Shown: piece after piece, positions 1-64,000 of the stretch
Layout: each line of letters begins with the position of its first letter
Position numbering within the stretch: the stretch's first letter is position 1
From: Chloroflexota bacterium
GTDB taxonomy: Bacteria > Chloroflexota > Dormibacteria > Dormibacterales > Dormibacteraceae
Direction of reading: 5' to 3'
NCBI GenBank assembly: GCA_005880695.1
Contig: VBGR01000034.1
Span: 62,001-126,000, forward strand
DNA length: 64,000 bases
Notes under the pieces: generated by a model
Database searches by the model: none
What the model saw: the letters and a program-made list of their open reading frames with translations, nothing else
Told to the model about the DNA's origin: nothing
Position numbers and translations under genes: made by a program

Positions 1-379
1 GGAAGACCGGAAGGAACGATTCCGCGTACTCGCGGTCGAACCCGAACTCGTCGATCTCGTAGAGATCGCGCTTGGCGAGCTCGACCTGCTGGTAGAAGAA
101 CTGGACGATCGCCATCATCGCGTTCAGGTCGATGACGTCGCGGCCAGTCAGCCGGCGGAGTCCGACGCTGAGACGGCCGACCCCCTCCAGCGCCAACAAA
201 GGGGCTTGCTTGCGGAGACGCCGCACCGTCCGGGGCAGGGCGACGCGACGGTGGCCGTTGTGATCCTGGGGCGTGCGCGCGCGAATCTCGAGCGCGACGT
301 CCCGATAGAGCCCGTCGAGGTCGGCCCTGGCCGCCCGTTCCACGGTCGCCCGCGGCCTGGTCGGCGCCGGAGCCGCCAT
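1..379 (-). CDS. Lysophospholipid acyltransferase-like protein, N-terminal part (cut by window start)
   Basis: Only the first 126 codons are present; the gene runs off the left edge. The ATG at 379 overlaps the TGA of the upstream SDR gene (ATGA), so the two are translationally coupled. The visible part has a basic N-terminus and then the segment DEFGFDREYAESFLPVF, which resembles the stretch just before the PlsC acyltransferase domain in actinobacterial Rv0502-like proteins. The catalytic HX4D motif would lie beyond the window. Pairing with a GalE2-like SDR also matches the Rv0501-Rv0502 arrangement. By family analogy it would acylate a lysophospholipid or related acceptor at the membrane. 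The call is inferred from the N-terminus and context. Confidence 0.55.
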   Translation of the reverse strand, partial: MAAPAPTRPRATVERAARADLDGLYRDVALEIRARTPQDHNGHRRVALPRTVRRLRKQAPLLALEGVGRLSVGLRRLTGRDVIDLNAMMAIVQFFYQQVELAKRDLYEIDEFGFDREYAESFLPVF

Positions 380-1329
380 CAGCCGGCCTTCTGAAACACC
401 GGCGGCGCGGCGAATTTGACCGCCACGTCCGCCGTCGACTCCCGCGGCCGCCAGCCGGAGGCTTCCTCCAGGCGCCGGCAGTCGATCGCCTGGCCGTCGC
501 TCAGGAGCTGGATCAGGTGGTCTGGCAGATCGTGGCCGGTCGCCGCCCGGTAGGCCTGGCGCCGGACCCAGGTGCCGCCCATCGGCGGCAGGATCGGCCT
601 GCCCCGCCGCCCCGCTAAGCGGAGGAGCTGGCTCAGCAGCAGGACGCCCTGCCCGGCAACGTTGAAGACGCCCGCGTGAGACCCGAGCGCGGCTCGCTCT
701 ACCGCCTCCAGCGCGGCGTCTTCCGAGAGCAGCTGGAGCCGTGGGTCGAAGCCCGGGACGGTCGGCGGCGCTTCCAGGGCGAGGTACTCGGCGAGCGGGC
801 TGGGCCAGCGCCGGCCGAGGACCTGGCCGAGCCGCAGGACCACCACGTCGACCGTGTCGTTGACCATCGCGAACTCACGCACCGTGAGCTCCACCTCACG
901 CAGGTCGCGCCCGGCTGCGCCGGCGGGCGCGCCCCGGCGGCCGTCCTCCTCTGTCAGCAGCGATGGCAGCTCGAGGCCGGAGCTGTAAACGGCCGTGGAC
1001 GACTTCACAACCAGGCGCCGAGCGCGCTGCGAGCCGGCCAGGACGTTCATCGTGCCCATGACGTTGGTCTCGTGCGCCTGGCGCGGGATCGCGGCGGTCG
1101 CCGCGACCTGGGTCGCCAGATGCACGACGACGTCCGGGTCCAGCTCCTTTATCAGCTCGCTGGCGGAGGGCTGGCGGAGGTCCGCCCGAAAGAACTGGAG
1201 ACGTCGGAAACGCAGGCGTGGCGGGACCACGTCCAAACCGAAGACGGCGCGGACGTCGTCATGTCGCTCGAGCCGCCTGGCGAGGTCAGGCCCGAGGCCC
1301 CGGGAAACCCCGGTGATGAGGACTCGCAA
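379..1329 (-). CDS. NAD-dependent epimerase/dehydratase (extended SDR, GalE2-like)
   Basis: The 316-residue product starts with a Rossmann strand and glycine motif, TGVSRGLGPDLARRL (residues 6-20), followed by an acidic strand end and DVVVHLAT, typical of extended SDRs. Where family members carry the catalytic Tyr-x3-Lys I see only GRDLREVE, with no Tyr or Lys, so it may bind NAD(P) without classic epimerase chemistry. The start is TTG at 1329; I see no strong ribosome site. Its stop overlaps the start of the downstream acyltransferase, which suggests a shared role in lipid or envelope metabolism. The substrate cannot be read from the sequence. Confidence 0.8.
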   Translation of the reverse strand: MRVLITGVSRGLGPDLARRLERHDDVRAVFGLDVVPPRLRFRRLQFFRADLRQPSASELIKELDPDVVVHLATQVAATAAIPRQAHETNVMGTMNVLAGSQRARRLVVKSSTAVYSSGLELPSLLTEEDGRRGAPAGAAGRDLREVELTVREFAMVNDTVDVVVLRLGQVLGRRWPSPLAEYLALEAPPTVPGFDPRLQLLSEDAALEAVERAALGSHAGVFNVAGQGVLLLSQLLRLAGRRGRPILPPMGGTWVRRQAYRAATGHDLPDHLIQLLSDGQAIDCRRLEEASGWRPRESTADVAVKFAAPPVFQKAG

Positions 1330-1347
1330 GGTAAGTTGACCACCTAA

Positions 1348-1370
1348 GCCGGGCAGCGGGTCCGCCCGGC
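1348..1370. terminator. Hairpin between two minus-strand genes
   Basis: Perfect 7-bp arms GCCGGGC and GCCCGGC flank a 9-base loop. It lies between the stop of the 73-residue membrane gene and the start of the SDR gene, both on the minus strand. There is no T tract, so it may be a weak terminator or attenuator. Confidence 0.4.
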
Positions 1371-1392
1371 AACCGGCTCACTCTACGCGCCT

Positions 1393-1614
1393 TCAGCGAG
1401 ACAGGGTATAGGCGATTAACACGATGCCGGCGACGCCGAGGACGCTTCCCCAAAAACGCCAGTAACCGGGCACGATGGCCGCTTCCTCGAGCTCACCGCG
1501 TTTGGGGTGGAGGCCCCGGATCAGGCGCGTCGGAAACCGTCCGATGTCGAAAAAGAGCACGATGCCGACGGCCAGCCAGGAGAGCCCCAGGACGATCGAC
1601 CAGTAGGCGCTCAC
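1393..1614 (-). CDS. Small two-helix membrane protein, unknown function
   Basis: The product has 73 residues with hydrophobic segments at about 5-25 and 52-70, joined by a basic loop (RFPTRLIRGLHPKRGE). The topology fits two transmembrane helices with the charged loop in the cytoplasm. The start is GTG at 1614, preceded by a GA-rich stretch (GAGAGAGAGG) that could serve as ribosome site. It sits 35 bases after the stop of the glutamate dehydrogenase gene on the same strand and may be cotranscribed. I do not recognise a family. Confidence 0.6.
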   Translation of the reverse strand: MSAYWSIVLGLSWLAVGIVLFFDIGRFPTRLIRGLHPKRGELEEAAIVPGYWRFWGSVLGVAGIVLIAYTLSR

Positions 1615-1649
1615 CGCGTCATTGCCTCTCTCTCAGGGAGCGGTAAGAG

Positions 1650-2909
1650 CTAGGGGTAGATGCCCCGCACGATGGTTGCGTTGGCGACCTTCTGCACCGC
1701 CAGCGCATAGGCGGCGGTGCGCATAGGAAGCCGCTTGTTGACGCTCGTGTGAAGCACCTCATAGAAGGCGCGCGTGATGATGTGGTGGAGCTTCGTGTTG
1801 ATCTCCTCGCCCTCCCAGAAGAAGGCCTGGAGGTCCTGCACCCACTCGAAGTAGGAAACGATCACCCCGCCGGAGTTGGCCAGGATGTCCGGGACGATGA
1901 ACACCCCCATCTCGTTCAGGATGTCGTCCGCCGCCGGCGTCGTCGGCACGTTGGCGCCCTCGGTGATGAGCCGGGCGTGGACCTTGCCGGCATTCTTCTC
2001 GGTCAGCACGTTCTCGACGGCGGCCGGCACCAGCACGGTGACCGGCAGCTCGAGGAGCTCCTCGTTGCTGATGTCCTCGCCGCCCTTGAACCCGCTGACG
2101 CCTCCGCGTACACGCTTGTGCTCGTCCAGCGCTTCGAGGTCGAGGCCTTTCGGGTTGTGGATTCCCGTCCTGGAGTCGCTCACCGCCACGACCTTGATGC
2201 CGGCCTCGGCCAGCAGGCGGGCCGCGCTGTGGCCGACGGTGCCGTAACCCTGGATGGCCACGGTCGGGGTCTCCTCCTGCACGTGCAGGTACTTGAGCGC
2301 CTCCAGAGTCACATAGGTGACGCCCCGTCCAGGCGCCTCGTCCCGGCCCACCGAGCCGCCCACATCCAGCGGCTTGCCGGTCACCGACGCGGGGACCGAG
2401 TGGCCTTCGTGCATCGAGATGGTGTCCATGATCCAGGCCATCACCTGCGGGGTTGTGCCCATGTCGGGCGCGGGAATGTCCTTCTCTGGTCCCAGCAGGA
2501 GCGCAATCTCCGTGGCGTAGCGCCGCGTCAGATGTTCCAGCTCGCCGGGCGAGAGCCGCCGCGGATCGACGTCCACGCCACCTTTCGCGCCGCCATAGGG
2601 AAGGCCGACGACGGCGCACTTCCAGGTCATCAACATCGCCATCGCCTTCACCGCGTCGAGCGTCAGCCCGGCCTGGTAGCGGATGCCGCCCTTGGCGGGT
2701 CCACGGCTGATGTTGTGCTGCACCCGATAGCCCGTGAAGAGCTCGATCGAGTGGTCGTCCATGTGCACCGGAAAGTGGACGACGAGCTCGCGCTTGACCT
2801 CGCGCAGGAGGTTGCGAACGTTCTCCGGGAGGTCGAGCACGTCGGCGGCTACGTCGAACTGGTGCTGGGCGGTGACGTATGCGGAATCGGCCTTCAGCCC
2901 GACTGCCAC
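1650..2909 (-). CDS. gdhA: Glu/Leu/Phe/Val dehydrogenase (glutamate dehydrogenase)
   Basis: This 419-residue protein is full length for the hexameric glutamate dehydrogenase family, which interconverts glutamate and 2-oxoglutarate plus ammonia. The N-terminal domain carries the substrate region FTGYRVQHN (58-66) and GPAKGGIRY (70-78), then the catalytic glycine-rich motif GLPYGGAKGGVDVDP with the active lysine near 109. A Rossmann domain follows (GYGTVGHSAARLL, about 220-232) and binds NAD(P). The start is GTG at 2909 with a TAGTAT hexamer exactly 7 bases upstream, so the mRNA is probably leaderless. It is divergent from the DUF881 pair with only 19 bases between start codons. Confidence 0.95.
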   Translation of the reverse strand: MAVGLKADSAYVTAQHQFDVAADVLDLPENVRNLLREVKRELVVHFPVHMDDHSIELFTGYRVQHNISRGPAKGGIRYQAGLTLDAVKAMAMLMTWKCAVVGLPYGGAKGGVDVDPRRLSPGELEHLTRRYATEIALLLGPEKDIPAPDMGTTPQVMAWIMDTISMHEGHSVPASVTGKPLDVGGSVGRDEAPGRGVTYVTLEALKYLHVQEETPTVAIQGYGTVGHSAARLLAEAGIKVVAVSDSRTGIHNPKGLDLEALDEHKRVRGGVSGFKGGEDISNEELLELPVTVLVPAAVENVLTEKNAGKVHARLITEGANVPTTPAADDILNEMGVFIVPDILANSGGVIVSYFEWVQDLQAFFWEGEEINTKLHHIITRAFYEVLHTSVNKRLPMRTAAYALAVQKVANATIVRGIYP

Positions 2910-2915
2910 GCCGCC

Positions 2916-2922
2916 GATACTA
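2916..2922. promoter_or_regulatory. Shared divergent -10 elements for gdhA and the DUF881 operon
   Basis: The heptamer GATACTA reads GATACT on the plus strand, 7 bases before the DUF881 ATG at 2929, and TAGTAT on the minus strand, 7 bases before the gdhA GTG at 2909. The start codons are too close for separate leaders. Both transcripts are therefore predicted to be leaderless and to compete for one region of DNA. Confidence 0.6.
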
Positions 2923-2928
2923 CATCCG

Positions 2929-3657
2929 ATGCTCGCCGCCTGGCCGCGATTGCGCCTGTACCCCCTGGTCGCCTTGCTGGCGCTCGCCTTCGGGTTCTTC
3001 TTTGCCGCTCAGCTGCGCGCCGAGCTGATCCCGCCGTCCAACCGCGTGGCGCGCAACGAAGCTCTCGCCCTGACCGTCAGGAGTCTTGAAACCGACAACG
3101 CCGCCTACCGGTCGCGCACCGCCGCGCTGCAGTCTCAGATCGGCCGGCTGGAGACGGACGCCGCGCTGCGCTCGGGCGCCAGCCGGCAGCTGGCGGACCA
3201 GGTCGCCGAACTTCGCGCGCACTCGGGCCTGACGCGGCTGCACGGCCCAGGTGAGACGGTCACGCTCGGCAACGGCCAGTCCCCCAAAGGAGGAGCCGCC
3301 GTGAGCGCCTACCTGGTCAACTTTCAGGACGTCCAGGACGTGGTCAACCTGCTCTTCCGGGGCGGCGCGGAGGGCATCGCCGTGAACGGCCGCCGGATCA
3401 CGCCCGAGAGCCGCATCGTCGGCGCGGGGACGGCGGTCGTAATCGACGACGGGCCGCCTCTCGTGCCGCCTTTCAGCGTCGCCGCCGTGGGCAACCGAGC
3501 CGCGATCGAAACGCTGCTCGCAGCGCCAGCCAGCCTCGGGGACCTGAAGCAGCGCCAGCGGGACTACCAGGTGCAGCTCGGCTGGTTCGGCGCCGGCGAC
3601 CTCGTCCTCCCGGCGGCTGACACCGGCCTCGAGCCCCAGTACGCGCATGCCGGCTGA
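2929..3657 (+). CDS. DUF881 family membrane protein (first of pair)
   Basis: The 242-residue protein has one N-terminal transmembrane helix (about 9-27), a coiled-coil-like region (about 40-85), and a C-terminal domain with the DUF881 signature around VNLLFRGGAEGIAVNGRRI. The fold is predicted to sit outside the membrane on a membrane-anchored coil. DUF881 proteins are common in Firmicutes, Actinobacteria and Chloroflexi, often near division or envelope genes; their biochemical role is unknown. I chose the ATG at 2929 because the membrane helix starts just after it and a -10 hexamer lies 7 bases upstream. It overlaps the second DUF881 gene by 11 bases. Confidence 0.85.
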   Translation: MLAAWPRLRLYPLVALLALAFGFFFAAQLRAELIPPSNRVARNEALALTVRSLETDNAAYRSRTAALQSQIGRLETDAALRSGASRQLADQVAELRAHSGLTRLHGPGETVTLGNGQSPKGGAAVSAYLVNFQDVQDVVNLLFRGGAEGIAVNGRRITPESRIVGAGTAVVIDDGPPLVPPFSVAAVGNRAAIETLLAAPASLGDLKQRQRDYQVQLGWFGAGDLVLPAADTGLEPQYAHAG

Positions 3658-4318
3658 GCGGCGCCTGCGCACGCCGCTGGTCGTCGGTGTGGTGATCCTG
3701 CTGATCACCCTGCTGGCGGTGATCCAGGTCCGCAGCCAGGCTGAGGTGCAGCGCAGCCTGCTCTCGCAGGACAACACCTCGCTGGCGTTCCTGATCGACG
3801 ACCTTCACCGCTCCAATGACGACCTGGCCAAGCAGGAGAAAGCCCTCGCTTCCAGGCGCGACATGCTCAGCGGCGCCGGCAGCGCGGCGGTCGCCAACGC
3901 CGCGCTCAGCGCCGAGGCGCAGAACCTCCGGATCGTGCAGGGCCTGGACCCGGTTCGGGGGCCAGGCGTCGTGGTCACCGTCGACGCTCCGCTCAACGAC
4001 GTGGACCTCCAGGACGCGGTCAACAACCTCCACGTCGCCGGCGCCGAGGCGATCTCCCTGGCCGGGCGACGGATCGTCACCGGCACTGTGATCGAGGCCT
4101 CGGGGGGCGAAGTGCTGATCGATGGCGTCGGCGTGCGGGGCCCCTGGACGCTGGTCGCGATCGGCGACCCGTCCCGCCTGGCCACGGCCGGCGACGAGAT
4201 GACGCGAACGCTACGGGCCGACGCCCGCGTCAGATCGGCGTCCTACCGAGCGGACCCCGACCTCACGATCTCCTCCGTGATCAGGCAGCGCCCTTTCGTG
4301 TACGCGCTCGCGCCGTAG
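3647..4318 (+). CDS. DUF881 family membrane protein (second of pair)
   Basis: This is a 223-residue paralogue of the preceding gene with the same plan: an N-terminal helix (about 10-26), a coil region, then a C-terminal domain with DAVNNLHVAGAEAISLAGRRI, parallel to the signature in the first copy. Its ATG lies inside the end of the first gene, so the two are surely coexpressed and perhaps form a hetero-complex. The last 38 bases overlap the 3' end of the convergent phaR gene. Confidence 0.85.
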   Translation: MPAERRLRTPLVVGVVILLITLLAVIQVRSQAEVQRSLLSQDNTSLAFLIDDLHRSNDDLAKQEKALASRRDMLSGAGSAAVANAALSAEAQNLRIVQGLDPVRGPGVVVTVDAPLNDVDLQDAVNNLHVAGAEAISLAGRRIVTGTVIEASGGEVLIDGVGVRGPWTLVAIGDPSRLATAGDEMTRTLRADARVRSASYRADPDLTISSVIRQRPFVYALAP

Positions 4319-4802
4319 GCCGCCGGCTCGGCCGCTTTCCACCAAGCCTCGCTTCCAGCGCGTCGAGCCGGGCGTTGAGGCGCCCGATGTCGCGGCGGGT
4401 CGGGATATTGAGCCGCTTCAAGGCCTGCGTGATCGCCACCTCGACGACACCCTCCAGGTCTCCCCGGGCCTGCCCCAACTGGCCGCTGACCAACTCGGCC
4501 GGCATGCTGATCGTCCGGCGCAAGTAGTCGAGCAGAGCCTGGCCGCGCTCGACCGGACCCTCGGCGCCCTCCTCGTGGGCGTGGCCGTTGCCGCTGCTCT
4601 GGCGCTCCTCGCGCGCGACGATCTGGGAGAGGACGATTGGCGTCAGGTCGCGACCCGTGTCACGCTGGATGACGGTCACGTCCTCGCCCGCGCGAACCAT
4701 GCGAGCGATGTCATCCAGCGTGATGTAGCGCCGGCTGCGCGTGTCGTAAAGCTTCCGATTGGAGTACTTCTTGACTACGTGTTTTTGTGCTGCAGGGGAC
4801 AT
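4281..4802 (-). CDS. phaR: PhaR-type polyhydroxyalkanoate synthesis repressor
   Basis: The 173-residue protein opens with the PHB/PHA accumulation regulator DNA-binding domain: KYSNRKLYDTRSRRYITLDDI (about 12-32) is the family signature. It continues with an acidic linker, a helical region, and a basic C-terminal tail (KRPSRRPTARARTRKG). PhaR proteins repress phasin and synthesis genes and release DNA when they bind PHA granules. It is divergent from a phasin-like gene, and a perfect inverted repeat overlaps its own TATAAT -10 element, which predicts autoregulation. The ATG at 4802 lies 10 bases after that hexamer. No PHA synthase gene is in the window. Confidence 0.9.
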   Translation of the reverse strand: MSPAAQKHVVKKYSNRKLYDTRSRRYITLDDIARMVRAGEDVTVIQRDTGRDLTPIVLSQIVAREERQSSGNGHAHEEGAEGPVERGQALLDYLRRTISMPAELVSGQLGQARGDLEGVVEVAITQALKRLNIPTRRDIGRLNARLDALEARLGGKRPSRRPTARARTRKGAA

Positions 4803-4812
4803 GACGGTGTCG

Positions 4813-4835
4813 ATTATAACGCATTGCGTTATGAT
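4813..4835. promoter_or_regulatory. phaR/phasin divergent promoters with PhaR-type operator
   Basis: A perfect 17-base inverted repeat at 4816-4832, with arms ATAACGCA and TGCGTTAT round a central T, sits between phaR and the phasin gene. The phaR -10 is a perfect TATAAT on the minus strand (4818-4813). A phasin -10, TATGAT, lies on the plus strand at 4830-4835. One bound dimer would cover both. Assignment to PhaR is inferred from position and symmetry. Confidence 0.65.
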
Positions 4836-4839
4836 GTTC

Positions 4840-4854
4840 AGAGGTTCAACCTCT
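4840..4854. promoter_or_regulatory. Second palindrome upstream of phasin-like gene
   Basis: Perfect 7-base arms AGAGGTT and AACCTCT flank one C. It lies downstream of the phasin -10 and just before the ribosome site GGAGGTGAG (4859-4867), so it would sit in the 5' leader. It could be a second operator or a small hairpin that affects translation. Confidence 0.45.
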
Positions 4855-4869
4855 CACTGGAGGTGAGAT

Positions 4870-5400
4870 ATGGGTAAAAGGAAGAAAGCGTCGCGCGGAG
4901 CTGGCGGAACAGCTCGCAAACTGATATCGCAGGCGGTCGGTTCAGTCGAGAAGAGGCTGCCCAAGGACTACCAGAAGGTGGTCCGCGACTTCGGCAAGCA
5001 GGTCGACAAGGGTGTCCAGCAGGCGGTCAAGCAGGCGGAGAAGAACGGCACCGAAGTCCAAAAGCTGATGACGCGGTTGAGCCAGACCGCGAGCCGGAGC
5101 GACCTCGCCAAGCTGGAGCAGCGCATCGAGCAGCTGGCCAAGCAGATCGGCGCCGGCGCGCGCTCCCGCACACGCAGCGCTGCGCGGTCAACCCGGCGGA
5201 CCGCCAGCAGCACCGCCAGGAAGGCCGGCACGCGGGTACGCCGAACGACGCGAGCCGCCGGCACCACGACCCGCCGGGCCTCGACCCGCGCCAAGCGGCC
5301 GACCACGAGTCGCCGGCGGAGTACGACTACGCGCACCACGACGCGCACAACCACGACGCGGCCGACGACGCCACCAACTCCGCCGACTCCTACTACCTAG
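4870..5400 (+). CDS. Phasin-like granule protein with basic histone-like tail
   Basis: The 176-residue protein has a helical, amphipathic N-terminal half (about 15-95, e.g. QVDKGVQQAVKQAEKNGTEV) typical of phasin-like coiled proteins. An Arg/Thr/Ser/Ala-rich low-complexity tail (about 97-176) resembles histone H1-like or nucleoid-binding tails. Divergence from phaR supports a role at PHA granules, and the basic tail could tether granules to DNA as in PhaM-type proteins; that is inference. A strong ribosome site GGAGGTGAG precedes the ATG at 4870, unlike the many leaderless genes here. A relative with the same plan lies at 55082-55609. Confidence 0.65.
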   Translation: MGKRKKASRGAGGTARKLISQAVGSVEKRLPKDYQKVVRDFGKQVDKGVQQAVKQAEKNGTEVQKLMTRLSQTASRSDLAKLEQRIEQLAKQIGAGARSRTRSAARSTRRTASSTARKAGTRVRRTTRAAGTTTRRASTRAKRPTTSRRRSTTTRTTTRTTTTRPTTPPTPPTPTT

Positions 5401-5447
5401 CAGGCGACCGAAAGAGGGATCCGCGGCCCTTTCAGGGGCGCGGCGTC

Positions 5448-5518
5448 GGCGCTAAGGCGCCCTGGCGGCCGACCCGTCAGTCGGCTCGTCCGCTCCTCGG
5501 TCAGGCAGCTTCGGCTGC
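5448..5518. terminator. Three short hairpins between convergent genes
   Basis: The 172-base gap between the phasin-like gene and the minus-strand amidohydrolase holds three hairpins: GGCGC/GCGCC (5448-5461), GCCGAC/GTCGGC (5468-5485) and GCAGC-TTCG-GCTGC (5505-5518) with a stable UUCG loop. There is no long T run. A bidirectional termination zone is the simplest reading. I see no gene in the rest of the gap. Confidence 0.4.
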
Positions 5519-5572
5519 GATCCCTGCGGTGCTCCGTCGCCTTCGCCGGCTCGGCTCGCCAGGATCGCCTGA

Positions 5573-7123
5573 TCACTCGACGCCCTCTTTCAGCCGCCTG
5601 CTCCTAGCAACCGGGACCCCGGCTACCGCGACCAGATTTGGGCGAACTTCCGCCCAGGTCTCCGGCCGCGCCTGGAGCGGGTCTTCCTCGTACACCTGGA
5701 AGTCGGCGTGGCGGCCTGGCTCGAGCGTCCCTTTCAGGCTCTCCTCGAAGGTCGTCCAGGCTCCGGCGACGGTGTATGCGCGAAGAGCCTGGAGCGCAGT
5801 CAGCCCGTCGCCGACGGCGGCGGCGAGGCCGGGCCAGGGATTCGGATCCTTGACGACCGGCAGGTCGGAGCTGAACGCGACCTGGACACCCGCTCGCAGC
5901 AGGTCTCGCTGGGGCGCGACATGGGCGGCCAGCGCCGCCGGCAGCTGCTCGCCGAATCGCTGCCGGCCGAGCGTCGCGAACAGCGGCTGCATCACGGCGG
6001 CCATTCCCGCGCGGGCCAGCCGCCGCTGGAGGTCAGGCGGACAGACCGTGCAGTGTTCGACGCGGTGGCGCAGCGGGCGCGGACCGGGCGGCGCCGACTC
6101 CACGGCCAGGAGCAGCGCCTCGATGGCGGCATCGCCGATCGCGTGGGCGGCGACCTGGAGCCCAGCCGGCTGGGCCGCGTGGACGAGTTCGCGCAGGTCC
6201 TCAGGGGTCGTTCGCCAGGGCCCGTCCTGGCCGCGGAGGCGGGCGGTCGCGCCGGAGGCGCCACCGTCGACGAAGACCTTGACCGGGCCCATCCGCAGCC
6301 TGGAGCTGCCAAAGCCAGTCGCGGCGCCGAGGCCGCGCAGCGAGGGCAGGAGCTCCCAGGAGAGGAACTCGTTGACGCGCACCTCGAGCCGTCCCTCGTC
6401 GACCAGCTCCTGGTACGCACGGAGGTCGTCGGCGAATCCCCGGTTGACCGCAGCGCCTACGCTCGTGATCCCGCGCGAGCTGAGCAAGCGCAGGCAGCGC
6501 CGGATTCCCAGCTTCCGTTGGGCGAGGGGAGGCGGCGGCTGGTGATCGGCGGGCAGCCGCATCGCGGCCTCGAGCAGCAAGCCGTTGGGGGTCCCGTCCG
6601 GGTCGCGCCCGATGCTGCCGCCAGGCGGGTCAGGTGTTGCGGCCGTGATGCCGCCGGCGGCAAGCGCGGCGCTGCTGGCGACCCGCGAGTGGCCGCCGCG
6701 ATGGTCGACGAGCGTGGGCCGGCCTCCGACCGCGGCGTCGAGCTCGGTCCGGTGAGGAGCCCGCTTCTCGGCCAACTCCTCCTCCCAGTAGCCCCGGCCG
6801 AGCACCCACCCCGAAGGAGTTCGGCCAGCCGCCGCCCGCAGGCGGCGCTGGAGCTCGGCGATGCTGCGGGAGCCGGTGAGGTCGGCGCCGAAGGAGGTCA
6901 GCCCGTGGTAGACGACGTGCGCGTGGGCGTCGTTGAAGCCGGGCAGGACGGCCGCGCCCGCCAGTCTCACGACGCGGGTGCGCGGGCCCTTCAGTCCGAG
7001 CAGATCCTCGCCGCCCACACCGGCCACCATGCCGCTCTTCACCGCCAGGTGGGAGAAGGGGCGAAGGCCGGCTCTGCCCAGGGTGTAGACGCGGCCGCCG
7101 GCCAGGAGCAGATCGGCGTACAT
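5573..7123 (-). CDS. YtcJ-type amidohydrolase
   Basis: The 516-residue enzyme belongs to the amidohydrolase superfamily, YtcJ/Amidohydro_3 branch. The N-terminal composite sheet (LLLAGGRVYTLG) is followed by the metal-binding motif GFNDAHAHV (about 60-68) and later by HAIGDAAIEALL and HRVEHCTV with further metal-ligand histidines. The terminal segment GTLEPGRHADFQVYEEDP is the usual closing strand. These enzymes hydrolyse amide or ester-like bonds in a metal-dependent TIM barrel; the substrate is unknown. The ATG at 7123 is divergent from ltaE, with 21 bases between them. Confidence 0.88.
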   Translation of the reverse strand: MYADLLLAGGRVYTLGRAGLRPFSHLAVKSGMVAGVGGEDLLGLKGPRTRVVRLAGAAVLPGFNDAHAHVVYHGLTSFGADLTGSRSIAELQRRLRAAAGRTPSGWVLGRGYWEEELAEKRAPHRTELDAAVGGRPTLVDHRGGHSRVASSAALAAGGITAATPDPPGGSIGRDPDGTPNGLLLEAAMRLPADHQPPPPLAQRKLGIRRCLRLLSSRGITSVGAAVNRGFADDLRAYQELVDEGRLEVRVNEFLSWELLPSLRGLGAATGFGSSRLRMGPVKVFVDGGASGATARLRGQDGPWRTTPEDLRELVHAAQPAGLQVAAHAIGDAAIEALLLAVESAPPGPRPLRHRVEHCTVCPPDLQRRLARAGMAAVMQPLFATLGRQRFGEQLPAALAAHVAPQRDLLRAGVQVAFSSDLPVVKDPNPWPGLAAAVGDGLTALQALRAYTVAGAWTTFEESLKGTLEPGRHADFQVYEEDPLQARPETWAEVRPNLVAVAGVPVARSRRLKEGVE

Positions 7124-7131
7124 CGGTTGGA

Positions 7132-7137
7132 TAGAGT
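7132..7137 (+). promoter_or_regulatory. -10 element of ltaE (leaderless)
   Basis: TAGAGT lies exactly 7 bases before the GTG at 7145. This spacing places the transcription start at or near the start codon. It supports the GTG at 7145 over the internal ATG at 7160. Confidence 0.5.
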
Positions 7138-7144
7138 TTTAGCC

Positions 7145-8170
7145 GTGCGGGTGGTGGACATGCGCTCCGACACGCTGACGATGCCGACGCCGGAGATGCG
7201 CAAGGCGATGGCCGGCGCCGAATTGGGCGATGACGTGTTCGGCGAGGACCCGACAGTGAACCGCCTCCAGGAGGTCGCCGCCGAGCGGCTCGGCAAAGAG
7301 GCTGGCATCTTCGTCAGCAGCGGGACGATGGGCAACCTGGTCGGAATACTCGTCAACGCCCGCTCGGGTGAGGAGGTGATCGCCGACGCCGACTCGCACG
7401 TCTTCCTGAATGAGGCGGCCGGCTCGGCCACGCTGGGCGGCATCCAGATCATGCCCATCAAGACCGAGCGCGGCTTACTGACCCCGGAGCAGGTGCAGGA
7501 GGCGATCCGTCCTGACGACCAGCACCAACCGCGCACCGCGGCGGCGACTTTCGAGGACACCCACAACCGGCACGGCGGCATCGCCTGGCCGCTGGCAGAC
7601 CTGCGGGCGGCCGCCACAGCGGCTCGCGAGCGGGGGTTGGCCGTGCACCTCGATGGGGCCCGCATTTTCAACGCCGCCGTAGCGACGGGAGTGGACGTGA
7701 AGGAGATCGCGGCCACCGCGGACACGGTCACCTTCTGCCTCAGCAAAGGCCTCGGCGCACCGGCCGGGAGCGTGCTGACGGGCCCGAAGGACAAGATCGC
7801 CGCCGCGAGGCGCTGGCGGAAGATGCTGGGCGGGGGGATGCGCGAGGTGGGCATGCTGGCGGCAGCCGGCCTGGTCGCCCTCGACACCATGGTCGACCGC
7901 CTGGCCGAGGATCATGCCAACGCCCGCACCCTGGCCGAGGCCCTGGCCGAGATGGACGGGGTGAGGGTCGAGCTCGACCGCGTCCAGACCAACCTGGTCT
8001 TCTTCGAGGTCGACTCCATGCCACCCGAACGCTTCCTGGCCGAGTGCCGAGCGCGCGGCCTGCGGGCGGAAGCCTCCGGCCGCAAGATCCGCTTCGTCAC
8101 CCGGCATGGGATCGACGCCGGCGACGTTCAGCAGGCGCTGGCTGTCGTCGCCGAAGTGCTCTCCACCTGA
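7145..8170 (+). CDS. ltaE: Low-specificity L-threonine aldolase
   Basis: The 341-residue PLP enzyme cleaves L-threonine or allo-threonine to glycine and acetaldehyde. The N-terminal DMRSDTLTMPT (5-15) is the family hallmark. EDTHNRHGG (137-145) and HLDGARIFNA (168-177) line the cofactor pocket, and the Schiff-base lysine is K201 in FCLSKGLGAPAGSVL. I chose the GTG at 7145, which gives MRVVDMRSDT, because a TAGAGT -10 lies 7 bases upstream. Length and motifs are intact. It is divergent from the amidohydrolase and followed by the nfeD operon after 78 bases. Confidence 0.92.
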   Translation: MRVVDMRSDTLTMPTPEMRKAMAGAELGDDVFGEDPTVNRLQEVAAERLGKEAGIFVSSGTMGNLVGILVNARSGEEVIADADSHVFLNEAAGSATLGGIQIMPIKTERGLLTPEQVQEAIRPDDQHQPRTAAATFEDTHNRHGGIAWPLADLRAAATAARERGLAVHLDGARIFNAAVATGVDVKEIAATADTVTFCLSKGLGAPAGSVLTGPKDKIAAARRWRKMLGGGMREVGMLAAAGLVALDTMVDRLAEDHANARTLAEALAEMDGVRVELDRVQTNLVFFEVDSMPPERFLAECRARGLRAEASGRKIRFVTRHGIDAGDVQQALAVVAEVLST

Positions 8171-8236
8171 GGGCCGGCCCATGAGCCGCGTCCGGAGCAG
8201 GTTCTGGCAGGACCCGATCGGCGCGAACCTCGCCTT

Positions 8237-8242
8237 TATACT
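8237..8242 (+). promoter_or_regulatory. -10 element of nfeD (leaderless)
   Basis: TATACT lies 6 bases before the nfeD ATG at 8249, so transcription should begin on or beside the start codon. The preceding 60 bases hold no Shine-Dalgarno-like site next to the ATG. Confidence 0.5.
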
Positions 8243-8248
8243 CGGGTC

Positions 8249-9580
8249 ATGCCGGGCCGGCGGTTCGGCATCCGCATCACGGCGATGGGTTTCGCGCTTC
8301 TGGCGCTGAATCCGCAGGGTGCAGGCGCCGGCTCACCGACCGTGCTGGAAGCGTCCATCGAAGGCGACATCAACTCGGTCACCGCCGCCTACGTGTCGCA
8401 GGCGGTCGACCGCGCTCAGTCTCAACACGCGGGCGCACTCGTCCTGCTGATGAACACGCCGGGCGGCGACAGCGTCTCGATGGACCAGATCGTGACGACG
8501 CTGCTGAATGCGCGCCTGCCCGTGATCGTCTACGTGTCCCCGGTGGGAGCCCGCGCCGATTCGGCGGGACTCTTCGTGGCGCAGGCCGCCGACTTCGTCG
8601 CGATGACCCCGGGCACCAACCTGGGCTCAGCTCATCCGATCTCCGCCACGGGGGCAGACCTCACGGGAGACCTCGGCAAGAAAGTCCTGAACGACGCGGT
8701 GACCCGGATCCGGAGCCTGGCCGCCATGCATGGGCGCAACGCCGATTGGTGTGAGAAGGCGGTGCGCGAGAGCGTCAACGTCAACGCGGACGAGGCTGTC
8801 GCACTCCACGTCGCGGATGCGAAGGCTGCCGACCTGGCCTCTTTGCTGCACGCCCTCGATGGACGCCAGCTCGCGCGGCCGCACGGCGGCTCCGAGGCTC
8901 TGATGGTGGCCGGAGCCACGGTGGAGGACGCCGCCATGTCCTGGCCGCAGCAGCTCCTCCACGCATTGATCGACCCGAACGTCGCCTATCTGCTCCTGCT
9001 GGTGGCCATCTACGGCCTGATCGCCGAGGTGTCCACGCCCGGCGCGATCTTGCCCGGGACCGTCGGCGGCATCAGCGCGATCCTGGCCCTGATCGCGCTG
9101 TCGAGCCTGCCACTGAATCTTGCCGGCGTCCTCCTCGTCCTCTTCGCCTTCGGCCTCTTCATCGCCGACCTGAAAGCTCCCACTCACGGCATCCTGACCG
9201 CCGGCGGCGTTGTCGCCCTCCTGCTCGGCTCGGCGCTCCTGATCAACACGGGGCCGCTCGGGATGGGCGTCAGCCCGTGGGTGATCGGCGGCGCCGCGAT
9301 TGCGAGCGCACTCTTCTTCGGCCTCGTGCTGAGCAGAGTGGTGGCGGCCCGCCGCCAGCCCATCTTCGTCGGCTACGAGACGCTGATCGGCCGGGTCGGC
9401 CAGGCGAGAGAGGAGCTCAAGCCGTCGGGCCTGGCCTTCGTCGCCGGCGCGCTCTGGAAGGCGACCGCGACGGCGGGGACGATCCCCGCCGGCACCCCGG
9501 TCAGGGTCGTCGGGCAGAAAGGACTTGAACTGTCGGTCGAACCCGTTCCCGCTGAGCAACTCGAGGAGGCCAGATGCTGA
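8249..9580 (+). CDS. nfeD: NfeD-type membrane serine protease (ClpP-class, long form)
   Basis: The 443-residue protein has a signal-like N-terminus (1-28) and a ClpP-class domain. [15 protein letters not shown] (67-81) and [15 protein letters not shown] contain the likely nucleophile S105, and the [11 protein letters not shown] region near 142-151 offers the partner lysine. Four to five transmembrane helices follow (about 245-370), then a C-terminal OB-fold NfeD domain ending [15 protein letters not shown]. Long NfeD proteins cleave stomatin-type partners and are thought to act in membrane quality control. The stop overlaps the start of the slipin gene by 7 bases, the usual nfeD-stomatin pairing. 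Confidence 0.92.
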
Positions 9581-10368
9581 TAGCCGCCTACGTCGTCGCA
9601 GCCCTGCTCCTGCTGGCGATCGTGCTCGCGCCGATGAGCTTGCGAATCGCCCGGGAGTATGAACGAGGAGTGGTCTTCCGGCTGGGCCGGCTGATCCAGC
9701 TCAAGGGTCCGGGACTCTTCTTCATCTTCCCCTTCGGCATCGACCGCCTGATCAAGGTCGACCTCCGCGTCATCACTCTGGAGGTGCCGCCGCAGGAGGT
9801 CATCACCCTCGACAACGTGACCGTCAAGGTCAACGCGGTGATCTTCTTCCAGGTATTGGACCCGCGGGCCGCGATCACGCGCGTCGCGAACTACCAGAAC
9901 TCGACCTCCCAGATCGCGCAGACCACGCTGCGCTCGATCCTGGGCCAGTCCAGCCTGGACGAGCTGCTCGCGCAGCGGGAGAAGATCAACCAGGAGCTGC
10001 AAAAGATCATCGACCAGCAGACCGAACCTTGGGGGATCAAGGTCAGCACCGTCGAGATCAAGGACGTCGAGCTACCGGCGTCGATGCAGCGAGCGCTGGC
10101 CAGGCAGGCGGAAGCCGAGCGCGAAAAGCGCGCCAAGATCATCGCGGCCGAGGGCGAGTTCCAGGCGGCACAGACGCTGACCAACGCCGCCCAGGTCATG
10201 TCGGCCCAGCCGGCCGCCCTGGCTTTGCGTTACATGCAGACGCTGCTCGACATGGGCCCGGAGAAGAACTCGACGATCATCTTCCCGATCCCGCTCGAAC
10301 TGATCAGGCCGCTGTTGGCGGCCCCGTCCGGGGGAGACTCCTCGAAGGAGCCGGCTAAAGAAACCTAG
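9574..10368 (+). CDS. Slipin (stomatin/SPFH family)
   Basis: The 264-residue SPFH protein has an N-terminal membrane hairpin (about 3-22), then [21 protein letters not shown] (29-49), the conserved stomatin entry. [19 protein letters not shown] and a coiled C-terminal part ([17 protein letters not shown], about 183-199) follow. Slipins oligomerise on the inner face of the membrane. Coupling to nfeD makes this the probable substrate or partner of that protease. The C-terminal end is short and charged. Confidence 0.92.
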
Positions 10369-10395
10369 GGGCAGCGATAGCCGTGAATATCCTGC

Positions 10396-11316
10396 CTAGG
10401 GACCCGCGGACAGAGCTTCCGCCAGGAGTTCGGCGGAAAGGTTGCCGCCGCTCACGACGGCCACAGTCGCCGGCCCAGGTTGAACGTCCTCCAGCGCCGC
10501 AAAGCCGAGCACACCGGCACCCTCCGCGACGACCTTGGCGCGCTGAGCGAGCTCGGCGATCTTCGGCCTGAGGCGCTCCTCTGGGACGTCGATCCAGCGG
10601 TCGACCACCTCGCGCAGCAGCTCCAGGTTGCGGGCGTCGACAGGTGCTGTGGTGCCGTCGGCGATCGTCTCGGGCGTCAACGTCTCTGGCTTTCCGCTCG
10701 CCAGGCTGGTGGTCCAGGAGGGGTAGCCCGTGGACTGCACGCCGATCACCTCGACCTCCGCCAGGAGCTGCTTCAAACCGCTGGCGATGCCGCCTACCAG
10801 GCCGCCCCCGCCGGTCGGGACCAGCACGCGTTTGAGGTCCGGCACCTGCTCAGCCAGCTCCAGGGCGATGCCGCCATGGCCGGCCATCACCTCGGGCTCG
10901 GCGAAAGGGTGGATGAAAGTCTCCGGCTCCTGCTCCCAGCCACGCCCAGCCAGCCAGCCGATGACGCGGTCACGTGGCAGCAGCACGGGCACCGCGCCCC
11001 AGCGGCGGACGCCCTCGATCTTGGCGAGCGGCGCCGTCTCGTACATGACCACCCGGCAGCTGACGTTCAAGCGCTGCGCGACGTAGGCACAGGCCTGGGC
11101 TGCGTTACCCGCGCTGACGGTGATCAAGCCTCGCGCCAGTTGATCCGCCGGAAGCTGGAGCGCGCGGGCGAAGAACCCGCGGACTTTGAAGCTGCCGGTC
11201 GGCTGCAGGCACTCGAGCTTGAGCCAGGTGGTCTCGTCGAGTGGCACGACCGGTGAGCGCAGGACGTGCGGCCGGGCCCGCTCGGCGGCCGCCCGGATGC
11301 GCTCGAGGGGGATCAC
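10396..11316 (-). CDS. PLP-dependent threonine/serine dehydratase-like protein
   Basis: The 306-residue fold-type II PLP enzyme carries the lysine motif LQPTGSFKVRGFF with K44 and a phosphate-binding glycine loop VPTGGGGLVGGIASG (about 166-180). It has no C-terminal ACT regulatory domain, so it resembles catabolic threonine dehydratase or serine racemase rather than biosynthetic IlvA. The likely reaction is deamination of threonine or serine to a 2-oxo acid. The GTG start at 11316 has TAGGAT 6 bases upstream on the minus strand, again a leaderless layout. It converges on the slipin gene. Confidence 0.85.
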   Translation of the reverse strand: MIPLERIRAAAERARPHVLRSPVVPLDETTWLKLECLQPTGSFKVRGFFARALQLPADQLARGLITVSAGNAAQACAYVAQRLNVSCRVVMYETAPLAKIEGVRRWGAVPVLLPRDRVIGWLAGRGWEQEPETFIHPFAEPEVMAGHGGIALELAEQVPDLKRVLVPTGGGGLVGGIASGLKQLLAEVEVIGVQSTGYPSWTTSLASGKPETLTPETIADGTTAPVDARNLELLREVVDRWIDVPEERLRPKIAELAQRAKVVAEGAGVLGFAALEDVQPGPATVAVVSGGNLSAELLAEALSAGP

Positions 11317-11322
11317 CGGCTG

Positions 11323-11328
11323 ATCCTA
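11323..11328 (-). promoter_or_regulatory. -10 element of PLP dehydratase gene (leaderless)
   Basis: TAGGAT on the minus strand is followed by 6 bases and the GTG start at 11316. No ribosome site is visible in that gap. Confidence 0.5.
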
Positions 11329-11556
11329 CAATCGGCTCAGTGGACCGAACCGGCGTAATCGTCAGCAGCCCGAAGGGCCATCGGCCGGCCGCCCAGGCCG
11401 TCGGTGCCAAGGATGGGGTGGCGCCAGTTAGGAGCGCATCGAGCGATGCGTGACGACACGCGCCGGGGCCCCAGACGACGGCATCAGCGCCAGATGGCGC
11501 CCGGCGGACATGGGCGGTCGGATGCCACGAATTTCGCCGGTCCGGTTCACTAAAGA
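11329..11556. other. Noncoding gap with several palindromes upstream of the zinc-ribbon gene
   Basis: About 230 bases separate the dehydratase promoter from the zinc-ribbon gene, long for this window. I see no convincing reading frame. It holds CGCATCG-AG-CGATGCG (11435-11450) and GCGCCA-GA-TGGCGC (11487-11500), both perfect. The zinc-ribbon leader or a small RNA could lie here, but nothing in the sequence decides this. Confidence 0.3.
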
Positions 11557-11817
11557 ATGCCGATTTACGAATACCGCTGCGGGAAGTGCGGCAAGCGCTC
11601 GAGCGCCCTCCTGCCGCGCTTCTCGGCACCCGACCCCCCGTGCCCGCACTGCGGCTCGAAAGACGTCGAGCGGCTCGTCTCGACCTTTGCCACCGTCCGC
11701 TCGGAGGGCGACGACCTGGCCGACTTCGGCGATGACGCCGACACAGGTGGCTTCGACGACGGGGGGTTTGGAGACGGGGGCGATGATTACGGCGGCGGAT
11801 CCGACGACTGGGACTAG
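11557..11817 (+). CDS. FmdB-family zinc ribbon protein
   Basis: The 86-residue protein starts MPIYEYRCGKCGKRSSAL, the FmdB/CxxC zinc-ribbon signature. Zinc ligands are C8, C11, C29 and C32 (RCGKC and CPHCG). The C-terminal third is an Asp/Gly-rich disordered tail (about 55-86). Members are small regulators or assembly factors of unclear role, first named beside formamidase genes. The neighbours do not suggest a pathway. It ends just before the stop of the convergent HD gene. Confidence 0.85.
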   Translation: MPIYEYRCGKCGKRSSALLPRFSAPDPPCPHCGSKDVERLVSTFATVRSEGDDLADFGDDADTGGFDDGGFGDGGDDYGGGSDDWD

Positions 11818-13203
11818 CTAGCTGGGGGCGAGGGCCCGGTCGGCGGCCGCGACCAGCTCCGGGCGGTGGGCGCCGTCGTGCGCGAAGATCCGGCAGAGCG
11901 AGATCCGCGCCGGCAGCCGCCTGAAAAGGTCGATGACGGCGCTCCGCCGGTAGGCATCCTCGAGCGGGTCGTAGAGCACGACGTCCACCGTCTCGGTGAG
12001 CGGGTTGATGGCCTGTGTGCCCTGGGTCGCGATGTCCACCTCGAATTCGGTCTCGCGGAGCTGGCGCGGCAGCTCGGCCCGGATTCTGGCGGCGAACTCG
12101 TCGCGCGTCAGGGCGCGCAGGCGCGGGTCGAGCTCATGGATCTCGATGTACGTGGAGTAGATCAGCCGCCACTTGAGACGGCGGGCCACGATGTCGGACC
12201 ACTCGCGCCCGAGCTCCCGCAGCTCCGGGCCGGCGTCACCCCGTGCCCAACGGTCGACCTCGTCCATCAAATACCACTCGGTCACGCTGCGATAGCGGTC
12301 GAGGTCGTCGAGCGGGTTGCCGCCCAGCAGGCGGTCCATGGTGGGCCGGAAGATCTCGCGCAGCTGGAGGTCGATCCTGCGCACGGTGCGGTGGAAGTAG
12401 ACCTGGTTGTAGAGGTAGAGCCGCGCCGAGAGGAACATGAAGAGCGCCTCGGCGCCGTGGTCGTGCAGCGTCAAGCCCTCCTTCGAGATGAACGAATAGT
12501 GGAGGATGCGCTGGATGTCGACGGGCCCGCTGGCGACGCCGCAGATGTAGGAGTCCCGCGGCACGTAATCCATGTTGTCGGCCGAGAACGGCCCCGTCAG
12601 GAGCGGCTTCAGAACGGCCAGCCAGGGCGGGGGCTCGAACCCGTCGAGGTCTGCCTTGGAGATCAGGTAGGCGACCCAGCGCGGGTCGACCGCCTCGCCC
12701 CGCTCGAAGTCGCCGTGAGGTGAGGCGCCGAGCCCACCGATCAGGTCGGCCAGCGGGCCCTCGACGAGGACCCGGCCGATCACCTCGTGGTCGATTCTCC
12801 AGCGATCCAGGTAGTTCTCGTCGAAGAAATGGCCGAAAGGTCCGTGGCCGACGTCATGGAGGAGGCCCGCCAGCCGCAGGGTCTCCTCCAGGAGAGCCGG
12901 TGAAGGCACCCCGCTGTGGACCTCGCGCAGCGTCGGGTCCAGATGCCGCACCCACTCACCGGCGAGGTGCATGGCGCCCAGCGAGTGCTGAAACCTCGAG
13001 TGCTCGGCTGTCGCGAAAACCCACCAGGCGCTCTGCAGCTGGTGGATGCGGCGCAGCCGCTGCAGCCAGGCGTGGTCCAGCAGCTCCTGCTCCGACACCT
13101 CGCCGGGCACGCCTCCCCGGCCGCCCTTTGTGATCCGGAGATAGCCGTAGATGGGGTCGCTGGAGAGATTGACGCGCCTGTATTCAGCGGTCACGTCCGG
13201 CAT
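11818..13203 (-). CDS. HD-domain phosphohydrolase (dGTPase/YwfO-like)
   Basis: The 461-residue protein starts at the ATG at 13203, the last start before frame overlap with prsW. The HD metal site is seen as FQHSLGAMHLA (H73) and LLHDVGHGPFGH (H116, D117), and a later aspartate (FSADNMDYVPRDS) completes the H-HD-D set. Length and motif layout match the SAMHD1/YwfO-type family, which hydrolyse deoxynucleoside triphosphates or related nucleotides. PrsW lies 10 bases upstream, so they form one operon. The exact substrate is not visible. Confidence 0.85.
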   Translation of the reverse strand: MPDVTAEYRRVNLSSDPIYGYLRITKGGRGGVPGEVSEQELLDHAWLQRLRRIHQLQSAWWVFATAEHSRFQHSLGAMHLAGEWVRHLDPTLREVHSGVPSPALLEETLRLAGLLHDVGHGPFGHFFDENYLDRWRIDHEVIGRVLVEGPLADLIGGLGASPHGDFERGEAVDPRWVAYLISKADLDGFEPPPWLAVLKPLLTGPFSADNMDYVPRDSYICGVASGPVDIQRILHYSFISKEGLTLHDHGAEALFMFLSARLYLYNQVYFHRTVRRIDLQLREIFRPTMDRLLGGNPLDDLDRYRSVTEWYLMDEVDRWARGDAGPELRELGREWSDIVARRLKWRLIYSTYIEIHELDPRLRALTRDEFAARIRAELPRQLRETEFEVDIATQGTQAINPLTETVDVVLYDPLEDAYRRSAVIDLFRRLPARISLCRIFAHDGAHRPELVAAADRALAPS

Positions 13204-13213
13204 GGCCGGAAGT

Positions 13214-14539
13214 CTACGTTCGGACGCCGTAGCGGATCGCGAGCACCTTGTCACGCAGCCGGAGCTCGGCTTCCAGCGGCTCGTCGATCTCCAGGCGCGC
13301 CCGGTGCCAGCGCTCCAGGACGAGGTCGAGCTGCGCCCGCTGGAGCCGGCGCAGCCAGAGGTAGCCCTGCAGGCCGCGGCTGGAAAGCATTCGCATCCGC
13401 GCCTCGAAGCGCCGGGCCGGGCTGACCAGCACGGGCACCTCCTGCGGCAACACCGCGCCGGAGCCGGTCGCCGCCTCCGACGCCAGCTCGCGCGCCAGCG
13501 CCCGGCCTTCGATACGCAGCCCCAGGATGAACATGGCGGCAACGGCGATGAAGAAGGGTCCGTCAACCGCCAGGTACTGGGCGGGAATGGAGAGCAGCAG
13601 GAGCCCAGGGTCGCTTGGGCGGGGGAAGTACCAGATCCAGGCGTCCCAGGCGAAGTGCGCCGCGACGGCGATGATGAAACCCGACAGGATCGTCAGCGCC
13701 TTCCGGCCAAGCCCCGGGACCTGGCGCGCGATACCGATGCCGGCGCCGATCAGCGCCGTGTAGGTGGCGTGCCCGAGAAAGAGCCCCAACCACTGCCGGA
13801 AGATCCACTGCCCGAACCCGCCCACGCTCATGTAGACCACGGTCTCCATGAAGTTGAAGCCGAGTCCGACTGCGGCCCCATAGACGATGCCGTCCACGAC
13901 GTCGTCGAACTCGTTCCGCATGACCATGAAGAGGAGCATGACCGCCACGCCCTTGGGGGTCTCCTCCAGGAGCGCCGCGCTGAAGGCGGTGGAGACCTGG
14001 AGACCGGGACCGGGGATCAGTCCTCCGTCGATGGAGAAGGACCACATCGCCTCGAAGATGATCGCCAGCGTCGTGGCGACGACCGCCCCCCAGCCGGCCG
14101 CCACCAGGATCAGCCGCCAGGGCTCCCGCTCGTTGTAGTCGAGCCGCCTGATCAGGTAGAGGGCGAGCCCGGTCGTGGGCAGACTGAGAAGCACCCCGGC
14201 AAAGTTCAGCCCCGCGTAGAGGAGATTGACGCCGAGAAGCCAGATCCCCAGGGCCAGGGAGAGCGCGATCCCGGCCACGACCAGGTGGCGGCGGCGGATG
14301 TCGGGCCGCCGGTCCACTCCCACGATGACGAGCCAGGACCCGAAAGTGATCAAGCCGACGATGACCACGCCCAGCAGGTCGAGCAGCACGATCGTCGATC
14401 GCAGCGCGACCAGATCGATGATGGAGCCGACCAGCATCGCGGCGACCACCGCCCCGCCCAACGCCAGCGCCAGCCAGTAGCGGGGTGGCCGGTGTGGACG
14501 CGGATTCGCTGCCTGGTAGAGCGGCTGCACGCTGGCCAC
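13214..14539 (-). CDS. prsW: PrsW-type intramembrane metalloprotease
   Basis: The 441-residue protein has eight or more transmembrane helices between about 20 and 330. The PrsW signatures are present: the EE pair at 192-193 in ALLEETPKGVAV, GFNFMETVVYM (E232), GHATYTALIG and VAAHFAWDAW with the histidine ligands. In Bacillus, PrsW performs site-1 cleavage of an anti-sigma factor. An ECF sigma/anti-sigma pair lies 4 kb away, but a link is only conjecture. A soluble C-terminal tail of about 100 residues is rich in Arg and Glu. It shares an operon with the HD gene and the 14543 gene. Confidence 0.88.
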   Translation of the reverse strand: MASVQPLYQAANPRPHRPPRYWLALALGGAVVAAMLVGSIIDLVALRSTIVLLDLLGVVIVGLITFGSWLVIVGVDRRPDIRRRHLVVAGIALSLALGIWLLGVNLLYAGLNFAGVLLSLPTTGLALYLIRRLDYNEREPWRLILVAAGWGAVVATTLAIIFEAMWSFSIDGGLIPGPGLQVSTAFSAALLEETPKGVAVMLLFMVMRNEFDDVVDGIVYGAAVGLGFNFMETVVYMSVGGFGQWIFRQWLGLFLGHATYTALIGAGIGIARQVPGLGRKALTILSGFIIAVAAHFAWDAWIWYFPRPSDPGLLLLSIPAQYLAVDGPFFIAVAAMFILGLRIEGRALARELASEAATGSGAVLPQEVPVLVSPARRFEARMRMLSSRGLQGYLWLRRLQRAQLDLVLERWHRARLEIDEPLEAELRLRDKVLAIRYGVRT

Positions 14540-14542
14540 CGT

Positions 14543-15037
14543 CTAACGGCCCCCGATCACCAGCACCGAGGCGCGCGCCAGCACCTCGACCGGCTTCAAG
14601 CCGGAATAGCGCTCGACAACGAACGTGTAGCGGCCGGGGGGAGTGCCGCGGTCTGACGGCGGCTGCAAGGGGACCGCCGGCTTTGGTCCGAAGTCGCCGG
14701 CCCGAGCCGGCCCGACGCCGCCCGCGTCGAGGGCGAACCCGCCCAAGAACCAGTGGCCGCCGACCAGGAGGTCGGGCGGCAAGGCCGCCCAGTCCACCTC
14801 CGCCGCCAACCTCTCGGTGGTCTTGAAGTGATCCTTCGGGTCACCGGTGATCGCGCCCGTCTTTTGGTCGTAGTCCCAAAACCCGAGGATTCTGGCCTGC
14901 AGGCCGGTGTGCTGCCCGGGCGGCTCGAAGTTGATGAACTGGAGCAGTCCGACCCCCAGGATGACCAGGCCCGCCGCGCCGAGAGCGACTATGAACCGGA
15001 AGACCGGACGCACCTCGGCCAGCCGCTGGTCAGGCAA
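14543..15037 (-). CDS. Membrane-anchored protein of unknown function
   Basis: The 164-residue product has one hydrophobic helix near the N-terminus (FIVALGAAGLVILGVGLLQFI, about 14-34) and a soluble outer domain ending with a strand-rich segment (GRYTFVVERYSGLKPVEVLARASVLVI). It starts with TTG at 15037; a GTG nine codons in would still keep the helix. The stop is 3 bases before the prsW start, so it leads the prsW-HD operon. I do not recognise the family. It might be a PrsW partner. Confidence 0.6.
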   Translation of the reverse strand: MPDQRLAEVRPVFRFIVALGAAGLVILGVGLLQFINFEPPGQHTGLQARILGFWDYDQKTGAITGDPKDHFKTTERLAAEVDWAALPPDLLVGGHWFLGGFALDAGGVGPARAGDFGPKPAVPLQPPSDRGTPPGRYTFVVERYSGLKPVEVLARASVLVIGGR

Positions 15038-15103
15038 AGCCGGGACAGTTTAACGACGCCCGGCGGATCGCACCTGGAGTAGAAGAGAGGGCTGGAGATC
15101 GAG

Positions 15104-15463
15104 TTGGCAGAAGACGGCCTCGCGAGAGGCATAGCGCTCTTCAACGGAGGCGAATTCTGGGAAGCTCACGAAGCCTGGGAAGCGGCCTGGACGCCTGACC
15201 GGCGCGGGCCCGATTCCGGCTTCTACAAGGGCCTCATCCAAGTCGCCGCCGGCTGTCTGCACTACCGTCGCCGCAACCGGCGGGGAACCCTCAACAAGTG
15301 GCGCAGCGGCGCCGACTACCTGCGACCCTACCTGCCCCGCCACCACGGCGTCGAGCTGGCGCCGCTCGTCGTTCGCGTCGACGAGATGCGGGCTGCGGTC
15401 GAGGCGCAGACCGTCTGGCCCGAGCTGGAGCTGCCGCTGATCAGTCGGGCTTCAGGAGCCTGA
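15104..15463 (+). CDS. DUF309 family protein
   Basis: The 119-residue all-helical protein has the DUF309 core: ALFNGGEFWEAHEAWEAAW (11-29) with the conserved His-Glu, and FYKGLIQVAAGCLHYRRRN (41-59). The family has no known activity; the buried HE and acidic residues suggest a possible metal or nucleotide site. It starts with TTG at 15104, preceded by CTGGAG as a plausible ribosome site. The last 12 bases overlap the 3' end of the convergent NIPSNAP gene. Confidence 0.85.
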   Translation: MAEDGLARGIALFNGGEFWEAHEAWEAAWTPDRRGPDSGFYKGLIQVAAGCLHYRRRNRRGTLNKWRSGADYLRPYLPRHHGVELAPLVVRVDEMRAAVEAQTVWPELELPLISRASGA

Positions 15464-15748
15464 GACGCGGGTCATGAAGGTGGCGCGGTTGCCGGAAAGG
15501 TGCCGGGCCGGGTCGGGCGTCATGGAACGGCGCTCCTCCGATTCGTAGTAGCGGGCGTCCGCAACCTCGAAGTCCTCGTGACCGAGGATCCAGACAAACC
15601 GGCTCTCGCCTTCCACCACCCAGGCGCCGACCACCTCGAATCCGTGGTTGATCCGCAGCGGCCGGATCTTGGCCTCCCAGTCGGCGACCCACTCCTCCAT
15701 CTCGCCAGGCCTCACGTCGTACTCCCGGAGCTGGTAGCGCATCCGCAT
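15452..15748 (-). CDS. NIPSNAP family protein
   Basis: The 98-residue protein folds as a ferredoxin-like NIPSNAP domain: YQLREYDVRPGEMEEWV at the start, then GFEVVGAWVVEGESRFVWIL and the YYESEERRSM helix. Such small domains form dimers; some bind or modify small ligands, most are unassigned. Its ATG overlaps the TGA of the molybdopterin-binding gene upstream (TGATG), so both are made from one mRNA. Confidence 0.8.
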   Translation of the reverse strand: MRMRYQLREYDVRPGEMEEWVADWEAKIRPLRINHGFEVVGAWVVEGESRFVWILGHEDFEVADARYYESEERRSMTPDPARHLSGNRATFMTRVSGS

Positions 15749-16737
15749 CAGTCTGCGGGGTAGGGCGGAAAACGGCGACCCGCGGATTTCTCCACCAGGC
15801 CGCCGTGCCCGAGCTCGGCCAGGTCGACCGGCACTCCCGCGAAGACGAAGGGCAGGACCAGGTCGAGGGAGGTCTGCTTGCCGAAGCCGGCACAGGAGGC
15901 GATGCCGAGAACGGTTGCCCGGCCCAGCCGCCCCATCCAGAGCATGCTGCCAGGATGGGCCGGCATTCCGAAGCGGACCAGCTCGCCGCCGGCCCGGTCG
16001 AGCTCGGTGTAGGCAGGGTCGAGCGGGTCGATGGACGAGGCTCCCGCGAACAGCACCAGCCCGGCGTCAGCTGAGACCGCCTCCGCATACGCATCACGAA
16101 CGGCGTTCTCGCTGCGCGGAGATTCGCGTACCTCGAGCAGCTCGGCGCCGTACCAGCCGAGCTTCCGCGCCACGGCCTCACGAAAGAGAGCGCGCGCCCT
16201 CGGTTTCAGCTTCTCAGTGACCACTATCGACGTGCGCAGCGGCTGGAACGGCAGGAGCTCGATGACATGCAGCTCGCGAGCCAGGTACTGGGCCTCGCGC
16301 AGGATCGCCTCGGGGACGGCCACGGGCGTCACCTTGCTGCCCGCCACCTCCTCTCCGGCGTCGACGGCCTGCCCGTCGAACAGAGTGAAGACAGCAATCC
16401 CCGGCAAAGCATTGACGCGCGCGAGGACGGGAACGTTGACGCGCAGCAAGCCGCGCCGCTCGGCCAGGATCCGGACCTGGCTCTGAACCGGCGAGGTGAC
16501 GCGCAGACCTCCCTGACCGGCCAGCGCCGCACCGAGCCCGCGGGCGGCCTCGTCCTCGTGCACGTCGCCAGGCTCGAGCTCCACGACATGCACCTCGGCC
16601 ACCTGCCGCAGCCGATCCAGGTGCTCGGAGGACAGGACGGTTCCTTTCCGGAGGTCAGGCCCGAGGTCGTGAGTCAGGACCAGGCCCGCGATCGCGGCCG
16701 GTTCGAGCGAGGCGGTCTCGAGCCTCAGGGGGCGCAT
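15748..16737 (-). CDS. Molybdopterin-binding domain protein
   Basis: The 329-residue protein resembles stand-alone MoaB/MoeA-like molybdopterin-binding proteins. The N-terminal half has VLTHDLGPDLRKGTVLSSEHL; the C-terminal half has LVLFAGASSIDPLDPAYTEL (about 227-246) and GMPAHPGSMLWMGRLG (about 258-273), in place of the usual glycine-rich pterin-binding loops. It may handle or store the molybdenum cofactor, but no molybdoenzyme is nearby. The start at 16737 is 8 bases from the divergent cysS start. Confidence 0.8.
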   Translation of the reverse strand: MRPLRLETASLEPAAIAGLVLTHDLGPDLRKGTVLSSEHLDRLRQVAEVHVVELEPGDVHEDEAARGLGAALAGQGGLRVTSPVQSQVRILAERRGLLRVNVPVLARVNALPGIAVFTLFDGQAVDAGEEVAGSKVTPVAVPEAILREAQYLARELHVIELLPFQPLRTSIVVTEKLKPRARALFREAVARKLGWYGAELLEVRESPRSENAVRDAYAEAVSADAGLVLFAGASSIDPLDPAYTELDRAGGELVRFGMPAHPGSMLWMGRLGRATVLGIASCAGFGKQTSLDLVLPFVFAGVPVDLAELGHGGLVEKSAGRRFPPYPAD

Positions 16738-16745
16738 CGAAACGA

Positions 16746-18158
16746 ATGATTAGCATGAGCGCGAGGTTGGCCGCTCCTCCCATCCGGCTCTACAACACGC
16801 TCGGCCGCGCCCACCAGCAGTTCAAACCGCTCCAGGCCGGCCGGGTCTCCCTCTACACCTGTGGACCCACCGTCTATCGCTACGCCCACGTGGGCAACCT
16901 GCGCACTTACCTCTTCGCCGACCTGCTCCGGCGCGTGCTCGAGTACAACGGCTATGTCGTCGAACAGGTGAAGAACATCACCGACGTCGGCCACCTGACC
17001 GACGACAGCTTCGACCGCGGCGAGGACAAGATGCTGGTCGGAGCGCGGCTCGAGAAGAAGACCCCGGAGGAGATCGCGGCCCACTTCACGGAGGCTTTCC
17101 TGGCTGACGAGCGGCGCCTGAACATCCAGCCCGCGACTCACTACCCGCGCGCGACCGAATGGGTGCCGCGCATGATCGAGCTGGTCGAGCGGCTGCTGGA
17201 GCGGGGCCTCGCCTACGAGTCAGGCGGCACGGTGTATTTCGACATCGCGAGCTTCCCGGCTTACGGGCGGCTCTCGCGAAACACGACCGCGAAGCTCCTG
17301 GCCGGGACGCGCGGCGAGGTCGATCCCCACAAGCACAGCCCGCTCGACTTCACCCTCTGGAAGTCCGCAGGAGAGAACCGGCAGATGGTCTGGCCAAGCC
17401 CGTGGGGGCCGGGCTTCCCGGGCTGGCACATCGAGTGCTCCGCGATGTCCATGGGGCTTCTCGGCGAGCGCTTCGACATCCACTCCGGCGGCGCCGACAA
17501 CGTCTTCCCTCACCATGAGGCCGAGATCGCCCAGTCGGAGGGCGTGACCGGCCACCGGGTGGTGAGCTACTGGATGCACGGGCAGCTCCTGCTCCTCTCC
17601 GGAACGCGAATGGCCAAGTCGGCCGGCAACTTCTTCCGCATCACCGAGCTCGAAGAGCAGGGGTTCGACCCGCTCGCCTTCCGCTACCTGGCGCTCCAGG
17701 CCAGGTATCGCTCACCGCTCAATTTCAGCCCGGAGGGCCTGGCCGGAGCCGATCGGACACTCAGGCAGCTCCGGCGGCGGGTCGCCGAATGGGCCGGCGG
17801 CGCGGACGGTTCCCGTGCTGATTTCCCGGAACGCTTTCTGGCGAAAATCAACGACGACCTGGACCTGCCCGGCGCGATGGCGCTGGTCTCGGACGTGGTG
17901 CGCGGGTCCCTGGCCCCTGGCGCCAAAGCGGCCCTGCTGCTGGACTGGGACCGGATTCTGGGCCTGGACCTGGATCGGGCTCCAGGCCGCGAAGACCTGC
18001 CGGCGGGAGCCGCCGAGCTGCTCGAGCAGCGGGCACGAGCCCGCGGAGCTCGCGATTTTGCGACCTCGGACCGGCTCCGAGATGAGCTGGCGACCCTCGG
18101 GGTGCTCGTCATCGACGGCCCGGAGGGGCAGCGCTGGAGAGTGGGGCCCGAGCCTTAG
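16746..18158 (+). CDS. cysS: Cysteinyl-tRNA synthetase
   Basis: The 470-residue class I synthetase charges tRNA-Cys. Zinc ligands include C39 in LYTCGPTVY, the cysteine of WHIECSAM and the histidines of FPHHEAEI. The HIGH motif appears as HVGN (48-51) and the KMSKS motif as RMAKSAGNF. A DALR-like helical domain and C-terminal anticodon region (ATSDRLRDELATLGV) complete the usual length. The related MshC ligase is shorter and lacks this C-terminal region. ATG codons at 16746 and 16755 are both possible. A hairpin at 18167 follows. Confidence 0.95.
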   Translation: MISMSARLAAPPIRLYNTLGRAHQQFKPLQAGRVSLYTCGPTVYRYAHVGNLRTYLFADLLRRVLEYNGYVVEQVKNITDVGHLTDDSFDRGEDKMLVGARLEKKTPEEIAAHFTEAFLADERRLNIQPATHYPRATEWVPRMIELVERLLERGLAYESGGTVYFDIASFPAYGRLSRNTTAKLLAGTRGEVDPHKHSPLDFTLWKSAGENRQMVWPSPWGPGFPGWHIECSAMSMGLLGERFDIHSGGADNVFPHHEAEIAQSEGVTGHRVVSYWMHGQLLLLSGTRMAKSAGNFFRITELEEQGFDPLAFRYLALQARYRSPLNFSPEGLAGADRTLRQLRRRVAEWAGGADGSRADFPERFLAKINDDLDLPGAMALVSDVVRGSLAPGAKAALLLDWDRILGLDLDRAPGREDLPAGAAELLEQRARARGARDFATSDRLRDELATLGVLVIDGPEGQRWRVGPEP

Positions 18159-18166
18159 AACAATGA

Positions 18167-18191
18167 GGACCGGGTCGGCCGGACCCGGTCC
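18167..18191. terminator. Terminator-like hairpin between cysS and the anti-sigma gene
   Basis: Perfect 10-base arms GGACCGGGTC and GACCCGGTCC flank the loop GGCCG. It lies 8 bases after the cysS stop and between convergent genes, so it can act in both directions. No T run follows on either strand. Confidence 0.6.
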
Positions 18192-18218
18192 CCCGAGGAG
18201 GAAAGGCAGACAGTCGCT

Positions 18219-18788
18219 TCAGTCGCCTGGACGGCCGTGGCCGCTCCCAGGGCTGGGATCGCCCGCGGCCCTATCGTCCGGAGCGTGACTCGGTTGGTCT
18301 TGGCCGCTCGTCTCTGGTTCGGCGGTCCTGTTCTTGGCGGCGTCTTTCGAACTTGCCGCCGCCTCGCCGGCCTGGCTGTCGCGGCCGGCAGCTTGTGGCG
18401 GCGCGGCCTCCCGCGCGGCGGACGCATGCTGGTCGCCTGGCGCCTGGCTCTTCTGGCTCGCCGCCGCGCTGACGCAGTGGCCGATTCCACGCTCGCCGGG
18501 GGCACGTGCGGTCTTGCACTGGCTCACGACCGCCTCGACCTGCTGGCCCCAGGCCGACGGATCGGAGCTTCCGGTCACCGCGGTCGCGGCGACCGCGCCG
18601 CCCGTGAGTGTGGCGAGGCTGGCCGCGGCCAAACCGAGCACGACCCGGCTGCGCAGCGGCTTGAACAGGCTCGCCAGGCGGCGCGGCGTCGCATAAGCGG
18701 GCGGCGGCGGGGTGGCCGATGCGAGGAGGGGACCGAGCTCCTGCTCGAGCGACCGGCCGAGCCAGCGCTCGAATTCAGCCTCAGACAT
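18219..18788 (-). CDS. Putative membrane anti-sigma factor
   Basis: The 189-residue protein has a short cytoplasmic N-terminus (FERWLGRSLEQELGPLL, about 5-21), one transmembrane helix (about 49-70, VVLGLAAASLATLTGGAVAA) and a long Ala/Ser/Gly-rich outer tail with many Gln and Asp residues. No classic HxxxCxxC zinc anti-sigma motif is present. Its ATG at 18788 overlaps the end of the ECF sigma gene by 8 bases, and this gene pair is the main reason for the call. It could instead be a secreted-tail sensor of unknown type. Confidence 0.6.
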   Translation of the reverse strand: MSEAEFERWLGRSLEQELGPLLASATPPPPAYATPRRLASLFKPLRSRVVLGLAAASLATLTGGAVAATAVTGSSDPSAWGQQVEAVVSQCKTARAPGERGIGHCVSAAASQKSQAPGDQHASAAREAAPPQAAGRDSQAGEAAASSKDAAKNRTAEPETSGQDQPSHAPDDRAAGDPSPGSGHGRPGD

Positions 18789-19359
18789 CGCGGCTTTCCA
18801 TGACTCCTCTCTGAGCAGGAACGCGGCCGGCCGGCTCGCTACCCGTTTGCTCCGGCCGGAAATCGCCCAGCTCGACGCGGAGCCGGCCCTTTGCGGTCGA
18901 CAGGCGCGAGGCGATCGTGCGCTCGGGTACGCCGAGACCGACAGCGATCTCACGGTTCGTGTAGCCGTGGTAGTAGCGCAGGACCATCGCCGCCGCCTGC
19001 TTCGCCGGCAGCCGGCCGAGCGCCTTCACGAGGGCCGCCCGGGGCAGCTCGGCCGGATCGCCAACCTCGCCCGGCCGTCCCAGCCGCCGGACGATCTCGC
19101 CCACCTCGCGGAGCTTCGACCAGCGCTTGTAGGAGATCGCCCGATTGACAGCGATCCGGTGCAGCCAGGCCTCAGCCGGCGCGCTCGGGTTCCAGCGCGG
19201 CCAGGCTTTGAACGCCTGGACGAAAGCGTCCTGGAGACAGTCTTCAGCCGCCGCCCGATCTCCGAGCAGCACCACCAGCGTGCCGAGGAGGCGACCGTAG
19301 GTGTCGCGGTAGAGGCGGTCGAAGTCGGTGGGGTTGCCGGGGCGATAGGCGGATTCCAC
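18781..19359 (-). CDS. ECF-type RNA polymerase sigma factor
   Basis: From the GTG at 19359 the product has 192 residues. Region 2 is FDRLYRDTYGRLLGTL to AEDCLQDAFVQAFKAWPRW; region 4 is ALGRLPAKQAAAMVLRYYHGY then NREIAVGLGVPERTIASRL, a clear helix-turn-helix. Between them is a short charged linker. I chose the GTG because TAACTT lies 8 bases upstream, a leaderless layout; a TTG at 19389 would add ten residues. The downstream overlapping gene encodes a probable membrane anti-sigma factor. Its target regulon is unknown; the adjacent pilus-type operon is one candidate. Confidence 0.85.
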   Translation of the reverse strand: MESAYRPGNPTDFDRLYRDTYGRLLGTLVVLLGDRAAAEDCLQDAFVQAFKAWPRWNPSAPAEAWLHRIAVNRAISYKRWSKLREVGEIVRRLGRPGEVGDPAELPRAALVKALGRLPAKQAAAMVLRYYHGYTNREIAVGLGVPERTIASRLSTAKGRLRVELGDFRPEQTGSEPAGRVPAQRGVMESRDV

Positions 19360-19367
19360 GCGCAGGG

Positions 19368-19373
19368 AAGTTA
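19368..19373 (-). promoter_or_regulatory. -10 element of the ECF sigma gene
   Basis: TAACTT on the minus strand is followed by 8 bases and the GTG at 19359. This fits the leaderless pattern of the window and decides the start. Confidence 0.45.
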
Positions 19374-19493
19374 ACGCAGAACAATGCAAACCTTTGTGCT
19401 CGAACCGAATTGGGCTGCTAGACTGCGCCGTCGCCAGCGCTCACCGAAAGCGAACGACAGAAAATCCGCGTTGACGCGTTATCAAGTCACCGA

Positions 19494-20063
19494 ATGTTCG
19501 GACGCACCTGCATGCCTCAAAACCGGTCCCGTAAGAAACTCGGCCAGTCGCTCGTCGAGACTGCGATCACGCTGCCGCTCCTGCTCATGCTGGCCCTCGG
19601 CGTGACCGACATCGGGCGCGCTTTCTACTACCGCGAAGGCGTGGTCAACGCCACGCGTCAGGCCGTCAGGCTGGCGGTCAACAAAGCCAATCACACTACG
19701 GGGAACCTCGCCTGCGCCGCCAACGGCAGCTCGCCGGCGACGCTCACCACGACCATCCCCGGCAGCGGAGTGTCGGCGCTCAACACGATCGCCAACCAGG
19801 TCGCCCTGGAGAGCTCGAGCAACGGGCTGCCGGCCGGCTCGGCCGTCAATGGGGCGACCCTCACGGTGACCTGGCACTGCAGCAGCGGGCTGGCCGTGAC
19901 CAATTCAACCAACGGCGGTATCACGGACCCGGGCGACAGCCGCTCGGACGCCATCTCAGCCCGGATCGTCTTCCAGCTGCAGCTGATCACGCCCTTCATC
20001 TATCCGTTCACCGGGCCCTCCTTCACTCTCGGTCAAACCGAGCTCGGGAGAGCCGAATACTGA
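19494..20063 (+). CDS. TadE-like pilus assembly protein
   Basis: The 189-residue protein has the TadE signature: GQSLVETAITLPLLLMLALGV (about 17-37), a Gly/Glu prepilin-like segment continuing into a transmembrane helix, then DIGRAFYYREGVVNATRQAVR. The rest is a Ser/Thr/Asn-rich outer domain. TadE proteins are minor pseudopilins of tight-adherence pili. The ATG at 19512 is also possible. The stop overlaps the next gene's start (TGATG), so three genes form one operon. Confidence 0.82.
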   Translation: MFGRTCMPQNRSRKKLGQSLVETAITLPLLLMLALGVTDIGRAFYYREGVVNATRQAVRLAVNKANHTTGNLACAANGSSPATLTTTIPGSGVSALNTIANQVALESSSNGLPAGSAVNGATLTVTWHCSSGLAVTNSTNGGITDPGDSRSDAISARIVFQLQLITPFIYPFTGPSFTLGQTELGRAEY

Positions 20064-20701
20064 TGCGCGGCAGGCAGCACGGCCAGGGTCTCGTCGAGTT
20101 CGCACTGACCTTTCCGGTGCTCTTCTTCGTTTTCGTGGGGATGATCGACCTCTACCGCATCGTCGAGGTCAACAACGCTGTCGCCGAGGCGGCCAGGCAG
20201 GGCGCGCGCCAGGCGGCGGCCAACGCCAACCCGGCTGACAACGGTTTCGGCGCCGTTGACTCGAACCCCTGCTCAGGGCTCGTCTTCACCGGCTCGGCCA
20301 GCGGCAGCGGGTGCCTGACCGATGCCCGCATCAAGGCCACGGTGCAGAACGTGCTCGGCCCCTTCGACCGCGTAACCACCCTCTACTCGAACACGAACGC
20401 GGCCAACTGCCCGAACCCAGCGGTGATCGGAACGGCGACGGTCTGCGTCTCACCGAGCCAGTCAGCCTCCGCCACGGCCTACGCGGATTGCACGACGGCG
20501 AGGGCCGCCCTCGGCCACGATCCAAACCCCGGGGAACTCGGGGGCCGGCAGGCTGAGTGGACGTATCCCCACTACCAGGGCTGCTTCCTGGTCCAGGTCA
20601 CGGTCATCTACACCTACGACGCGTTCACGCCGTTGCTGGGACCCTTCGCGCCCAATTTCCTGAGGCTGGCCTCGACCAGCACCATGCTCGCGGAGTACTG
20701 A
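20063..20701 (+). CDS. TadE-like pilus assembly protein (second)
   Basis: The 212-residue protein repeats the plan of its neighbour: HGQGLVEFALTFPVLFFVFVG (about 6-26) and then EVNNAVAEAARQGARQAAA. Cysteines in the outer domain (NPCSGLVF, GCLTDAR, ADCTTAR, YQGCFLV) could form disulfides. Start and stop both overlap neighbouring genes as TGATG, so expression is coupled. The role is presumably in Tad-type pili, but no TadA ATPase or Flp pilin gene is in the window. Confidence 0.8.
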   Translation: MRGRQHGQGLVEFALTFPVLFFVFVGMIDLYRIVEVNNAVAEAARQGARQAAANANPADNGFGAVDSNPCSGLVFTGSASGSGCLTDARIKATVQNVLGPFDRVTTLYSNTNAANCPNPAVIGTATVCVSPSQSASATAYADCTTARAALGHDPNPGELGGRQAEWTYPHYQGCFLVQVTVIYTYDAFTPLLGPFAPNFLRLASTSTMLAEY

Positions 20702-22077
20702 TGCGCGAGCGCAATCGCGAGCAGGGACAGGCGATCGTTTTCGTCGCCTTGATCATGCTGGCGGTCTTCGGGTTCGCGGCGTTTGCCGTCGACGCCGGCC
20801 TGACGCAGGCGGACAGGCGCAACCTCCAGGCGTACGCGGACGACGCGGCACTGGCCGGAACGCGCGCCTACCTGACAGGCGCCTCCGCGAACACGGTCCA
20901 CTACATCGCCATGCAGTACGCGGGCCGGGCGATCGGCCTCGGCCTGCCGGTCGCCGGCTGCAACTCCAGCGCGAGCTGTCCGGCTGGCGTCTACACCAGC
21001 GGGGGCTACACGATCGATCTCGAGGACCCGGCCGCCTACGTTCTCGACCTCAGCATCACCCACACCCAGGCCAGCATCTTCGGCAGGGTGATCGGCGCCA
21101 ATACGCTGACCGCGGGCGCGTCGGCGCGGGCGGAGCCGCCAGGTCCCGTCGCCAACCAGGCCCTCTACGCGGTGGCGGCGACGGAGGGCAACGCCCAGAT
21201 CAACGGCGGTGGCGCCGCCTTGCAGACAGTCGGTGGCGACGTCTACGCGCTTGGCAGCTTCGGCGGCAACAACGGCTCGCACACGACCGGCATCCCACCG
21301 GTTCCAACCAGCCCCGGCGGCACCCCCTGTGCGGGCGCGGGCGCTACGCACCTGGACGTGGGGGGAGCCGGCAACAGCCTTAACTACACCTACACCAACG
21401 GCAGCACACCGCCACCGATCACCAACGTCCCGGTGCCCTCGATGCCGGACTCGGCGGCGCCGACCCTCGCCCTGGGTTATCAGACCTACACGAACACCGC
21501 CGCGGCCAAGGACGCCTTCGGCAACTGGAAGCCCGGCCTCTACAACGGCGTCTTCCCAAGCGGCGGCAAGATGAATCCGGGTGTTTACAAGCTGATCAAC
21601 GTCACCTCGACCATCTCGCTCGGCACGATCCAGAACACGACAGCCGTCGCGCCCGGCACCGAGAACACCAACGGCGCCGTGGCGGTCATCCTCGACAGCA
21701 GCGACACCGGGAACCTCGACTGGAGCAACGCCCAGCTGAACGGGCTCGACGACCTCCATCCACCCTTCCCTCAGTACATCGGGCCACGCGATCTGGTGAG
21801 CACCCACAACTTTCTTTTCTGGGGCGGCAACGGGGCCGGCGGCTACGTCGGCAACACCTCGGTCGGGCCCGGAGCGACGACCAACCTGTCGGGCATCATC
21901 TACCTGCCCGAGACGAACTACTCGAGCGACGGCAGCTCGAGCCCGGTCTATAACGGCTCCTTCTTCGTCGCGACGATGGACGTGAACGGCGGCGGGAACG
22001 GCGCTCAGGTCTTCAACTGGGTCTGCAACCTGGCTGCCGAGAACAACAACGCCTTCCAGGGCGGTCTTGTCCGCTAG
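20701..22077 (+). CDS. TadG-like protein with large secreted domain
   Basis: The 458-residue protein starts with GQAIVFVALIMLAVFGFAAFA (about 9-29) and DAGLTQADRRNLQAYADDAALAG, the TadG N-terminus. The remaining 400 residues are Gly/Asn/Thr-rich, with GGGAALQTVGGDVYALGSFGG, and look like a beta-helical or adhesive domain. I do not see the MIDAS motif of a von Willebrand A domain. It is the last gene of the TadE-TadE-TadG operon and is the likely surface-exposed part. Such proteins are membrane anchored with the tail outside. Confidence 0.78.
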   Translation: MRERNREQGQAIVFVALIMLAVFGFAAFAVDAGLTQADRRNLQAYADDAALAGTRAYLTGASANTVHYIAMQYAGRAIGLGLPVAGCNSSASCPAGVYTSGGYTIDLEDPAAYVLDLSITHTQASIFGRVIGANTLTAGASARAEPPGPVANQALYAVAATEGNAQINGGGAALQTVGGDVYALGSFGGNNGSHTTGIPPVPTSPGGTPCAGAGATHLDVGGAGNSLNYTYTNGSTPPPITNVPVPSMPDSAAPTLALGYQTYTNTAAAKDAFGNWKPGLYNGVFPSGGKMNPGVYKLINVTSTISLGTIQNTTAVAPGTENTNGAVAVILDSSDTGNLDWSNAQLNGLDDLHPPFPQYIGPRDLVSTHNFLFWGGNGAGGYVGNTSVGPGATTNLSGIIYLPETNYSSDGSSSPVYNGSFFVATMDVNGGGNGAQVFNWVCNLAAENNNAFQGGLVR

Positions 22078-22133
22078 GAGAGCGGTGCGCTGCGAAAGCG
22101 GCGACAGGGCAGTCGCCACCGACTAGTTTCCTC

Positions 22134-22163
22134 TTGACGGCGAACACATGTTCGCCTTAGCCT
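22134..22163 (+). promoter_or_regulatory. SOS-type promoter with LexA box before the MrfA-like helicase
   Basis: A TTGACG -35 (22134-22139) and a TAGCCT -10 (22158-22163) are 18 bases apart. Between them lies CGAACACATGTTCG (22141-22154), a match to the Gram-positive LexA/DinR consensus CGAAC-N4-GTTCG with 6-base perfect arms. A bound LexA would block RNA polymerase. The -10 is 6 bases before the GTG at 22170. Confidence 0.75.
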
Positions 22164-22169
22164 CCCGTG

Positions 22170-24419
22170 GTGGCAGTCCCGCCCTTCGACGCCGCCGCCT
22201 TCCCCGGTGAGATCACCCTCGACCACCTGATCCCGGCCTCGCCGGGCGAGTACGTCGAGCTGCCTCGAGACCTGCCCGAGCCGCTTGCAGACGCCCTCCG
22301 CGCCCGCGGCATCGACCGCCTCTTCTCCCACCAGGCGCAGGCCCGAGCCGCAGCGCTGGCCGGGCGCCACCTGGTCGTCGTGACGCCGACCGCCAGCGGC
22401 AAGACGCTCTGCTACAACCTGCCGGTCCTGGAGCGGATCCTGGCCCGGCCCGAGAGCCGCGCCCTCTACCTCTTCCCGACCAAGGCCTTGGCCCAGGACC
22501 AGATGGTCGAGCTGGGCGAGATGGCGGCCCGGCTGCCGGTGCGCCTCAAGGTGCACACGTACGACGGCGACACTCCCGCCGGGCAGCGGACCGCGATCCG
22601 CGAGGCCGGGCACATCGTCCTCACCAACCCGGACATGCTGCACACTGGGATCCTTCCCCACCACACGCGCTGGCGAAAGCTGTTCTCCGCGCTGGACTAC
22701 GTCGTGGTCGACGAGCTCCACACCTACCGGGGGCTCTTCGGCAGCCAGGTTGCCAACGTGCTCCGCCGGCTGAAACGGATCTGCGAGTTCTACGGGTCCT
22801 CACCGCGCTTCCTCTGCGCCTCGGCTACGATCGCCAACCCACGGCAGCTGGCCGAACGCCTGCTCGAGGAGGAAGACGTCGAGCTGGTGGACAGGAGCGG
22901 AGCGCCGCGCGGCGAGCGCCGGCTCGTCTTCTACAACCCTCCGCTGCTGAACCGAGCGCTCGGAGTCCGGCGCTCGAGCCTGCTCGAAGCCTGCCGGATC
23001 GCCTCCCCCTGGATCAAGCGAGGCGTCCAGACCATCGCCTTCTGCCGGAGCCGGGTCTCCGTCGAGGTGATGCTGAGCTACCTCCAGCAGTCGCTGGCTC
23101 CGTCGCTCGACGCCAGGCGGCGAGTGCGCGGCTACCGGGGCGGCTACCTGCCGCTGCGCAGGCGGGAGATCGAAGCCGGCCTGCGGTCAGGCGAGGTCAC
23201 CTGCGTCGTCTCGACCAACGCCCTCGAGCTCGGCGTCGACATCGGCACCCTGCAGGCGGCGGTCCTGGTCGGGTACCCGGGAACCATCGCCTCGACCTGG
23301 CAGCAGCTGGGCCGGGCGGGCCGCCGTTCGGGCTCGGTCGCGGTCTTCGTCGCGTCCTCCTCGCCGCTCGACCAGTTCATCGTTCGCCACCCTGAGTATT
23401 TCCTCGCCTCCAGCCCCGAGGAGGGCCTGATCGACGCCGACAACCTGCTGGTGCAGGCCGGCCACCTCCAGGCGGCGCTCTTCGAGCTGCCTTTCGCCCA
23501 GGCCGAGCGCTTCGGCCGCGCCGACGTCGGCGGGCTGCTCGACCTTTTCGCCGAGGACGGGGTAGCCAGCCTGTCGGGCGACCGCTGGTACTGGAACAAG
23601 CAGTCGTTCCCGGCTGAAGACGTTTCCCTGCGGCGCATGGCGGCCGACAACGTGGTGATCGTCGACACCTCGGGCACGCGGCCGGAGGTGATCGGCGAGA
23701 TGGACCAGTTCTCGGCGCCGACCATGCTCCACGAGGAGGCGATCTACCTCCAGGAGGGCGCCCAGTACCACGTCGACCGGCTCGACTGGGAGGAGAAGAA
23801 GGCATACGTGCGCCCGGTCGAGGTCGACTACTACACCACCGCGCTCAATTCCTTCTCGGTGCGGGTGCTGGACCGCTTCGGCGGGCCGGACGGCGAGCCG
23901 CTCAACCGGTCGCACGGCGAGGTGAAGCTCACGAGCCTGGCGGCGATGTTCAAGAAGATCCGCTTCCATACCCACGAGAACATCGGATCGGGGCCGATCA
24001 AGCTGCCCGAGCAGACGCTCCACACGACCGCCTACTGGACGAGCCTCGACGACTCGGTCACCCGATCCATCGGCAAGGACGAGATGGAAGCGGGCCTTCA
24101 GGGTCTGGCCCACGCGCTCCGACATGTGGGGTCGCTGCGGCTGATGTGCGACCCGCGCGACCTGGGCGCGGTGGCCGAGGTCCGGTCGCCTTTCACGCGG
24201 CGACCCACCGTCACGGTCTACGAGGTGTACCCAGGAGGCGTCGGCTATGCGGCTCGCCTCTACGAGCTCCATGAGGAGCTGCTGCGCGCAGCCGCCGACC
24301 TGGTCCGGGACTGCCCCTGCCTCTCCGGCTGCCCGTCCTGCATCGGTCCGCTGCACGAGGTCGAAGGCGCAAAAGAGGCATGCCTGCAAATGCTTTACGC
24401 GAACGCCTTGCCAGCCTAA
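22170..24419 (+). CDS. mrfA: MrfA-like DEAD/DEAH-box helicase with C-terminal zinc cluster (DUF1998)
   Basis: The 749-residue superfamily 2 helicase has Walker A TPTASGKTLCYN (about 73-84), DExH box VVVDELHTY, motif III SATIANP, and the second RecA domain ending STNALELGVDIGTL and GRAGRRSGSVAVF. The C-terminal part is the DUF1998/MrfA domain with a four-cysteine cluster, CPCLSGCPSC, some 30 residues from the end. In B. subtilis MrfA and exonuclease MrfB excise mitomycin adducts without UvrA. I chose the second of two GTG codons (22170) because the -10 lies 6 bases upstream; 22167 is the alternative. The 3' end overlaps the mrfB-like gene by 40 bases. Confidence 0.9.
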   Translation: MAVPPFDAAAFPGEITLDHLIPASPGEYVELPRDLPEPLADALRARGIDRLFSHQAQARAAALAGRHLVVVTPTASGKTLCYNLPVLERILARPESRALYLFPTKALAQDQMVELGEMAARLPVRLKVHTYDGDTPAGQRTAIREAGHIVLTNPDMLHTGILPHHTRWRKLFSALDYVVVDELHTYRGLFGSQVANVLRRLKRICEFYGSSPRFLCASATIANPRQLAERLLEEEDVELVDRSGAPRGERRLVFYNPPLLNRALGVRRSSLLEACRIASPWIKRGVQTIAFCRSRVSVEVMLSYLQQSLAPSLDARRRVRGYRGGYLPLRRREIEAGLRSGEVTCVVSTNALELGVDIGTLQAAVLVGYPGTIASTWQQLGRAGRRSGSVAVFVASSSPLDQFIVRHPEYFLASSPEEGLIDADNLLVQAGHLQAALFELPFAQAERFGRADVGGLLDLFAEDGVASLSGDRWYWNKQSFPAEDVSLRRMAADNVVIVDTSGTRPEVIGEMDQFSAPTMLHEEAIYLQEGAQYHVDRLDWEEKKAYVRPVEVDYYTTALNSFSVRVLDRFGGPDGEPLNRSHGEVKLTSLAAMFKKIRFHTHENIGSGPIKLPEQTLHTTAYWTSLDDSVTRSIGKDEMEAGLQGLAHALRHVGSLRLMCDPRDLGAVAEVRSPFTRRPTVTVYEVYPGGVGYAARLYELHEELLRAAADLVRDCPCLSGCPSCIGPLHEVEGAKEACLQMLYANALPA

Positions 24420-25298
24420 CCGGGGGTTCGCAGCCGCGCCCTCGCCACCTGCCGCCGGCCCGGGCCGCGCCAGCCGAGTTCGAACCGGTCGACACTCCCT
24501 TCGGCACGGCCTGGCGCTGGGAGGAGGTGCTGCCCGTCGGGCGCCTGCGGCGCGCGCGGCCGGCCTACGTGCTCGGCGACCTGGCACCCGACGACTTCTG
24601 CTTCGTCGACACCGAGACGACCGGGCTTGCCGGCGGCACCGGGACTTATGCCTTCTGCGCCGCCATCGCAAGGCCTCACGAACTCGGTGTCCAGCTGGTG
24701 CAGCTCTTCCTCCACGAACCCAGCGGTGAGCCGGCCTTTTTATGGGCGCTGGCTCGAGAGCTGGAGCGGACTCCCGGAATGGCCACATACAACGGCGCGG
24801 CCTTCGACCTTCCGCTGCTGCGGACCCGCTGGCTCCTGGCACGGCTTCCGGGCGAGCTGCGACATCGCGGGCGAGCTGATCCCGCAGGCCTACTTCGACC
24901 ACCTCCGCCAGGGCTGGAGCCAGCACCTGCCCGCCGTGCTCGAGCACAACCGGCAGGACGTCCTGAGCCTGCAGCACCTCCTCCACCGCCTGCTCGCCCG
25001 CCTGAACGGCGAGGACCCTTTGATGGAAGGTCTCGACTGGCTCGCCCTGGGACTGCACCTGCACCGGCGTGGCCGCCGGTCTTCAGGCTGGCGAGCGCTG
25101 CGAACGGCCGCCGAACTCGGCGAGCCCCGCGCCGAGCTGATGATCGCCCGGCGCAAGGCGATCCTGCTCGAGTGGCGGCTGCGCCGGCCAGCTGCCGCGC
25201 TCCGGATCGTGGAGGCGGCGCTCGACCGGTTGGGCCCGGAGGCCGACCTCGAGAAGCGCCTGGCCCGGCTCCGAAAACGCGCTAGGCGGTCTGGATGA
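24380..25298 (+). pseudogene. mrfB: MrfB-like DnaQ-family exonuclease, frameshifted with an internal deletion
   Basis: Two reading frames together make an MrfB-type protein. The first, from the ATG at 24380, has exonuclease motif I FVDTETTGLAGGTGTYAF and motif II MATYNGAAFDLPLLRTR, then reads RLPGEL. The next residues, CDIAGELIPQAYFDHLR, and motif III LEHNRQDVLSLQHLL are in the +1 frame and run to 25298 with a TPR-like tail. The switch lies at about 24850-24880, where GGGCGAGCTG occurs twice (24850, 24869). From memory of the family about 40 residues between these points are missing. So this is a deletion plus frameshift or an assembly error. Overlap with the helicase gene matches Bacillus mrfAB. 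Confidence 0.75.
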
Positions 25299-27471
25299 CG
25301 CGGGGTGGCATGCGCAGGATCGAACCCAGGCGCTCGCCCTCTCCGACCAGGCTGGCCAGGCCGTCGACGACATGCTGGTCGTAGGCCTTGCCGCCATCGT
25401 CGGCGAGCCGGTCGAGTGCGTCGACCGGGCTCAGCGGGTGCTCGTCGTCCGAGGTCAGCTGGTCGAACGCGTCGGCGACGGCCAGCACCCTGGCCAGCAG
25501 GGGGATCTGCTCTCCCGCCAGGCCGTCGGGCTTGCCCTTGCCGTCCCAGCGCTCGTGGTGGTGGCGGATGATCTCGACCAGCTCCGGGAGGAAGTTGCCC
25601 CGCTGGATGACACGCTCGGCGAGCACGCCGTGCTCGCTCATCCAGTCGTGGTGGCGGACGTCGGTCCCCGCCTCCAGTCGCCCGATCTCGTGCAGCAAAG
25701 CCGCCGTCCTGACCAGCTCCAGCTCCTGGTCGTGGCGGCCAAGCTTGCGGGCGATCGCATGCGCAAACGCCGCGATTCGGCTCGTGTGCTGAGTGCCCCC
25801 GGGGTCGCTCAGCGCCACCGCACGGGAGATCGCGGCGACCAGCTGCGGACCGGACTCCACGATCGCCCTCGAGAGCGCCTGGCGGTCCCTGGCGAACTCG
25901 CTGACGACGTCCGCGAACGACAGGCAGCGGTCGCGGCCGAGCCGCTTCGCATAGTAGAGAGCCTCGTCGGCTGCCATCAGGAGCTCGTCGGACGTGATCG
26001 CGTCCTGCGGACAGCCGGCGATCCCGATGCTGAGCGTGAGGTCGCGAGTCGAGGTTGCGTGGATGGCCGCGTCACGCACGATCTTGGTCAACCGGGCCGC
26101 GGTCGTGGCCGCCTCGGCGGCCGAAGTGTCGGGCAGGATCACGGCCATCTCGTCGCCGCCATAGCGGGAGACGAGGTCGTGCTCGCGCACGGCCCGCGCG
26201 ACCAGGTCGGCGGCCGCCCGCAGCACCTCGTCACCATGCTGGTGGCCCATCGAATCGTTGACGGTCTTGAAGAGGTCGACGTCGATGATCATCAGACCGA
26301 GCGGCGTGCCCTTCCGCCGGTAGCGTGAGAACTCGATCTCGAGCCGGCGGCGGAACTCCCGATGGTTCAACAGGCCCGTCAGGCCATCGGTGATCGCCTC
26401 CCGCGTCTTGCGCTCGTAGCGCAACGAATTGGACAGCGGGCCGGCCGCGCTCGCCGCCAGCGCGCCGAGCATGAAGAACTGCTGGTCGGTGAAGGCATTC
26501 GCCCTCGTGAAAGCGACCACCTTCATGATCGCGGCCACGCGGTCCTGGACCAGTATGGGAACCAGCATCAGCGAGAGGGGCGGCGAGGCGCCGATGGGCT
26601 CCGGGCCGCCGTAGCTGCGGGTGTCCTTGATGTGGAGGGCGTCGCCTGTCGCCGCCACCCGCTGCGTCAAGGGATCCCCTTTCTCGATCGCGACCCGGTC
26701 GCTCTTGCCGCCCTGCCCGTGGAAGGCCGCCAGCTGGAGCCGTCCACCGGTGTGGAGGATGAGCTGGCCGGAGTCGGCGTTGCTGACCTTGACGGCCTGC
26801 TGGAGGATGACCTCGAAGAGGTCGCTGACGTCGAGGCTGTAGGCGAGCGCGCCGCTCATCTGCTGCAGGGATTCGGCCTGCGCGGCCCGGGACACGGCCA
26901 GACGGCGCTCCCGACGCAGCTCGTCTCCCATCAACCCGGTGACGAGGGCGACGACGAAGAAGAGGAAGATCCGGCCCGCGGTGGTCAGGCCGAGCTGCGG
27001 GTCTCTGGCGTAATCAGCGGGCACCGTGCCGCCCACAAAGAGATAGACGAAGCCGATCACGGCGGCGCAGAGGAGGCTGTAGGCGGTGCCGAAGCGGATC
27101 GCGCTGGCGATGATCGCCAGGAAGAGCGCCAGGATGTATGGGCTCGTGAGCCCGCTCGACGTATAGACGAGAAGGGCGCCGGCGGCGAGGTCGACAGCTG
27201 TCGTCAGGAGGCCGAACTGCCGGCCGGGCTTGAAGCCGCGCACGAGCATCACGGTCACGCCCAGATTGAAAAGGGCCCAGGCCACGAGGACGCCGTTCGA
27301 GAAGAGGCGCGCTCCGGCCAGCTGGAGACCGCCGAAGTTGTTGAGGATGAACAGGATCAGGACGAACAGCCAGCGGAAGATCTCGGCGACTCGCTCCGCG
27401 ACGAGCCGCCGATCAGCATCGATGTAGTCGTCGGCGGCCGAGGCCCTCCCCTGCCTCCCCCAGATCCTCAC
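25282..27471 (-). CDS. Membrane GGDEF protein with GAF and degenerate HD-GYP domains
   Basis: The 729-residue protein has about six transmembrane helices (30-195), a GAF-like domain (about 215-365), GGDEF (about 370-535) and a C-terminal HD-type domain. The cyclase motif reads RYGGDEM, with Met for Phe, and an RxxD inhibitory site (REHD) lies five residues before it, so diguanylate cyclase activity is plausible. In the HD domain the usual HD is LLHEIG and the GYP loop is DGKGKPDGL, so phosphodiesterase activity may be lost or altered. GTG at 27471 is the start; TAAAGT lies 10 bases upstream. It is divergent from the epimerase and overlaps the mrfB-like gene by 17 bases. Confidence 0.85.
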
Positions 27472-27480
27472 GAGTGGCGG

Positions 27481-27487
27481 TACTTTA
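27481..27487. promoter_or_regulatory. Shared divergent -10 heptamer for GGDEF protein and epimerase
   Basis: TACTTTA reads TACTTT on the plus strand, 9 bases before the epimerase ATG at 27496, and TAAAGT on the minus strand, 10 bases before the GTG at 27471. The whole intergenic region is 24 bases, so both mRNAs are nearly leaderless. Confidence 0.55.
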
Positions 27488-27495
27488 GCAGCCGA

Positions 27496-28425
27496 ATGAA
27501 GGTTCTGGTGACAGGTGGCGCCGGGTTCATAGCCTCCCATCTGGTCGACGCGCTGGTCGCGCGCGGAGATGACGTCGTCGCCATCGACTCGCTCGCCACC
27601 GGTGATCGCGGCAACGTCAATCCGAGGGCCCGGTTCACTCAGCTCGACATCCGCGATGGCGCCGCCGCCGAGCTGATCCGCGCCGAGCGGCCGGACGCCA
27701 TCTCACACCACGCGGCGCAGATGAGCGTCAGCCGGTCCGTGCGCGAGCCCCTCTTCGACGCCGACGTCAACATCATCGGGTCGCTCAAGCTGATCCAGCC
27801 TGCCGCTGAGGTGGGCAGCCGCTTCGTGTTCGCGTCGACGGGCGGCGCGCTCTACGGAGACGCACCGATGCCCACGCCTGAGACAGCCCCGACCTGGCCG
27901 GTCTCGCCCTATGGAATCTCGAAGCTTGCCTTCGAGCACTACCTGTTCGGCTTCCGTGCACAGCTCGGCTTGAGCTACGCCGCTCTGCGCTACGCCAACG
28001 TCTACGGTCCGCGCCAGAACCCGCACGGCGAAGCGGGCGTGGTCGCAATCTTTGCGCGCCGCTTGCTGGCCGGCGAGGAATGTGTGATCAATGGCGGCGG
28101 CACCGACACGCGCGACTATGTCTACGTCGCTGATGTGGTCGACGCGAACCTCAGGGCGATCGACTCCGCTGAATGCGGCCACTTCAACGTCGGAACCGGC
28201 CGCCAGACAACGACCAACACCATCTTTGAGCTGCTCGCCCAGGCGCTGGCTCCGGGCGCGGTCGCCCAACACGGCCCGCCCCGCCCCGGCGACCTCAAGG
28301 CCTCGGCACTCGACTCGTCGCAAATGCGAAGAACGTTCGGCTGGGAACCGCGGATGACGCTCGAGGAGGGGCTCGAGGAAACCGCCGAATGGTTCCGGCT
28401 GACGGCCGGACCCCCGGCTCCTTAG
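27496..28425 (+). CDS. UDP-glucose 4-epimerase-like NAD-dependent epimerase
   Basis: The 309-residue extended SDR has the full nucleotide motif TGGAGFIASHLVDAL (6-20), the HHAAQMSVSRSV segment, catalytic serine region FASTGGALYGD, and YGISKLAFEHY with the Tyr-x3-Lys pair. RDYVYVADVVDANL is typical of nucleotide-sugar epimerases such as GalE. It probably supplies an epimerised sugar nucleotide, perhaps for the glycosyltransferase operon that converges on it. The ATG at 27496 follows a -10 at 27481. Its last 4 bases overlap the DoxX-like gene. Confidence 0.88.
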   Translation: MKVLVTGGAGFIASHLVDALVARGDDVVAIDSLATGDRGNVNPRARFTQLDIRDGAAAELIRAERPDAISHHAAQMSVSRSVREPLFDADVNIIGSLKLIQPAAEVGSRFVFASTGGALYGDAPMPTPETAPTWPVSPYGISKLAFEHYLFGFRAQLGLSYAALRYANVYGPRQNPHGEAGVVAIFARRLLAGEECVINGGGTDTRDYVYVADVVDANLRAIDSAECGHFNVGTGRQTTTNTIFELLAQALAPGAVAQHGPPRPGDLKASALDSSQMRRTFGWEPRMTLEEGLEETAEWFRLTAGPPAP

Positions 28426-28868
28426 CTGCGCAGCCAGGCGGGCACGAACCTGGCCTTGCCCAGCGCCGGCCACCCCGGCTGTGCAAAGACAAGCTCGGCG
28501 TTGACCAGCAGCGCCAGGTAATACAGCCAGCGAAAGCCTGGATCGGGCGTCAGGAAGGCGACGGTCAGACAGAGATTGAGGGCGAGCAGGAAGCCCAGCA
28601 CAGCCACCTTGCGGGTGGCCAGGCCAAGCACCAGAAGGACTCCGACCACCGTCTCCCCGATGGCCTGCGCCACAGCGAAGAGGAACCAGTTGGGTGCCAC
28701 GACGAGCGCCAGGAACTCGTGCAGGCCAGGTATGGGGTTGACCTCCGGCGAATGCTGGATCAAGGGGCGCATCCAATCGACGCCGCCCCATTTCTGGCTC
28801 GCGAAGAAGAGCCAGAAGAGCCCGGCGGTGACGCGGAAGATCCCGCGCCAGAGTTCAGGCGCGCGCAC
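28422..28868 (-). CDS. DoxX-like membrane protein
   Basis: The 148-residue protein has four predicted transmembrane helices (about 10-25, 55-80, 85-107, 110-130) with the DoxX-type start RVTAGLFWLFFASQKWGG and ETVVGVLLVLGLATRKVA. The family includes thiosulfate:quinone oxidoreductase subunits and many unassigned membrane proteins. The start is GTG at 28868, 14 bases inside the end of the upstream gene, so it closes a five-gene operon. A role in the glycoconjugate pathway of that operon is inference only. Confidence 0.75.
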   Translation of the reverse strand: MRAPELWRGIFRVTAGLFWLFFASQKWGGVDWMRPLIQHSPEVNPIPGLHEFLALVVAPNWFLFAVAQAIGETVVGVLLVLGLATRKVAVLGFLLALNLCLTVAFLTPDPGFRWLYYLALLVNAELVFAQPGWPALGKARFVPAWLRS

Positions 28869-29313
28869 GGCGAAGCCTCAGCGCAAAGACCAGCATCAGC
28901 AGCAGCGGCACGCCGTAATTGAACTCCGGCCAGATCAGGAATGCAGGCGGGGTAAACCCCCTCTCGAGCAGCTCGTAACCAGGCTCGAGCAGTGCGAAGA
29001 AGGCCAGGATCGCGACGTTGGCGACCAGCGCTGACCGCACGGCCCCCGGGCGGGCCTGCCAGGCCAGGATCGCCAGCGGCACGGCCGCCAGCGCTGGCCC
29101 ACCGAACTCGAAGAGGAGGTGGCGGCCGGGGTCGAGAGCGTCGCCACCCGTCACATGGAAGGCAGGCAGGCTGGCATCCGCCAAGGCCAGCTGCCAGGAA
29201 CGGATTATCAAGTCCCCGTGGCCGCCCAATCCGACCAGCACCACCAGATGCATGCCCTCGTGCGCCAGGAGGGCAACCGGAAAGATGACAAGGGCGAGGA
29301 GGAAGGCTTTCAT
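28855..29313 (-). CDS. Membrane protein with HExxH motif, unknown function
   Basis: The 152-residue product has four hydrophobic segments. The first, FLLALVIFPVALLAHEGMHL (4-23), contains HEGMH, the zinc-metalloprotease HExxH pattern, at the end of a transmembrane helix as in site-2-type proteases. A second histidine-rich loop (LGGHGDLI) follows, and DALDPGRHLLFEFGGPA could offer a third ligand, though no classic NPDG motif is seen. The ATG overlaps the stop of the radical SAM gene (ATGA). I cannot place it in a known family; a small M50-like peptidase or a non-enzymatic transporter are both possible. Confidence 0.6.
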   Translation of the reverse strand: MKAFLLALVIFPVALLAHEGMHLVVLVGLGGHGDLIIRSWQLALADASLPAFHVTGGDALDPGRHLLFEFGGPALAAVPLAILAWQARPGAVRSALVANVAILAFFALLEPGYELLERGFTPPAFLIWPEFNYGVPLLLMLVFALRLRRARA

Positions 29314-30644
29314 CGCAGGGCCTTGAGAACCGGGTCGGTGGCCAGCTCGAAGGCTGCCGCGACCGGCCTCAGCCGCAGCTTCCGCAGCTTGTGCTGGACC
29401 GCGCCCTTCAAGATCGCGAAGCGCAGCTTTCGTTCGCTGAAGTCGGAGTTGAAGAGCAGCCGGTTGTGCCGGATGTAATGCCACTCGCCGTCCTGCCGGC
29501 GCTCCTTCACCTTCGAATAGAACTTGGTTCCGGGCAGCGGGTAGGCGATGGTGTAGCTGACGTAGTCCAGGGGCAGGCGCGAGGAGAACCTGATCGTCTT
29601 CAGCAGGCTCTCCGGCGTCTCGCCGAGGTAGCCGACCATGAAGAACCCGGCCGCTTTGATGCCTGCCTTGACGCAGGCCTCCACCGCCGTTCGCGACTGC
29701 TCGGGCGTGATGCCTTTCGACATCTGCTTCAGCACGCCTTCATCGCCTGACTCGATGCCGAAGAAAATCCGCTTGCAGCCGGCGCGCTTCATCTGCGCGA
29801 AGAGCTCGTAGTCCACGTGCGTCACGCGCGAAAGGCATTCCCAGGTGAGCGGGATCTGCGCTGCTTCGATGTCACGACAGAGCTCCATGGTGCGGTGGTA
29901 GTTGAGCGTGAAGAGGTCATCCGACATCCAGATGTGGTCATAGCCAAGAGCAGCGATCTCGCGCATCTCCTCGAGCACCGACTCTGACGAGCGAGCGCGG
30001 AAGAGGTCGCCGAACACCGGCTTGTGGCAGAACTCGCAGCGGAACGGGCAGCCCCGGCTGGCCATCAAGGGCGTGGTCGCTTCGCCCCAGTGTCGGCGCC
30101 AGTACTCGATGTATTGGCGGTTGGGCAGGTCATCGCGATAGGGCGGCTTGAGGACGCTCATGTCCTTACTCCGGGGCCGCGCATCGGTCCGCACGACCTC
30201 TCCGTCGGGGCGCTTGAAAGCGATGCCTTTGACCTCCTCCCAACGGCGGTCGCCGAGGTGCCGCATGACCTCGACGATCGTTTCTTCGCCCTCGCCCACG
30301 GCGACCAGGTCGAAGTCGTCCAGGAAAGGCTCGACCTCACCCGACGGGTAAGGGCCGCCGACGACCAGAAGCGCCTTGCCGCGGAGGTCGTGAGCCAGCG
30401 AGAAGGCCTCGTCCTGCATCGTGATCATGCAGTAGATCCCGATCACCGCGGGCCGGAGCCGCTCGACCTCGGCCAGCACCTCGCTCCTCTCCAGAAACGT
30501 GTGGTCAAGCTGCCGCACGCGGTAGCCCGCAGCCTGCAGCGCCGAGCTCAGGTAGCTGAGTCCGAGCGAGGGCATGATCCAGTGGCGGCCTCTGGTCGGC
30601 GCCCGCTGGGGGTAGATCAGAACCACATCGACCTCTTCTCCCAT
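29310..30644 (-). CDS. B12-binding-domain radical SAM protein
   Basis: The 444-residue enzyme has an N-terminal cobalamin-binding Rossmann domain (about 1-140; GLSYLSSALQAAGYRVRQLD and VVGGPYPS) and a radical SAM barrel with the cluster motif SRGCPFRCEFCHK, cysteines spaced C-x3-C-x2-C. FFGIESGDEGVLKQMSKGIT is a typical B12-radical SAM strand. Such enzymes methylate or rearrange unactivated carbons in lipids, polyketides and cofactors. The ATG at 30644 overlaps the glycosyltransferase stop (TGATG); a GTG one codon earlier is possible. It probably modifies a lipid or glycan made by this operon. Confidence 0.9.
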   Translation of the reverse strand: MGEEVDVVLIYPQRAPTRGRHWIMPSLGLSYLSSALQAAGYRVRQLDHTFLERSEVLAEVERLRPAVIGIYCMITMQDEAFSLAHDLRGKALLVVGGPYPSGEVEPFLDDFDLVAVGEGEETIVEVMRHLGDRRWEEVKGIAFKRPDGEVVRTDARPRSKDMSVLKPPYRDDLPNRQYIEYWRRHWGEATTPLMASRGCPFRCEFCHKPVFGDLFRARSSESVLEEMREIAALGYDHIWMSDDLFTLNYHRTMELCRDIEAAQIPLTWECLSRVTHVDYELFAQMKRAGCKRIFFGIESGDEGVLKQMSKGITPEQSRTAVEACVKAGIKAAGFFMVGYLGETPESLLKTIRFSSRLPLDYVSYTIAYPLPGTKFYSKVKERRQDGEWHYIRHNRLLFNSDFSERKLRFAILKGAVQHKLRKLRLRPVAAAFELATDPVLKALR

Positions 30645-33600
30645 CACCTCGCCCCCTGGATCGTGATTTCGTAGCTTTCACCCGCGAAGCCGGGACCGAA
30701 CGAGTACTCGAGCCCGCTCCAGTCGAGGACCGGCGGCTGAAACTCCCGGCCGGCCAGCAGCTGCGCGTCTGGCAAGGCCGCCAGCGACCACTCGAGGCCG
30801 TAGGCGGCGCTTCGGAAGCGGGCCCAGCTCCCGTCGACTGGGCTCCAGATCCCGATCCGGTCGCCGTTCGAGGTCACCGACGTTGCGGCCAGGTCATCGA
30901 ACCGGCTCGACTGCTCGTTGAGCAGCACGACATGGCCGAAACCCGGTGCCAGGTCCACAGCCGACACGACGACCTTTACCCGGTTCCCGGCCAGCGAGTA
31001 GTCGACGGTGACCCGGCCGCGAGTCGGCACCTTCTCGAAGCGGTACTGGTGCCGGGCGTCTCCCACCATGGTGTCCAGGTTGTAAACGGCCCGCCAGCTG
31101 CCGCTCCAGCTCACCGACCCCGCGAAGACCGCGCCGTCGGGGTACTGGGCCAGCGGTACTCCGAAGCCGACACCCTCGCCGGCCAGCCCTGCGACCGAGA
31201 GACCGTGCGCGAGGTGTGCGGTCTTGCCGGCGGGCGCGGGCCTCGACGTGACCAGCAAGTAGGTGTGAACCGGCTTCCCGCCCGGAACCTGGAAGTCGTC
31301 GCGGCCGGCGAGCGGCAGAAAGGGCGCCCCCCCGCTGCCCGCGGTGAGGTCGGGCAGGACCTGGGCCGCCCGGTAGTAGTCGATGTCTTCGACCGCGATG
31401 GCCGTCACTCCACGCTTCTCCATCCAGGTCACGGCCGCCGCCCGCCCGGCCGGCAGGTCTCGCGAGCCGACGATGTCCGACGGGCTGTGGCCGCTCGCGT
31501 ACGCGACCACCGGGGAGTCGGTCAGCAAGGTCCCGGGGACGCCGGCCAGGCTCCGTCCGGCTGCCGTCAGCCCCTGGTTCAAGTGGCCGAAGCCGACCAA
31601 GACCGGGAGGTAGGCGATCAGCAGCAGCGCAGACGCAGTCGCCGTGAGCAGCGCCGCCGGCGCCGCGCGGCGGTCAAGCGCGGCGGCCGCGAGCAGGCCG
31701 AGGGCGGGCAGCGCCGGGTAGAGGTAGCGATGGCTGCCCGAGTAAGCGCCACCGAACACCAGCACGGCGATCGCGCCCAGGTAGACGAAGGCCGGCAGGT
31801 AGACGAGCGTGAGCCGCCGCCGTCCGGCCGGGTCTGCGATCTCTCGGCGGAGCCCGAAAAGGGCCAGCCCGACGAGCGGCAGGCTGGCCAGTCCGAAGTA
31901 GAAGAGGAGCTCCTCGACGCGCAGTCCGGGGTCCGCCGCCAGGCTGCCCCGGCCGGCGGCAGAAGTCACTTCCTGGGCGGCGCGCGCCACGGAATTCGTC
32001 GCCGCTCCGAGAGTCACCTGGAGCACCGCCAGGAGGGCGAGAGCGGGCGCCAGCCAGCGCAGAAGCGGACGCTTGCCGGTTTGCCGGGCCGCCCCCAGGA
32101 GAAGGACACCGGCGACGGCAAGCAGCCAGAGCCAGGCCTTGGTTCCGGTCAGGCAAGCCAGCGCGGCCAGGGTGGCCGCGATGCGCAGCCGCCGTGCCAG
32201 CGCCGCCGCGGTCGCGCCGGTCAGCGCCAGGGTCAGGAGGGGCTCCGCGACCACCGATGTCGCCGTCAGCACGAAAACCGGGTTGAGCGCAGTCAGCAGG
32301 ACAGCCAGCCGGCCCCGGCTCGGCGAGCCGGCGATCCGGTAAACAAGCGCCAGGGTGGCCAGCGCGACAGAGACGTTCAGGAACCTCAGGAGCCCCAGCT
32401 GCCAGACTCCGAAGACCTTGAGGACCAGGGCAGCCACCAGGTGGTAACCGGGTAGCCAGGTGTCCTCCATCCCGAAGAGGGGATCGCGCAGGCGCCCGGT
32501 CTGGGCCAGGTTGGCAGCGATCAGCCAGTGGTGGTAGGAGTCTTCGAACGGGGTCGGCAGCTGGGCCAGGGCCAGGAGGAGGGCGGCCGGCGGAGTGAGC
32601 ACGACCAGGAGGGGAATGGCGAGGCGCAGCCGTGCCAGCGCTCCCCGTCCCAGCCGACGCAGCGTCAGCACCTGCAGCGACTGGGCCAGGCTCAACCCGC
32701 CCAGGAAGAAAAATCCTCCGCCGAAGAGGCCGGAATAGATCACCACCAGCCACCAGCCGCGGGCAGCAGCGAGGCTGGCGAGGGCAAATGCCAGCAGGCC
32801 GAAGAGCAGCTCCAGCGGGGCGATGGGGTCGAGCGCCGATACGTAGGCGCCGTCCCGCCATTCCTGACCCCGCTCCTCGATCCGGAACTTCGGGGTCCGC
32901 TGAAACTCGCCGCCGCTGCGGAGGGATCGGATCAGCGCCAGGAAAACCGTAAGCGACGTGCCGGCGCCTACAAATGACCAGCCGAGGATCCCCGGCAGCG
33001 ACCTCCACCAGACGCGGCCGCGTCTGGCTTGGGCGACGGCGAAGCCGACCACCGGCGCCAGGCTCAAGATGCTGACGATGACCGGGATCCGTAGGAAGGC
33101 GTAATCCGAGTCCGCGGCGTCGAGGTCGAAGAGCAGCACGACGAAAGAGGACACCTGGACCAGCATCAAGACGGGGGCCAGGTAGGCGAGCAGGTGAAGC
33201 GCAGCCTGGAAGCGGGCAGCCCAGCTGATCGAGCTTTTGAAAACGGTGCCGAGCAGCAGGTAGGCGGTCTGGAAGCTGCCGGTCGCCCAGCGCGCCTGCT
33301 GGCGCCGGTAGCCGCCGACCGAGACCGGAAGCTCCTGGGCGACCGCCACCTCCTCCACGTAGCAAGCCCCCCACCCGGCCAGCTGGGCGCGGTAGCTCAA
33401 GTCCAGGTCCTCGGTCAGCGTCTCCGCTCGCCAGCCACCCGCACTCTCGATCGCGGCCCGGCGCCAGATGCCGGCAGTGCCGGTGAAGTTGGTCAGGTAG
33501 CCACGGGCGGGCCGGACCGCCTGCTCGACCAGGAAATGGAAGTCGATCATCAACGCCTGGAGCCGCGTAAACCACGAGTAGGGCTCGTTCAGGTGTGACC

Positions 33601-34138
33601 AGCGGGCCTGGACAAATCCGCACCGCGGGTCGTCGAAGCCGCCTACGGTGCGGCGTAGGAAGTCCGGCCCGGGCACCGAGTCCGCGTCGAAGACAGCCAG
33701 GAAGGGCGCCGGAGACAGGGTCAGGCCGTGAGCAAGCGCGCCCGCCTTGTAGCCGAGCCGTGAGCCGCGCCGGACGTGCTGGACCCGGATGCCCCGCTCC
33801 TGCCAGTGCGCGGCCCGCTCGGCCACGATCGCGGTCGTCTCGTCGTCCGAGTCGTCGAGGACCTGGATCTCCAGCCGGTCGGCCGGCCAGTCCAGGCGCG
33901 CCGCGGCGTCGATGACCCGCGCCGCCACGTACTGCTCGTTGTAGATCGGCAGCTGGACGGCCACCGCCGGCTCGCCGGCGTCGACGGTCCGGGGCGGCGG
34001 GGGCGGCTCTAAGCGCGCCGCCAGCCAGCTCAAGAAGAGGAGGTTCACGCCGTAAACGAAGAGGAAGGCGCTCGAAAGGGCGATCAGGGCGAGCGCGACC
34101 GGAGTCAAGCGTCGAAGAGGGTGTAAGGACGCATGCAC
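30644..34138 (-). CDS. Fusion of a cellulose-synthase-like GT2 with a GT39/PMT-like glycosyltransferase
   Basis: This 1164-residue protein joins two enzymes. Residues about 1-480 form a processive GT2: a first membrane helix ([20 protein letters not shown]), QVLDDSDDE, VFDADSVPG, LTEDLDLSY and RRQQARWATGS (the D, D, TED and QxxRW motifs), then several helices. Residues about 490-960 form a GT-C-type membrane domain with PTPFEDSYHHWLIAANL near its start, as in GT39 family enzymes that use polyprenyl-phosphate sugars. A soluble beta-rich domain ends the protein (about 985-1164). GTG at 34138 is the start; a TTG at 34108 overlapping the upstream stop is the alternative. The operon context suggests synthesis and transfer of a membrane-linked glycan; the product is unknown. 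Confidence 0.85.
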   Translation of the reverse strand: MHASLHPLRRLTPVALALIALSSAFLFVYGVNLLFLSWLAARLEPPPPPRTVDAGEPAVAVQLPIYNEQYVAARVIDAAARLDWPADRLEIQVLDDSDDETTAIVAERAAHWQERGIRVQHVRRGSRLGYKAGALAHGLTLSPAPFLAVFDADSVPGPDFLRRTVGGFDDPRCGFVQARWSHLNEPYSWFTRLQALMIDFHFLVEQAVRPARGYLTNFTGTAGIWRRAAIESAGGWRAETLTEDLDLSYRAQLAGWGACYVEEVAVAQELPVSVGGYRRQQARWATGSFQTAYLLLGTVFKSSISWAARFQAALHLLAYLAPVLMLVQVSSFVVLLFDLDAADSDYAFLRIPVIVSILSLAPVVGFAVAQARRGRVWWRSLPGILGWSFVGAGTSLTVFLALIRSLRSGGEFQRTPKFRIEERGQEWRDGAYVSALDPIAPLELLFGLLAFALASLAAARGWWLVVIYSGLFGGGFFFLGGLSLAQSLQVLTLRRLGRGALARLRLAIPLLVVLTPPAALLLALAQLPTPFEDSYHHWLIAANLAQTGRLRDPLFGMEDTWLPGYHLVAALVLKVFGVWQLGLLRFLNVSVALATLALVYRIAGSPSRGRLAVLLTALNPVFVLTATSVVAEPLLTLALTGATAAALARRLRIAATLAALACLTGTKAWLWLLAVAGVLLLGAARQTGKRPLLRWLAPALALLAVLQVTLGAATNSVARAAQEVTSAAGRGSLAADPGLRVEELLFYFGLASLPLVGLALFGLRREIADPAGRRRLTLVYLPAFVYLGAIAVLVFGGAYSGSHRYLYPALPALGLLAAAALDRRAAPAALLTATASALLLIAYLPVLVGFGHLNQGLTAAGRSLAGVPGTLLTDSPVVAYASGHSPSDIVGSRDLPAGRAAAVTWMEKRGVTAIAVEDIDYYRAAQVLPDLTAGSGGAPFLPLAGRDDFQVPGGKPVHTYLLVTSRPAPAGKTAHLAHGLSVAGLAGEGVGFGVPLAQYPDGAVFAGSVSWSGSWRAVYNLDTMVGDARHQYRFEKVPTRGRVTVDYSLAGNRVKVVVSAVDLAPGFGHVVLLNEQSSRFDDLAATSVTSNGDRIGIWSPVDGSWARFRSAAYGLEWSLAALPDAQLLAGREFQPPVLDWSGLEYSFGPGFAGESYEITIQGAR

Positions 34139-35001
34139 GCGCGCACGTAAGCGACTCGCGCGAGGGCGTCCGGCCGGTGCCGCCGCGTCCACTGCATGAA
34201 GCGCCAGGCCGTGGCCCCGACCCCGTGGGCGGGCCGGTCCAGCCAGGCCGGGAAGAGCCAGTCCGGGAGCCGGCTGACCACGTCCGCGGTGGCCCCGATC
34301 CGGCCCTCCAGCTGAGGGAAGTGCTCGAGAAGCCGGGGGTTGGCCGAGACCACCTCCCGAAGCAAGGCCCCTCCGAGAAGGGGCTTGGCGACCAGCAGCT
34401 CGTAGGCCATGTCCTCGTCCTGGCGCGCCAGCGGGAAGCACTGCGAGCGCTCCAGGATCAGGTTGGCCGTCATCACCCTTGGCGCAAGCGGCCTGGTCGT
34501 ATGGGTGTCGACCGGTTTGCCGCGATAGCGGCGAGCAGACAGGAGGGCGAGTAGGTTCAGCGCGACGTAGGCGAGGTGGCGCCGGCCATCTTCGACCACC
34601 AGGTTCAGGTCGATGTCGTCGGCGGGCGCGAAGCCGCCAGAAGCCAGAGAGCCCGCGACCGACACGCTGAGCACGAATGGGCAGAGCCGAGCCAGGCGCT
34701 CCGCGAAATGGCGTGCCTCCCCCAGGAAGAGTGCTCCGGCAAGGGCGTGGGAGGCCTGGCGGCGGCGAATGGAGTCGGGCCGGGCGCTGCTCCCTGTTGT
34801 CACGACCAGGCCCTCGGCGAAAGCCAACCGGCGGCTGGCGGCGACGACGCCAGGGACCGCCTCCGGGGGGAGCGGGCCGCCCAGGCAGACGCTCGCGAGC
34901 CGATCGGGCGGCAGGGCGTAACCACGCCGCTCCAGCAGTTCGGTCGTACGGAGCAGGCGGTCCTCGAGACTCGGACGTGCAAGTACGGCGGCGACAGCCA
35001 C
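34105..35001 (-). CDS. Nucleotidyltransferase-domain protein
   Basis: The 298-residue protein has a pol-beta-type nucleotidyltransferase core: SVAGSLASGGFAPADDIDLNLVV (about 112-134) with the GS and DxD motifs. An N-terminal helical region and a C-terminal part with several conserved aromatic residues (FPAWLDRPAHGVGATAWRF) surround it. The third catalytic acid is not obvious. It is the first gene of the operon, overlapping the glycosyltransferase start, and may activate or modify a sugar or lipid. It is larger than toxin-type MNT proteins. The start is GTG at 35001. Confidence 0.7.
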   Translation of the reverse strand: MAVAAVLARPSLEDRLLRTTELLERRGYALPPDRLASVCLGGPLPPEAVPGVVAASRRLAFAEGLVVTTGSSARPDSIRRRQASHALAGALFLGEARHFAERLARLCPFVLSVSVAGSLASGGFAPADDIDLNLVVEDGRRHLAYVALNLLALLSARRYRGKPVDTHTTRPLAPRVMTANLILERSQCFPLARQDEDMAYELLVAKPLLGGALLREVVSANPRLLEHFPQLEGRIGATADVVSRLPDWLFPAWLDRPAHGVGATAWRFMQWTRRHRPDALARVAYVRACMRPYTLFDA

Positions 35002-35032
35002 AGGGCGTTCAAGGGGTGATACGAGCGCCGGT

Positions 35033-35038
35033 TACTCT
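35033..35038 (+). promoter_or_regulatory. -10 element of the DUF885 gene (leaderless)
   Basis: TACTCT is followed by 6 bases and the GTG at 35045, with no ribosome site between. Confidence 0.5.
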
Positions 35039-35044
35039 CTGCGG

Positions 35045-36664
35045 GTGCCGCGCGAAGCCTTTGCGGAGAGCGTCGCGCGGTTCCTCGACGAGGAGTTCGC
35101 CGAACGGCCGGTACTGGCCTCGAGCCTCGGCCGGATGGAGGCCGCCGGCGAGCTCGATGACCTCTCGCAAGCCGCCTTTGAAGGGCGGGCAGCGCGCGTG
35201 GCGCGCTGGCTGGACCGCCTGGCCAAGATCCCGGCGGAAGGTCTGGACAGAGACGACCAGGTCGACCGCGACCTGCTTCTGGCCGAGCTCCGCGGGCGAG
35301 CCGTCGAGACCGAGTGGCAATCCTGGCGGCGGACTCCGGACGGCTATGTCGGCCTGGGGCTGGCCGGCGTCTTCACGCTCTTCCTCCACCGTCTGCTGCC
35401 CGAGCGGGAGCTCGCGGCCGCGGCCGCCGCCCGCCTCCGGCAGGTGCCGAGGGCCCTGGACGAAGCCCGTAATAACCTCGACCCCGAGCTCTGCAGCGGC
35501 CTCCTCGTGAAGCGGGCGATGGCCCAGTGCCAGGCGGCAATCACCTTCGCCCGCGAAGTGGTCCCGGCCGAGGTCTCCGAGGAGGCTCTGGGCGCGAACC
35601 TGGCCGTCGCCGGCGAGGCGGCCGCGTCCGCCTACGAGGGCTTCATGCCCTTCCTGGAGGACCTGGCCGCCCGGGCGGCCGGCTCCCCCGCCCTCGGCGA
35701 AGAACGCTACTCGCGCCTCCTGCTCTCGAAGGAGCTCCTGCCCTGGGATGCCAGGCAGCTGCGGGATAGAGGGCGGCGCCAGGTCGACCTCATCGCCGAC
35801 CGGCTCGCGGAAGAGGTGGACGGCCCCTGGCGGGAGCGCGTCGAGCGCCTCCGGGAGCAGCGCCCGACCACACCCGAGGAGATGCTGCGCGCTTACGAGG
35901 CGGCCGCCCGCCGCGCGCGCGAATTCATCACGCGCTACCGCCTGGTGACCCTACCGGAGGATGAGGAGTGCTCGGTCGAGCCGGCGCCGATCTTTCAGCG
36001 AGTCATCCTCGCGGTTGCCTCCTACAGCCAGCCGGCGCCGTTCGGGCCCTCCCGGCGCGGTCGCTTCTTCGTCCCCTGGCCGCCACTCGGCGCCAGTCCC
36101 TCGGAGGTTGCCCAGCGTTTGCGAGCATCGAGCTTCTACCGCATCCCGACAACCTCGGTCCACGAGGCCTACCCGGGTCATCACGTGCACCTCGTGAGCG
36201 CGCGCGAAAACGCGCGGCCGCTGCGCGCGGTTGTGGGCACCAGCTTTTTCTCGGAAGGCTGGGCCCTCTACGCCGAGCAGATGATGGCCGACCAGGGCTT
36301 CTACCTGGAGCGCGTGGACGAGCTCATCGGCCAGCTCGAGGCCCGGCGCTTCCGAGCGCTCAGGATCGTCCTCGATACGAGCCTCCACATCGGCGACATG
36401 GAATTCGAGGAGGCGGTCGAGATCCTGGTCCGGGAGGCCGGCTACCCGGAGCCGACCGCTCGGGCAGAGGTCTTGAGGTACTGTGCCGCCCCGACGCAGG
36501 CGGTTTCCTACCTGACCGGCTGCCTGCTGATCGAGGCATTGAAGGAGAAGTTCCTGGCGACCGGGCAGGGAGAGCTGAGGGACTACCACGACCGCCTGAT
36601 CAGGCTTGGGCGGGGTCTCCCGATGCCGCTGGCCGAACGATGCCTCCAGCCAGCCGAAGAATGA
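35045..36664 (+). CDS. DUF885 family protein, putative zinc peptidase
   Basis: The 539-residue, mostly helical protein belongs to the DUF885 family, related to M3/M32-like gluzincins. The zinc motif is VHEAYPGHHVHL (about 378-389), giving HExxxHH, and EGWALYAEQMM (about 407-417) carries the second-shell acid. Other members are large soluble or lipoprotein peptidases of unknown substrate. No signal peptide is visible, so it should act in the cytoplasm. The 3' end overlaps the convergent TetR gene by 65 bases. Confidence 0.85.
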   Translation: MPREAFAESVARFLDEEFAERPVLASSLGRMEAAGELDDLSQAAFEGRAARVARWLDRLAKIPAEGLDRDDQVDRDLLLAELRGRAVETEWQSWRRTPDGYVGLGLAGVFTLFLHRLLPERELAAAAAARLRQVPRALDEARNNLDPELCSGLLVKRAMAQCQAAITFAREVVPAEVSEEALGANLAVAGEAAASAYEGFMPFLEDLAARAAGSPALGEERYSRLLLSKELLPWDARQLRDRGRRQVDLIADRLAEEVDGPWRERVERLREQRPTTPEEMLRAYEAAARRAREFITRYRLVTLPEDEECSVEPAPIFQRVILAVASYSQPAPFGPSRRGRFFVPWPPLGASPSEVAQRLRASSFYRIPTTSVHEAYPGHHVHLVSARENARPLRAVVGTSFFSEGWALYAEQMMADQGFYLERVDELIGQLEARRFRALRIVLDTSLHIGDMEFEEAVEILVREAGYPEPTARAEVLRYCAAPTQAVSYLTGCLLIEALKEKFLATGQGELRDYHDRLIRLGRGLPMPLAERCLQPAEE

Positions 36665-37172
36665 GCGCCGCCACGGCCCGCGGCGAGCGGCGGCCGGCGA
36701 GCGCGTCGTAGACTTCGAACCCGGTCAGAACGGCCAGCGCGTCGGCTGCCGAGGCCAGGCTCAGACCGTCTTCCAGGCGGCCCCCGTCGAGCAGTTCCGA
36801 GGCGAGGGCTCGCCAACGATCGCGCCGCCGCTCTTCGCGTTCTCCGATCACGTGGCCCAGGTCGCGGTCGAGGACGCCGTGGGCTCGGAGCGCCCTGAGC
36901 ACGTCCCGGTCGGCCGCCCAGGCTGCGCAGCTCGCTTCGACGGACTCTTCAAGGCCGCCCGCCGAGGGCGCCAGATCGGGATCGCCCAGCAGCGCTTCCA
37001 ACAGGCCTCGACGCGAGCCGAAGTGGTAGTAGACGGTAAGGCGCGATACACCGGCCGAGCGCGCCACCTCTTCGAGGCTGACGGCCTGGCCGCTGCCGAG
37101 CAAGTGGCGCCCGGTGCCGAGGAGGACCTGGCGAGTACCCGCGCCACGGGCCCTGGTAGGCATCCTATACAT
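36600..37172 (-). CDS. TetR-family transcriptional regulator
   Basis: The 190-residue repressor has the TetR DNA-binding domain: SLEEVARSAGVSRLTVYYHFGSR is the helix-turn-helix (about 32-54). The C-terminal ligand domain is helical (GLEESVEASCAAWAAD onward). ATG codons at 37172 and 37163 are possible; GATAGT lies 9 bases before the second. Effector and targets are unknown; the downstream-facing neighbour is the DUF885 gene it overlaps. The last 65 bases run antisense to that gene's end. Confidence 0.88.
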   Translation of the reverse strand: MYRMPTRARGAGTRQVLLGTGRHLLGSGQAVSLEEVARSAGVSRLTVYYHFGSRRGLLEALLGDPDLAPSAGGLEESVEASCAAWAADRDVLRALRAHGVLDRDLGHVIGEREERRRDRWRALASELLDGGRLEDGLSLASAADALAVLTGFEVYDALAGRRSPRAVAALILRLAGGIVRPAASGDPAQA

Positions 37173-37204
37173 ACTATCTGAATAAATCTGCTCGTACTCT
37201 CCAG

Positions 37205-37510
37205 CTACGACCAGGTCTCGGAGGGGTCTTCGACCGGCGGCCGGCCGCCGCCAGGCAGCGGCACAACGTCGTAGCCCTGGGGTCGCAGCGCCTCTCGCAG
37301 CCACTGCAGGGCCATGGACTCGGTGTTGGCCCAGGTCTCCGGGTCGGCACCCGGGTCGCCGGCGTCGATCACGATCCGGCCCACGATCCGCAGCAGCCGC
37401 CGGGCGAGGGGCTTGGCGTCGGGTACCGACCACTCCAGCTCTTCCAGCTGCTTCGACAGTTCGAAGCAGGTCATGTTCAGGCCCTGCGCGGTGACGGGTT
37501 CAGCATCCAT
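37205..37510 (-). CDS. Small conserved-looking protein, unknown
   Basis: The 101-residue acidic protein has a helical start (FELSKQLEELEW) and a middle segment RRLLRIVGRIVIDAGDPGADPE, ending in a Pro/Gly-rich tail. No membrane segment or metal motif is visible. ATG at 37510 or the internal ATG 12 codons on are both possible. It lies 32 bases upstream of the TetR gene on the same strand and may share its transcript. I do not recognise it. Confidence 0.5.
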   Translation of the reverse strand: MDAEPVTAQGLNMTCFELSKQLEELEWSVPDAKPLARRLLRIVGRIVIDAGDPGADPETWANTESMALQWLREALRPQGYDVVPLPGGGRPPVEDPSETWS

Positions 37511-37530
37511 GGACCTACAGTGTCGAGAAG

Positions 37531-38922
37531 TTGATCAGCGCGCACGCGGACCTTGAACAGGACCTGCTGGCGGTCTGCCGGCGCTTTCGCGACCGCAGCC
37601 AGTACCTGGAAGTCCGGGTCGAGGAAGCGGCCTCGACCGACTTCGCCTTCCAGGGCCACGAACTGGAGACCCTGAACCGGCGCGAGGAGCGTGGCGGCGA
37701 CGTCCGGGCGCTGGTGGACGGCGCCTGGGGCTTCACCAGCTTCAACCGGCTCGACCAGCTGGACGAAATGGCCGCCGCCGCGGTCGACCAGGCCAAGCTG
37801 GCGGGCGGGGGACCCGTCAAGCTGGCGCCGGCAGACCCTGTCCAGGACCGCGTCCTGCTGCCCGAGTCTGCGCAGGCGGAGGAGCAGACCCTGGCCGAAA
37901 AGGTGGCCCGGCTGCGCGCGCTGAATGAGCTGATCCTGGGCTTTGGAGCGCCGATCACGACCTCGACCGCCTATTACGCCGATCGTCGGGCGCGCATCTG
38001 GCTCGGCACCTCCGAGGGCACCGCCATCCACCAGGAGCGCCTGGACGTGACAGCCGCGCTGGTCGCCACGGCGGCCGCCGAGGGCAGGGTCCAGAGTCGC
38101 AGCTTCAGCACCGGCTCCAGCGCGGACGCCTCCCTCCCGGAGCTCGACGAGGAGCAGGCGGTCAGCGTCTGCCGGGAGTGCGCGGGCCTCTTCCGCGCCC
38201 CCAAGCCGAAGGCCGGCGACTACCTGGTCGTGGTTGACCCAAGGCTGGCGGGCGTCTTCGCGCACGAAGCCATCGGACACCTGAGCGAGGCCGACCACCT
38301 GCATGAGAACCCTCAGCTCCGGCAGGTCATGACACTCGGCGCCGAGCTGGGCGTCCCCGAGCTGGAGATCTACGACACGGGCCTGGTGGCGGGGTCGCGC
38401 GGCGCGCTCCGCTATGACGAGGAGGGGGTGGCGGCGGGCCGCACCGACCTCATCAAGGGTGGCCGGGTGGTCGGCCGCCTCCATTCCAGAGAGACCGCCG
38501 GAGCCATGGGCGAGCTGCCGACCGGCAACGCTCGCGCCATCTCCTACCGGTACCCGCCGATCGTGCGTATGCGAACGACCGTGATCGGGCCCGGCCGGGC
38601 GACCCGGGCGGAGATCTTTCGAGGCATCGATCGGGGCCTCTACTGCGTCGGCTCGATGGGCGGCCAGACCAACGGCGAGATGTTCACCTTCTCGGCCGCC
38701 CTCGCCTACCTGATCGAGAACGGCGAGCCGGGCGAGCTGGTACGCGACGTGACGCTGACCGGCAACACTTTCACAACCCTGAAGAACATCGAGGCGATCG
38801 AAGACACGGTCCTGATCGAAGAGTCCGGCGGAGGCTGCGGCAAAGCCGGCCAGGGGCCGCTGCCAGTCGGCGACGGCGGGCCCCACTTGAGAGTCCGGGG
38901 GGTGCGCATCGGTGGTGACTGA
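37531..38922 (+). CDS. tldD: TldD-like metalloprotease subunit
   Basis: The 463-residue protein is the catalytic half of the TldD/TldE protease. The zinc motif is FAHEAIGHLSEADHL (about 244-258), giving HExxxH, and the family segments YDTGLVAGSRGALRYDEEG and GSMGGQTNGEMFTFS follow. In other bacteria TldD/E trims peptides such as microcin precursors and unfolded proteins. TTG at 37531 is the start, with TACAGT 9 bases upstream (37516-37521). It overlaps tldE by 11 bases. Confidence 0.93.
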   Translation: MISAHADLEQDLLAVCRRFRDRSQYLEVRVEEAASTDFAFQGHELETLNRREERGGDVRALVDGAWGFTSFNRLDQLDEMAAAAVDQAKLAGGGPVKLAPADPVQDRVLLPESAQAEEQTLAEKVARLRALNELILGFGAPITTSTAYYADRRARIWLGTSEGTAIHQERLDVTAALVATAAAEGRVQSRSFSTGSSADASLPELDEEQAVSVCRECAGLFRAPKPKAGDYLVVVDPRLAGVFAHEAIGHLSEADHLHENPQLRQVMTLGAELGVPELEIYDTGLVAGSRGALRYDEEGVAAGRTDLIKGGRVVGRLHSRETAGAMGELPTGNARAISYRYPPIVRMRTTVIGPGRATRAEIFRGIDRGLYCVGSMGGQTNGEMFTFSAALAYLIENGEPGELVRDVTLTGNTFTTLKNIEAIEDTVLIEESGGGCGKAGQGPLPVGDGGPHLRVRGVRIGGD

Positions 38923-40240
38923 CGAGCTGCTCCTGGAACAGGCTCTGGACCGGGCGGCCGCCGGGGGTGCTCGCCAGGCGGAGGTCTTCTTCGCCGAGGG
39001 CGCGAGCGACTCGGTCGACTTCGAAGCCAACCGGCTGCAGGGCATCGACAGCTCGAGCAGCCGGGGTCTCGGGATCCGCGTGCTGGTGGAGGGCCGCCTC
39101 GGCTTCTCCTCCACCTCGATCCTGGACCGCGTCGAGGACGCGGTGGATGCCGCCCTCGACACCGCCCGGCTGACGGAGGTCGAAAAACCCGGCTTCGATC
39201 TCCCGGCAGGGGAGCCGATCGAGGCGGACATCTCGGACCCGGCCGTCGCCGGTATCGGCGTCGACGAGCTGATGGAGTTCGGGCGGAAGGCGGTCGACCG
39301 CTTGCGACCTCTCGCCGACGGCGTCCTGGCCGGGGCGGGCGCCTCGAGGTGGACGTCGCACTGGGAGATCGCCAACAGCGCGGGCCTGCGCCGCTCCTGC
39401 CGGAAGTCGGGGTGGCAGTTCCACGCGGCGGCTCAGCGGGTGGAGGGCACGTCGATCCTCTGGTGCTATGACGGGAGCGCCTCGATGCATCGGGACGTCG
39501 ACGTCGACGAAGCCATCGAGACGACCGCGCAGAAGCTCAGGCAGTCCTTGAAGGAAGGTGTCCTACCGGCAGGACGGCACCCGGTGGTCCTGACGCCGGC
39601 GGCCCTGTCCTCGCTGCTGGGCAGCCTCCGCCTGGGCATCGGAGCGCGCGCCATCTACCGCAAGACATCGCCCCTGACCGGCCGCCTCGGGGAGCAGGTC
39701 CTGAGCCAGCTCCTGACGATTCACGACGACATCCGGCCCGAGGCGGGAATGGCCGGTGCGCCCTTCGACGATGAGGGCATCGCCGCCGCCCGCCTGACCG
39801 TACTCCAGGCGGGAGTACTGGAGACCTACCTGGCCGACCTCCGCAACGCCAGCCGGCTGGGCATCCAGCCCGGTCGCGCCAGCCGCGCGGGCTACGCTTC
39901 GGCTCCTTTCCCCGGGTCTCGCAACTGGCTGGTCGAGCCAGGCGACGCGCCGCTGGCCGAGCTGCTGGCCCAGGCAGCCGGCGGACTGATAGTGGACAGC
40001 CTGATGGGCATGCACGGATCCAACCTTGTCAACGGCGACTTCAGCGCCAACGTTGGGCTCGGCTTCGCGATCGGACCGGGTGGCGAGACGCTCTACCGCG
40101 TCAAGGACGCCGCCATCGCTGGCAACGTCTACGAATTGCTGGGGGCGCGCTTGCAGGCACTGTCGGCCGAGCGGAAGTGGGGCTATTCAGGGTCGGAACT
40201 GATGCCCTGGGCGCTGGTCGAAGGAGTGCCCATCGCGTAG
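38912..40240 (+). CDS. tldE: TldE/PmbA-like protease subunit
   Basis: The 442-residue partner lacks the zinc motif and keeps the PmbA architecture: FEANRLQGIDSSSSRGLGIRV near the start, and GLIVDSLMGMHGSNLVNGDFS (about 357-377). The two subunits form a dimer whose channel controls access to the TldD active site. GTG at 38912 lies inside the end of tldD, so they are coupled. No precursor peptide gene is obvious beside them. Confidence 0.92.
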   Translation: MVTDELLLEQALDRAAAGGARQAEVFFAEGASDSVDFEANRLQGIDSSSSRGLGIRVLVEGRLGFSSTSILDRVEDAVDAALDTARLTEVEKPGFDLPAGEPIEADISDPAVAGIGVDELMEFGRKAVDRLRPLADGVLAGAGASRWTSHWEIANSAGLRRSCRKSGWQFHAAAQRVEGTSILWCYDGSASMHRDVDVDEAIETTAQKLRQSLKEGVLPAGRHPVVLTPAALSSLLGSLRLGIGARAIYRKTSPLTGRLGEQVLSQLLTIHDDIRPEAGMAGAPFDDEGIAAARLTVLQAGVLETYLADLRNASRLGIQPGRASRAGYASAPFPGSRNWLVEPGDAPLAELLAQAAGGLIVDSLMGMHGSNLVNGDFSANVGLGFAIGPGGETLYRVKDAAIAGNVYELLGARLQALSAERKWGYSGSELMPWALVEGVPIA

Positions 40241-40327
40241 CTACCGGCGATGGTGCGCCGGGCCCGGAGTGCGTATTATTTGTGGCTCTCGCCCAAAGGG
40301 GGCCCGAGGCTGGGGGATTTCAAGACA

Positions 40328-40792
40328 ATGGACCTGACCGAACCCGTACTTCTCACGCAAGAGGGCCTGGACCGGCTCAAGCACGAGCTTGAGCAGCTCC
40401 GCCAGCGCCGCCTGGAAGCTGCCGACCGCTTGAAGGAGGCCTTCCAGCCGGGCGACATCGAGGACAACCCGGAGTACGAGCAGGCCAAAGAAGAAGTCGG
40501 CCTTGTCGACGGCCGGATTTACGAGCTCGAGGAGATGATCGGCCGCGCCGAGATCATCAAGGACAAGCACGGCAGCATCGCCGAGCCGGGGTCGACCATC
40601 GAGGTCGAGGATGGCGACGGCCACTCCGAGACCTACCACCTGGTCGGCGCGGTCGAGAGCGACCCGACCAGCGGCCGGATCTCTGTCGAGTCGCCGGTGG
40701 GCCGGGCCCTGGTCGGCAAGCGCAAGGGCGACAAGGTGACGGTGAACGTCCCGGCCGGGACTCTCACCCTGACGGTGAAGTCAGTCAAATAA
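40328..40792 (+). CDS. greA: Transcription elongation factor GreA
   Basis: The 154-residue factor has the N-terminal coiled coil with the acidic tip (GDIEDNPEYEQAKEE, about 43-57) that enters the RNA polymerase secondary channel to stimulate transcript cleavage. The C-terminal FKBP-like domain includes EVEDGDGHSETYHLVG and SPVGRALVGKRKGD. ATG at 40328 is preceded by GGGGGAT as ribosome site. TATTAT at 40274-40279 is a likely -10, leaving a leader of about 40 bases, in contrast with many neighbours. Confidence 0.95.
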   Translation: MDLTEPVLLTQEGLDRLKHELEQLRQRRLEAADRLKEAFQPGDIEDNPEYEQAKEEVGLVDGRIYELEEMIGRAEIIKDKHGSIAEPGSTIEVEDGDGHSETYHLVGAVESDPTSGRISVESPVGRALVGKRKGDKVTVNVPAGTLTLTVKSVK

Positions 40793-40808
40793 GGGTATAG
40801 AGAGCTGA

Positions 40809-41180
40809 GTGAGCTCTCATCCGGTCGACCTCTCCGAGGTCCACGCCTCCCTCGACCGCCTGCGCCGGCAGGTCTGCCACTGCGGCATGAAAGGCGAATG
40901 CCTCGGCTGCAAGGGCGTCGAGATGGTCCGGGCCCAGGTCGAGGCGGTGGCCGCGGCGGCCAGCCAGCCGGTTCTCTTCCAGGTCGCCCAGGAGGCCGCG
41001 ATGAAGGACATGGCGACGCAATTCGAGGGGATGGCCGAGCGTTTGATGAGCGATCCCGAGATCAGGCGCGCCGCCGAGGCGATGCAGGACCGGGTGATGT
41101 CCGACCCAGACACCCGGCGCCTGATCGAAGAGCTGATGCGCCGGCTCGGCCAGCAAGACCCCCCTCCCGCCCAGGAATAG
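40809..41180 (+). CDS. Small cysteine-motif protein, unknown
   Basis: The 123-residue protein has a cysteine cluster near the N-terminus, VCHCGMKGECLGC (about 22-34), with spacing C-x-C-x6-C-x2-C, which could bind zinc or an iron-sulfur cluster. The rest is helical and rich in Met and Ala (EAAMKDMATQFEGMAERLM). GTG at 40809 has TATAGA 7 bases upstream. It follows greA by 16 bases. I know no family. Confidence 0.55.
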   Translation: MSSHPVDLSEVHASLDRLRRQVCHCGMKGECLGCKGVEMVRAQVEAVAAAASQPVLFQVAQEAAMKDMATQFEGMAERLMSDPEIRRAAEAMQDRVMSDPDTRRLIEELMRRLGQQDPPPAQE

Positions 41181-41188
41181 GCACCAGT

Positions 41189-41214
41189 TCTCCCCCCGCT
41201 TTAACGGGGGGAGA
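41189..41214. terminator. Strong hairpin between convergent genes
   Basis: Ten-base arms TCTCCCCCCG and CGGGGGGAGA flank the loop CTTTAA. It lies between the cysteine-motif gene and the convergent secreted-protein gene and can terminate both. A further GGGGGG run follows at about 41222. The C-run/G-run layout resembles dispersed extragenic repeats, but only one copy is in this window. Confidence 0.6.
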
Positions 41215-41236
41215 TCCAAGAGGGGGGCGTCTGGGC

Positions 41237-41932
41237 CTATCCCTTAGTTCTGGTCCAGAGCGGCGGATCGCCGGCCTGGAACTTCTTGATCAGCGCGTCT
41301 TCCTGCTGCTGCGTGATCTTCTTGTCGGTGACAGCCTGGTCGAGCTGCGGCTTCATGGAATTGCCCACCGAGGTCTTGAAGTCGCCTTCGCTGACGCCCT
41401 GCTTGGCCGCGATCTGGCTCAGGGACTGGCCCTGCTTCAGGTCGGCCTTCAGTTCGTCCGCGCCGCCGCTCAGGTGAAGGGCGGAGGCCGCGGCCGTCAG
41501 GTAAGCCTGCATGAACTGCTTCAGCGCACCAGCTGAGCCCGCCTTGGCGGCGGCTCCGATCCGGCCGAGAGCGGCCGCGCAGGCGTTGCCCGCCGGCATC
41601 CGGGCCAGCATCTTGTCAGCCTCTGCCTGGGTCAGGTCGCCCTTGCTGACGGCGTCCTTCAGGGTCTGCTTAAAAGCGTCGCGGGCGGCCGTGTTGACCT
41701 GGTCCTGGCTCTTACCGAGACTCGAGGCAAAGTTCTTCGCGAAGTCCTGGCAGTAGGTCTGGGCTTTGGTCGTGCCGGTTGCCGGAGGTGTGGTCTTGGC
41801 CGCTGAGGAAGCCGCGGCGACGGGCCCGACGTGCAATCCGGCGGCGGAGGCGGTGACGGCGATGGCCGCGGCGGCGAGGAGCAGGCCGCCGGCGGCCGCG
41901 AGGGCGATTCGGAAGGGTTTGCTGCGTGTCAT
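41237..41932 (-). CDS. Secreted or membrane-anchored helical protein, unknown
   Basis: The 231-residue product has a signal-anchor (KPFRIALAAAGGLLLAAAAIAV, about 5-26), a Ser/Ala/Thr/Pro linker, and a helical outer domain with two cysteines (TYCQDFAKNF, NACAAALG). It contains repeated short segments such as DLTQAEADKMLARM and KITQQQEDALIKKF, resembling SHOCT-like or YckD/DUF2680-type helical hairpins. ATG at 41932 is chosen over a TTG four codons upstream. The upstream region shares the sequence TTGCTAACC with the CAP gene. Confidence 0.6.
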   Translation of the reverse strand: MTRSKPFRIALAAAGGLLLAAAAIAVTASAAGLHVGPVAAASSAAKTTPPATGTTKAQTYCQDFAKNFASSLGKSQDQVNTAARDAFKQTLKDAVSKGDLTQAEADKMLARMPAGNACAAALGRIGAAAKAGSAGALKQFMQAYLTAAASALHLSGGADELKADLKQGQSLSQIAAKQGVSEGDFKTSVGNSMKPQLDQAVTDKKITQQQEDALIKKFQAGDPPLWTRTKG

Positions 41933-42015
41933 GTCTGCTCTCAATCTTGCCCGGATCGGTTAGCAAAGCCGCTTGCAGGCGGTCAATCTTTTGTAAACGT
42001 AGACTGGCGCCCAAG

Positions 42016-43695
42016 ATGGACGCTCCGGTCCGGGTCGGCGGTTGGGTCGGCCGCCACGCGGTCGAGCTCTACGTGCGGACGTACACGACCATGCTCCAGA
42101 GCTCGGGCTGGATCCGGCTGGAGGCGCTCCAGCAGGCGCACATCGGCATGGAGTCCACCCTTCACCCACTGGCGGCCCAGCCCGAGGTGGACATGGGCGC
42201 CCTGATCTACGCTGTCCGCCGGCTCCCGGCGGCGATCGCCGGCTGCCGCCGGGTCGTCCTGGGCCAGAGCTCACAGGCGATTCGCCAGGAGCTGGGCGCC
42301 GACGTCTTGAGCTGGCAGAAAGTCGAGGCGCCGGCGCGCCGGCGGCGTTGGTACTACGACGGCAAGGAGACGATCGCGGCACTGATCGCTTCACCTTCCG
42401 ACATCGACGACCTGATCCCGACCCTCGTCGCCTACCAACTTGAGTGGAACAAGCTGCACCGCACCCTGCATGGGATCACGGTCGGGGAGGAGAGGCAGGC
42501 GGCCGGCGCCTCGGAGGACGACTGGACCCGCCTCCAGCAGGCCTGGACGATCGGCTTCGAGGACATCCTCCACGCGGTTCGCGAGCGCGCCTGCGATATG
42601 CAGATCCGGCTCATCGGAGGCACCGACGTGGGCTACGCGCGCAGCGCGCATCGCTGGTGGCAGCCCCTCGGCTCGGCGCTGCAGGAGATGGGCCTGGCCG
42701 AGGCGCCGGTGTACTTCGTCTCCTCGAACCTGCACAGCCTGGTCAACGTGCTGAGCGGCGTCAGCCGGCGGCTGGAGGCGGAGATCATCGAATTCACAAA
42801 GGAGAACGACCGCGACCTCTACGCGGAGCTCGAGCACATCGAGTCCGGGGAGACGCACGCCTCGCGCGACAACTGGCTCTACTTCGCCGCGCGCGGCTTC
42901 TTCGACTCTCACCCGAAGTCGGCGGATTTCCGCAAGGTGCGCAGCCAGATCGAGCGCGAGATGGGCATCCGGCACATCCGGGCGCGCGCCGGCGTGGCGG
43001 AGTCGGCGGCCCAGATCTTCAAGCTGGCGGACCTCGACCCGAGCTGCTTCGATCCGCGCGTCGGCCGCACCGACCCGCTCCGGCTGAAAGCCTCCGCGGC
43101 CGCGATCATCAACGTCGACTACCCGCTGGGCCTGGCCTCATACCACCTGCTGCGCGAGATTTGCGAACAGGTCCACCGCGTGACTGGCGTCTACGTAATG
43201 GGCAAGGCCGCCACCCTCAACGCCGACGTCGGCGACGTGCTCATCTCGAACGCGGTCTACAACGAACACTCCGGCGACACCTACTGGCTGGACAACTGCT
43301 TCACCGCGGCCGACGTGCAGCCGCACCTGGTCTACGGGTCTGCTCTCGACAACCAGCGCGCGGTCACGGTGCGGGGAACCTTCCTGCAAAACCGCGACTA
43401 CCTGGATTTCTACTATCGCGGCCGCTACACCATCGTTGAGATGGAGGCCGGGCCCTACCTGGACGCCTGTTACGAGAACTCGATGCCGGGACGGCACCCG
43501 ATGGGCGAGAACGTCAACATGGCCCGGCTCGGATTCGACCTGGGCATCATCCACTACGCGTCTGACACGCCCTACACGCAGGCCCGGACGCTGGGCGCGC
43601 GTGGGCTCAGCTATCGGGGGATGGACTCGACCTATGCGTCGGCGGTCGCGGTTGCGCGCCGGATCCTGGCCCAGGAGGGCTGCCTGCTCGAGTAG
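42016..43695 (+). CDS. Large cytosolic protein, DUF6909-like, nucleoside-phosphorylase-like C-terminus
   Basis: The 559-residue soluble protein has no signal or membrane segments. The N-terminal half is helical with RRRRWYYDGKETIAALIAS and unknown folds. The C-terminal third (about 340-559) has VYVMGKAATLNADVGDVLIS, then DNQRAVTVRGTFLQN and IVEMEAGPYLDACYE, a layout that recalls nucleoside phosphorylases, where an Asn and a MExE-type segment bind the nucleoside. I recall a family called DUF6909 with this shape, not verified here. ATG at 42016 has TAGACT 10 bases upstream (42000-42005). It is followed by the convergent ppx gene. Confidence 0.55.
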   Translation: MDAPVRVGGWVGRHAVELYVRTYTTMLQSSGWIRLEALQQAHIGMESTLHPLAAQPEVDMGALIYAVRRLPAAIAGCRRVVLGQSSQAIRQELGADVLSWQKVEAPARRRRWYYDGKETIAALIASPSDIDDLIPTLVAYQLEWNKLHRTLHGITVGEERQAAGASEDDWTRLQQAWTIGFEDILHAVRERACDMQIRLIGGTDVGYARSAHRWWQPLGSALQEMGLAEAPVYFVSSNLHSLVNVLSGVSRRLEAEIIEFTKENDRDLYAELEHIESGETHASRDNWLYFAARGFFDSHPKSADFRKVRSQIEREMGIRHIRARAGVAESAAQIFKLADLDPSCFDPRVGRTDPLRLKASAAAIINVDYPLGLASYHLLREICEQVHRVTGVYVMGKAATLNADVGDVLISNAVYNEHSGDTYWLDNCFTAADVQPHLVYGSALDNQRAVTVRGTFLQNRDYLDFYYRGRYTIVEMEAGPYLDACYENSMPGRHPMGENVNMARLGFDLGIIHYASDTPYTQARTLGARGLSYRGMDSTYASAVAVARRILAQEGCLLE

Positions 43696-43716
43696 CAGTC
43701 AGCCCGCTCAGCCTGC

Positions 43717-44610
43717 TCAGTGATACCAGTCGTCGCCACGCTCGAGGTAGGCCAGGAGCATGCCGTGGCGGAGCCCCTCGACGCTGACCTGCAGCTGCGT
43801 CAGGCCGCACCAGTCGAGCAGTAGCAGCAGCACCTCGACGCCCGCCCGCATGGCCTTGACTCGAGGCTCGGGGAGGCCGAGGTGCTTGGCGACATCTAGC
43901 GCCGGGTGTTCGTCGAGCCGATCCGCTGCCTCTAGCAGCTGCTTTGTCGTCAGGATGTTCGGCCGGCTCTGCGCCACGACCTGGCGCAGGTTCGTGGCGG
44001 TGCCCCCTGTGGCCACCAGGCGGCGCGGATCCGCTTCGGGCAGGTTGTGCAGGACCGCGACCGCGCGCCGGCGGATTTCCTCTCGCTCCTCCCTAACGGG
44101 CGGGTCGGAGAGGTGGATGGAGAGGACTCCGGAGCCGACGGGGAGCGACCGCTGCCAGGTGATGTCCCGCCCCCGGGCCACCACCACCTCCAGGCTGGCG
44201 CCGCCCAGGTCGGCCATGAGCCACCTCTCCCGGACCGCGTGGCGGCTGGCCACCCCCAGGAAGCTGAGCTCAGCTTCCCGCTCCTCATCGAGGAGGCGGA
44301 CCGGGACGCCGATGGCGCGCGACGCCAGCTCCAGGAATTCGGCGCTGTCGGCGGCGTTGCGCACCGCGGCCGTCGCACCAGCCACGAGGTGGTCGAACCG
44401 GTGCTGGCGAGCCTCGGCGACGACACGCTCCAGCGCTGCCAGCGCGCCTTTGATACCGGCCGGCCCCAGCCGCCCGGTGCGGGCGACCTCGACTCCCAGC
44501 TGCGGCATCTCCACGCAGCTGGCGACGTCCTTCAGCTGCCCCCCTACCGCGTCGGCCACCAGCGCGTGCACGGTGTTGCTGCCCACGTCGACAGCCGCCA
44601 ACCTCGTCAC
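43717..44610 (-). CDS. ppx: Ppx/GppA-type exopolyphosphatase
   Basis: The 297-residue protein is the core ASKHA-fold phosphatase without the extra C-terminal HD domain. Phosphate motif 1 is AAVDVGSNTVHALVAD (5-20), motif 2 is LMADLGGASLEVVVARG (about 131-147), and ATGGTATNLRQV supplies the second phosphate loop. Members hydrolyse polyphosphate or pppGpp. GTG at 44610 is divergent from fumC, 29 bases apart. Confidence 0.9.
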   Translation of the reverse strand: MTRLAAVDVGSNTVHALVADAVGGQLKDVASCVEMPQLGVEVARTGRLGPAGIKGALAALERVVAEARQHRFDHLVAGATAAVRNAADSAEFLELASRAIGVPVRLLDEEREAELSFLGVASRHAVRERWLMADLGGASLEVVVARGRDITWQRSLPVGSGVLSIHLSDPPVREEREEIRRRAVAVLHNLPEADPRRLVATGGTATNLRQVVAQSRPNILTTKQLLEAADRLDEHPALDVAKHLGLPEPRVKAMRAGVEVLLLLLDWCGLTQLQVSVEGLRHGMLLAYLERGDDWYH

Positions 44611-44625
44611 TTCCGTAATCGTGCA

Positions 44626-44631
44626 TAGACT
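44626..44631 (+). promoter_or_regulatory. -10 element of fumC (leaderless)
   Basis: TAGACT lies 8 bases before the fumC ATG at 44640, with no ribosome site in between. Confidence 0.5.
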
Positions 44632-44639
44632 TCAGTGCC

Positions 44640-46046
44640 ATGGCGAAGACGCGCAAGGTCGAGGACTCGATGGGCGAGCTTGAGGTGCCCGCCGACGCCT
44701 ACTACGGGGCCTCAACCATGCGCGCGGTCCAAAACTTTCCCATCTCTGGGATTCGCTTTCCGCGCAGGTTCATCCATGCCCTGGGGCTGATCAAGAAGGC
44801 GGCGGCCGAGGTCAACGCCGACCTGGGCCTGCTCGACCGGGACCTGGCCGGGGCGATCGCCACGGCAGCCCAGGAGGTCGCCGACGGCAAGCTCGACGAG
44901 CAGTTTCCGATCGACATCTACCAGACCGGCTCCGGCACCTCGACCAACACCAACGCCAACGAGGTGATCGCCTACCGGGCCTACGAGATCCTCGGCGAAA
45001 AGGGCAAGACGGTCCACCCGAATGACCACGTCAACAAGTGCCAATCCTCGAACGACGTGATCCCGACGGCGATCCACGTCGCCTGCGCGCTGGCGCTCAA
45101 GGAGGAGCTGCTGCCGGCGCTGGAGCAGTTGCGCAAAGAGCTGGAAGGCAAGAGCCGCAACTTCCTGGACGTGATCAAGACCGGTCGCACCCACCTCCAG
45201 GACGCCACCCCGATCCGGCTGGGCCAGGAGTTTCGGGGCTACGCCGGCCAGGCGGAGGAGTCGGCCCGGAGGGCCGGCCAGGCGATCGCCGAGCTGGAGG
45301 TCGTCGCGCTGGGCGGTACGGCCGTCGGCACAGGCATCAACGCGCATCCGGACTTCGCGGGCGCGGTCTGCAGGAAGCTCGCCGCCTGGACGGGTCTGGA
45401 CATAAAGGAGACGCGCAACCACTTCCATGCCCAGGCCACGCTCGACGCACTGGTTGCCGCCCACGGCGCGCTCAAGACCGTCGCCGTCAGCCTCTGGAAG
45501 ATCGCCTCCGACGTCCGGCTGATGGGAAGCGGTCCTCGCGCGGGCATCGGCGAGCTGAACTTGCCGGAGGTGCAGCCAGGCAGCAGCATCATGCCTGGCA
45601 AGGTCAACCCTGTGATCGTGGAGTCGCTGACGATGGCGGTGGCGAGGGTCCTCGGTAACGACGTGACGGTCACCGTCTGCGGGCAGTCGGGGAGCTTCTT
45701 CGAGCTGAACGTGATGATGCCGCTGGCCGGCTACGCGAGCCTGGAGTCGATTTCTCTCCTGGCCAATTCGGCGCGCAACTTCGCGACCCGCAGCGTCGCC
45801 GGCCTGGAGGCGACCGAACGCGGGCCGGAGATGGTCGAGCGCGGCCTGATGCTCGGCACTGCCCTGACGCCGATCATCGGATACGACGAGGCTGCCAAGC
45901 TCGCCAAGGAGGCGGCCCGGAGCGGCAAGACGATCCGCGAGCTGGCCCGCGAGCGAGGCATCGACGAGAAGACCCTCGCGGTTGTGCTCGACCCGGCCCT
46001 GATGACCGAGCCGAGCGCGGAGCGGGTAGGCGGAGGCGGTGGTTAG
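44640..46046 (+). CDS. fumC: Fumarate hydratase class II
   Basis: The 468-residue TCA-cycle enzyme interconverts fumarate and malate. Family motifs are TGSGTSTNTNANEV (about 97-110), GRTHLQDATPIRLGQEF, and the signature GSSIMPGKVNPVIVE with the catalytic loop serine. Length is normal, and it needs no iron-sulfur cluster. The last 8 bases overlap the start of a repeat protein gene. A TAGACT -10 makes the mRNA probably leaderless. Confidence 0.95.
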   Translation: MAKTRKVEDSMGELEVPADAYYGASTMRAVQNFPISGIRFPRRFIHALGLIKKAAAEVNADLGLLDRDLAGAIATAAQEVADGKLDEQFPIDIYQTGSGTSTNTNANEVIAYRAYEILGEKGKTVHPNDHVNKCQSSNDVIPTAIHVACALALKEELLPALEQLRKELEGKSRNFLDVIKTGRTHLQDATPIRLGQEFRGYAGQAEESARRAGQAIAELEVVALGGTAVGTGINAHPDFAGAVCRKLAAWTGLDIKETRNHFHAQATLDALVAAHGALKTVAVSLWKIASDVRLMGSGPRAGIGELNLPEVQPGSSIMPGKVNPVIVESLTMAVARVLGNDVTVTVCGQSGSFFELNVMMPLAGYASLESISLLANSARNFATRSVAGLEATERGPEMVERGLMLGTALTPIIGYDEAAKLAKEAARSGKTIRELARERGIDEKTLAVVLDPALMTEPSAERVGGGGG

Positions 46047-46299
46047 TCGACTCCCGTCTCGCGGGTGGAGTCTCTGGAGCCGCTGGAGCGTCTACAGCGC
46101 GCTGAGCCTGGGCAGCCTTTTCAGCGTGAGCGGCATCCTCAGCATCGCCAGCGCGGGCTCGATCCTCAGCATCGGCAGCGCGGGTTCGATCCTCAGCATC
46201 GGCAGCGCTGGCTCCATCCTGAGCATCGGCAGTGCGGGACGGATTCTGAGCATCGGTGGGGTGGGCGTCGGCGCGCGCGGTGACCGTTCGAAGCCATGA
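46039..46299 (+). CDS. Small protein of nine-residue SILSIGSAG repeats
   Basis: The 86-residue product is mostly tandem copies of SILSIGSAG (about 33-70) after a basic/aromatic N-terminus with looser copies (SVYSALSLGSLFSVSG). Such regular Ile/Leu/Ser/Gly repeats could form a small beta-solenoid or a membrane-associated stack. GTG at 46039 overlaps the fumC stop, so it is translated with fumC. The next gene encodes a tiny membrane protein. I know of similar small proteins in other high-GC bacteria but of no function. Confidence 0.6.
   Translation: MVSRLPSRGWSLWSRWSVYSALSLGSLFSVSGILSIASAGSILSIGSAGSILSIGSAGSILSIGSAGRILSIGGVGVGARGDRSKP
46135..46242 (+). repeat. 27-base tandem coding repeat, four units
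   Basis: Units start at 46135, 46162, 46189 and 46216, each beginning ATCCTSAGCATCG; a partial fifth follows at 46243. They encode the SILSIGSAG repeats. Synonymous differences between units show selection on the peptide, not on the DNA. Confidence 0.85.
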
Positions 46300-46490
46300 G
46301 ACCGGCGGGCCTCGTCAGCGCGGTGCTCCTCTTGCTCGTGGGCCTGGTCTGGATGGGCCAGGGCCTCGGTTACGTGAAAGGCAGCTTCATGACCGGCGTG
46401 ATGCTCTGGTTCTGGATCGGCCTCGGCTGCGTCATCGGCGCGGGCGTGCTGGTGGGCATCCTCGCCCGGCGCGGATCGCGCGCTAACTGA
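46296..46490 (+). CDS. Small two-helix membrane protein
   Basis: The 64-residue product has hydrophobic segments at about 5-22 (GLVSAVLLLLVGLVWMGQG) and 36-57 (MLWFWIGLGCVIGAGVLVGI), ending with a basic tail RRGSR. The ATG at 46296 overlaps the stop of the repeat-protein gene by 4 bases, so fumC, repeat protein and this gene form one transcript. Function unknown. Confidence 0.65.
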   Translation: MRPAGLVSAVLLLLVGLVWMGQGLGYVKGSFMTGVMLWFWIGLGCVIGAGVLVGILARRGSRAN

Positions 46491-46507
46491 ACGGCGACCT
46501 CGGCTTT

Positions 46508-46906
46508 CTACTTGGACTGCTTCTCAAAGTCGAGCGCGAGCGAGTTGATGCAGTAGCGCAAGCCGGTCGGAGCCGGGCCGTCGTCGAAAACGTGCCCCAG
46601 GTGCGAACCGCAGCTCTTGCAGGTGACCTCGGTACGCGTCATGAAGAAGCCGTGGTCGGGATGGAGCTCGACGTTGTCCTCTTCGACCGGCGCGTAGAAG
46701 CTCGGCCAGCCGGTTCCGGAGTCGAACTTCGTCTGAGAGCTGAACAGCGCGGCTCCACAGGCGCCGCAAACGTAGGTGCCGTCTTCCTTGGTGTGGACGA
46801 ATTCCCCGCTGAATGGCGGCTCGGTGCCCTTCCGCCGGAGGACGTCGTACTTGTCCTGAGGAAGCTCAGCTTGCCACTCCGCGTCGGTCTTCTCGCTGAT
46901 CTTCAT
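46508..46906 (-). CDS. msrB: Peptide-methionine (R)-S-oxide reductase MsrB
   Basis: The 132-residue enzyme reduces the R-sulfoxide of methionine in oxidised proteins. Zinc-site pairs are CGACG (47-51) and CKSCGSHLGH (96-105). The substrate region is SGTGWPSFYAP, and the catalytic cysteine is in RYCINSLAL near the C-terminus. Length is typical. The ATG at 46906 has TAGGGT 6 bases upstream, so it probably has its own leaderless promoter within the gap after the acetyltransferase gene. Confidence 0.95.
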   Translation of the reverse strand: MKISEKTDAEWQAELPQDKYDVLRRKGTEPPFSGEFVHTKEDGTYVCGACGAALFSSQTKFDSGTGWPSFYAPVEEDNVELHPDHGFFMTRTEVTCKSCGSHLGHVFDDGPAPTGLRYCINSLALDFEKQSK

Positions 46907-46912
46907 GCGCCA

Positions 46913-46918
46913 ACCCTA
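46913..46918 (-). promoter_or_regulatory. -10 element of msrB (leaderless)
   Basis: TAGGGT on the minus strand is 6 bases before the ATG at 46906. TTGACG, 15 bases further upstream (46939-46934), is a possible -35; the spacing is a little short. Confidence 0.5.
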
Positions 46919-46935
46919 CCGCGATTCGGCGTCCG

Positions 46936-47499
46936 TCAATCCTCCGGCTGCCACGAGGGGTTGGTGATCGAGCTGAGCACATGGTCGCGCCACTCGCCCT
47001 TGATGAGCAGGTAGTCGCGCGCGTAGCCCTCGATCGCAAACCCCAGCCGGCGCAGCACGTTGTTGCTGCGCTGGTTGGTGGGCATGAAGTTGGCCATGAT
47101 CCGGTGCAGGTTCTGTTCTTCGAACATGTAGCGGATGGCTTCCCGCAGCGCCTCCGTCATGTAGCCCTTGCCCTGCTCGGCTTCCGCCAGCGCGTAACCG
47201 AGATAGCACATCTGGGCGGCGCCCCGGACGATCCCGGTGAAGGAGAGCTGGCCGACCACCCGGCTCGAGGCCTCCTTCGCGAACATGAAGAGCAGAATCG
47301 CCGTCCCCGCCTCGAAGGCCCGGCGATGCCGGGACAGCTGCTCGCGCCAGAACCGCTCGCTGTAGAACCCATCCGGTCGCGGTGGCTCGTAGGGCTCGAG
47401 AAAATCCCGGTTGGTGCGAAAGAACTCGAGCACGGCTCCCAGGTCCTTGTCGGTGGCGACGCGCAGGTAGAGACGCTCGGTTGTGAGTAGCGGGGTCAG
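46936..47499 (-). CDS. RimJ/RimL-type GNAT acetyltransferase, probable CTG start
   Basis: The GNAT domain contains YALAEAEQGKGYMTEALREA with the acetyl-CoA loop, and the end NNVLRRLGFAIEGYARDYL is typical of RimJ-like N-acetyltransferases. A GTG at 47433 would remove the first strand, yet in-frame codons upstream read LTTERLYLRVATDKDLGAV, the normal GNAT beginning. No ATG, GTG or TTG lies there before the stop of the next gene, but a CTG at 47499 overlaps that stop as CTGA. I therefore extend the gene to this CTG. A sequence error is the other explanation. Confidence 0.7.
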   Translation of the reverse strand: MTPLLTTERLYLRVATDKDLGAVLEFFRTNRDFLEPYEPPRPDGFYSERFWREQLSRHRRAFEAGTAILLFMFAKEASSRVVGQLSFTGIVRGAAQMCYLGYALAEAEQGKGYMTEALREAIRYMFEEQNLHRIMANFMPTNQRSNNVLRRLGFAIEGYARDYLLIKGEWRDHVLSSITNPSWQPED

Positions 47500-47981
47500 A
47501 GCGGCAGCTCCATCAAGACCACGTCCTCGCCCCAGTAGTGGGCGCGGAGGTGGCCCGACTCGCGAAACCCGAGGGAGCGGTAAAGCCGTACCGCGCCTTC
47601 GAGCTTGGGGACCGCCTGCACCCAGACCTTGGTGACGCCGGCCCGGCGGGCTCGCTGGATGGCGTGCTCAGCCAGGGCACGGCCGATCCCGTTGCCGGCC
47701 CGACCAGGCTCGACCGCCATGCGGTCGACGAGGCAGGTGCCGGTCGGAAAGCTGCAGCGGACGACACCGACCAGGTCGCCATCGACGGTCCCGGTAAAGA
47801 CCTCGAAGCCTCCCCTGAGCCAGGCGGCGACTTCGTCGGCGAGCGGGGCCTGGTCGCGGACCAAGCGCTCGTCGACCTGGCCCAGGTGCTCTGCCCAGGC
47901 GCGCTCGTAGAGCGAGGCGATCGCCGGGGCGTCGGCATCGGCTGCGAGCGCAATGCGCGGCTGGGTACGGAACAGGCGCAT
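47496..47981 (-). CDS. GNAT acetyltransferase
   Basis: The 161-residue protein has the GNAT fold: MAVEPGRAGNGIGRALAEHAI carries the acetyl-CoA binding Q/RxxGxG/A loop (about 90-110), and LYRSLGFRESGHLRAHY ends the domain. Substrate unknown. It is upstream of and coupled to the RimJ-like gene. The ATG at 47981 is divergent from the TPR gene and near the TACATT of the shared promoter at 48001-48006. Confidence 0.82.
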   Translation of the reverse strand: MRLFRTQPRIALAADADAPAIASLYERAWAEHLGQVDERLVRDQAPLADEVAAWLRGGFEVFTGTVDGDLVGVVRCSFPTGTCLVDRMAVEPGRAGNGIGRALAEHAIQRARRAGVTKVWVQAVPKLEGAVRLYRSLGFRESGHLRAHYWGEDVVLMELPL

Positions 47982-47999
47982 GGGTTAGGGCTCGTGGAC

Positions 48000-48006
48000 T
48001 AATGTA
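48000..48006. promoter_or_regulatory. Symmetric -10 heptamer between acetyltransferase and TPR genes
   Basis: TAATGTA reads TAATGT on the plus strand, 9 bases before the GTG at 48015, and TACATT on the minus strand, 19 bases before the ATG at 47981. It is the third symmetric element of this kind in the window. Confidence 0.45.
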
Positions 48007-48014
48007 CTGCCGCC

Positions 48015-48530
48015 GTGGAACCCTTCCAGAAGGCGCGCAGCCTCTATACCGCCGGGCGCATGCACGACGCGCTGGAAGCCGCCCAGGTCGCTGCCGAGCG
48101 GCAGCCCAAAGACGCCGAGGCATGGTGGCTGCTCGGCTGCATCAGCCGCTACACGGGACTGCCTGCGGCCAGCGACGATGCCTTCAAGCGTGCCGCCCAG
48201 CTTTCCAAGCAGCGGCCCCTGCCCCATCGCGTCGATCCCGAGGTGTTCCGCCGGATGGTCGACGAGGCCCTGGGAAGGCTCTCCCCCGACGCCCGCCGGC
48301 GTCTCGACCAGGCGCGCGTCAGGGTCGAGCCGCTGCCGGCTTTAGAAGCCATCGTGAAAGGTGCGTCACCGGACTCGTTGCTGGATCGACGCCATCCGGC
48401 GAACCGTGGGGAAGTCGCGGCCAACAAGGGTGGCGGGGAGCTGGTCCTGTTTCAGGTCAACTTCGAAAACCGGTCCGGCAGCGAAGCCGAGCTGCGCCAG
48501 CTCGTGGCCCGCACCGTCAGCCGCGCCTGA
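48015..48530 (+). CDS. TPR protein with possible degenerate metallopeptidase-like domain
   Basis: The 171-residue protein starts with a helical TPR-type pair (QKARSLYTAGRMHDALEAAQVAAERQ and AWWLLGCISRYTG). From about 75, FRRMVDEALGRLSPDARRRLDQARVRVEPLP resembles the entry of the small zincin family of TTHA0227-like proteins, but no HExxH is present before the end at 171. It would be non-catalytic if related. GTG at 48015 follows a -10 at 48000. It ends 3 bases before the K+ channel gene. Confidence 0.55.
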   Translation: MEPFQKARSLYTAGRMHDALEAAQVAAERQPKDAEAWWLLGCISRYTGLPAASDDAFKRAAQLSKQRPLPHRVDPEVFRRMVDEALGRLSPDARRRLDQARVRVEPLPALEAIVKGASPDSLLDRRHPANRGEVAANKGGGELVLFQVNFENRSGSEAELRQLVARTVSRA

Positions 48531-48533
48531 GCG

Positions 48534-49319
48534 GTGTCTGACCGGCCGGAACATCCCGCCCGGCGCTTCCAGCTGCCGGGCCTCCTGCTGGCCGGCGTAC
48601 TCCTCTACGGCATCGCCGGCTACGTGCTGATCGAGCACTGGAGCCTCTTCGACGCCTTCTACATGACCATCATCACCATCTCGACCGTCGGCTACTCCGA
48701 GCTGCACCCGCTTTCGGCACCGGGCCGGGTCTTCACGTCGACGCTGATCGTCAGCGGCGTCGGTATCCTGCTCTTCGGCTTCGGCGTCTTCGCGGAGACG
48801 CTTTCGGAAGGCCATTTCCTCGAGTTCAGGAGGTTCCGGCGTTTGGAACGCCAGATCGCGGCGCTGCGCGGCCACTTCATCGTCTGCGGCTACGGCCGGA
48901 TCGGGACGCGCATCGTGACCGAGTTCGAGCAGCACCAGACGCAGTACGTGGTCCTCGACAACAACGTCGAGGCGATCACCCGCTTGAAGCACGAAGGCCG
49001 TCTCTTCATGGAGGGCGACGCAGCTTCCGAAGAGCTCCTCAAGGGAGCTGGTATCGAACACGCCCGGGGACTCATCAGCGCGGTCGACTCCGACGAGCGC
49101 AGCGTGTACATCACCCTCGCGGCCAGGGCACTCAACGCGGACCTCTACATCGTCGCCCGGGCCGGGCGACCTGACTCGATCCGGCGGTTGGAGCTGGCCG
49201 GGGCCGATAGGGTGGTCTCGCCCTACATCATGGCCGGCCACCGGATGGCTGAGTTTGCCCTCCACCCTGAGCAGCCGGCGCGCGCCGCGGAGAGTCCCGG
49301 CGAACACAGCAAGGGGTGA
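48534..49319 (+). CDS. Two-helix potassium channel with RCK/TrkA-N domain
   Basis: The 261-residue protein has two transmembrane helices round a pore loop and then a Rossmann RCK domain (IVCGYGRIGTRIVTEF, about 114-129) and a ligand-binding half. The selectivity filter reads TISTVGYSELHPL, so the second glycine of GYG is serine at 55. This variant occurs in some bacterial TrkA-N channels as I recall, but its selectivity is uncertain. GTG at 48534 is 3 bases after the TPR gene, and the stop overlaps the MFS gene (GTGA). Confidence 0.85.
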   Translation: MSDRPEHPARRFQLPGLLLAGVLLYGIAGYVLIEHWSLFDAFYMTIITISTVGYSELHPLSAPGRVFTSTLIVSGVGILLFGFGVFAETLSEGHFLEFRRFRRLERQIAALRGHFIVCGYGRIGTRIVTEFEQHQTQYVVLDNNVEAITRLKHEGRLFMEGDAASEELLKGAGIEHARGLISAVDSDERSVYITLAARALNADLYIVARAGRPDSIRRLELAGADRVVSPYIMAGHRMAEFALHPEQPARAAESPGEHSKG

Positions 49320-50518
49320 CCTCGACGGCAGGCCGGCCCCAGGTTGGAAGGTTGCTGAGCCTGTCGGGGGGCCACCTGGTGACGGATGTCAACCAGGGGG
49401 TCGTGATTCTCCTGGTGCCGGTCGTCAAAGCTTCGCTGGGCCTCTCCATCGGCGCCGCGGCCCTCCTGGTCACGGTCTCCACGGTCGCCTCCTCCGTTGT
49501 GCAACCGCTGTTCGGAGCCATCACCGACCGTTATGACCTGCGCTGGCTGATCCCGGCCGGCGTCTTCCTGGCCGGGGCCGGCATCCTGGTCGCCGCCCTT
49601 GCGCCCGGCTACTCGATAGTGCTGCTGGGCGTGCTCCTGAGCGGGCTCGGCGTGGCCGCCTTCCACCCGGAAGCCGCGCGCTGGGCGGGCGAGGCGTCCG
49701 GCCGCCTGCGGGCGACCGGGATGTCCTGGTTCTCAGTGGGCGGGAACGCCGGCTTTGCGCTGGGCGTGCTGGTCACGGCGCCGCTGGTCGGCTGGGCCGG
49801 CAGCCGGGCGGGCGCCGCCTGGCTGATGCTGCCGCCGGCGCTCTACGCCGCCTACCTGCTCTGGGAGGTGACCCGGTTCCCAGCGCGCGAAGCCGGACGG
49901 GGCCAGCCCGTCTGGTCGGCGGTCCGGGCCACCCTCTCGCCCTCAATAGGGCTGCTGGTCGGCTTCATCGTGGTCCGCTCGGTCGTCTCCGTGGGGATGG
50001 CGACCTTCACCCCGCTCTATCTGCAGCTGGTCCGGGGGATGCCCCTCAGCGAGGCGGGCGCCATCACCTTCGCGTTCCTTCTGGCGGGCGCTGTCGGGAC
50101 GCTGGCCGGGGGACCGGTGGCGGACATCTTCGGCCGCAAGGTGATGCTGACCGTCTCGCTCGCGCTGATGCCTCCGCTCGGGCTGGCCTTCGTCTACCTG
50201 CCCAACCTGGCCGGCTATGCGGCGCTGGTCGTGATGGGCGCGCTGGTCGTATCCACTTTCGGCGTGACAGTCGTGATGGCGCAGGAGCTGATGCCGAAGC
50301 ACGCCGGCACAGCATCCGGCATCACGATCGGTTTTTCGATCGGAGTTGGCGGCGTGGCGGTGGCGCTGTTGGGGCGTCTGGCCGACCTGGTCGGCCTTAC
50401 GACCACCCTTGTCTTCCTGGCGCTTATCCCGATCGCCGGCGTGCTTCTGGTCCTGCCCCTGCGAGAGACAAAACCAGCGCAGGCCGCTCAGCCGGCTCGT
50501 ACCAACGTCCAACCCTGA
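49316..50518 (+). CDS. MFS transporter, fosmidomycin-resistance (Fsr)-like
   Basis: The 400-residue protein has twelve predicted transmembrane helices. The N-terminal SGGHLVTDVNQGVVILLVPV resembles Fsr-type efflux proteins, and GAITDRYDLRWLIPAG is the MFS loop between helices 2 and 3. GLGVAAFHPEAARWAGEASG is also typical of the Fsr group. Substrate unknown; probably small-molecule efflux. GTG at 49316 overlaps the channel stop. Confidence 0.85.
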   Translation: MTSTAGRPQVGRLLSLSGGHLVTDVNQGVVILLVPVVKASLGLSIGAAALLVTVSTVASSVVQPLFGAITDRYDLRWLIPAGVFLAGAGILVAALAPGYSIVLLGVLLSGLGVAAFHPEAARWAGEASGRLRATGMSWFSVGGNAGFALGVLVTAPLVGWAGSRAGAAWLMLPPALYAAYLLWEVTRFPAREAGRGQPVWSAVRATLSPSIGLLVGFIVVRSVVSVGMATFTPLYLQLVRGMPLSEAGAITFAFLLAGAVGTLAGGPVADIFGRKVMLTVSLALMPPLGLAFVYLPNLAGYAALVVMGALVVSTFGVTVVMAQELMPKHAGTASGITIGFSIGVGGVAVALLGRLADLVGLTTTLVFLALIPIAGVLLVLPLRETKPAQAAQPARTNVQP

Positions 50519-50542
50519 TTCCGTGCTTCGATTGACGCGCTG

Positions 50543-51424
50543 ATGGACGTCTATCGGACTCCAGATGAGCGCTTCGAGGCGCTTCCCGGGTACCCGTTCG
50601 AACCCCGCTACGTCGAGCTGGACGGCCTCCGTCTGCACTACCTCGACGAGGGTCAGGGTGACCCGGTGCTGCTCCTCCACGGCGAGCCGGACTGGTCCTA
50701 CCTCTACCGGCGGATGGTCCCGATCCTCGCCCTGGCCCGGCGCGTCATCGCCCCCGACTACTTTGGCTTCGGACGCTCTGACAAGCCGGTCGGCCCGGAT
50801 TTCTACACCTACGACCGCCACGTGGAATCCATCAAAGCTTTGATCGAGCGGCTGGACCTCCGCCAGGTCACCGTCGTCATGCAGGACTGGGGAGGACCGA
50901 TCGGTCTGCGCGTGGCAGTCGAGATGCGCGAGCGCTTCGACCGGCTGGTCGTGCTCAACACCGGCCTCTTCGGCGGCAAGGAGTGGCCGACGGAAGGCTT
51001 TCTCAGCTGGCGGCGCTTCGCCGAGCGGGCCGGGCTCGAGCTGCCGGTGGGCCGCATCATCCAGCTCTCCTGCGTGCGCCAGCTGGAGCCCGAGGTGGTG
51101 GCGGCGTACGAAGCGCCCTGGCCGGTGCCGGAGTCAAAGCACGGCGTGGCCCGCTTCCCGCTCCTGGTACCGCTCGACGCCGATGACCCGGCCGCCGCGC
51201 CGCTGCGCAGGGTGGCGAAAGAACTGCGTGGCTGGGAGGTGCCGGCCCTGGTTCTCTGGAGCGACAGCGATCCCGTCTTCCCTGTCGAGTTCGGCCGCCG
51301 GTTTGCCGAGTTCCTGCCTGGCGCGGGTGAGATGGAGGTCATCGCGGGCGCCGGCCACATGCTGCAGGAGGACAAGGGCGAGGAGATCGCGGAGCGGATC
51401 GTGCGGTGGGTGAGCTCCGAGTAG
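50543..51424 (+). CDS. Haloalkane dehalogenase-like alpha/beta hydrolase
   Basis: The 293-residue enzyme has the HLD-I layout. HGEPDWSYLYR (46-56) forms the oxyanion hole, VVMQDWGGPIGLR has nucleophile D115 and the halide-binding W116, and GAGHMLQEDKGEEI near the C-terminus carries the base histidine. The GFGRSDKP and FVNTGL-type segments (VVLNTGLFGG) also fit. It would hydrolyse a carbon-halogen bond, though some family members have other substrates. ATG at 50543. It overlaps the next gene by 19 bases. Confidence 0.87.
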   Translation: MDVYRTPDERFEALPGYPFEPRYVELDGLRLHYLDEGQGDPVLLLHGEPDWSYLYRRMVPILALARRVIAPDYFGFGRSDKPVGPDFYTYDRHVESIKALIERLDLRQVTVVMQDWGGPIGLRVAVEMRERFDRLVVLNTGLFGGKEWPTEGFLSWRRFAERAGLELPVGRIIQLSCVRQLEPEVVAAYEAPWPVPESKHGVARFPLLVPLDADDPAAAPLRRVAKELRGWEVPALVLWSDSDPVFPVEFGRRFAEFLPGAGEMEVIAGAGHMLQEDKGEEIAERIVRWVSSE

Positions 51425-52797
51425 ACGGCCGGCCCCAGGCGATCGCCCTGGGTTCGCTGGTCCTGGGCGCGCTTCTGCTGATCGCCAAGCTGGTGGTCGG
51501 CATCCTGACCGGGAGCCTCGGGATCCTCAGCGAGGCCGCTCACTCGGCCCTGGACGTGGCGGCATCCGCCTTTGCGCTGGTGGCGGTGCGGACCTCCCGC
51601 CGCCCGGCCGACCAGGAGCACCCCTACGGGCACGGCCGGGTCGAGAACCTGGCCGCCTACACGGAGGGGCTGGTCCTGCTGGTCACTGCGCTCGGCCTCA
51701 TGTACGAGGCGGGCCGCCGCCTGCTGGCAGGCGCCGCCCAGGTCGACGCGGCCAGCTACGCCTTCATCCTCCTGATCATCGCGATGGCGGTCGAAGCCGG
51801 TCGTGGGATGGTGCTGCGCTGGGCAGGCCGGGCCGCCGCCAGCCAGGCCCTCACCGCCGACGCGGGCAACCGCTGGGCCGACGTAGCCTCGGCGCTGGCC
51901 GTGCTCGCCGGCCTGGCGGGAGTTCGCCTGGGGATCCCCTGGGCCGATGCGGTTGCCGCCCTGGCAGTGGGTGCTTTCATCGCCTTCGCCGCGATCCGGA
52001 TCCTGCTCCAGGCCGGCGACGAGCTGATGGACCGGGCACCGGTCGGCGCCGAGGCGGACTTGCGACGCGCCATCGGGGCGGTACCGGGGGTCGAGGAGGT
52101 GCGGGCAGTCAGGGTCCGCCGTTCGGGTCCCCGGCTGCTTGGCGATGCCCACATCGCCACCCGCCGCATGCTCTCGGTCGAAGGAGCCCAGTCCCTTTCG
52201 GAGGAAGTCCAGGGCAAGGTCGCCGAGGCGCTCCCAGAAGTCGACCTGGTGCTCGTCGTCGAAGGCCAGCAGCACGCGGAAAACCTGGTCGAACGCGTCC
52301 ACGCCGCGGCGGCCCGCGTCGGCCAGGTCCGGGACCTCCACAACGTGACGGTGGAGGAGGAGCAGGACGGGACGCTGCACCTCACGATGCACGCGAAGCT
52401 GCCCGGAGGCCTGACGCTGGAGGAGGCCGAGCGGACAACCGGCGACCTCGAGAGCGCACTGCGCGAGGAGTTCCCTGAGGTCTCCCGCGTCGACGTCCAC
52501 CTGGAACCGCTGGAGCCGGAGCTCGTGCGCGGCCAGGACGTCACCCGGAGCCGACGCGAGGTCGCCGACCGCATCCGTGGAGTGGTCGAGGCGCACCCGG
52601 ATGTTGTCGCTTGCCGCGATGTCGAGCTCAGCTCACGCGATGGCCAGATCACGGCTCATGTGGTGGCGGAGATCGCCGGCGACATCCCGCTGGAGCGCGC
52701 ACACGACATCGAGAGCGAGCTCGAGCAACGCATCCAGAGGGCGGCCCCCGAGGTGCACGAGGTGGTGGCAAGGGTTACCGCGCCCAGCACACCGTGA
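51406..52797 (+). CDS. CDF family metal transporter with repeated cytoplasmic domains
   Basis: The 463-residue protein has six transmembrane helices (about 10-210) with metal residues ILSEAAHSALDV in helix 2 and TADAGNRWADVAS in helix 5 (H/D and N/D). After the usual dimerisation domain (about 211-290) two more ferredoxin-like segments follow (about 295-370 and 385-460), each shaped like VRDLHNVTVEEEQDGTLHL and VACRDVELSSRDGQITAHV. Most CDF proteins have one. The substrate metal is uncertain; Fe/Zn/Mn are options. GTG at 51406 lies in the end of the dehalogenase gene. Confidence 0.87.
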   Translation: MGELRVDGRPQAIALGSLVLGALLLIAKLVVGILTGSLGILSEAAHSALDVAASAFALVAVRTSRRPADQEHPYGHGRVENLAAYTEGLVLLVTALGLMYEAGRRLLAGAAQVDAASYAFILLIIAMAVEAGRGMVLRWAGRAAASQALTADAGNRWADVASALAVLAGLAGVRLGIPWADAVAALAVGAFIAFAAIRILLQAGDELMDRAPVGAEADLRRAIGAVPGVEEVRAVRVRRSGPRLLGDAHIATRRMLSVEGAQSLSEEVQGKVAEALPEVDLVLVVEGQQHAENLVERVHAAAARVGQVRDLHNVTVEEEQDGTLHLTMHAKLPGGLTLEEAERTTGDLESALREEFPEVSRVDVHLEPLEPELVRGQDVTRSRREVADRIRGVVEAHPDVVACRDVELSSRDGQITAHVVAEIAGDIPLERAHDIESELEQRIQRAAPEVHEVVARVTAPSTP

Positions 52798-53654
52798 GGC
52801 CGGCGGGGCCTGACGACGTGCCGGCCCTCCTGGAGCTGCTAGAGGCCGTAGAGCGCAAGCGCTTCCGACCGCCCGACGACTGGTCGGCCTCGACCCGAGT
52901 CGTCGAGAACGAACACGGCCTGTCTGGCTTCGCCCTGCTCCGAGGACCGATCGGAACCGGGATCCAGGTCTCGATCGCCGGGACCGACATCAGCGTCCGG
53001 CGACGCCTCCTGAGCTGGGCCCTGGCAGCCGCCAGCGAGCAGCGCGCCAGCCGCCTGAGCCTCTGGCTGGAGAAGGGCCGGACGGAGTGGCTGGCCGGCC
53101 AGGGCTTTCACCTCGCACGTCCGTTCTGGCGGATGGACCGCCCGGACCTGGAGGCGGTTCCAGAGGGTAGGCTCCCGGCTGGATTCCGGCTGATCAGCCG
53201 CGATCAGGGATTGGTGGGGGACGAGGTCTGGTTCCAGTCTCGCAACGCAGGATTCGCGGATCACTGGAATTTCGCCGCCGACTCCGCGGAGTCGTTCGAG
53301 CGCCGCCGTCGTGACAGCGACCACTGGCTGCAGCTGCTGGCCTTGAACGCCCTCAACGCGCACCCTGCTGCGGTCGCCTTCTCCAGCGTCATCGAGCTTG
53401 GCGACGAGCGGCCGCAACCCGTCGGCTACGTCGAGGAGGTTGCGACTCTTCCTCCGTTCCGGCGGCGAGGACTTGCCCGGGCGCTGACGATCGAGGCGCT
53501 CGGGCGGCTTCGGGAGCGAGGAGCTCGGTCGGCGTCGCTCAACGTCGACGCGCTGAATCCGACCCAGGCTTACGCGCTCTACCGGACGCTCGGGTTCGAG
53601 GTCGCTCGCGAGTACGAGGTCTGGGAGCGCGCCTTGGACCGGACCAGCTCGTAG
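52794..53654 (+). CDS. GNAT acetyltransferase with two domains, MshD-like
   Basis: The 286-residue protein has two GNAT-like halves. The C-terminal one has VEEVATLPPFRRRGLARALTI with the acetyl-CoA loop and NVDALNPTQAYALYRTLGF, close to mycothiol synthase and related acetyltransferases. The N-terminal half (PAGPDDVPALLELLEA onward) is a degenerate copy. No other mycothiol gene is nearby, so the substrate is open. GTG at 52794 overlaps the CDF stop (GTGA). The last 76 bases overlap the convergent decarboxylase gene. Confidence 0.78.
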   Translation: MRPAGPDDVPALLELLEAVERKRFRPPDDWSASTRVVENEHGLSGFALLRGPIGTGIQVSIAGTDISVRRRLLSWALAAASEQRASRLSLWLEKGRTEWLAGQGFHLARPFWRMDRPDLEAVPEGRLPAGFRLISRDQGLVGDEVWFQSRNAGFADHWNFAADSAESFERRRRDSDHWLQLLALNALNAHPAAVAFSSVIELGDERPQPVGYVEEVATLPPFRRRGLARALTIEALGRLRERGARSASLNVDALNPTQAYALYRTLGFEVAREYEVWERALDRTSS

Positions 53655-55006
53655 ACGGCCCGCACGTCGTCCCTTGTCGTCCGCAGGTTCCCGATCGCGA
53701 TGCGGAGCGCGTAGGCGCCCCGGACCGTCGTATGGGAGATGAAGGCTTCGCCTGAGGAGTTGACCGCATCCTCGATTGCCTGGTTCAGAGCATCACCGCC
53801 CTTGCAGCGGAAGACGACGGTGCTGAATGGACTGGGCGCCAGCACCTCGAAGTCGGGGTCGGCCTCGAGCCAGCGCCGTAGCTCCTGCGCCCATTCGATG
53901 TGCCTTGCGATGCGTTCCCGGGCGCCGTCGAGCCCGAAAGCCCGCATCACGAACCACAGCTTCAGGCTCCGGAAGCGGCGGCCCAGCGAGTTGCCGAAAT
54001 CCATCAGGTTGCGGACTTCGCCGTCGGCGCTCGCGAGGTAGTCGGGAACCACGCTGAAAGCACGCTTCAGGACGTCTTCGCGCCGGCAGTAGAGCACGCT
54101 GCAGTCGATCGGCGTGAAAAGCCACTTATGCGGATTGACGACCACGGAATCGGCCCGTTCGCAGCCGGCGAGGATCTCGCGTTGGCTCTCCAGGATCGCA
54201 GCCGCACCGCCGTAGGCGGCGTCGACGTGAAGCCAGAGCTCCTCCCGTTCGCAGATGGCGGCGAGGGCCGGGATCGGGTCGATTGACGTGGTCGAGGTGG
54301 TCCCGACCGTGCCGACGACTGCGAAAGGCAGGTGGCCGGCCGCGCGGTCGGCGGCGATCGCGCGCTCGAGCGCAGCCGGCTCCATGCGGAACTCGCCGTC
54401 GACCGGGATCTTGACGACGCCCTCACTGCCGACTCCAAGCGTCAGGCCGGCCTTCTCGACCGAGGAGTGCGCTTCGGCCGAGGTGTAGAAGCGAAGCGAC
54501 CGGGTGATGCCGCGGCGGCGGACCTCGAGTCCGGGAACCGCTTCACGCGCGCCGGCCAGCGCATAGAGCGTGCTGCTGGAGGCGGTGTCGTTGATCACAC
54601 CCCGGAACGACGGCGGCAGGCCGATGGCTTCCCTCAGCCAGCCCGTGGTGACCTCTTCCAGCTCGGTCGCGGCCGGGGAGGTCCGCCAGAGCATCGCGTT
54701 GACGTTCAGGCCCGCGCAGAGCAGCTCCGCGAGGATGCCCGGCGCTGAACCCGTGATGCCGAAGTAAGCGAAGAAGCGAGGGTGCTGCCAGTGCGTGATG
54801 CCGGGCAGGATCAGCGACTCGAAGTCGTCGAGCAGCCGGTCGAGTGGCTCGCCCTGGAGCGGCGGCGAGGCTGGCAGCTTCGCGGTCAGGTCACCCGGGC
54901 GCGCCTGCGAGAGGACGGGGTAGGCACCGACTCCAGCCAGGTAGTCGGCTACCCAGTCGGCGGCCCGGTGAAGGGCCGGCCGAAGCTCCTCGGGGTCGAA
55001 GTCCAT
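53579..55006 (-). CDS. Aromatic-L-amino-acid decarboxylase-type PLP enzyme
   Basis: The 475-residue group II decarboxylase has the PLP lysine motif NPHKWLFTPIDCSVLY (about 290-305), DAAYGGAAAI for cofactor binding, and HPRFFAYF and TDTASSS-like NDTASSSTLYAL regions near the active site. It probably decarboxylates an aromatic amino acid such as tryptophan, tyrosine or phenylalanine. The final 22 residues lie antisense to the acetyltransferase gene and look unlike the family. ATG at 55006 has TACTTT 6 bases upstream, so it is probably leaderless. Confidence 0.9.
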   Translation of the reverse strand: MDFDPEELRPALHRAADWVADYLAGVGAYPVLSQARPGDLTAKLPASPPLQGEPLDRLLDDFESLILPGITHWQHPRFFAYFGITGSAPGILAELLCAGLNVNAMLWRTSPAATELEEVTTGWLREAIGLPPSFRGVINDTASSSTLYALAGAREAVPGLEVRRRGITRSLRFYTSAEAHSSVEKAGLTLGVGSEGVVKIPVDGEFRMEPAALERAIAADRAAGHLPFAVVGTVGTTSTTSIDPIPALAAICEREELWLHVDAAYGGAAAILESQREILAGCERADSVVVNPHKWLFTPIDCSVLYCRREDVLKRAFSVVPDYLASADGEVRNLMDFGNSLGRRFRSLKLWFVMRAFGLDGARERIARHIEWAQELRRWLEADPDFEVLAPSPFSTVVFRCKGGDALNQAIEDAVNSSGEAFISHTTVRGAYALRIAIGNLRTTRDDVRAVYELVRSKARSQTSYSRATSNPSVR

Positions 55007-55012
55007 GCCCGG

Positions 55013-55018
55013 AAAGTA
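55013..55018 (-). promoter_or_regulatory. -10 element of the decarboxylase gene (leaderless)
   Basis: TACTTT on the minus strand is followed by 6 bases and the ATG at 55006. Confidence 0.5.
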
Positions 55019-55081
55019 AAACAGGAGGGCGCGGCCGGCGCCCTCCCGCGGGGTGTGGTGGGAGAAGTGGTTCTCGCTTGG

Positions 55082-55609
55082 TTACGCGGTGCGACGCTCG
55101 CCCTGGCGAGCCCGGCGAGTGCCCCGGCTCACGGTCCGGCGAGCCGTCGACGTCGCCCTCTGAGCGGTCCGCTTCACCCGGCGGGCCGGTGCGCTGGTCC
55201 GGCGCGGGGGTCGCGGCGGCTCACTGGCGCGCTCGATCCGCTTGAGGACGCCACCCAGAAGGCTGACGCCGCCGTTGACGACCGCCAGCGTCTGGTACGA
55301 AAGCGTGCCCAGGGCATCCTTGCGCCGGGCCCGCGCCTTCATTGCGTGGAGGCCGGCCAAGAGCAGGCGCTCCGGCATCAGGCCGGCGGCGAACTCAGCC
55401 GAATCCTCGATCAGGTCGCCGGTTTCCCGGCCGATCCCCTTGTTGATCGGGCCACCCTTCCGCTCCAGCTTGCGCGCCGTTCGCATTGGATGGACAACCG
55501 TGTCGCCCACGTCCTGCGCGGTCTTTGCGACCTGTGCCGCAGCCCCGGTGACGAGGTCAGCTCCCAGGACGCCGCTTTCGGTCGTCTTCTCGCCGATTTG
55601 AACAGCCAT
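55082..55609 (-). CDS. Phasin-like protein with basic tail (second locus)
   Basis: The 175-residue protein has a helical middle (LVTGAAAQVAKTAQDVGDTV to LEDSAEFAAGLM-like GDLIEDSAEFAAGL) and an Arg/Thr/Ala/Ser-rich tail (about 135-175), the same plan as the phasin-like gene at 4870. ATG at 55609 is preceded by GGGGGAG as ribosome site. Its promoter region contains GCGTTATG, also found in the phaR operator. Granule binding is inferred from these two points; a nucleoid-associated role is possible. Confidence 0.55.
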   Translation of the reverse strand: MAVQIGEKTTESGVLGADLVTGAAAQVAKTAQDVGDTVVHPMRTARKLERKGGPINKGIGRETGDLIEDSAEFAAGLMPERLLLAGLHAMKARARRKDALGTLSYQTLAVVNGGVSLLGGVLKRIERASEPPRPPRRTSAPARRVKRTAQRATSTARRTVSRGTRRARQGERRTA

Positions 55610-55653
55610 TTCAACTCCCCCTTTAGTAATAAACGTGAGTGTATGGCTGTATT

Positions 55654-55682
55654 TTGACACACTGCGCCATAACGCGTCAAGA
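55654..55682 (-). promoter_or_regulatory. Promoter with PhaR-like half-site before the second phasin-like gene
   Basis: On the minus strand a TTGACG -35 (about 55682-55677), an 18-base spacer and CAAAAT as -10 (about 55658-55653) precede the gene. The spacer holds GCGTTATG (55675-55668), the same eight bases as the right arm plus G of the phaR operator at 4816-4832. Confidence 0.5.
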
Positions 55683-56150
55683 CGGCCGGGGCAGCCGTCG
55701 CCAGATCAGGCGCAGAACTTCCCTGATGAAGGGGCCTCCCCAGATCCCGGTTGAGAGCAAGGCCCCGAAGAGGACCACTGCGTCCACGCTGTCCCGGCCC
55801 TGGCGCTCCCAGTAGACGTCGGCCAGGAAGAACCACAGCGCGAACTCGTCCAGGGTGAGCGCCGCGCCGACGCCGAAGAGGATCGGCGCCACGACCGTCA
55901 CGAGCCGCGAGCTTGGCGACTCAAGGAGCCCGATGTAGCCCGCCAGGAGCAGGAGGAGGATTCCCCAGACCAGGTGGTGGATGTGCGTCCCGCCGGCGGA
56001 CACGTTGTGGAACGGGCCGAACCCGGCCTTGATGGCATGGGTGATCGTGCGAACGATCCCGAAGGTCACGAAGAAGCTGGCGGAGGCCAGGAAGAGCCGC
56101 TCCCGCGGCGGGTTGTTGGCGAAGTGCTTCAGGTAGAGGTCCCGAATCAG
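55677..56150 (-). CDS. Small integral membrane protein with HIHH motif, probable CTG start
   Basis: From the CTG at 56150 the product has 157 residues and four transmembrane helices. SAGGTHIHHLVWGILLLLLAG contains a His-x-His-His group near a helix. GTG at 56069 is a conventional start but cuts the first helix: in-frame codons upstream read RDLYLKHFANNPPRERLFLA and are clearly coding-like. There is no ATG/GTG/TTG in frame before a TAG. It follows pspAB by 39 bases and probably belongs to the htpX-pspAB transcript. Function unknown. Confidence 0.6.
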   Translation of the reverse strand: MIRDLYLKHFANNPPRERLFLASASFFVTFGIVRTITHAIKAGFGPFHNVSAGGTHIHHLVWGILLLLLAGYIGLLESPSSRLVTVVAPILFGVGAALTLDEFALWFFLADVYWERQGRDSVDAVVLFGALLSTGIWGGPFIREVLRLIWRRLPRPS

Positions 56151-56189
56151 GGACGTTCCGCCTTCCGCCTGCCTAGAGTCCCAAATTGT

Positions 56190-56756
56190 CTAGACCGGGA
56201 TGCCCCAGAGGGCGTACCAGCGCTCCAGCTGGGGCTCCACCGGAAGTCCCTCAGGCTTCGCCAGAGCACTGAGCCGGAGCTCCTCGGCGTTGTCCCGCTG
56301 GTGGTCGCCGATCGGCAGGAATGGGTAGAAGTTGCCCTGCTTGTAGGAGTAGAGCCAGTAGACAGGGCGGGAGTTCTGAGTGAACTTGAAAGCCACGGCG
56401 AGGAGAAGGTCGCCGAGGCCGTCCTCCATAAGAGACGTGGCGGCACTGTGGAGGGCGGCGATCGCGTTCTGGAAGTCGGCCCCGTCAAGGATCAGCCATT
56501 CGAACCCGAGGTCGTCGGTCTTGTCCTCCACAGTCAGCGAACCCTCGCCCTGCAGCTTCAGGAGGTCGACGATCTCCTGCTTCAGCTGGTCGAAACGCCC
56601 GGGCGGCAGGCGCTTGAAGACGATGCCGACACGGCCGGCCGGCTGGAGGCCCGCCGAGGCCTCGAGGCCGACTGCCGCCGTGCTCATGGCGAAGAGCGCG
56701 TCCTCCTTCGAGGGAGGCAGCTTGGTGCGGCCGAGAAGGCTGTCGAGGAAGCCCAC
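56190..56756 (-). CDS. pspAB: PspA-associated protein PspAB
   Basis: The 188-residue protein matches the actinobacterial PspAB pattern: MGFLDSLLGRTKLPPSKEDA at the start, PVYWLYSYKQGNFYPFLPIGD (about 139-159) and ERWYALWGIPV at the end. PspAB is linked to the phage-shock membrane stress response and is usually encoded next to htpX, as here (32 bases after htpX). No pspA gene is in the window. It should act at the inner membrane under envelope stress. Confidence 0.85.
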   Translation of the reverse strand: MGFLDSLLGRTKLPPSKEDALFAMSTAAVGLEASAGLQPAGRVGIVFKRLPPGRFDQLKQEIVDLLKLQGEGSLTVEDKTDDLGFEWLILDGADFQNAIAALHSAATSLMEDGLGDLLLAVAFKFTQNSRPVYWLYSYKQGNFYPFLPIGDHQRDNAEELRLSALAKPEGLPVEPQLERWYALWGIPV

Positions 56757-56788
56757 GCCCAGACTCTAGCCGCTTGGCGGGAGCCCGC

Positions 56789-57685
56789 TCAGTGGGAGAG
56801 TTCCGCTTCGTAGTCGCGAAGTCGGGCGAGGCGGTGCTCGAGCGACGGATGCGTCGAGAAGAGCTCGGAGACCGAGCCGGGGGAGATGGCCGGGAAGATC
56901 ATCAGCGAGTTGCCGGCCTCGACGGCCCGCAGGTCCTGCTGAGGGATGCGCTGGATCTGGCCGCTGATCTTCGTCAGCGCCGAAGCCAGATGGGAAGGCT
57001 GGCCGGTGATCACGGCCGAGCCGCGGTCGGCTGAGTATTCGCGGTAACGGCTGAGGGTCCGGATCAAGACGAAGCTGACCGCCCAGACAACAGCTGAGAT
57101 CAGAAAGATGAAGACGAAGGCGCCGCCCCGGTCGCGATTGTCGCGGTCGCCGCCGCCGTAGAAGCCGCCCCAGAGTCCCGACTGAACGATGAAGGAGGCG
57201 ACCGTCGCAAAGAAGCTCGCCATGGCCATCACTCGCATGTCGCGGTGGATCACGTGGCTCAGCTCATGCGCCAGCACGGCCTCCATCTCCTCTGGTGTGA
57301 GCGCCTGCAGAATGCCGGTCGTGACAGCTACCAAGGCGTGCTTGGGATCGCGACCTGTGGCCATGGCGTTCGGCACCGGCGAGTCGATCAGCGCGACCTT
57401 TGGCTTGGGGATCCCGGTCAGAGCGGCCAGCCGCCCGACCATGTCGTGCAGCTGCGGGGCCTGCTGTTCGGAGACCTCCTGGGCGCCGAGGGAAAGCAGG
57501 ATCAGCTTGTCGGACCAGTAGTACTGGGCGACCAGTAGCACGGCGGCGACGACGACGATAAAGAAGAGCGGGACCCCGAACCGCCAGAGCGCCCCGATGA
57601 AGGCCAGGTAGATCAGGGCGAGCAGGAACATCGTCAGGAACATTCGGAGCGTGAGCCCCCGATCCGGGCCGAGTCGCCTTTCCAT
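56789..57685 (-). CDS. htpX: Membrane zinc metalloprotease HtpX
   Basis: The 298-residue M48 protease has two N-terminal transmembrane helices (about 12-50), the zinc motif VLAHELSHVIHRD (HExxH, about 137-149), a further membrane pair, and the third ligand in SRYREYSADRGSAV. It degrades misfolded membrane proteins and is upstream of pspAB. ATG at 57685; TATATC lies 10 bases upstream on the minus strand. Confidence 0.93.
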   Translation of the reverse strand: MERRLGPDRGLTLRMFLTMFLLALIYLAFIGALWRFGVPLFFIVVVAAVLLVAQYYWSDKLILLSLGAQEVSEQQAPQLHDMVGRLAALTGIPKPKVALIDSPVPNAMATGRDPKHALVAVTTGILQALTPEEMEAVLAHELSHVIHRDMRVMAMASFFATVASFIVQSGLWGGFYGGGDRDNRDRGGAFVFIFLISAVVWAVSFVLIRTLSRYREYSADRGSAVITGQPSHLASALTKISGQIQRIPQQDLRAVEAGNSLMIFPAISPGSVSELFSTHPSLEHRLARLRDYEAELSH

Positions 57686-57746
57686 CGCGGTTCTGGATAT
57701 ACCCCCCGTCGGTTCACCATAATCGGAGTCAGGAGGTGACCGCTAA

Positions 57747-58289
57747 ATGGAACTCGAAGGCAAGCAGATAGCGATCCTGGCCGAGGACCTCTACGAGGAC
57801 CTCGAGCTCTGGTACCCGTACTACCGGCTGAAGGAGGCGGGCGCCACCGTCAAGGTCGTGGGCAGCGGCCGCAACCCGACGCACGCTTCGAAGCACGGCC
57901 TTCCCGTCACTCCGGACCTGACCATCGAATCGGCGCGTGTCGCCGACTTCGACGCCGTCGTGATCCCGGGCGGTTACTCACCGGACCTGATGCGGCGCAA
58001 GCCCGAGATGGTGAAGTTCGTGCGCGACATGGACGCCGCGGGAAAGACCGTGGCGGCGATCTGCCACGCCGGCTGGATGCTGGTCTCGGCCGGCATCGTC
58101 AAAGACCGGCCCCTCACCGGTTTTCACTCGATCAAGGACGACCTCGTCGCTGCGGGCGCCCGCTACCAGGATTCGCCGGTGGTGGTCGACCGCAACCTGG
58201 TGACCTCGCGGATGCCGGCCGATCTGCCGGACTTCTGCCGGACGATCATCGGACAGCTGGCCAAGAAGCCCGCGGCCGTGGCCTCGTAG
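57747..58289 (+). CDS. DJ-1/PfpI family protein
   Basis: The 180-residue protein has the PfpI fold: EDLYEDLELWYPYYRLKEAGA (14-34), VVIPGGYSPDLMRR and the nucleophile elbow AAICHAGWMLVSAG with the cysteine followed by His. Members are deglycases, peptidases or chaperones in stress response. ATG at 57747 is preceded by a strong AGGAGGTGA ribosome site and by CATAAT as a -10 (57718-57723), so this gene has a normal leader. Confidence 0.9.
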   Translation: MELEGKQIAILAEDLYEDLELWYPYYRLKEAGATVKVVGSGRNPTHASKHGLPVTPDLTIESARVADFDAVVIPGGYSPDLMRRKPEMVKFVRDMDAAGKTVAAICHAGWMLVSAGIVKDRPLTGFHSIKDDLVAAGARYQDSPVVVDRNLVTSRMPADLPDFCRTIIGQLAKKPAAVAS

Positions 58290-58306
58290 CGAAAGGGGCG
58301 CGGCAG

Positions 58307-58364
58307 GCACGCCAAGTGGCGTGCTCCAGAAGAAAGGAGAGGAGCCGGCGGTTCCGCCGGCTCC
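58307..58364. terminator. Two tandem hairpins between convergent genes
   Basis: The first is GCACGCCA-AG-TGGCGTGC (58307-58324). The second has 11-base arms GGAGCCGGCGG and CCGCCGGCTCC round two T residues (58341-58364). They lie between the PfpI-type gene and the convergent CAP gene and can terminate both. Confidence 0.65.
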
Positions 58365-58404
58365 TTGACGAGGGGGGAGAAACTTGTGAGGGGGGTTTGG
58401 CTGT

Positions 58405-59082
58405 CTAGCTGAACTCCACTGCGATATAGGCGTAGCCATTAGGAGCCACCGCCCAGGCGGTGCCGACGTACCGGTACGGCCCCATGATGTTGGCCCGGTG
58501 CCCGGCCGAATTCATGAACATCGCGTTCAGCTGGCCGTCGTTGATGCCGCCGGACCAGTAGCCCACGTTCTCGCCGGCCTGCCGGCCCAGCCCGCAGCCG
58601 AGGTCTGCCTGAGCTCCGCCGGAGTGGGAGATGGCTCCCTGGTTCGCCATCCGAACCGCGTTCTGATAGGCGATCCCGGCCAGGCAGGAGCTCCAGGTCA
58701 GTGGCCCCAACCCGGCGCCGGAGCGATCGGAGTTGATCAGAGCCTGCTGGGTCGAGCCGACAACGATGGCAGGAGGTTGGTAGGACGGCTGGTATGACGG
58801 CTGGTAAACGGGGCCGGCATCGGGTGGCGGAGCAGGCGGCTCCCAGGACGCGCTTTCCGGTGTTCCCGGCTGGGCGCTCGGGGTCGACGCGGGAGCCGGC
58901 GGTCCGGCCAGGTGGTGACGGGCCAGCCAGGTTTCGTATGGATCGGACGGTTCCGCGGGCTTGGCCGCCTGGACCGGCGTCGAGCTTGGGTGGTGGGTCG
59001 CTTGCAAAATCCCGTTGACGCCCAGAGCGGTTGTCGCGAACGTTACGGCGAAGGCCATGAGGCCTTTGAAAATTGTTAGCAA
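58405..59082 (-). CDS. Secreted CAP-domain protein
   Basis: The 225-residue protein has a signal-like start (LMAFAVTFATTALGV), a Pro/Ser/Ala-rich linker (about 30-105) with YQPSYQPSYQP, and a CAP/SCP domain: SHSGGAQADLGCG, GENVGYWSGG and NSAGHRANIMGPYRYVG with the family histidines and acid. Bacterial CAP proteins are secreted and of mostly unknown activity. TTG at 59082 is supported by GGAGGTG 8 bases upstream. A leader of about 100 bases with a conserved motif precedes it. Confidence 0.82.
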   Translation of the reverse strand: MLTIFKGLMAFAVTFATTALGVNGILQATHHPSSTPVQAAKPAEPSDPYETWLARHHLAGPPAPASTPSAQPGTPESASWEPPAPPPDAGPVYQPSYQPSYQPPAIVVGSTQQALINSDRSGAGLGPLTWSSCLAGIAYQNAVRMANQGAISHSGGAQADLGCGLGRQAGENVGYWSGGINDGQLNAMFMNSAGHRANIMGPYRYVGTAWAVAPNGYAYIAVEFS

Positions 59083-59181
59083 GTGGGGGGCACCTCCAGC
59101 GAACAAAGACGGGGTGGCGGGCCCGTTCTTGCTCGTCGTATCGGGGAGGCACGTTGCCAAAGGCGCGAGCCCAATGCAGCG

Positions 59182-59197
59182 CCGGAATGGTTAGCAA
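59182..59197 (-). promoter_or_regulatory. Motif TTGCTAACC-N2-TCCGG in the CAP gene leader
   Basis: TTGCTAACCATTCCGG on the minus strand matches TTGCTAACCGATCCGG (41966-41951), upstream of another secreted-protein gene, at 14 of 16 bases. TTGCTAAC also recurs at the CAP start codon. I see no known riboswitch in the 180-base leader, though a palindrome TACGGCCGTA lies at 59224-59233. Confidence 0.35.
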
Positions 59198-59263
59198 CGA
59201 TTAAGGACTGCCAACCCTCCGGCTACGGCCGTATTTGCAAACCCATACCATGGCTAGCAGGTC

Positions 59264-59425
59264 ATGGATCAGCGCTTTGAGCAGTTCCCCGACCCTCCAC
59301 CCGCGCCGGTCCCAGGTCCACCGGGGCCGCCGCTGCCTCCCGATCCCCCGCTCCCTCCCGAGCCTTCGCCTCGGCCGATCCCGCCGGGACCCCGACGGAG
59401 GTGGTCCCGGCGAGCAGCTTCCTAA
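59264..59425 (+). CDS. Small proline-rich peptide (tentative)
   Basis: An ATG at 59264 opens a 53-codon frame: MDQRFEQF, then a run of Pro with Gly, Leu and acidic residues (PPPAPVPGPPGPPLPPDPP), ending with a basic tail RRRWSRRAAS. GCAGG before the ATG is a weak ribosome site. The regular PP-x pattern argues for a real product, but high GC alone could produce it. Its stop overlaps the convergent yggT gene by 4 bases. Confidence 0.4.
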   Translation: MDQRFEQFPDPPPAPVPGPPGPPLPPDPPLPPEPSPRPIPPGPRRRWSRRAAS

Positions 59426-59832
59426 GGCAGTTCTGGGCGGCGGCGCGGCGACAGCATGATCCGCAGCAAGGCGACCAGCGCCCAGGCGATCAGCGAGTAG
59501 ATCACGATCGCGACCAGTGATTCCGGCTCCAACACGTAGTTGCCATTCCCGCTCTGCGGAAAGATGGCGCGGAACGGCGCGACCAGCGGTGCCGTGACTC
59601 CGTAGATGAAGCGCACGAAGTCGGCCCCGTAATTGGCCCCGAGCAAGCGCATGAAGAAGCGCATCGCGATCAGGGCGTCGATCAAAGAGACCAGGAACCA
59701 GATCACGCGCTCGGCGCGCGGATCGTAGGTGCGGACCACGACAGGCCCCGCCGGCGGGACGGTGGGCCCGGCGGCCGGCTCACGCTCGGTGACGCGCTCA
59801 CGCTGGTAGCGCGGTTCGTCAATGGGATCCAT
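59422..59832 (-). CDS. YggT family membrane protein
   Basis: The 136-residue protein has a disordered N-terminal 40 residues and two or three transmembrane helices, with the YggT signature FFMRLLGANYGADFVRFIYG (about 59-78) and PLVAPFRAIFP. YggT proteins occur in many lineages, often by division genes, with unclear roles in membrane or osmotic response. GGGAGAG before the ATG at 59832 is the ribosome site. It is divergent from the sortase gene. Confidence 0.88.
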   Translation of the reverse strand: MDPIDEPRYQRERVTEREPAAGPTVPPAGPVVVRTYDPRAERVIWFLVSLIDALIAMRFFMRLLGANYGADFVRFIYGVTAPLVAPFRAIFPQSGNGNYVLEPESLVAIVIYSLIAWALVALLRIMLSPRRRPELP

Positions 59833-59925
59833 GTATTCTCTCCCGGCTCAATATGAGGACGGATTTCGGCAAACGCCGATCCCCAACATATTAGTGCGCT
59901 GATAGTACATTTCAAGTCGAAAGCG

Positions 59926-60594
59926 GTGGTTCAGAGCAAGGCGGCGTCCAGCTCCGGGGCCAGGGAGGCGTGGCGCCGGCGGGTTGCCGACCGCGGCCTG
60001 GGCCTCCTCGGGGTGGTTTGCATGGGGGCCGGCCTGGCCCTGATCGCCGGCTTCGCGCTCGGCTTCCTCCAGGGCGTGCAGGCGCAGGACCGCCTGAGCG
60101 CCCAGTGGCGTCAGCTGCTCACTGAAAAGCCGCCGCCACTCGCCAGCAACAGCGTCGATCCGAGCCTCCTGAAGCCGGTCGGGGGCGTGGACTTCGCGAT
60201 TCGCGTGCCCCGGCTCGGCTACTACGCCGCAGTCAAGGAGGGCATCGAGCAGACGATCCTTTACAGCGGGCCCGGCCACTACCCTGAAACGGCCTGGCCC
60301 GGCCAGTCCGGCACCATCGGGGTGGCGGCCCACAACGTCTACTGGATCCAGTTTCCGACTCTCGGAAAGGGAGACGAGGTCGATCTGGAGACCCGGTACG
60401 GGACTTATCGGTACGCGGTCACCGGCAGCCGGATCGTCAACCCGAGCGATCGGTCCGTGCTCGTCCAGACCAGGGGCCGGCGCCTGACGCTGACTACTTG
60501 CTGGCCGGTTTGGGCCGGCGCCTTCGCGACCAAGCGGTTCGTCATCTTCGCCGGCCAGATCGACCCCAGCCCGCCACCCCCCGGCGCGGCCTGA
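59926..60594 (+). CDS. Sortase (class D/E type)
   Basis: The 222-residue transpeptidase has an N-terminal membrane anchor (about 24-48), then the sortase barrel. Catalytic residues are H136 in VAAHNVYW, C192 in LTLTTCWP and R204 in ATKRFVIFAG. TLTTC is the family pattern. Sortases join surface proteins carrying LPxTG-like signals to the envelope; no substrate with that signal is seen in this window. GTG at 59926. The cupin gene follows by 18 bases. Confidence 0.9.
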   Translation: MVQSKAASSSGAREAWRRRVADRGLGLLGVVCMGAGLALIAGFALGFLQGVQAQDRLSAQWRQLLTEKPPPLASNSVDPSLLKPVGGVDFAIRVPRLGYYAAVKEGIEQTILYSGPGHYPETAWPGQSGTIGVAAHNVYWIQFPTLGKGDEVDLETRYGTYRYAVTGSRIVNPSDRSVLVQTRGRRLTLTTCWPVWAGAFATKRFVIFAGQIDPSPPPPGAA

Positions 60595-60612
60595 GGCGGC
60601 GAGCACCCCCGG

Positions 60613-61002
60613 GTGGAGGTGAAGCGGGCGGGTCAGGACGGGGACACACTGGCCCCGGACGGATCGCGGGTCTGGCCGCTCACGACCGGCGTGGCGGCCA
60701 GCCTGGTGGAGGTGCGCCTGCCGCCGGGCGCCATCTCCCGTCCGGTCCGGCACCGCACCGTCGAGGAGACGTGGTACTTCCTGGCCGGTGGCGGAAAGGT
60801 CTGGCGCCGCTCGCCAAGCGGAGACGCGGCGGCCGTCGAGGTCCATGCCGCCGACTGCCTGCTGATCCCGGCGGGCTGGGAGTTCCAGTTCGCGGCCGGA
60901 GCGGAGGGGCTCTCCTTTCTCTGCTTCACAAGCCCGCCCTGGCCAGGGCCTGAGGAGGCGGTTGCCGCTACTGGCCGAGGCCTCGGCGAGCCGACACTGT
61001 AA
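60613..61002 (+). CDS. Cupin-domain protein
   Basis: The 129-residue protein has cupin motif 1 as RHRTVEETWYFLAGGGKVW (about 47-65) with two His/Glu ligands, and motif 2 as ADCLLIPAGWEFQFAAG. Such single cupins bind metals and sugars or act as isomerases. GTG at 60613 places it in the sortase transcript. The histidine of motif 2 is absent, so metal binding may be weak. Confidence 0.75.
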   Translation: MEVKRAGQDGDTLAPDGSRVWPLTTGVAASLVEVRLPPGAISRPVRHRTVEETWYFLAGGGKVWRRSPSGDAAAVEVHAADCLLIPAGWEFQFAAGAEGLSFLCFTSPPWPGPEEAVAATGRGLGEPTL

Positions 61003-61107
61003 AGCAAAAGCCGGCTCGACCGGACCGTAACCGGTAGAACTTGAGTGACGTTACGATATGTACGAATTGCATCAAATTGACTATCACGATATCGGGCTTC
61101 GCACTGC
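61003..61107 (+). promoter_or_regulatory. AT-richer upstream region of the PBP operon
   Basis: This 105-base stretch is less GC-rich than its surroundings. ACGATAT occurs twice, at 61053-61059 and 61086-61092, exactly 33 bases apart (three helical turns), which suggests a cooperative binding site. TTGACT at 61077 could be a -35, but I find no good -10 at the usual distance. Confidence 0.35.
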
Positions 61108-63150
61108 ATGAAGTCTCACCACCAACTGCACGGAACCAGCAATCCCCCACTGGCCTCCAGTCCACCGCGGGTCGGTCTCGCGCCGCCCGCGCGCCCGCTG
61201 CTCGTGGCGCTGGGCGCACTACTCGTAATCGCGGGCGGGGTCGGCGCCTGGGGCTACAGGCTGATGGCGACCCTCCCCGGCCCAGGCCAGGAGATCGCGC
61301 CGGCCCGGTCGATCATCGTCTACGACCGCGCCGGCCGCGTGATCGGTGAGCACCAGGCCAACGGCCGCTATCAGCTGCTCTTGAAGCTCTCGGACATGGG
61401 CCGCCCCGGGCCGGCGGCCACCCTGGCTGCCGAGGACCGCGACTTTTACAAGCACGGCGCCGTCGACTTCCCGGCTGTCGTCCGAGCGCTCGCGGTGGAC
61501 GCAGCCTCCGGCCAGGCCGTGGAGGGCGGCAGCACCATCACGCAGCAGCTCGTCAAGATCGAGCTGCTGACTCCGGAGAAGTCGGCTTCGCGGAAAGTCC
61601 AGGAGCTGTTCCTGGCCTACCAGCTCGAGAGCCGCTACTCGAAGAACCAGATCCTCGAGATGTATTTGAACCGCGTCTATTACGGCCACGGCGCTTATGG
61701 CCTCGGCTCGGCGGCGAAGACCTACTTCGGCGCGAACAAGAACGCGGCCGACTTGACACAGGCGCAGGCGGCCTTCCTGGCCGGCCTGCTCAAGGCCCCC
61801 TCCTACTACGACCCCTTTCTTCACTTCGACCGGGCGAAGGGGCGCGAGCTGTACGTGTTGAACGGCATGGTCAGCACCGGGGCGCTCACTCGAGCAGAGG
61901 CCCAGAAAGCGGCTCAGGAAGACATCCGTTCAGAGCTCCAGCTTGATCTGAGCTACCGGCGCAGCCTGGCTCCCCACTTCGTCGACTACGTGGTGGGCGA
62001 GCTGGAGCGGACTCTCGGCGCAGCGACCGTCCAGCAGGGCGGCCTGGCCGTTTACACGACGCTCGACGCCAATCTCCAGGCGCTCGCCGAGCGCTCGGTT
62101 GCCGACGGCGTCCAGCGCCTCTCCGGCAGCGGAGTCAACAACGGCGACCTGCTGGCGGCGAAGTCCGACACGGGGGAGATCCTGGCCTGGGTCGGCTCCA
62201 GCGACTACTCGAATGCCGGCATCGGCGGGCAGTACGACGTCATCCTCTCGCCGCGCCAGCCGGGCTCCAGCTTCAAGCCCTACGTCTACGAGGCGGCACT
62301 GCGCGATCACAAGATCACCGTGGACTCGCCCGTCCACGACGTCCCCACCGACTTCGGCGGCTACCGTCCTGTCGACTTTGACAACCGGTACCTGGGCACC
62401 ATCTGCGCCAAGCAGGCCCTGGTCCGCTCGCGCAACATCCCCGCGGTCGAGGTGGCCCGCCTCGAGGGGATGCAGAACGTGGTCAGCCTGGCCCAGGCGA
62501 TGGGCATCAAGAGCAAGCTCCAACCGGAGCTGCAGACGGCCATCGGGGGCGGCGAGCTGACCATGGCCGACCACGTCCAGGGCTACCAGGTCTTCGCAAA
62601 CGACGGCGTGAGGATGCCGATCCGGGGCGTGGCGAAGGTGGCCGACCGCAACGGCAACACCGTTTACCAGGCGGCCGCGAGCGCTGGCGTGCGCGTCCTG
62701 GCGCCTCAGGACGCCTATCTGATGACCTGGATGCTGAAGGACTACCAGTCCACCTGGGGTTTCGGGTGGAACCGCCAGATGGCCAGCAAGACGGGCACCA
62801 CCGGCGCGGGCCTCGGCAGCACGCGAGACGCCTGGATCATGGCTTACAACCCGAACATCGTGGTCGGCGCCTGGGTCGGCAACACCGGCGCCGACGGCAA
62901 GGGCGGAACAGTCAACACCTACGGCGAGTACGTCGCCACGACGGTCATGGCCGAGTTCGTGAACGGCCTACCTAGCACCATGCGCAGCTGGTATCAGGCG
63001 CCCGCCGGTCTGACCGCCGCGAAGAAGGGTGGTGACCCACTCCTCCCCGGTACGGAGAACCTGCCCAGCTGCAGCGGCGCCGGGTCTGCCGGCGGCGCCC
63101 GGGGCAAAGGGTCGGGCGACGGGTCTGGCGGCGGAGAGGGAGGCGATTGA
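61108..63150 (+). CDS. Class A penicillin-binding protein (transglycosylase/transpeptidase)
   Basis: The 680-residue bifunctional peptidoglycan synthase has a membrane anchor (about 30-52), a GT51 domain with AAEDRDFYKHGAVD (E109) and GGSTITQQLVK (140-150), and a transpeptidase domain with PGSSFKPYVY (S387, K390), SRN at 441-443 and KTGT at 561-564. A short Gly/Ser tail ends it. It polymerises and crosslinks cell wall at the membrane. The stop overlaps the next PBP gene start (TGATG). Confidence 0.93.
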   Translation: MKSHHQLHGTSNPPLASSPPRVGLAPPARPLLVALGALLVIAGGVGAWGYRLMATLPGPGQEIAPARSIIVYDRAGRVIGEHQANGRYQLLLKLSDMGRPGPAATLAAEDRDFYKHGAVDFPAVVRALAVDAASGQAVEGGSTITQQLVKIELLTPEKSASRKVQELFLAYQLESRYSKNQILEMYLNRVYYGHGAYGLGSAAKTYFGANKNAADLTQAQAAFLAGLLKAPSYYDPFLHFDRAKGRELYVLNGMVSTGALTRAEAQKAAQEDIRSELQLDLSYRRSLAPHFVDYVVGELERTLGAATVQQGGLAVYTTLDANLQALAERSVADGVQRLSGSGVNNGDLLAAKSDTGEILAWVGSSDYSNAGIGGQYDVILSPRQPGSSFKPYVYEAALRDHKITVDSPVHDVPTDFGGYRPVDFDNRYLGTICAKQALVRSRNIPAVEVARLEGMQNVVSLAQAMGIKSKLQPELQTAIGGGELTMADHVQGYQVFANDGVRMPIRGVAKVADRNGNTVYQAAASAGVRVLAPQDAYLMTWMLKDYQSTWGFGWNRQMASKTGTTGAGLGSTRDAWIMAYNPNIVVGAWVGNTGADGKGGTVNTYGEYVATTVMAEFVNGLPSTMRSWYQAPAGLTAAKKGGDPLLPGTENLPSCSGAGSAGGARGKGSGDGSGGGEGGD

Positions 63151-64000
63151 TGGCTGACAAGCAACCGATGCGCCCCCGAGCCTCTGCCGGCAAGGGATTC
63201 GCCTTCCCAGGCAACCTCCGGGAGTGGGCCGCAACCTGGCAGGGCCGGGCGGCGATCGCAGCCGGCATCCTGCTCATCCTGGGCGGGGTCTACGTGAGCT
63301 GGACGCTGCGCGACCTGCCCGACCCCAACAAGCCCGTGTTCGCGCACAGCATCGTGATCTTCGACCGCAAGGGCAGGGAGATCGAGCAGCGCAACGCCAA
63401 CGGCGAGTACTTCCACATCGTCTTGCTGAAAGACATGGGGAAACCAGGCCCCGCCGCCACTCTGGCGGCCGAGGACCGCAGCTTCTACAACGAGGGGGCC
63501 GTCAACTGGCTGGCGATGCTGCGCGCGCTCTTCGTCGACATCACCCACCAGGGCTACGTCCAGGGTGGCAGCACGATCACGCAGCAGCTGGTCAAGATCC
63601 AGCTCCTGACGCCGCAGAAATCGATCTTCCGGAAGACGCAAGAGATCGTCCTGGCGGAGGGCGTCAGCCTCCGCTACTCGAAGGACCAGGTGCTCGAGAT
63701 GTACCTGAACCGCGTCTACTACGGCCACAACGCGTACGGGCTGGGGGCCGCCTCCCGGGTCTACTTCAGCAAGGAGCCGAGCCAGCTGACGCCGGCCCAG
63801 GCGGCGTTCCTGGCGGGGCTGATCCAGGCACCCACCTATTACGACCCGCAGACCCACTTCGAGCGGGCTCGAGCACGCCAGCTGTACGTCCTGCACGGGA
63901 TGGTCACGATCGGCGCGCTGACTCCAGCCGAGGAGCAGCAGGCCGAACAGGAGGACATCGCCAAGGAGCTGAAGTTCGATCCCAGCATCCGGCAGTCGAA
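63150..64000 (+). CDS. Class A penicillin-binding protein, second copy (cut by window end)
   Basis: The visible 283 residues mirror the previous PBP: an anchor (about 33-53), AAEDRSFYNEGAVNWLAML with the catalytic glutamate, GGSTITQQLVKIQLLTPQKS, and RVYYGHNAYGLGAASRVYF. The transpeptidase domain lies beyond the window. Tandem paralogues with a TGATG overlap suggest recent duplication and joint expression. Confidence 0.9.
   Translation, partial: MADKQPMRPRASAGKGFAFPGNLREWAATWQGRAAIAAGILLILGGVYVSWTLRDLPDPNKPVFAHSIVIFDRKGREIEQRNANGEYFHIVLLKDMGKPGPAATLAAEDRSFYNEGAVNWLAMLRALFVDITHQGYVQGGSTITQQLVKIQLLTPQKSIFRKTQEIVLAEGVSLRYSKDQVLEMYLNRVYYGHNAYGLGAASRVYFSKEPSQLTPAQAAFLAGLIQAPTYYDPQTHFERARARQLYVLHGMVTIGALTPAEEQQAEQEDIAKELKFDPSIRQS

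Follow-up and report, generated by a model that had tools for sequence, protein, structure and literature searches.

MrfAB, also called YprAB in Bacillus subtilis, is a pathway that handles mitomycin adducts without UvrABC. Its regulation is not reported in the papers we found: ‘SOS’ and ‘LexA’ are both absent from the text of the MrfB structure paper, as is ‘SOS’ from that of a YprA-family preprint. A literature search, beyond whose reach the key B. subtilis studies lay, returned no paper that presents mrfA/yprA as a member of a LexA regulon, and no study of the SOS response in Dormibacterota.

The Cheo box of Gram-positive LexA (DinR) has the sequence GAACN4GTTC or CGAACRNRYGTTYC (PMC2248561, PMC4234289). 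The sites described below resemble this regulon in operator sequence, in the type of LexA, in the placement of the box within the promoter, and in their targets, which include recA, a translesion mutasome and a yneA-like LysM gene divergent from lexA; unlike it, the Dormibacterota set includes mrfAB. Validated boxes of the same type, among them the recA box TCGAACATCCATTC, appear in the text passages and selected-target table of a study of the S. venezuelae LexA regulon (PMC9380542), and no MrfA-type helicase is named there as a LexA target.

A predicted LexA operator in the mrfA promoter

The source genome is a Ca. Dormibacterota MAG of 2.82 Mb, and the window is the whole stretch of its DNA that was analysed, 64,000 nucleotides long. 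Direct reading of positions 22134–22172 gives the order TTGACG, G, CGAACACATGTTCG, CCT, TAGCCT, CCC, GTG (22167), GTG (22170). The preliminary description had placed a LexA-type box exactly between TTGACG and TAGCCT, and the coordinates confirm this: the –35 and –10 elements are separated by an 18-bp spacer with CGAACACATGTTCG inside (Table 1). The claimed fit to the Gram-positive SOS consensus proved to be exact. The 14-bp box matches CGAACN4GTTCG at every defined position, its complementary arms even extend to 7 bp (GGCGAAC...GTTCGCC), and its centre, ACAT, follows R-N-R-Y as in the Gram-positive consensus. No other exact match occurs in the window, where matches with at most one mismatch number 3 versus 2.9 expected by chance.

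The GTG at 22167 offers an alternative start of mrfA; G001, a relative from the same genus, has AAG there instead. Transcription is expected to begin roughly at the start codon, so the mrfA message would be nearly leaderless. We consider it highly probable that CGAACACATGTTCG is a LexA operator in the spacer of a sigma-70-type mrfA-mrfB promoter and that repression is relieved after damage.

Table 1. Features of the mrfA locus, in positions of the window
Feature	Coordinates	Strand	Remarks
–35 element TTGACG	22134..22139	+	read in the sequence; most relatives have TTG 7–8 bases ahead of the box
LexA operator CGAACACATGTTCG, predicted	22141..22154	+	exact consensus; arms reach 22139–22156; conserved in 35/35 (family), 15/15 (f3), 13/13 (f2)
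–10 element TAGCCT	22158..22163	+	read in the sequence; most relatives have TANNNT 1–3 bases behind the box
mrfA, 3′-5′ DNA helicase, YprA/MrfA type	22170..24419	+	MZB domain PF09369; PDB 6znp, E 6.6e-244
mrfB-type DEDDh exonuclease gene, disrupted	24380..25298	+	overlaps mrfA; out-of-frame deletion of ~110 bases near 24860

The mrfA and mrfB genes

The gene behind the box had been described as coding for an MrfA-like helicase, and this assignment is well borne out. The product matches B. subtilis MrfA (PDB 6znp) over nearly its full length (814.8 bits, E 6.6e-244) and contains DEAD, Helicase_C and MZB domains; the HRQ1 winged helix is matched weakly, and the TIGR03817 helicase model gives 645 bits, under its cut-off of 874. 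The named relatives are Candidatus Dormibacterota or Dormibacteraeota MAGs, the nearest of which, isolate S89_Bin_13, is 98% identical over the available part of MrfA. The locus resembles B. subtilis MrfAB in having a helicase of the same length with an MZB zinc domain and an exonuclease gene directly downstream.

The proposed MrfB-type exonuclease next to mrfA stands as far as its sequence is concerned: the downstream gene matches the MrfB exonuclease structure 8un9 (E 5e-11) and PF13482. The match is, however, split over two frames in the source MAG, so that the pair is not intact there, unlike in B. subtilis. In comparison, the mrfB frame is uninterrupted in G006 and G013 at the place of the ~110-base gap; in G001 the start of mrfB is lost at a contig edge, and the remaining part is open across this region. 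The deletion in the source MAG may be either a genuine lesion or an assembly error. With mrfB broken in the MAG, the two genes of the operon may fail to function together in this strain, unless the assembly is wrong.

The operator may also be genuine and yet control a YprA-family helicase that serves another purpose, such as phage defence or general repair, rather than the repair of mitomycin adducts. The helicases of the DISARM, Dpd and Druantia defence systems belong to the YprA family (PMC12458937), and both the partial matches of the product to the BrxH, DruE and DrmA models and the broken mrfB would be compatible with such a role. Yet the defence models reach at most 145 bits versus 814.8 bits for MrfA (a rough comparison, as the libraries differ), the MrfB-type nuclease gene lies directly downstream, and regulation appears to be shared with SOS repair genes (see below). 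A defence-system identity of the helicase was set aside because the full-length MrfA match is far above any defence model, and we regard a purpose other than adduct repair as unlikely overall.

LexA and its candidate sites in the genome

Control of mrfA by LexA requires a lexA gene of Gram-positive type, and one lexA, of this type, was found in the genome (C93:43587-44189; TIGR00498, E 9.6e-61, above cut-off). Its product has a canonical DNA-binding domain, an S24 domain, a VAAGQPI cleavage region with the A-G site, and the motifs RGDSM and DEATVKR; the Ser and Lys residues of the protease are present.

The bare motif CGAACN4GTTCG occurs 8 times in the whole genome versus 6 times for the reversed control, a non-significant count that makes a lone box unconvincing. 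The box at mrfA is significant because of its promoter context and conservation, not because of the number of motifs. Three other exact boxes, found on C1 at a TnpB start, on C21 ~370 bp before mraZ, and on C104 before an ECF sigma gene, lack a TTGAC/TANNNT frame; they were set aside as chance or unclear. The first of them is a perfect box that overlies the start of an IS605-type TnpB gene (G000 C1:4254-4267; L001), where the promoter frame is not clear and the match may be due to chance.

A composite promoter-operator pattern, TTGACN{2,5}GAACN4GTTC, behaved differently from the bare motif when compared with its reversed version. It gave exactly 5 matches versus 0 for the control in the source genome, and 129 versus 2 in 42 genomes of the family. 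The five sites precede mrfA, a LysM gene, recA (TTGACGTCCAGAACAATTGTTCGTATGGT), the imuA-imuB pair (a RecA-like ImuA and an IMS polymerase), and an orphan gene of ~129 codons. The LysM gene is divergent from lexA; its best NCBIfam match is the SOS division suppressor YneA, yet this match is below cut-off. The same box had been expected at recA, lexA and mutasome genes, and it is indeed found at recA, in the divergent region between lexA and the LysM gene, and at imuA-imuB. For 30 composite-site loci of the family, genes were named by reading their translations against annotated copies of the source genome. Most of these sites are followed by recA, imuA, the LysM gene or mrfA, one by the 129-codon gene and one by a DUF222-type gene.

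Conservation alone cannot name the binding protein, and these sites might in principle belong to another regulator of like specificity, or act as an element of promoter strength, with LexA not controlling mrfA. This explanation seems quite improbable to us, given that the sole LexA match in the genome has a canonical DNA-binding domain, that the same sites occur at recA and beside lexA, which are hallmark LexA targets, and that a palindromic spacer is not needed by sigma-70. LexA is retained here as the predicted regulator of mrfA.

The ~129-codon gene lies near lexA, has no Pfam or NCBIfam match, and carries a full promoter-operator site at G000 C93:41789-41810 (L005 1532-1918). It is followed by a gene for a small protein with a cyclic-nucleotide-binding domain and is also present in a relative (L247); we regard it as a candidate new SOS gene. 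LexA-type boxes were also seen at the starts of DUF222-HNH genes (G000 C27:2633-2646, L004; and L257).

Conservation in Dormibacterota and other Chloroflexota

Relatives keep the box in front of mrfA. A copy with no more than one mismatch was found in 35/35 members of the family, 15/15 of f3, 13/13 of f2 and 6/16 of f4, for which dinucleotide shuffling predicts 0.35, 0.20, 0.10 and 0.15 occurrences, respectively; the compared genomes are related and hence are non-independent trials. When two mismatches are allowed, all 16 genomes of f4 carry it, several as overlapping boxes. The flanks and the upstream genes visibly differ among relatives, while the box persists. Its geometry is near-constant as well (Table 1), the five exceptions in f1 being cases where a second box near the start codon was picked, and among relatives from the family and two sister families the box nearly always lies in the promoter spacer.

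A chance palindrome that happened to fall in a promoter of a GC-rich genome, as the 8 exact genome boxes versus 6 in the reversed control and the chance-level number of one-mismatch matches in the window could suggest, has a negligible probability and is refuted by conservation at mrfA, since the box is present in 63/63 genomes of three families with ~0.65 expected, its distances to the –35 and –10 elements are fixed, and recA and imuA share the composite site.

Boxes at mrfA were also found in other Chloroflexota, namely in f11, f28, f32, f45, f56 and part of f21, often downstream of the likely –10 element; none was seen in the mrfA upstream regions of f8, f13 and f17. Boxes located past the likely –10 element rather than in the spacer, sometimes paired, occur at L272, L275, L277, L280, L281, L288, L291 and L293. 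A second LexA-like box (for example, CGAACATATGTCCG) overlies the likely mrfA ATG, just downstream of the promoter box, in some members of the family, namely L015, L016, L020, L024, L029, L031, L034, L036 and L061, mostly of genus g9.

Proposed regulation of mrfAB

Judging by the operator and its shared use at SOS genes, the SOS response very probably induces mrfA in Dormibacterota. From established LexA biology we infer the course of binding, repression and induction. As long as the DNA is undamaged, a LexA dimer bound to CGAACACATGTTCG would block the access of RNA polymerase to the –35 and –10 elements. Upon DNA damage, RecA filaments would promote self-cleavage of LexA, freeing the operator, and mrfA (with mrfB) would then be transcribed alongside recA, imuA-imuB and the yneA-like gene. 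The 3′-5′ helicase MrfA and the 3′-5′ exonuclease MrfB would excise bulky adducts, presumably such as those formed by mitomycin.

As a LexA-controlled repair operon, mrfAB is probably, though not certainly, new. The conserved operator would place it within the SOS response of an uncultured class of soil bacteria and, probably, of many Bacillales too. The set of sites also provides a first sequence-based view of the putative SOS regulon of Dormibacterota, comprising lexA with the yneA-like gene, recA, imuAB, mrfAB and one orphan gene.

Comparison with Bacillota

The preliminary description had set the locus apart from B. subtilis, where MrfAB was not known as an SOS member. This contrast is blurred by the related one-mismatch box of many Bacillales, and by the B. 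subtilis group itself, whose site is degraded, not absent. In Bacillales, mrfA is often preceded by CGAAC-N4-ATTCG-N-TANAAT, where a box with one mismatch from the consensus (CGAAC-N4-ATTCG) ends one base before the –10 element (e.g. CGAACGTTTATTCGCTAAAAT in Mesobacillus); the cultivable Niallia, Peribacillus and Rossellomorea carry the box CGAACN4ATTCG. The strict Bacillota pattern was found in 29 of 60 mrfA upstream regions versus 0 for the reversed control; by the same pattern, the box is absent upstream of mrfA in the Planococcus and Geobacillus genomes of the sample. Bacillales boxes (L118–L181 and L201–L230) precede the mrfA match by ~90–165 bases. The recA box of B. subtilis, CGAATATGCGTTCG, is of the same type. 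The ATTC half-site also occurs in S. venezuelae, where the recA box TCGAACATCCATTC has been validated by experiment (PMC9380542).

In contrast to the perfect box of the Dormibacterota promoter, the site of the B. subtilis group, CAAACAAATATTCG, has two mismatches, with both half-sites altered. B. subtilis is represented here by L201, the nearest relative sampled, whose MrfA is 96% identical to B. subtilis MrfA from the PDB. SOS control may have gone unnoticed in B. subtilis possibly because the site is degraded to CAAACAAATATTCG, and the difference between the two groups may reflect weakening there rather than gain in Dormibacterota. LexA-controlled mrfAB is likely to be more widely distributed than the preliminary description supposed.

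The boxes of the two groups could conceivably have arisen by convergence. Alternatively, LexA control of mrfAB may be ancient and common to Bacillota and Chloroflexota/Dormibacterota, with mrfAB forming a core SOS repair operon across many soil bacteria, and with the model organism B. subtilis as the exception, where decay left only a weak operator and the link was therefore missed; we hold this reading tentatively, giving it slightly less than even weight. In B. methanolicus, a box (CGAACGCATATTCG) is also located before a gene that was named, from its sequence alone, as a Y-family polymerase gene.

Follow-up and report, generated by a model that had tools for sequence, protein, structure and literature searches.

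A conserved gene set around a GT2/GT-C fusion protein in a Ca. Dormibacterota family, probably a module for envelope glycan or glycolipid assembly

Introduction

Processive synthases such as BcsA and CelA combine a GT2 fold, carrying DD, DxD, TED and QxxRW motifs, with flanking membrane helices. ArnT and other GT-C enzymes that use polyprenyl-phosphate sugars have, besides the GT-C fold, an acidic pair in the first outer loop and a soluble C-terminal domain; the acidic motif of GT-C enzymes (DxD, DD or ED) lies just past the first transmembrane helix (PMC6801728). In the HpnI/HpnJ pathway to hopanoid head groups, a GT2 enzyme is followed by a B12 radical SAM enzyme acting on the sugar. Aminoglycoside adenylyltransferases and MNT antitoxins, in turn, share a Pol-beta nucleotidyltransferase core.

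Dormibacterota are soil bacteria, largely uncultured, and their envelope chemistry has, to our knowledge, not been described. The present study concerns a putative operon from this group that is made of parts of known kinds. The fusion at its centre and the gene set itself are new as far as our literature search found: the gene set is undescribed, the search on GT2-GT39 fusions gave nothing relevant, and no named system has this set. The preliminary description of this DNA, made from its letters alone, likewise knew of no named pathway.

Results

The locus

The window (the whole stretch of DNA analysed, 64,000 nucleotides) belongs to a genome of 2.82 Mb in 111 contigs, 94% complete; those of its relatives that bear a name are MAGs labelled Ca. 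Dormibacterota or 'Chloroflexi'. All the open reading frames of the preliminary description are present, namely five overlapping ones on the minus strand (28422-35001) and a convergent epimerase gene on the plus strand. The features are as follows.

34105..35001, minus strand: nucleotidyltransferase-like protein (NT), first gene of the operon, 298 aa; predicted winged helix plus Pol-beta-type nucleotidyltransferase
30644-34108 (or 34138), minus strand: GT2/GT-C fusion, 1164 residues with start 34138
32699..34108, minus strand: GT2 half of the fusion, CelA/BcsA-like, with DD, DAD, TED and QQARW
31547..32647, minus strand: GT-C transmembrane half of the fusion, as predicted from AF2 model and Foldseek, with invariant E532-D533
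30647..31546, minus strand: soluble tail of the fusion, a small alpha/beta subdomain and then a mutarotase-like beta-sandwich (DSSP of the model)
29310..30647, minus strand: B12-binding radical SAM enzyme (rSAM), 445 aa; PF04055, PF02310
28855..29313, minus strand: small membrane protein with HExxH, lineage-specific
28422..28868, minus strand: DoxX-like four-helix membrane protein, PF07681; conserved operon member
27496..28425, plus strand: GalE/RmlB-like epimerase or dehydratase (PF01370, E 1.3e-56), lineage-specific and non-core

The overlaps are mostly of 4 bp (fusion/rSAM, rSAM/HExxH and, convergently, DoxX/epimerase), that of HExxH and DoxX being 14 bp. The reading frame of the fusion was originally begun at the GTG at 34138, so that it shares 34 bp with the NT gene. 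Starting instead from the TTG at 34108 produces TTGA and an overlap of 4 bp; since 4 bp is the rule at this junction in nearly all relatives, 34108 is the likelier start.

Conservation within the family

When the proteins of 61 relatives were searched, the fusion turned up in 33 of the 37 genomes of the window's Ca. Dormibacterota family and in none of the 24 genomes of other families. With an NT profile, 38 of 42 family genomes were positive, as against 0 of 68 elsewhere in the class. NT and fusion are missing from the same four family genomes (G005, G012, G016 and G017), one of which, G016, is only 71% complete. Wherever the contig permits, the order NT, fusion, rSAM, DoxX is kept in the family, and order and overlaps are preserved in about 30 loci, which argues that the operon is more than chance. 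The window's flanking genes encode GGDEF, DUF885 and TldD/PmbA proteins; in other genera, enoyl-CoA hydratase, aldehyde dehydrogenase and aminotransferase genes take these places. As the flanks vary while the order holds, the unit persists through changes in its surroundings. Within the window's family, the operon has no consistently conserved neighbours among other polysaccharide genes. Among homologues, rSAM is the most conserved (73-95% identity), followed by NT (53-90%) and the fusion (51-89%).

The preliminary description had held that the clustering would be chance if the two halves occurred as separate genes in all relatives or if the neighbours were not conserved together. Neither is the case in the family, where fusion, NT, rSAM and DoxX are kept together. 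One genome (G018) appears to encode the halves separately; its frames overlap in the linker, an arrangement indistinguishable from a frameshift or an assembly error, and we do not count it as a split gene.

Of the five genes first proposed as the operon, the HExxH gene is the one that relatives do not keep. Its protein occurs in 5 of about 31 loci, one of which (L059) has QExxH instead, and it matched no Pfam or NCBIfam family. A membrane zinc peptidase should conserve HExxH, which these 5 sequences do not. Most relatives encode a small soluble protein downstream of DoxX; compared with the HExxH protein as a candidate homologue, it proved unrelated. DoxX exceeds the gathering score of PF07681 (27.3 bits against 23.6; E 5.6e-6) and is found in every family locus extending beyond rSAM, either directly 3' of rSAM or at a distance of at most about 1.5 kb, and in several loci the gene of a beta-propeller-like protein is inserted between the two. 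The GalE-like epimerase, previously described as converging on the operon, has relatives of 70-91% identity at two other loci only; a further relative, in L061, is 32% identical. Sequence comparison thus marks the HExxH protein and the epimerase as lineage-specific additions rather than core members.

The GT2 half

Residues 11-490 of the fusion constitute a GT2 domain (PF13641, E 1.8e-27). The four synthase motifs noted earlier are present (DD 95-96, DAD 151-153, TED 242-244 and QQARW 280-284), and in an alignment of 23 homologues DAD, TED and QxxRW are invariant at their key positions and DD is nearly so. The best NCBIfam fit is CelA (TIGR03030, E 4.7e-35); its 120.8 bits fall far short of the equivalog cut-off of 699.1, and therefore we do not call this half a cellulose synthase. 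HpnI is also among the NCBIfam matches, far weaker (E 8.2e-9). The best solved-structure match is BcsA (5ej1, E 7.5e-24). Going by its motifs, the GT2 half would be of the processive-synthase type (CelA/BcsA), whose fold and flanking membrane helices it shares; presumably it also resembles plant CslA proteins, the mannan synthases. In contrast to BcsA/CelA, it is joined to a GT-C half and the operon encodes no BcsB-like partner. A priming transferase, an alternative raised in the preliminary description, is unlikely because of QxxRW and because this half lies close to CelA models and not to polyprenyl-phosphate sugar synthases.

The GT-C half and its tail

No Pfam family places the second half of the fusion by sequence. 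The preliminary description had assigned it to GT39 and had proposed running both halves against GT2 and GT39/PMT profiles. The GT2 side of that assignment holds; with PF02366 and PF13231, only 1 of 30 homologues matches PMT_2 (E 0.005) and the window protein does not match. The GT39/PMT label was dropped, since sequence profiles fail and the fold alone fits. NCBIfam offers one hint only, AZOBR_p60025 (cell surface glycopolymer formation), whose score (E 2e-4) falls far short of the cut-off of that family. When a GT-C profile was run on 400 Chloroflexota genomes, with two candidates per genome scored, it matched 20 of the 23 window-family genomes in the set and none outside the family.

An AF2 model of residues 470-1164, built from 30 homologues, has a mean pLDDT of 81.3. 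Foldseek placed ArnT first (5f15, E 4.9e-7, prob 1.00), then OST (STT3), ALG12 and AftA, with PglB and Pmt4 also among the matches, at TM-scores of only 0.4-0.5 against GT-C structures. Model and structure search agree with the earlier suggestion of a GT-C enzyme bearing a soluble beta domain, and the second half is predicted to have the GT-C fold. Residues E532-D533 are invariant and directly follow helix 498-524, the first GT-C helix. By hydropathy, the loop ahead of this helix is strongly basic and the acidic E-D motif comes after it; the pair should therefore lie outside, as in ArnT. By analogy with such enzymes, the GT-C half probably takes a polyprenyl-phosphate sugar. Its modelled tail contains a beta-sandwich resembling galactose mutarotase, for which Foldseek returned weak matches to mutarotase-like domains, including 1jov (E 1.8e-3). 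This beta-sandwich, together with the attached GT2 half and the lack of any Pfam match, sets the fusion apart from ArnT and the other GT-C enzymes.

NT and rSAM

The NT gives a sub-threshold match to PF01909. Its GS...DD.D motif (G117, S118, D129, D131) is invariant over 31 homologues, and the third carboxylate may, at a guess, be E184 in ILER. In the AF2 model (pLDDT 82.6), a winged-helix-like N-terminus precedes a Pol-beta core. AadA, MNT antitoxins and ANT(4') are among the best Foldseek matches, which are all weak, none falling below E 0.001; the top PDB entries are folds of the Pol-beta type, from nucleotidyl and adenylyl transferases. Motif and modelled fold point to a Pol-beta nucleotidyltransferase with a putative catalytic role. 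Compared with aminoglycoside adenylyltransferases and MNT antitoxins, the NT has the extra winged-helix N-terminus, and its sequence match to them is limited to the core motif.

The rSAM has Radical_SAM (PF04055, E 3.8e-27) and B12-binding (PF02310, E 4.9e-14) domains, and its CxxxCxxC is invariant in the alignment (C200, C204, C207). Both features expected of a B12-dependent radical SAM enzyme are found, and its first naming as a member of this group stands. The best NCBIfam match is HpnJ (E 1.5e-48); its 165.8 bits against a cut-off of 577.6 rule out HpnJ itself, and three other models (BchE, MCR methylase, PhpK) come close to its score.

Relatives outside the family

The phylum-level search set also includes Anaerolineae-type genomes. 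Relatives of the GT2 half outside the window's family are unfused, and for this reason their neighbourhoods were read. The Anaerolineales loci run in the order Wzy_C, GT2, NT-like, B12 rSAM, methyltransferase, Wzx-type and PNP_UDP_1, with GT1 genes on the opposite strand beside GT2-NT-rSAM. The GT2 proteins of these loci are 40-46% identical to the family's GT2 half, their NT-like proteins are homologous to the family NT (hhalign 95.9%, E 5.8e-9, 231 columns), and their rSAM is of the same superfamily, the three genes being adjacent as in the operon. In contrast to the operon, their GT2 is unfused, with Wzy_C upstream instead, and the NT follows GT2 rather than preceding it. In Acidimicrobiales, GT2 comes after two DoxX-like genes, and a short B12 rSAM lies a few genes upstream.

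A distant-NT profile alone recovered 26 genomes outside the window's family, across Chloroflexota. Counted from the tables, a B12 rSAM directly adjoins the NT in 18 of these 26 loci and lies inside the locus in 23. In L149, NT and rSAM form a single polypeptide of 835 residues. In most of 13 genomes (11, counted from coordinates), the rSAM copy in the locus is the best profile match.

In the rSAM tree, the Dormibacterota enzyme falls outside the Anaerolineae NT-linked clade, on a long branch, and we do not claim that the two are orthologs. The GT2 tree joins the window family's clade to Chloroflexota GT2s that adjoin sigma-factor genes, with neither NT nor rSAM nearby; an ancestral GT2-NT-rSAM trio is likewise not claimed. 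Since neither tree unites the groups, the association could be ancestral or have formed repeatedly, and the trio may have been assembled more than once. Either way the association recurs, which favours a functional link.

Discussion

Our analysis suggests that the operon is probably a co-transcribed module that assembles an envelope glycan or glycolipid. This reading is favoured by the prevalence of fusion and NT in the family, their shared absences and the constant order amid changing flanks. It is further favoured by the invariant GT2 motifs, the predicted GT-C fold and the E-D motif that hydropathy places outside, and by the Wzy/Wzx context in Anaerolineales, the NT homology, the NT-rSAM adjacency and the L149 fusion. 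It is weakened by the rSAM and GT2 trees and by the lack of conserved polysaccharide neighbours in the family.

In such a module, the fusion would be a two-faced membrane enzyme. The GT2 half, its catalytic domain in the cytosol, would link or polymerise sugars from a nucleotide-sugar donor. The GT-C half, with its active site outside, would add or transfer a sugar from a polyprenyl-phosphate donor to the GT2 product, and the beta-sandwich tail might hold the glycan. NT and rSAM could modify the precursor or the growing glycan as a pair, the former by nucleotidyl transfer, the latter by methylation or another radical change, and DoxX would be an accessory membrane protein.

A glycolipid pathway resembling the hopanoid route of HpnI/HpnJ appears rather unlikely. 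There, the GT2 enzyme would sugar a membrane lipid, rSAM would rearrange or methylate the sugar or lipid, and the GT-C half would add a sugar outside. HpnJ and HpnI do appear among the matches of rSAM (as the top one) and of the GT2 half, and the Anaerolineales loci contain PNP_UDP_1, the fold of HpnG. However, both models score far under their cut-offs, three other models fit rSAM nearly as well as HpnJ, the GT2 half is much nearer CelA than HpnI, and the operon has no hopanoid genes. The surrounding genes differ as well, and the likeness is one of analogy.

Surface-protein glycosylation, with the GT-C half acting as an O-glycosyl or oligosaccharyl transferase on secreted proteins and the GT2 half feeding it, seems improbable to us. 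The QxxRW motif points to chain synthesis, and no conserved gene beside the operon encodes a secreted target. STT3, PglB and Pmt4 are among the Foldseek matches, and a big soluble tail could bind acceptors, but the best match is ArnT, a lipid-A modifier, and the folds of the superfamily are too similar to separate acceptors. Mere co-location of functionally unrelated genes is hardly credible given the fixed order, the 4-bp overlaps, the same four absences, the changing flanks and the fact that NT and rSAM are linked, and once fused, in other classes, even though the literature gave no characterised link of NT, rSAM or DoxX to GT2 enzymes.

More tentatively, the envelope-assembly module might make a new class of envelope polymer, in which one chain would build inside and decorate or hand over outside, and the NT-rSAM pair, reusable across Chloroflexota, would install an unprecedented modification. 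A conserved pairing of an inner-face and an outer-face glycosyltransferase in one chain would show how synthesis can be coupled to decoration outside. Furthermore, the pairing of NT with a B12 rSAM, kept across Chloroflexota and fused once, provides a concrete two-protein system whose putative chemistry is testable.

Two further copies of the fusion, and a small membrane protein

Two copies of the GT2-GT-C fusion gene are of note:
L052, 9384-9796 (Dormibacterota-family genome G018): fusion gene divided over two frames, near the GT2/GT-C linker
L091, 7093-11621 (contig labelled Gemmatimonadetes, fen_1251): complete fusion with the nucleotidyltransferase (NT) gene

The former may be a natural split, a frameshift or an assembly error, and the latter could reflect a mislabelled MAG, contamination or transfer. 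Besides, the operon encodes the following protein:
28855-29313, minus strand: small membrane protein with HEGMH

Stretches of the LLFEFGGP/EFNYG type are conserved in this protein, for which no family assignment was obtained. Its gene precedes DoxX in the window and follows DoxX in other genera.

NT and B12 radical SAM genes in other loci

L149, 2914-5421: NT-B12 radical SAM fusion, a single 835-residue ORF
L265, 7873-16873 (Chloroflexota; also L246, L249, L250 and L260): NT, then a pair or trio of B12 radical SAM genes, with methyltransferases

An ECF sigma factor gene lies divergently upstream of the L149 fusion. Some of the five multi-radical SAM loci include an amidohydrolase gene, and none of their products reached NCBIfam equivalog level.

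A candidate selenoprotein in Acidimicrobiales

Short B12-binding/partial radical SAM genes ending in TGA:
L144, 2174-3140
L138, 3114-4105
L123, 5902-6860
L129, L133, L146, L125 and L121: same gene

The in-frame TGA is the invariant end in all eight loci, and the coding pattern is kept in the 18 codons past it, where differences by codon position were 0.22, 0.16 and 0.47, compared with 0.75, 0.64 and 0.74 further on. A 7-bp hairpin lies ~20 nt downstream, showing no compensatory changes; Rfam gave zero SECIS matches in the four loci searched. Furthermore, selB and tRNA-Sec scored above cut-off in 8/8 genomes carrying the gene. Therefore, considering the invariant TGA, the conserved codons past it, the hairpin and this machinery, the short gene is a candidate for an unannotated selenoprotein.
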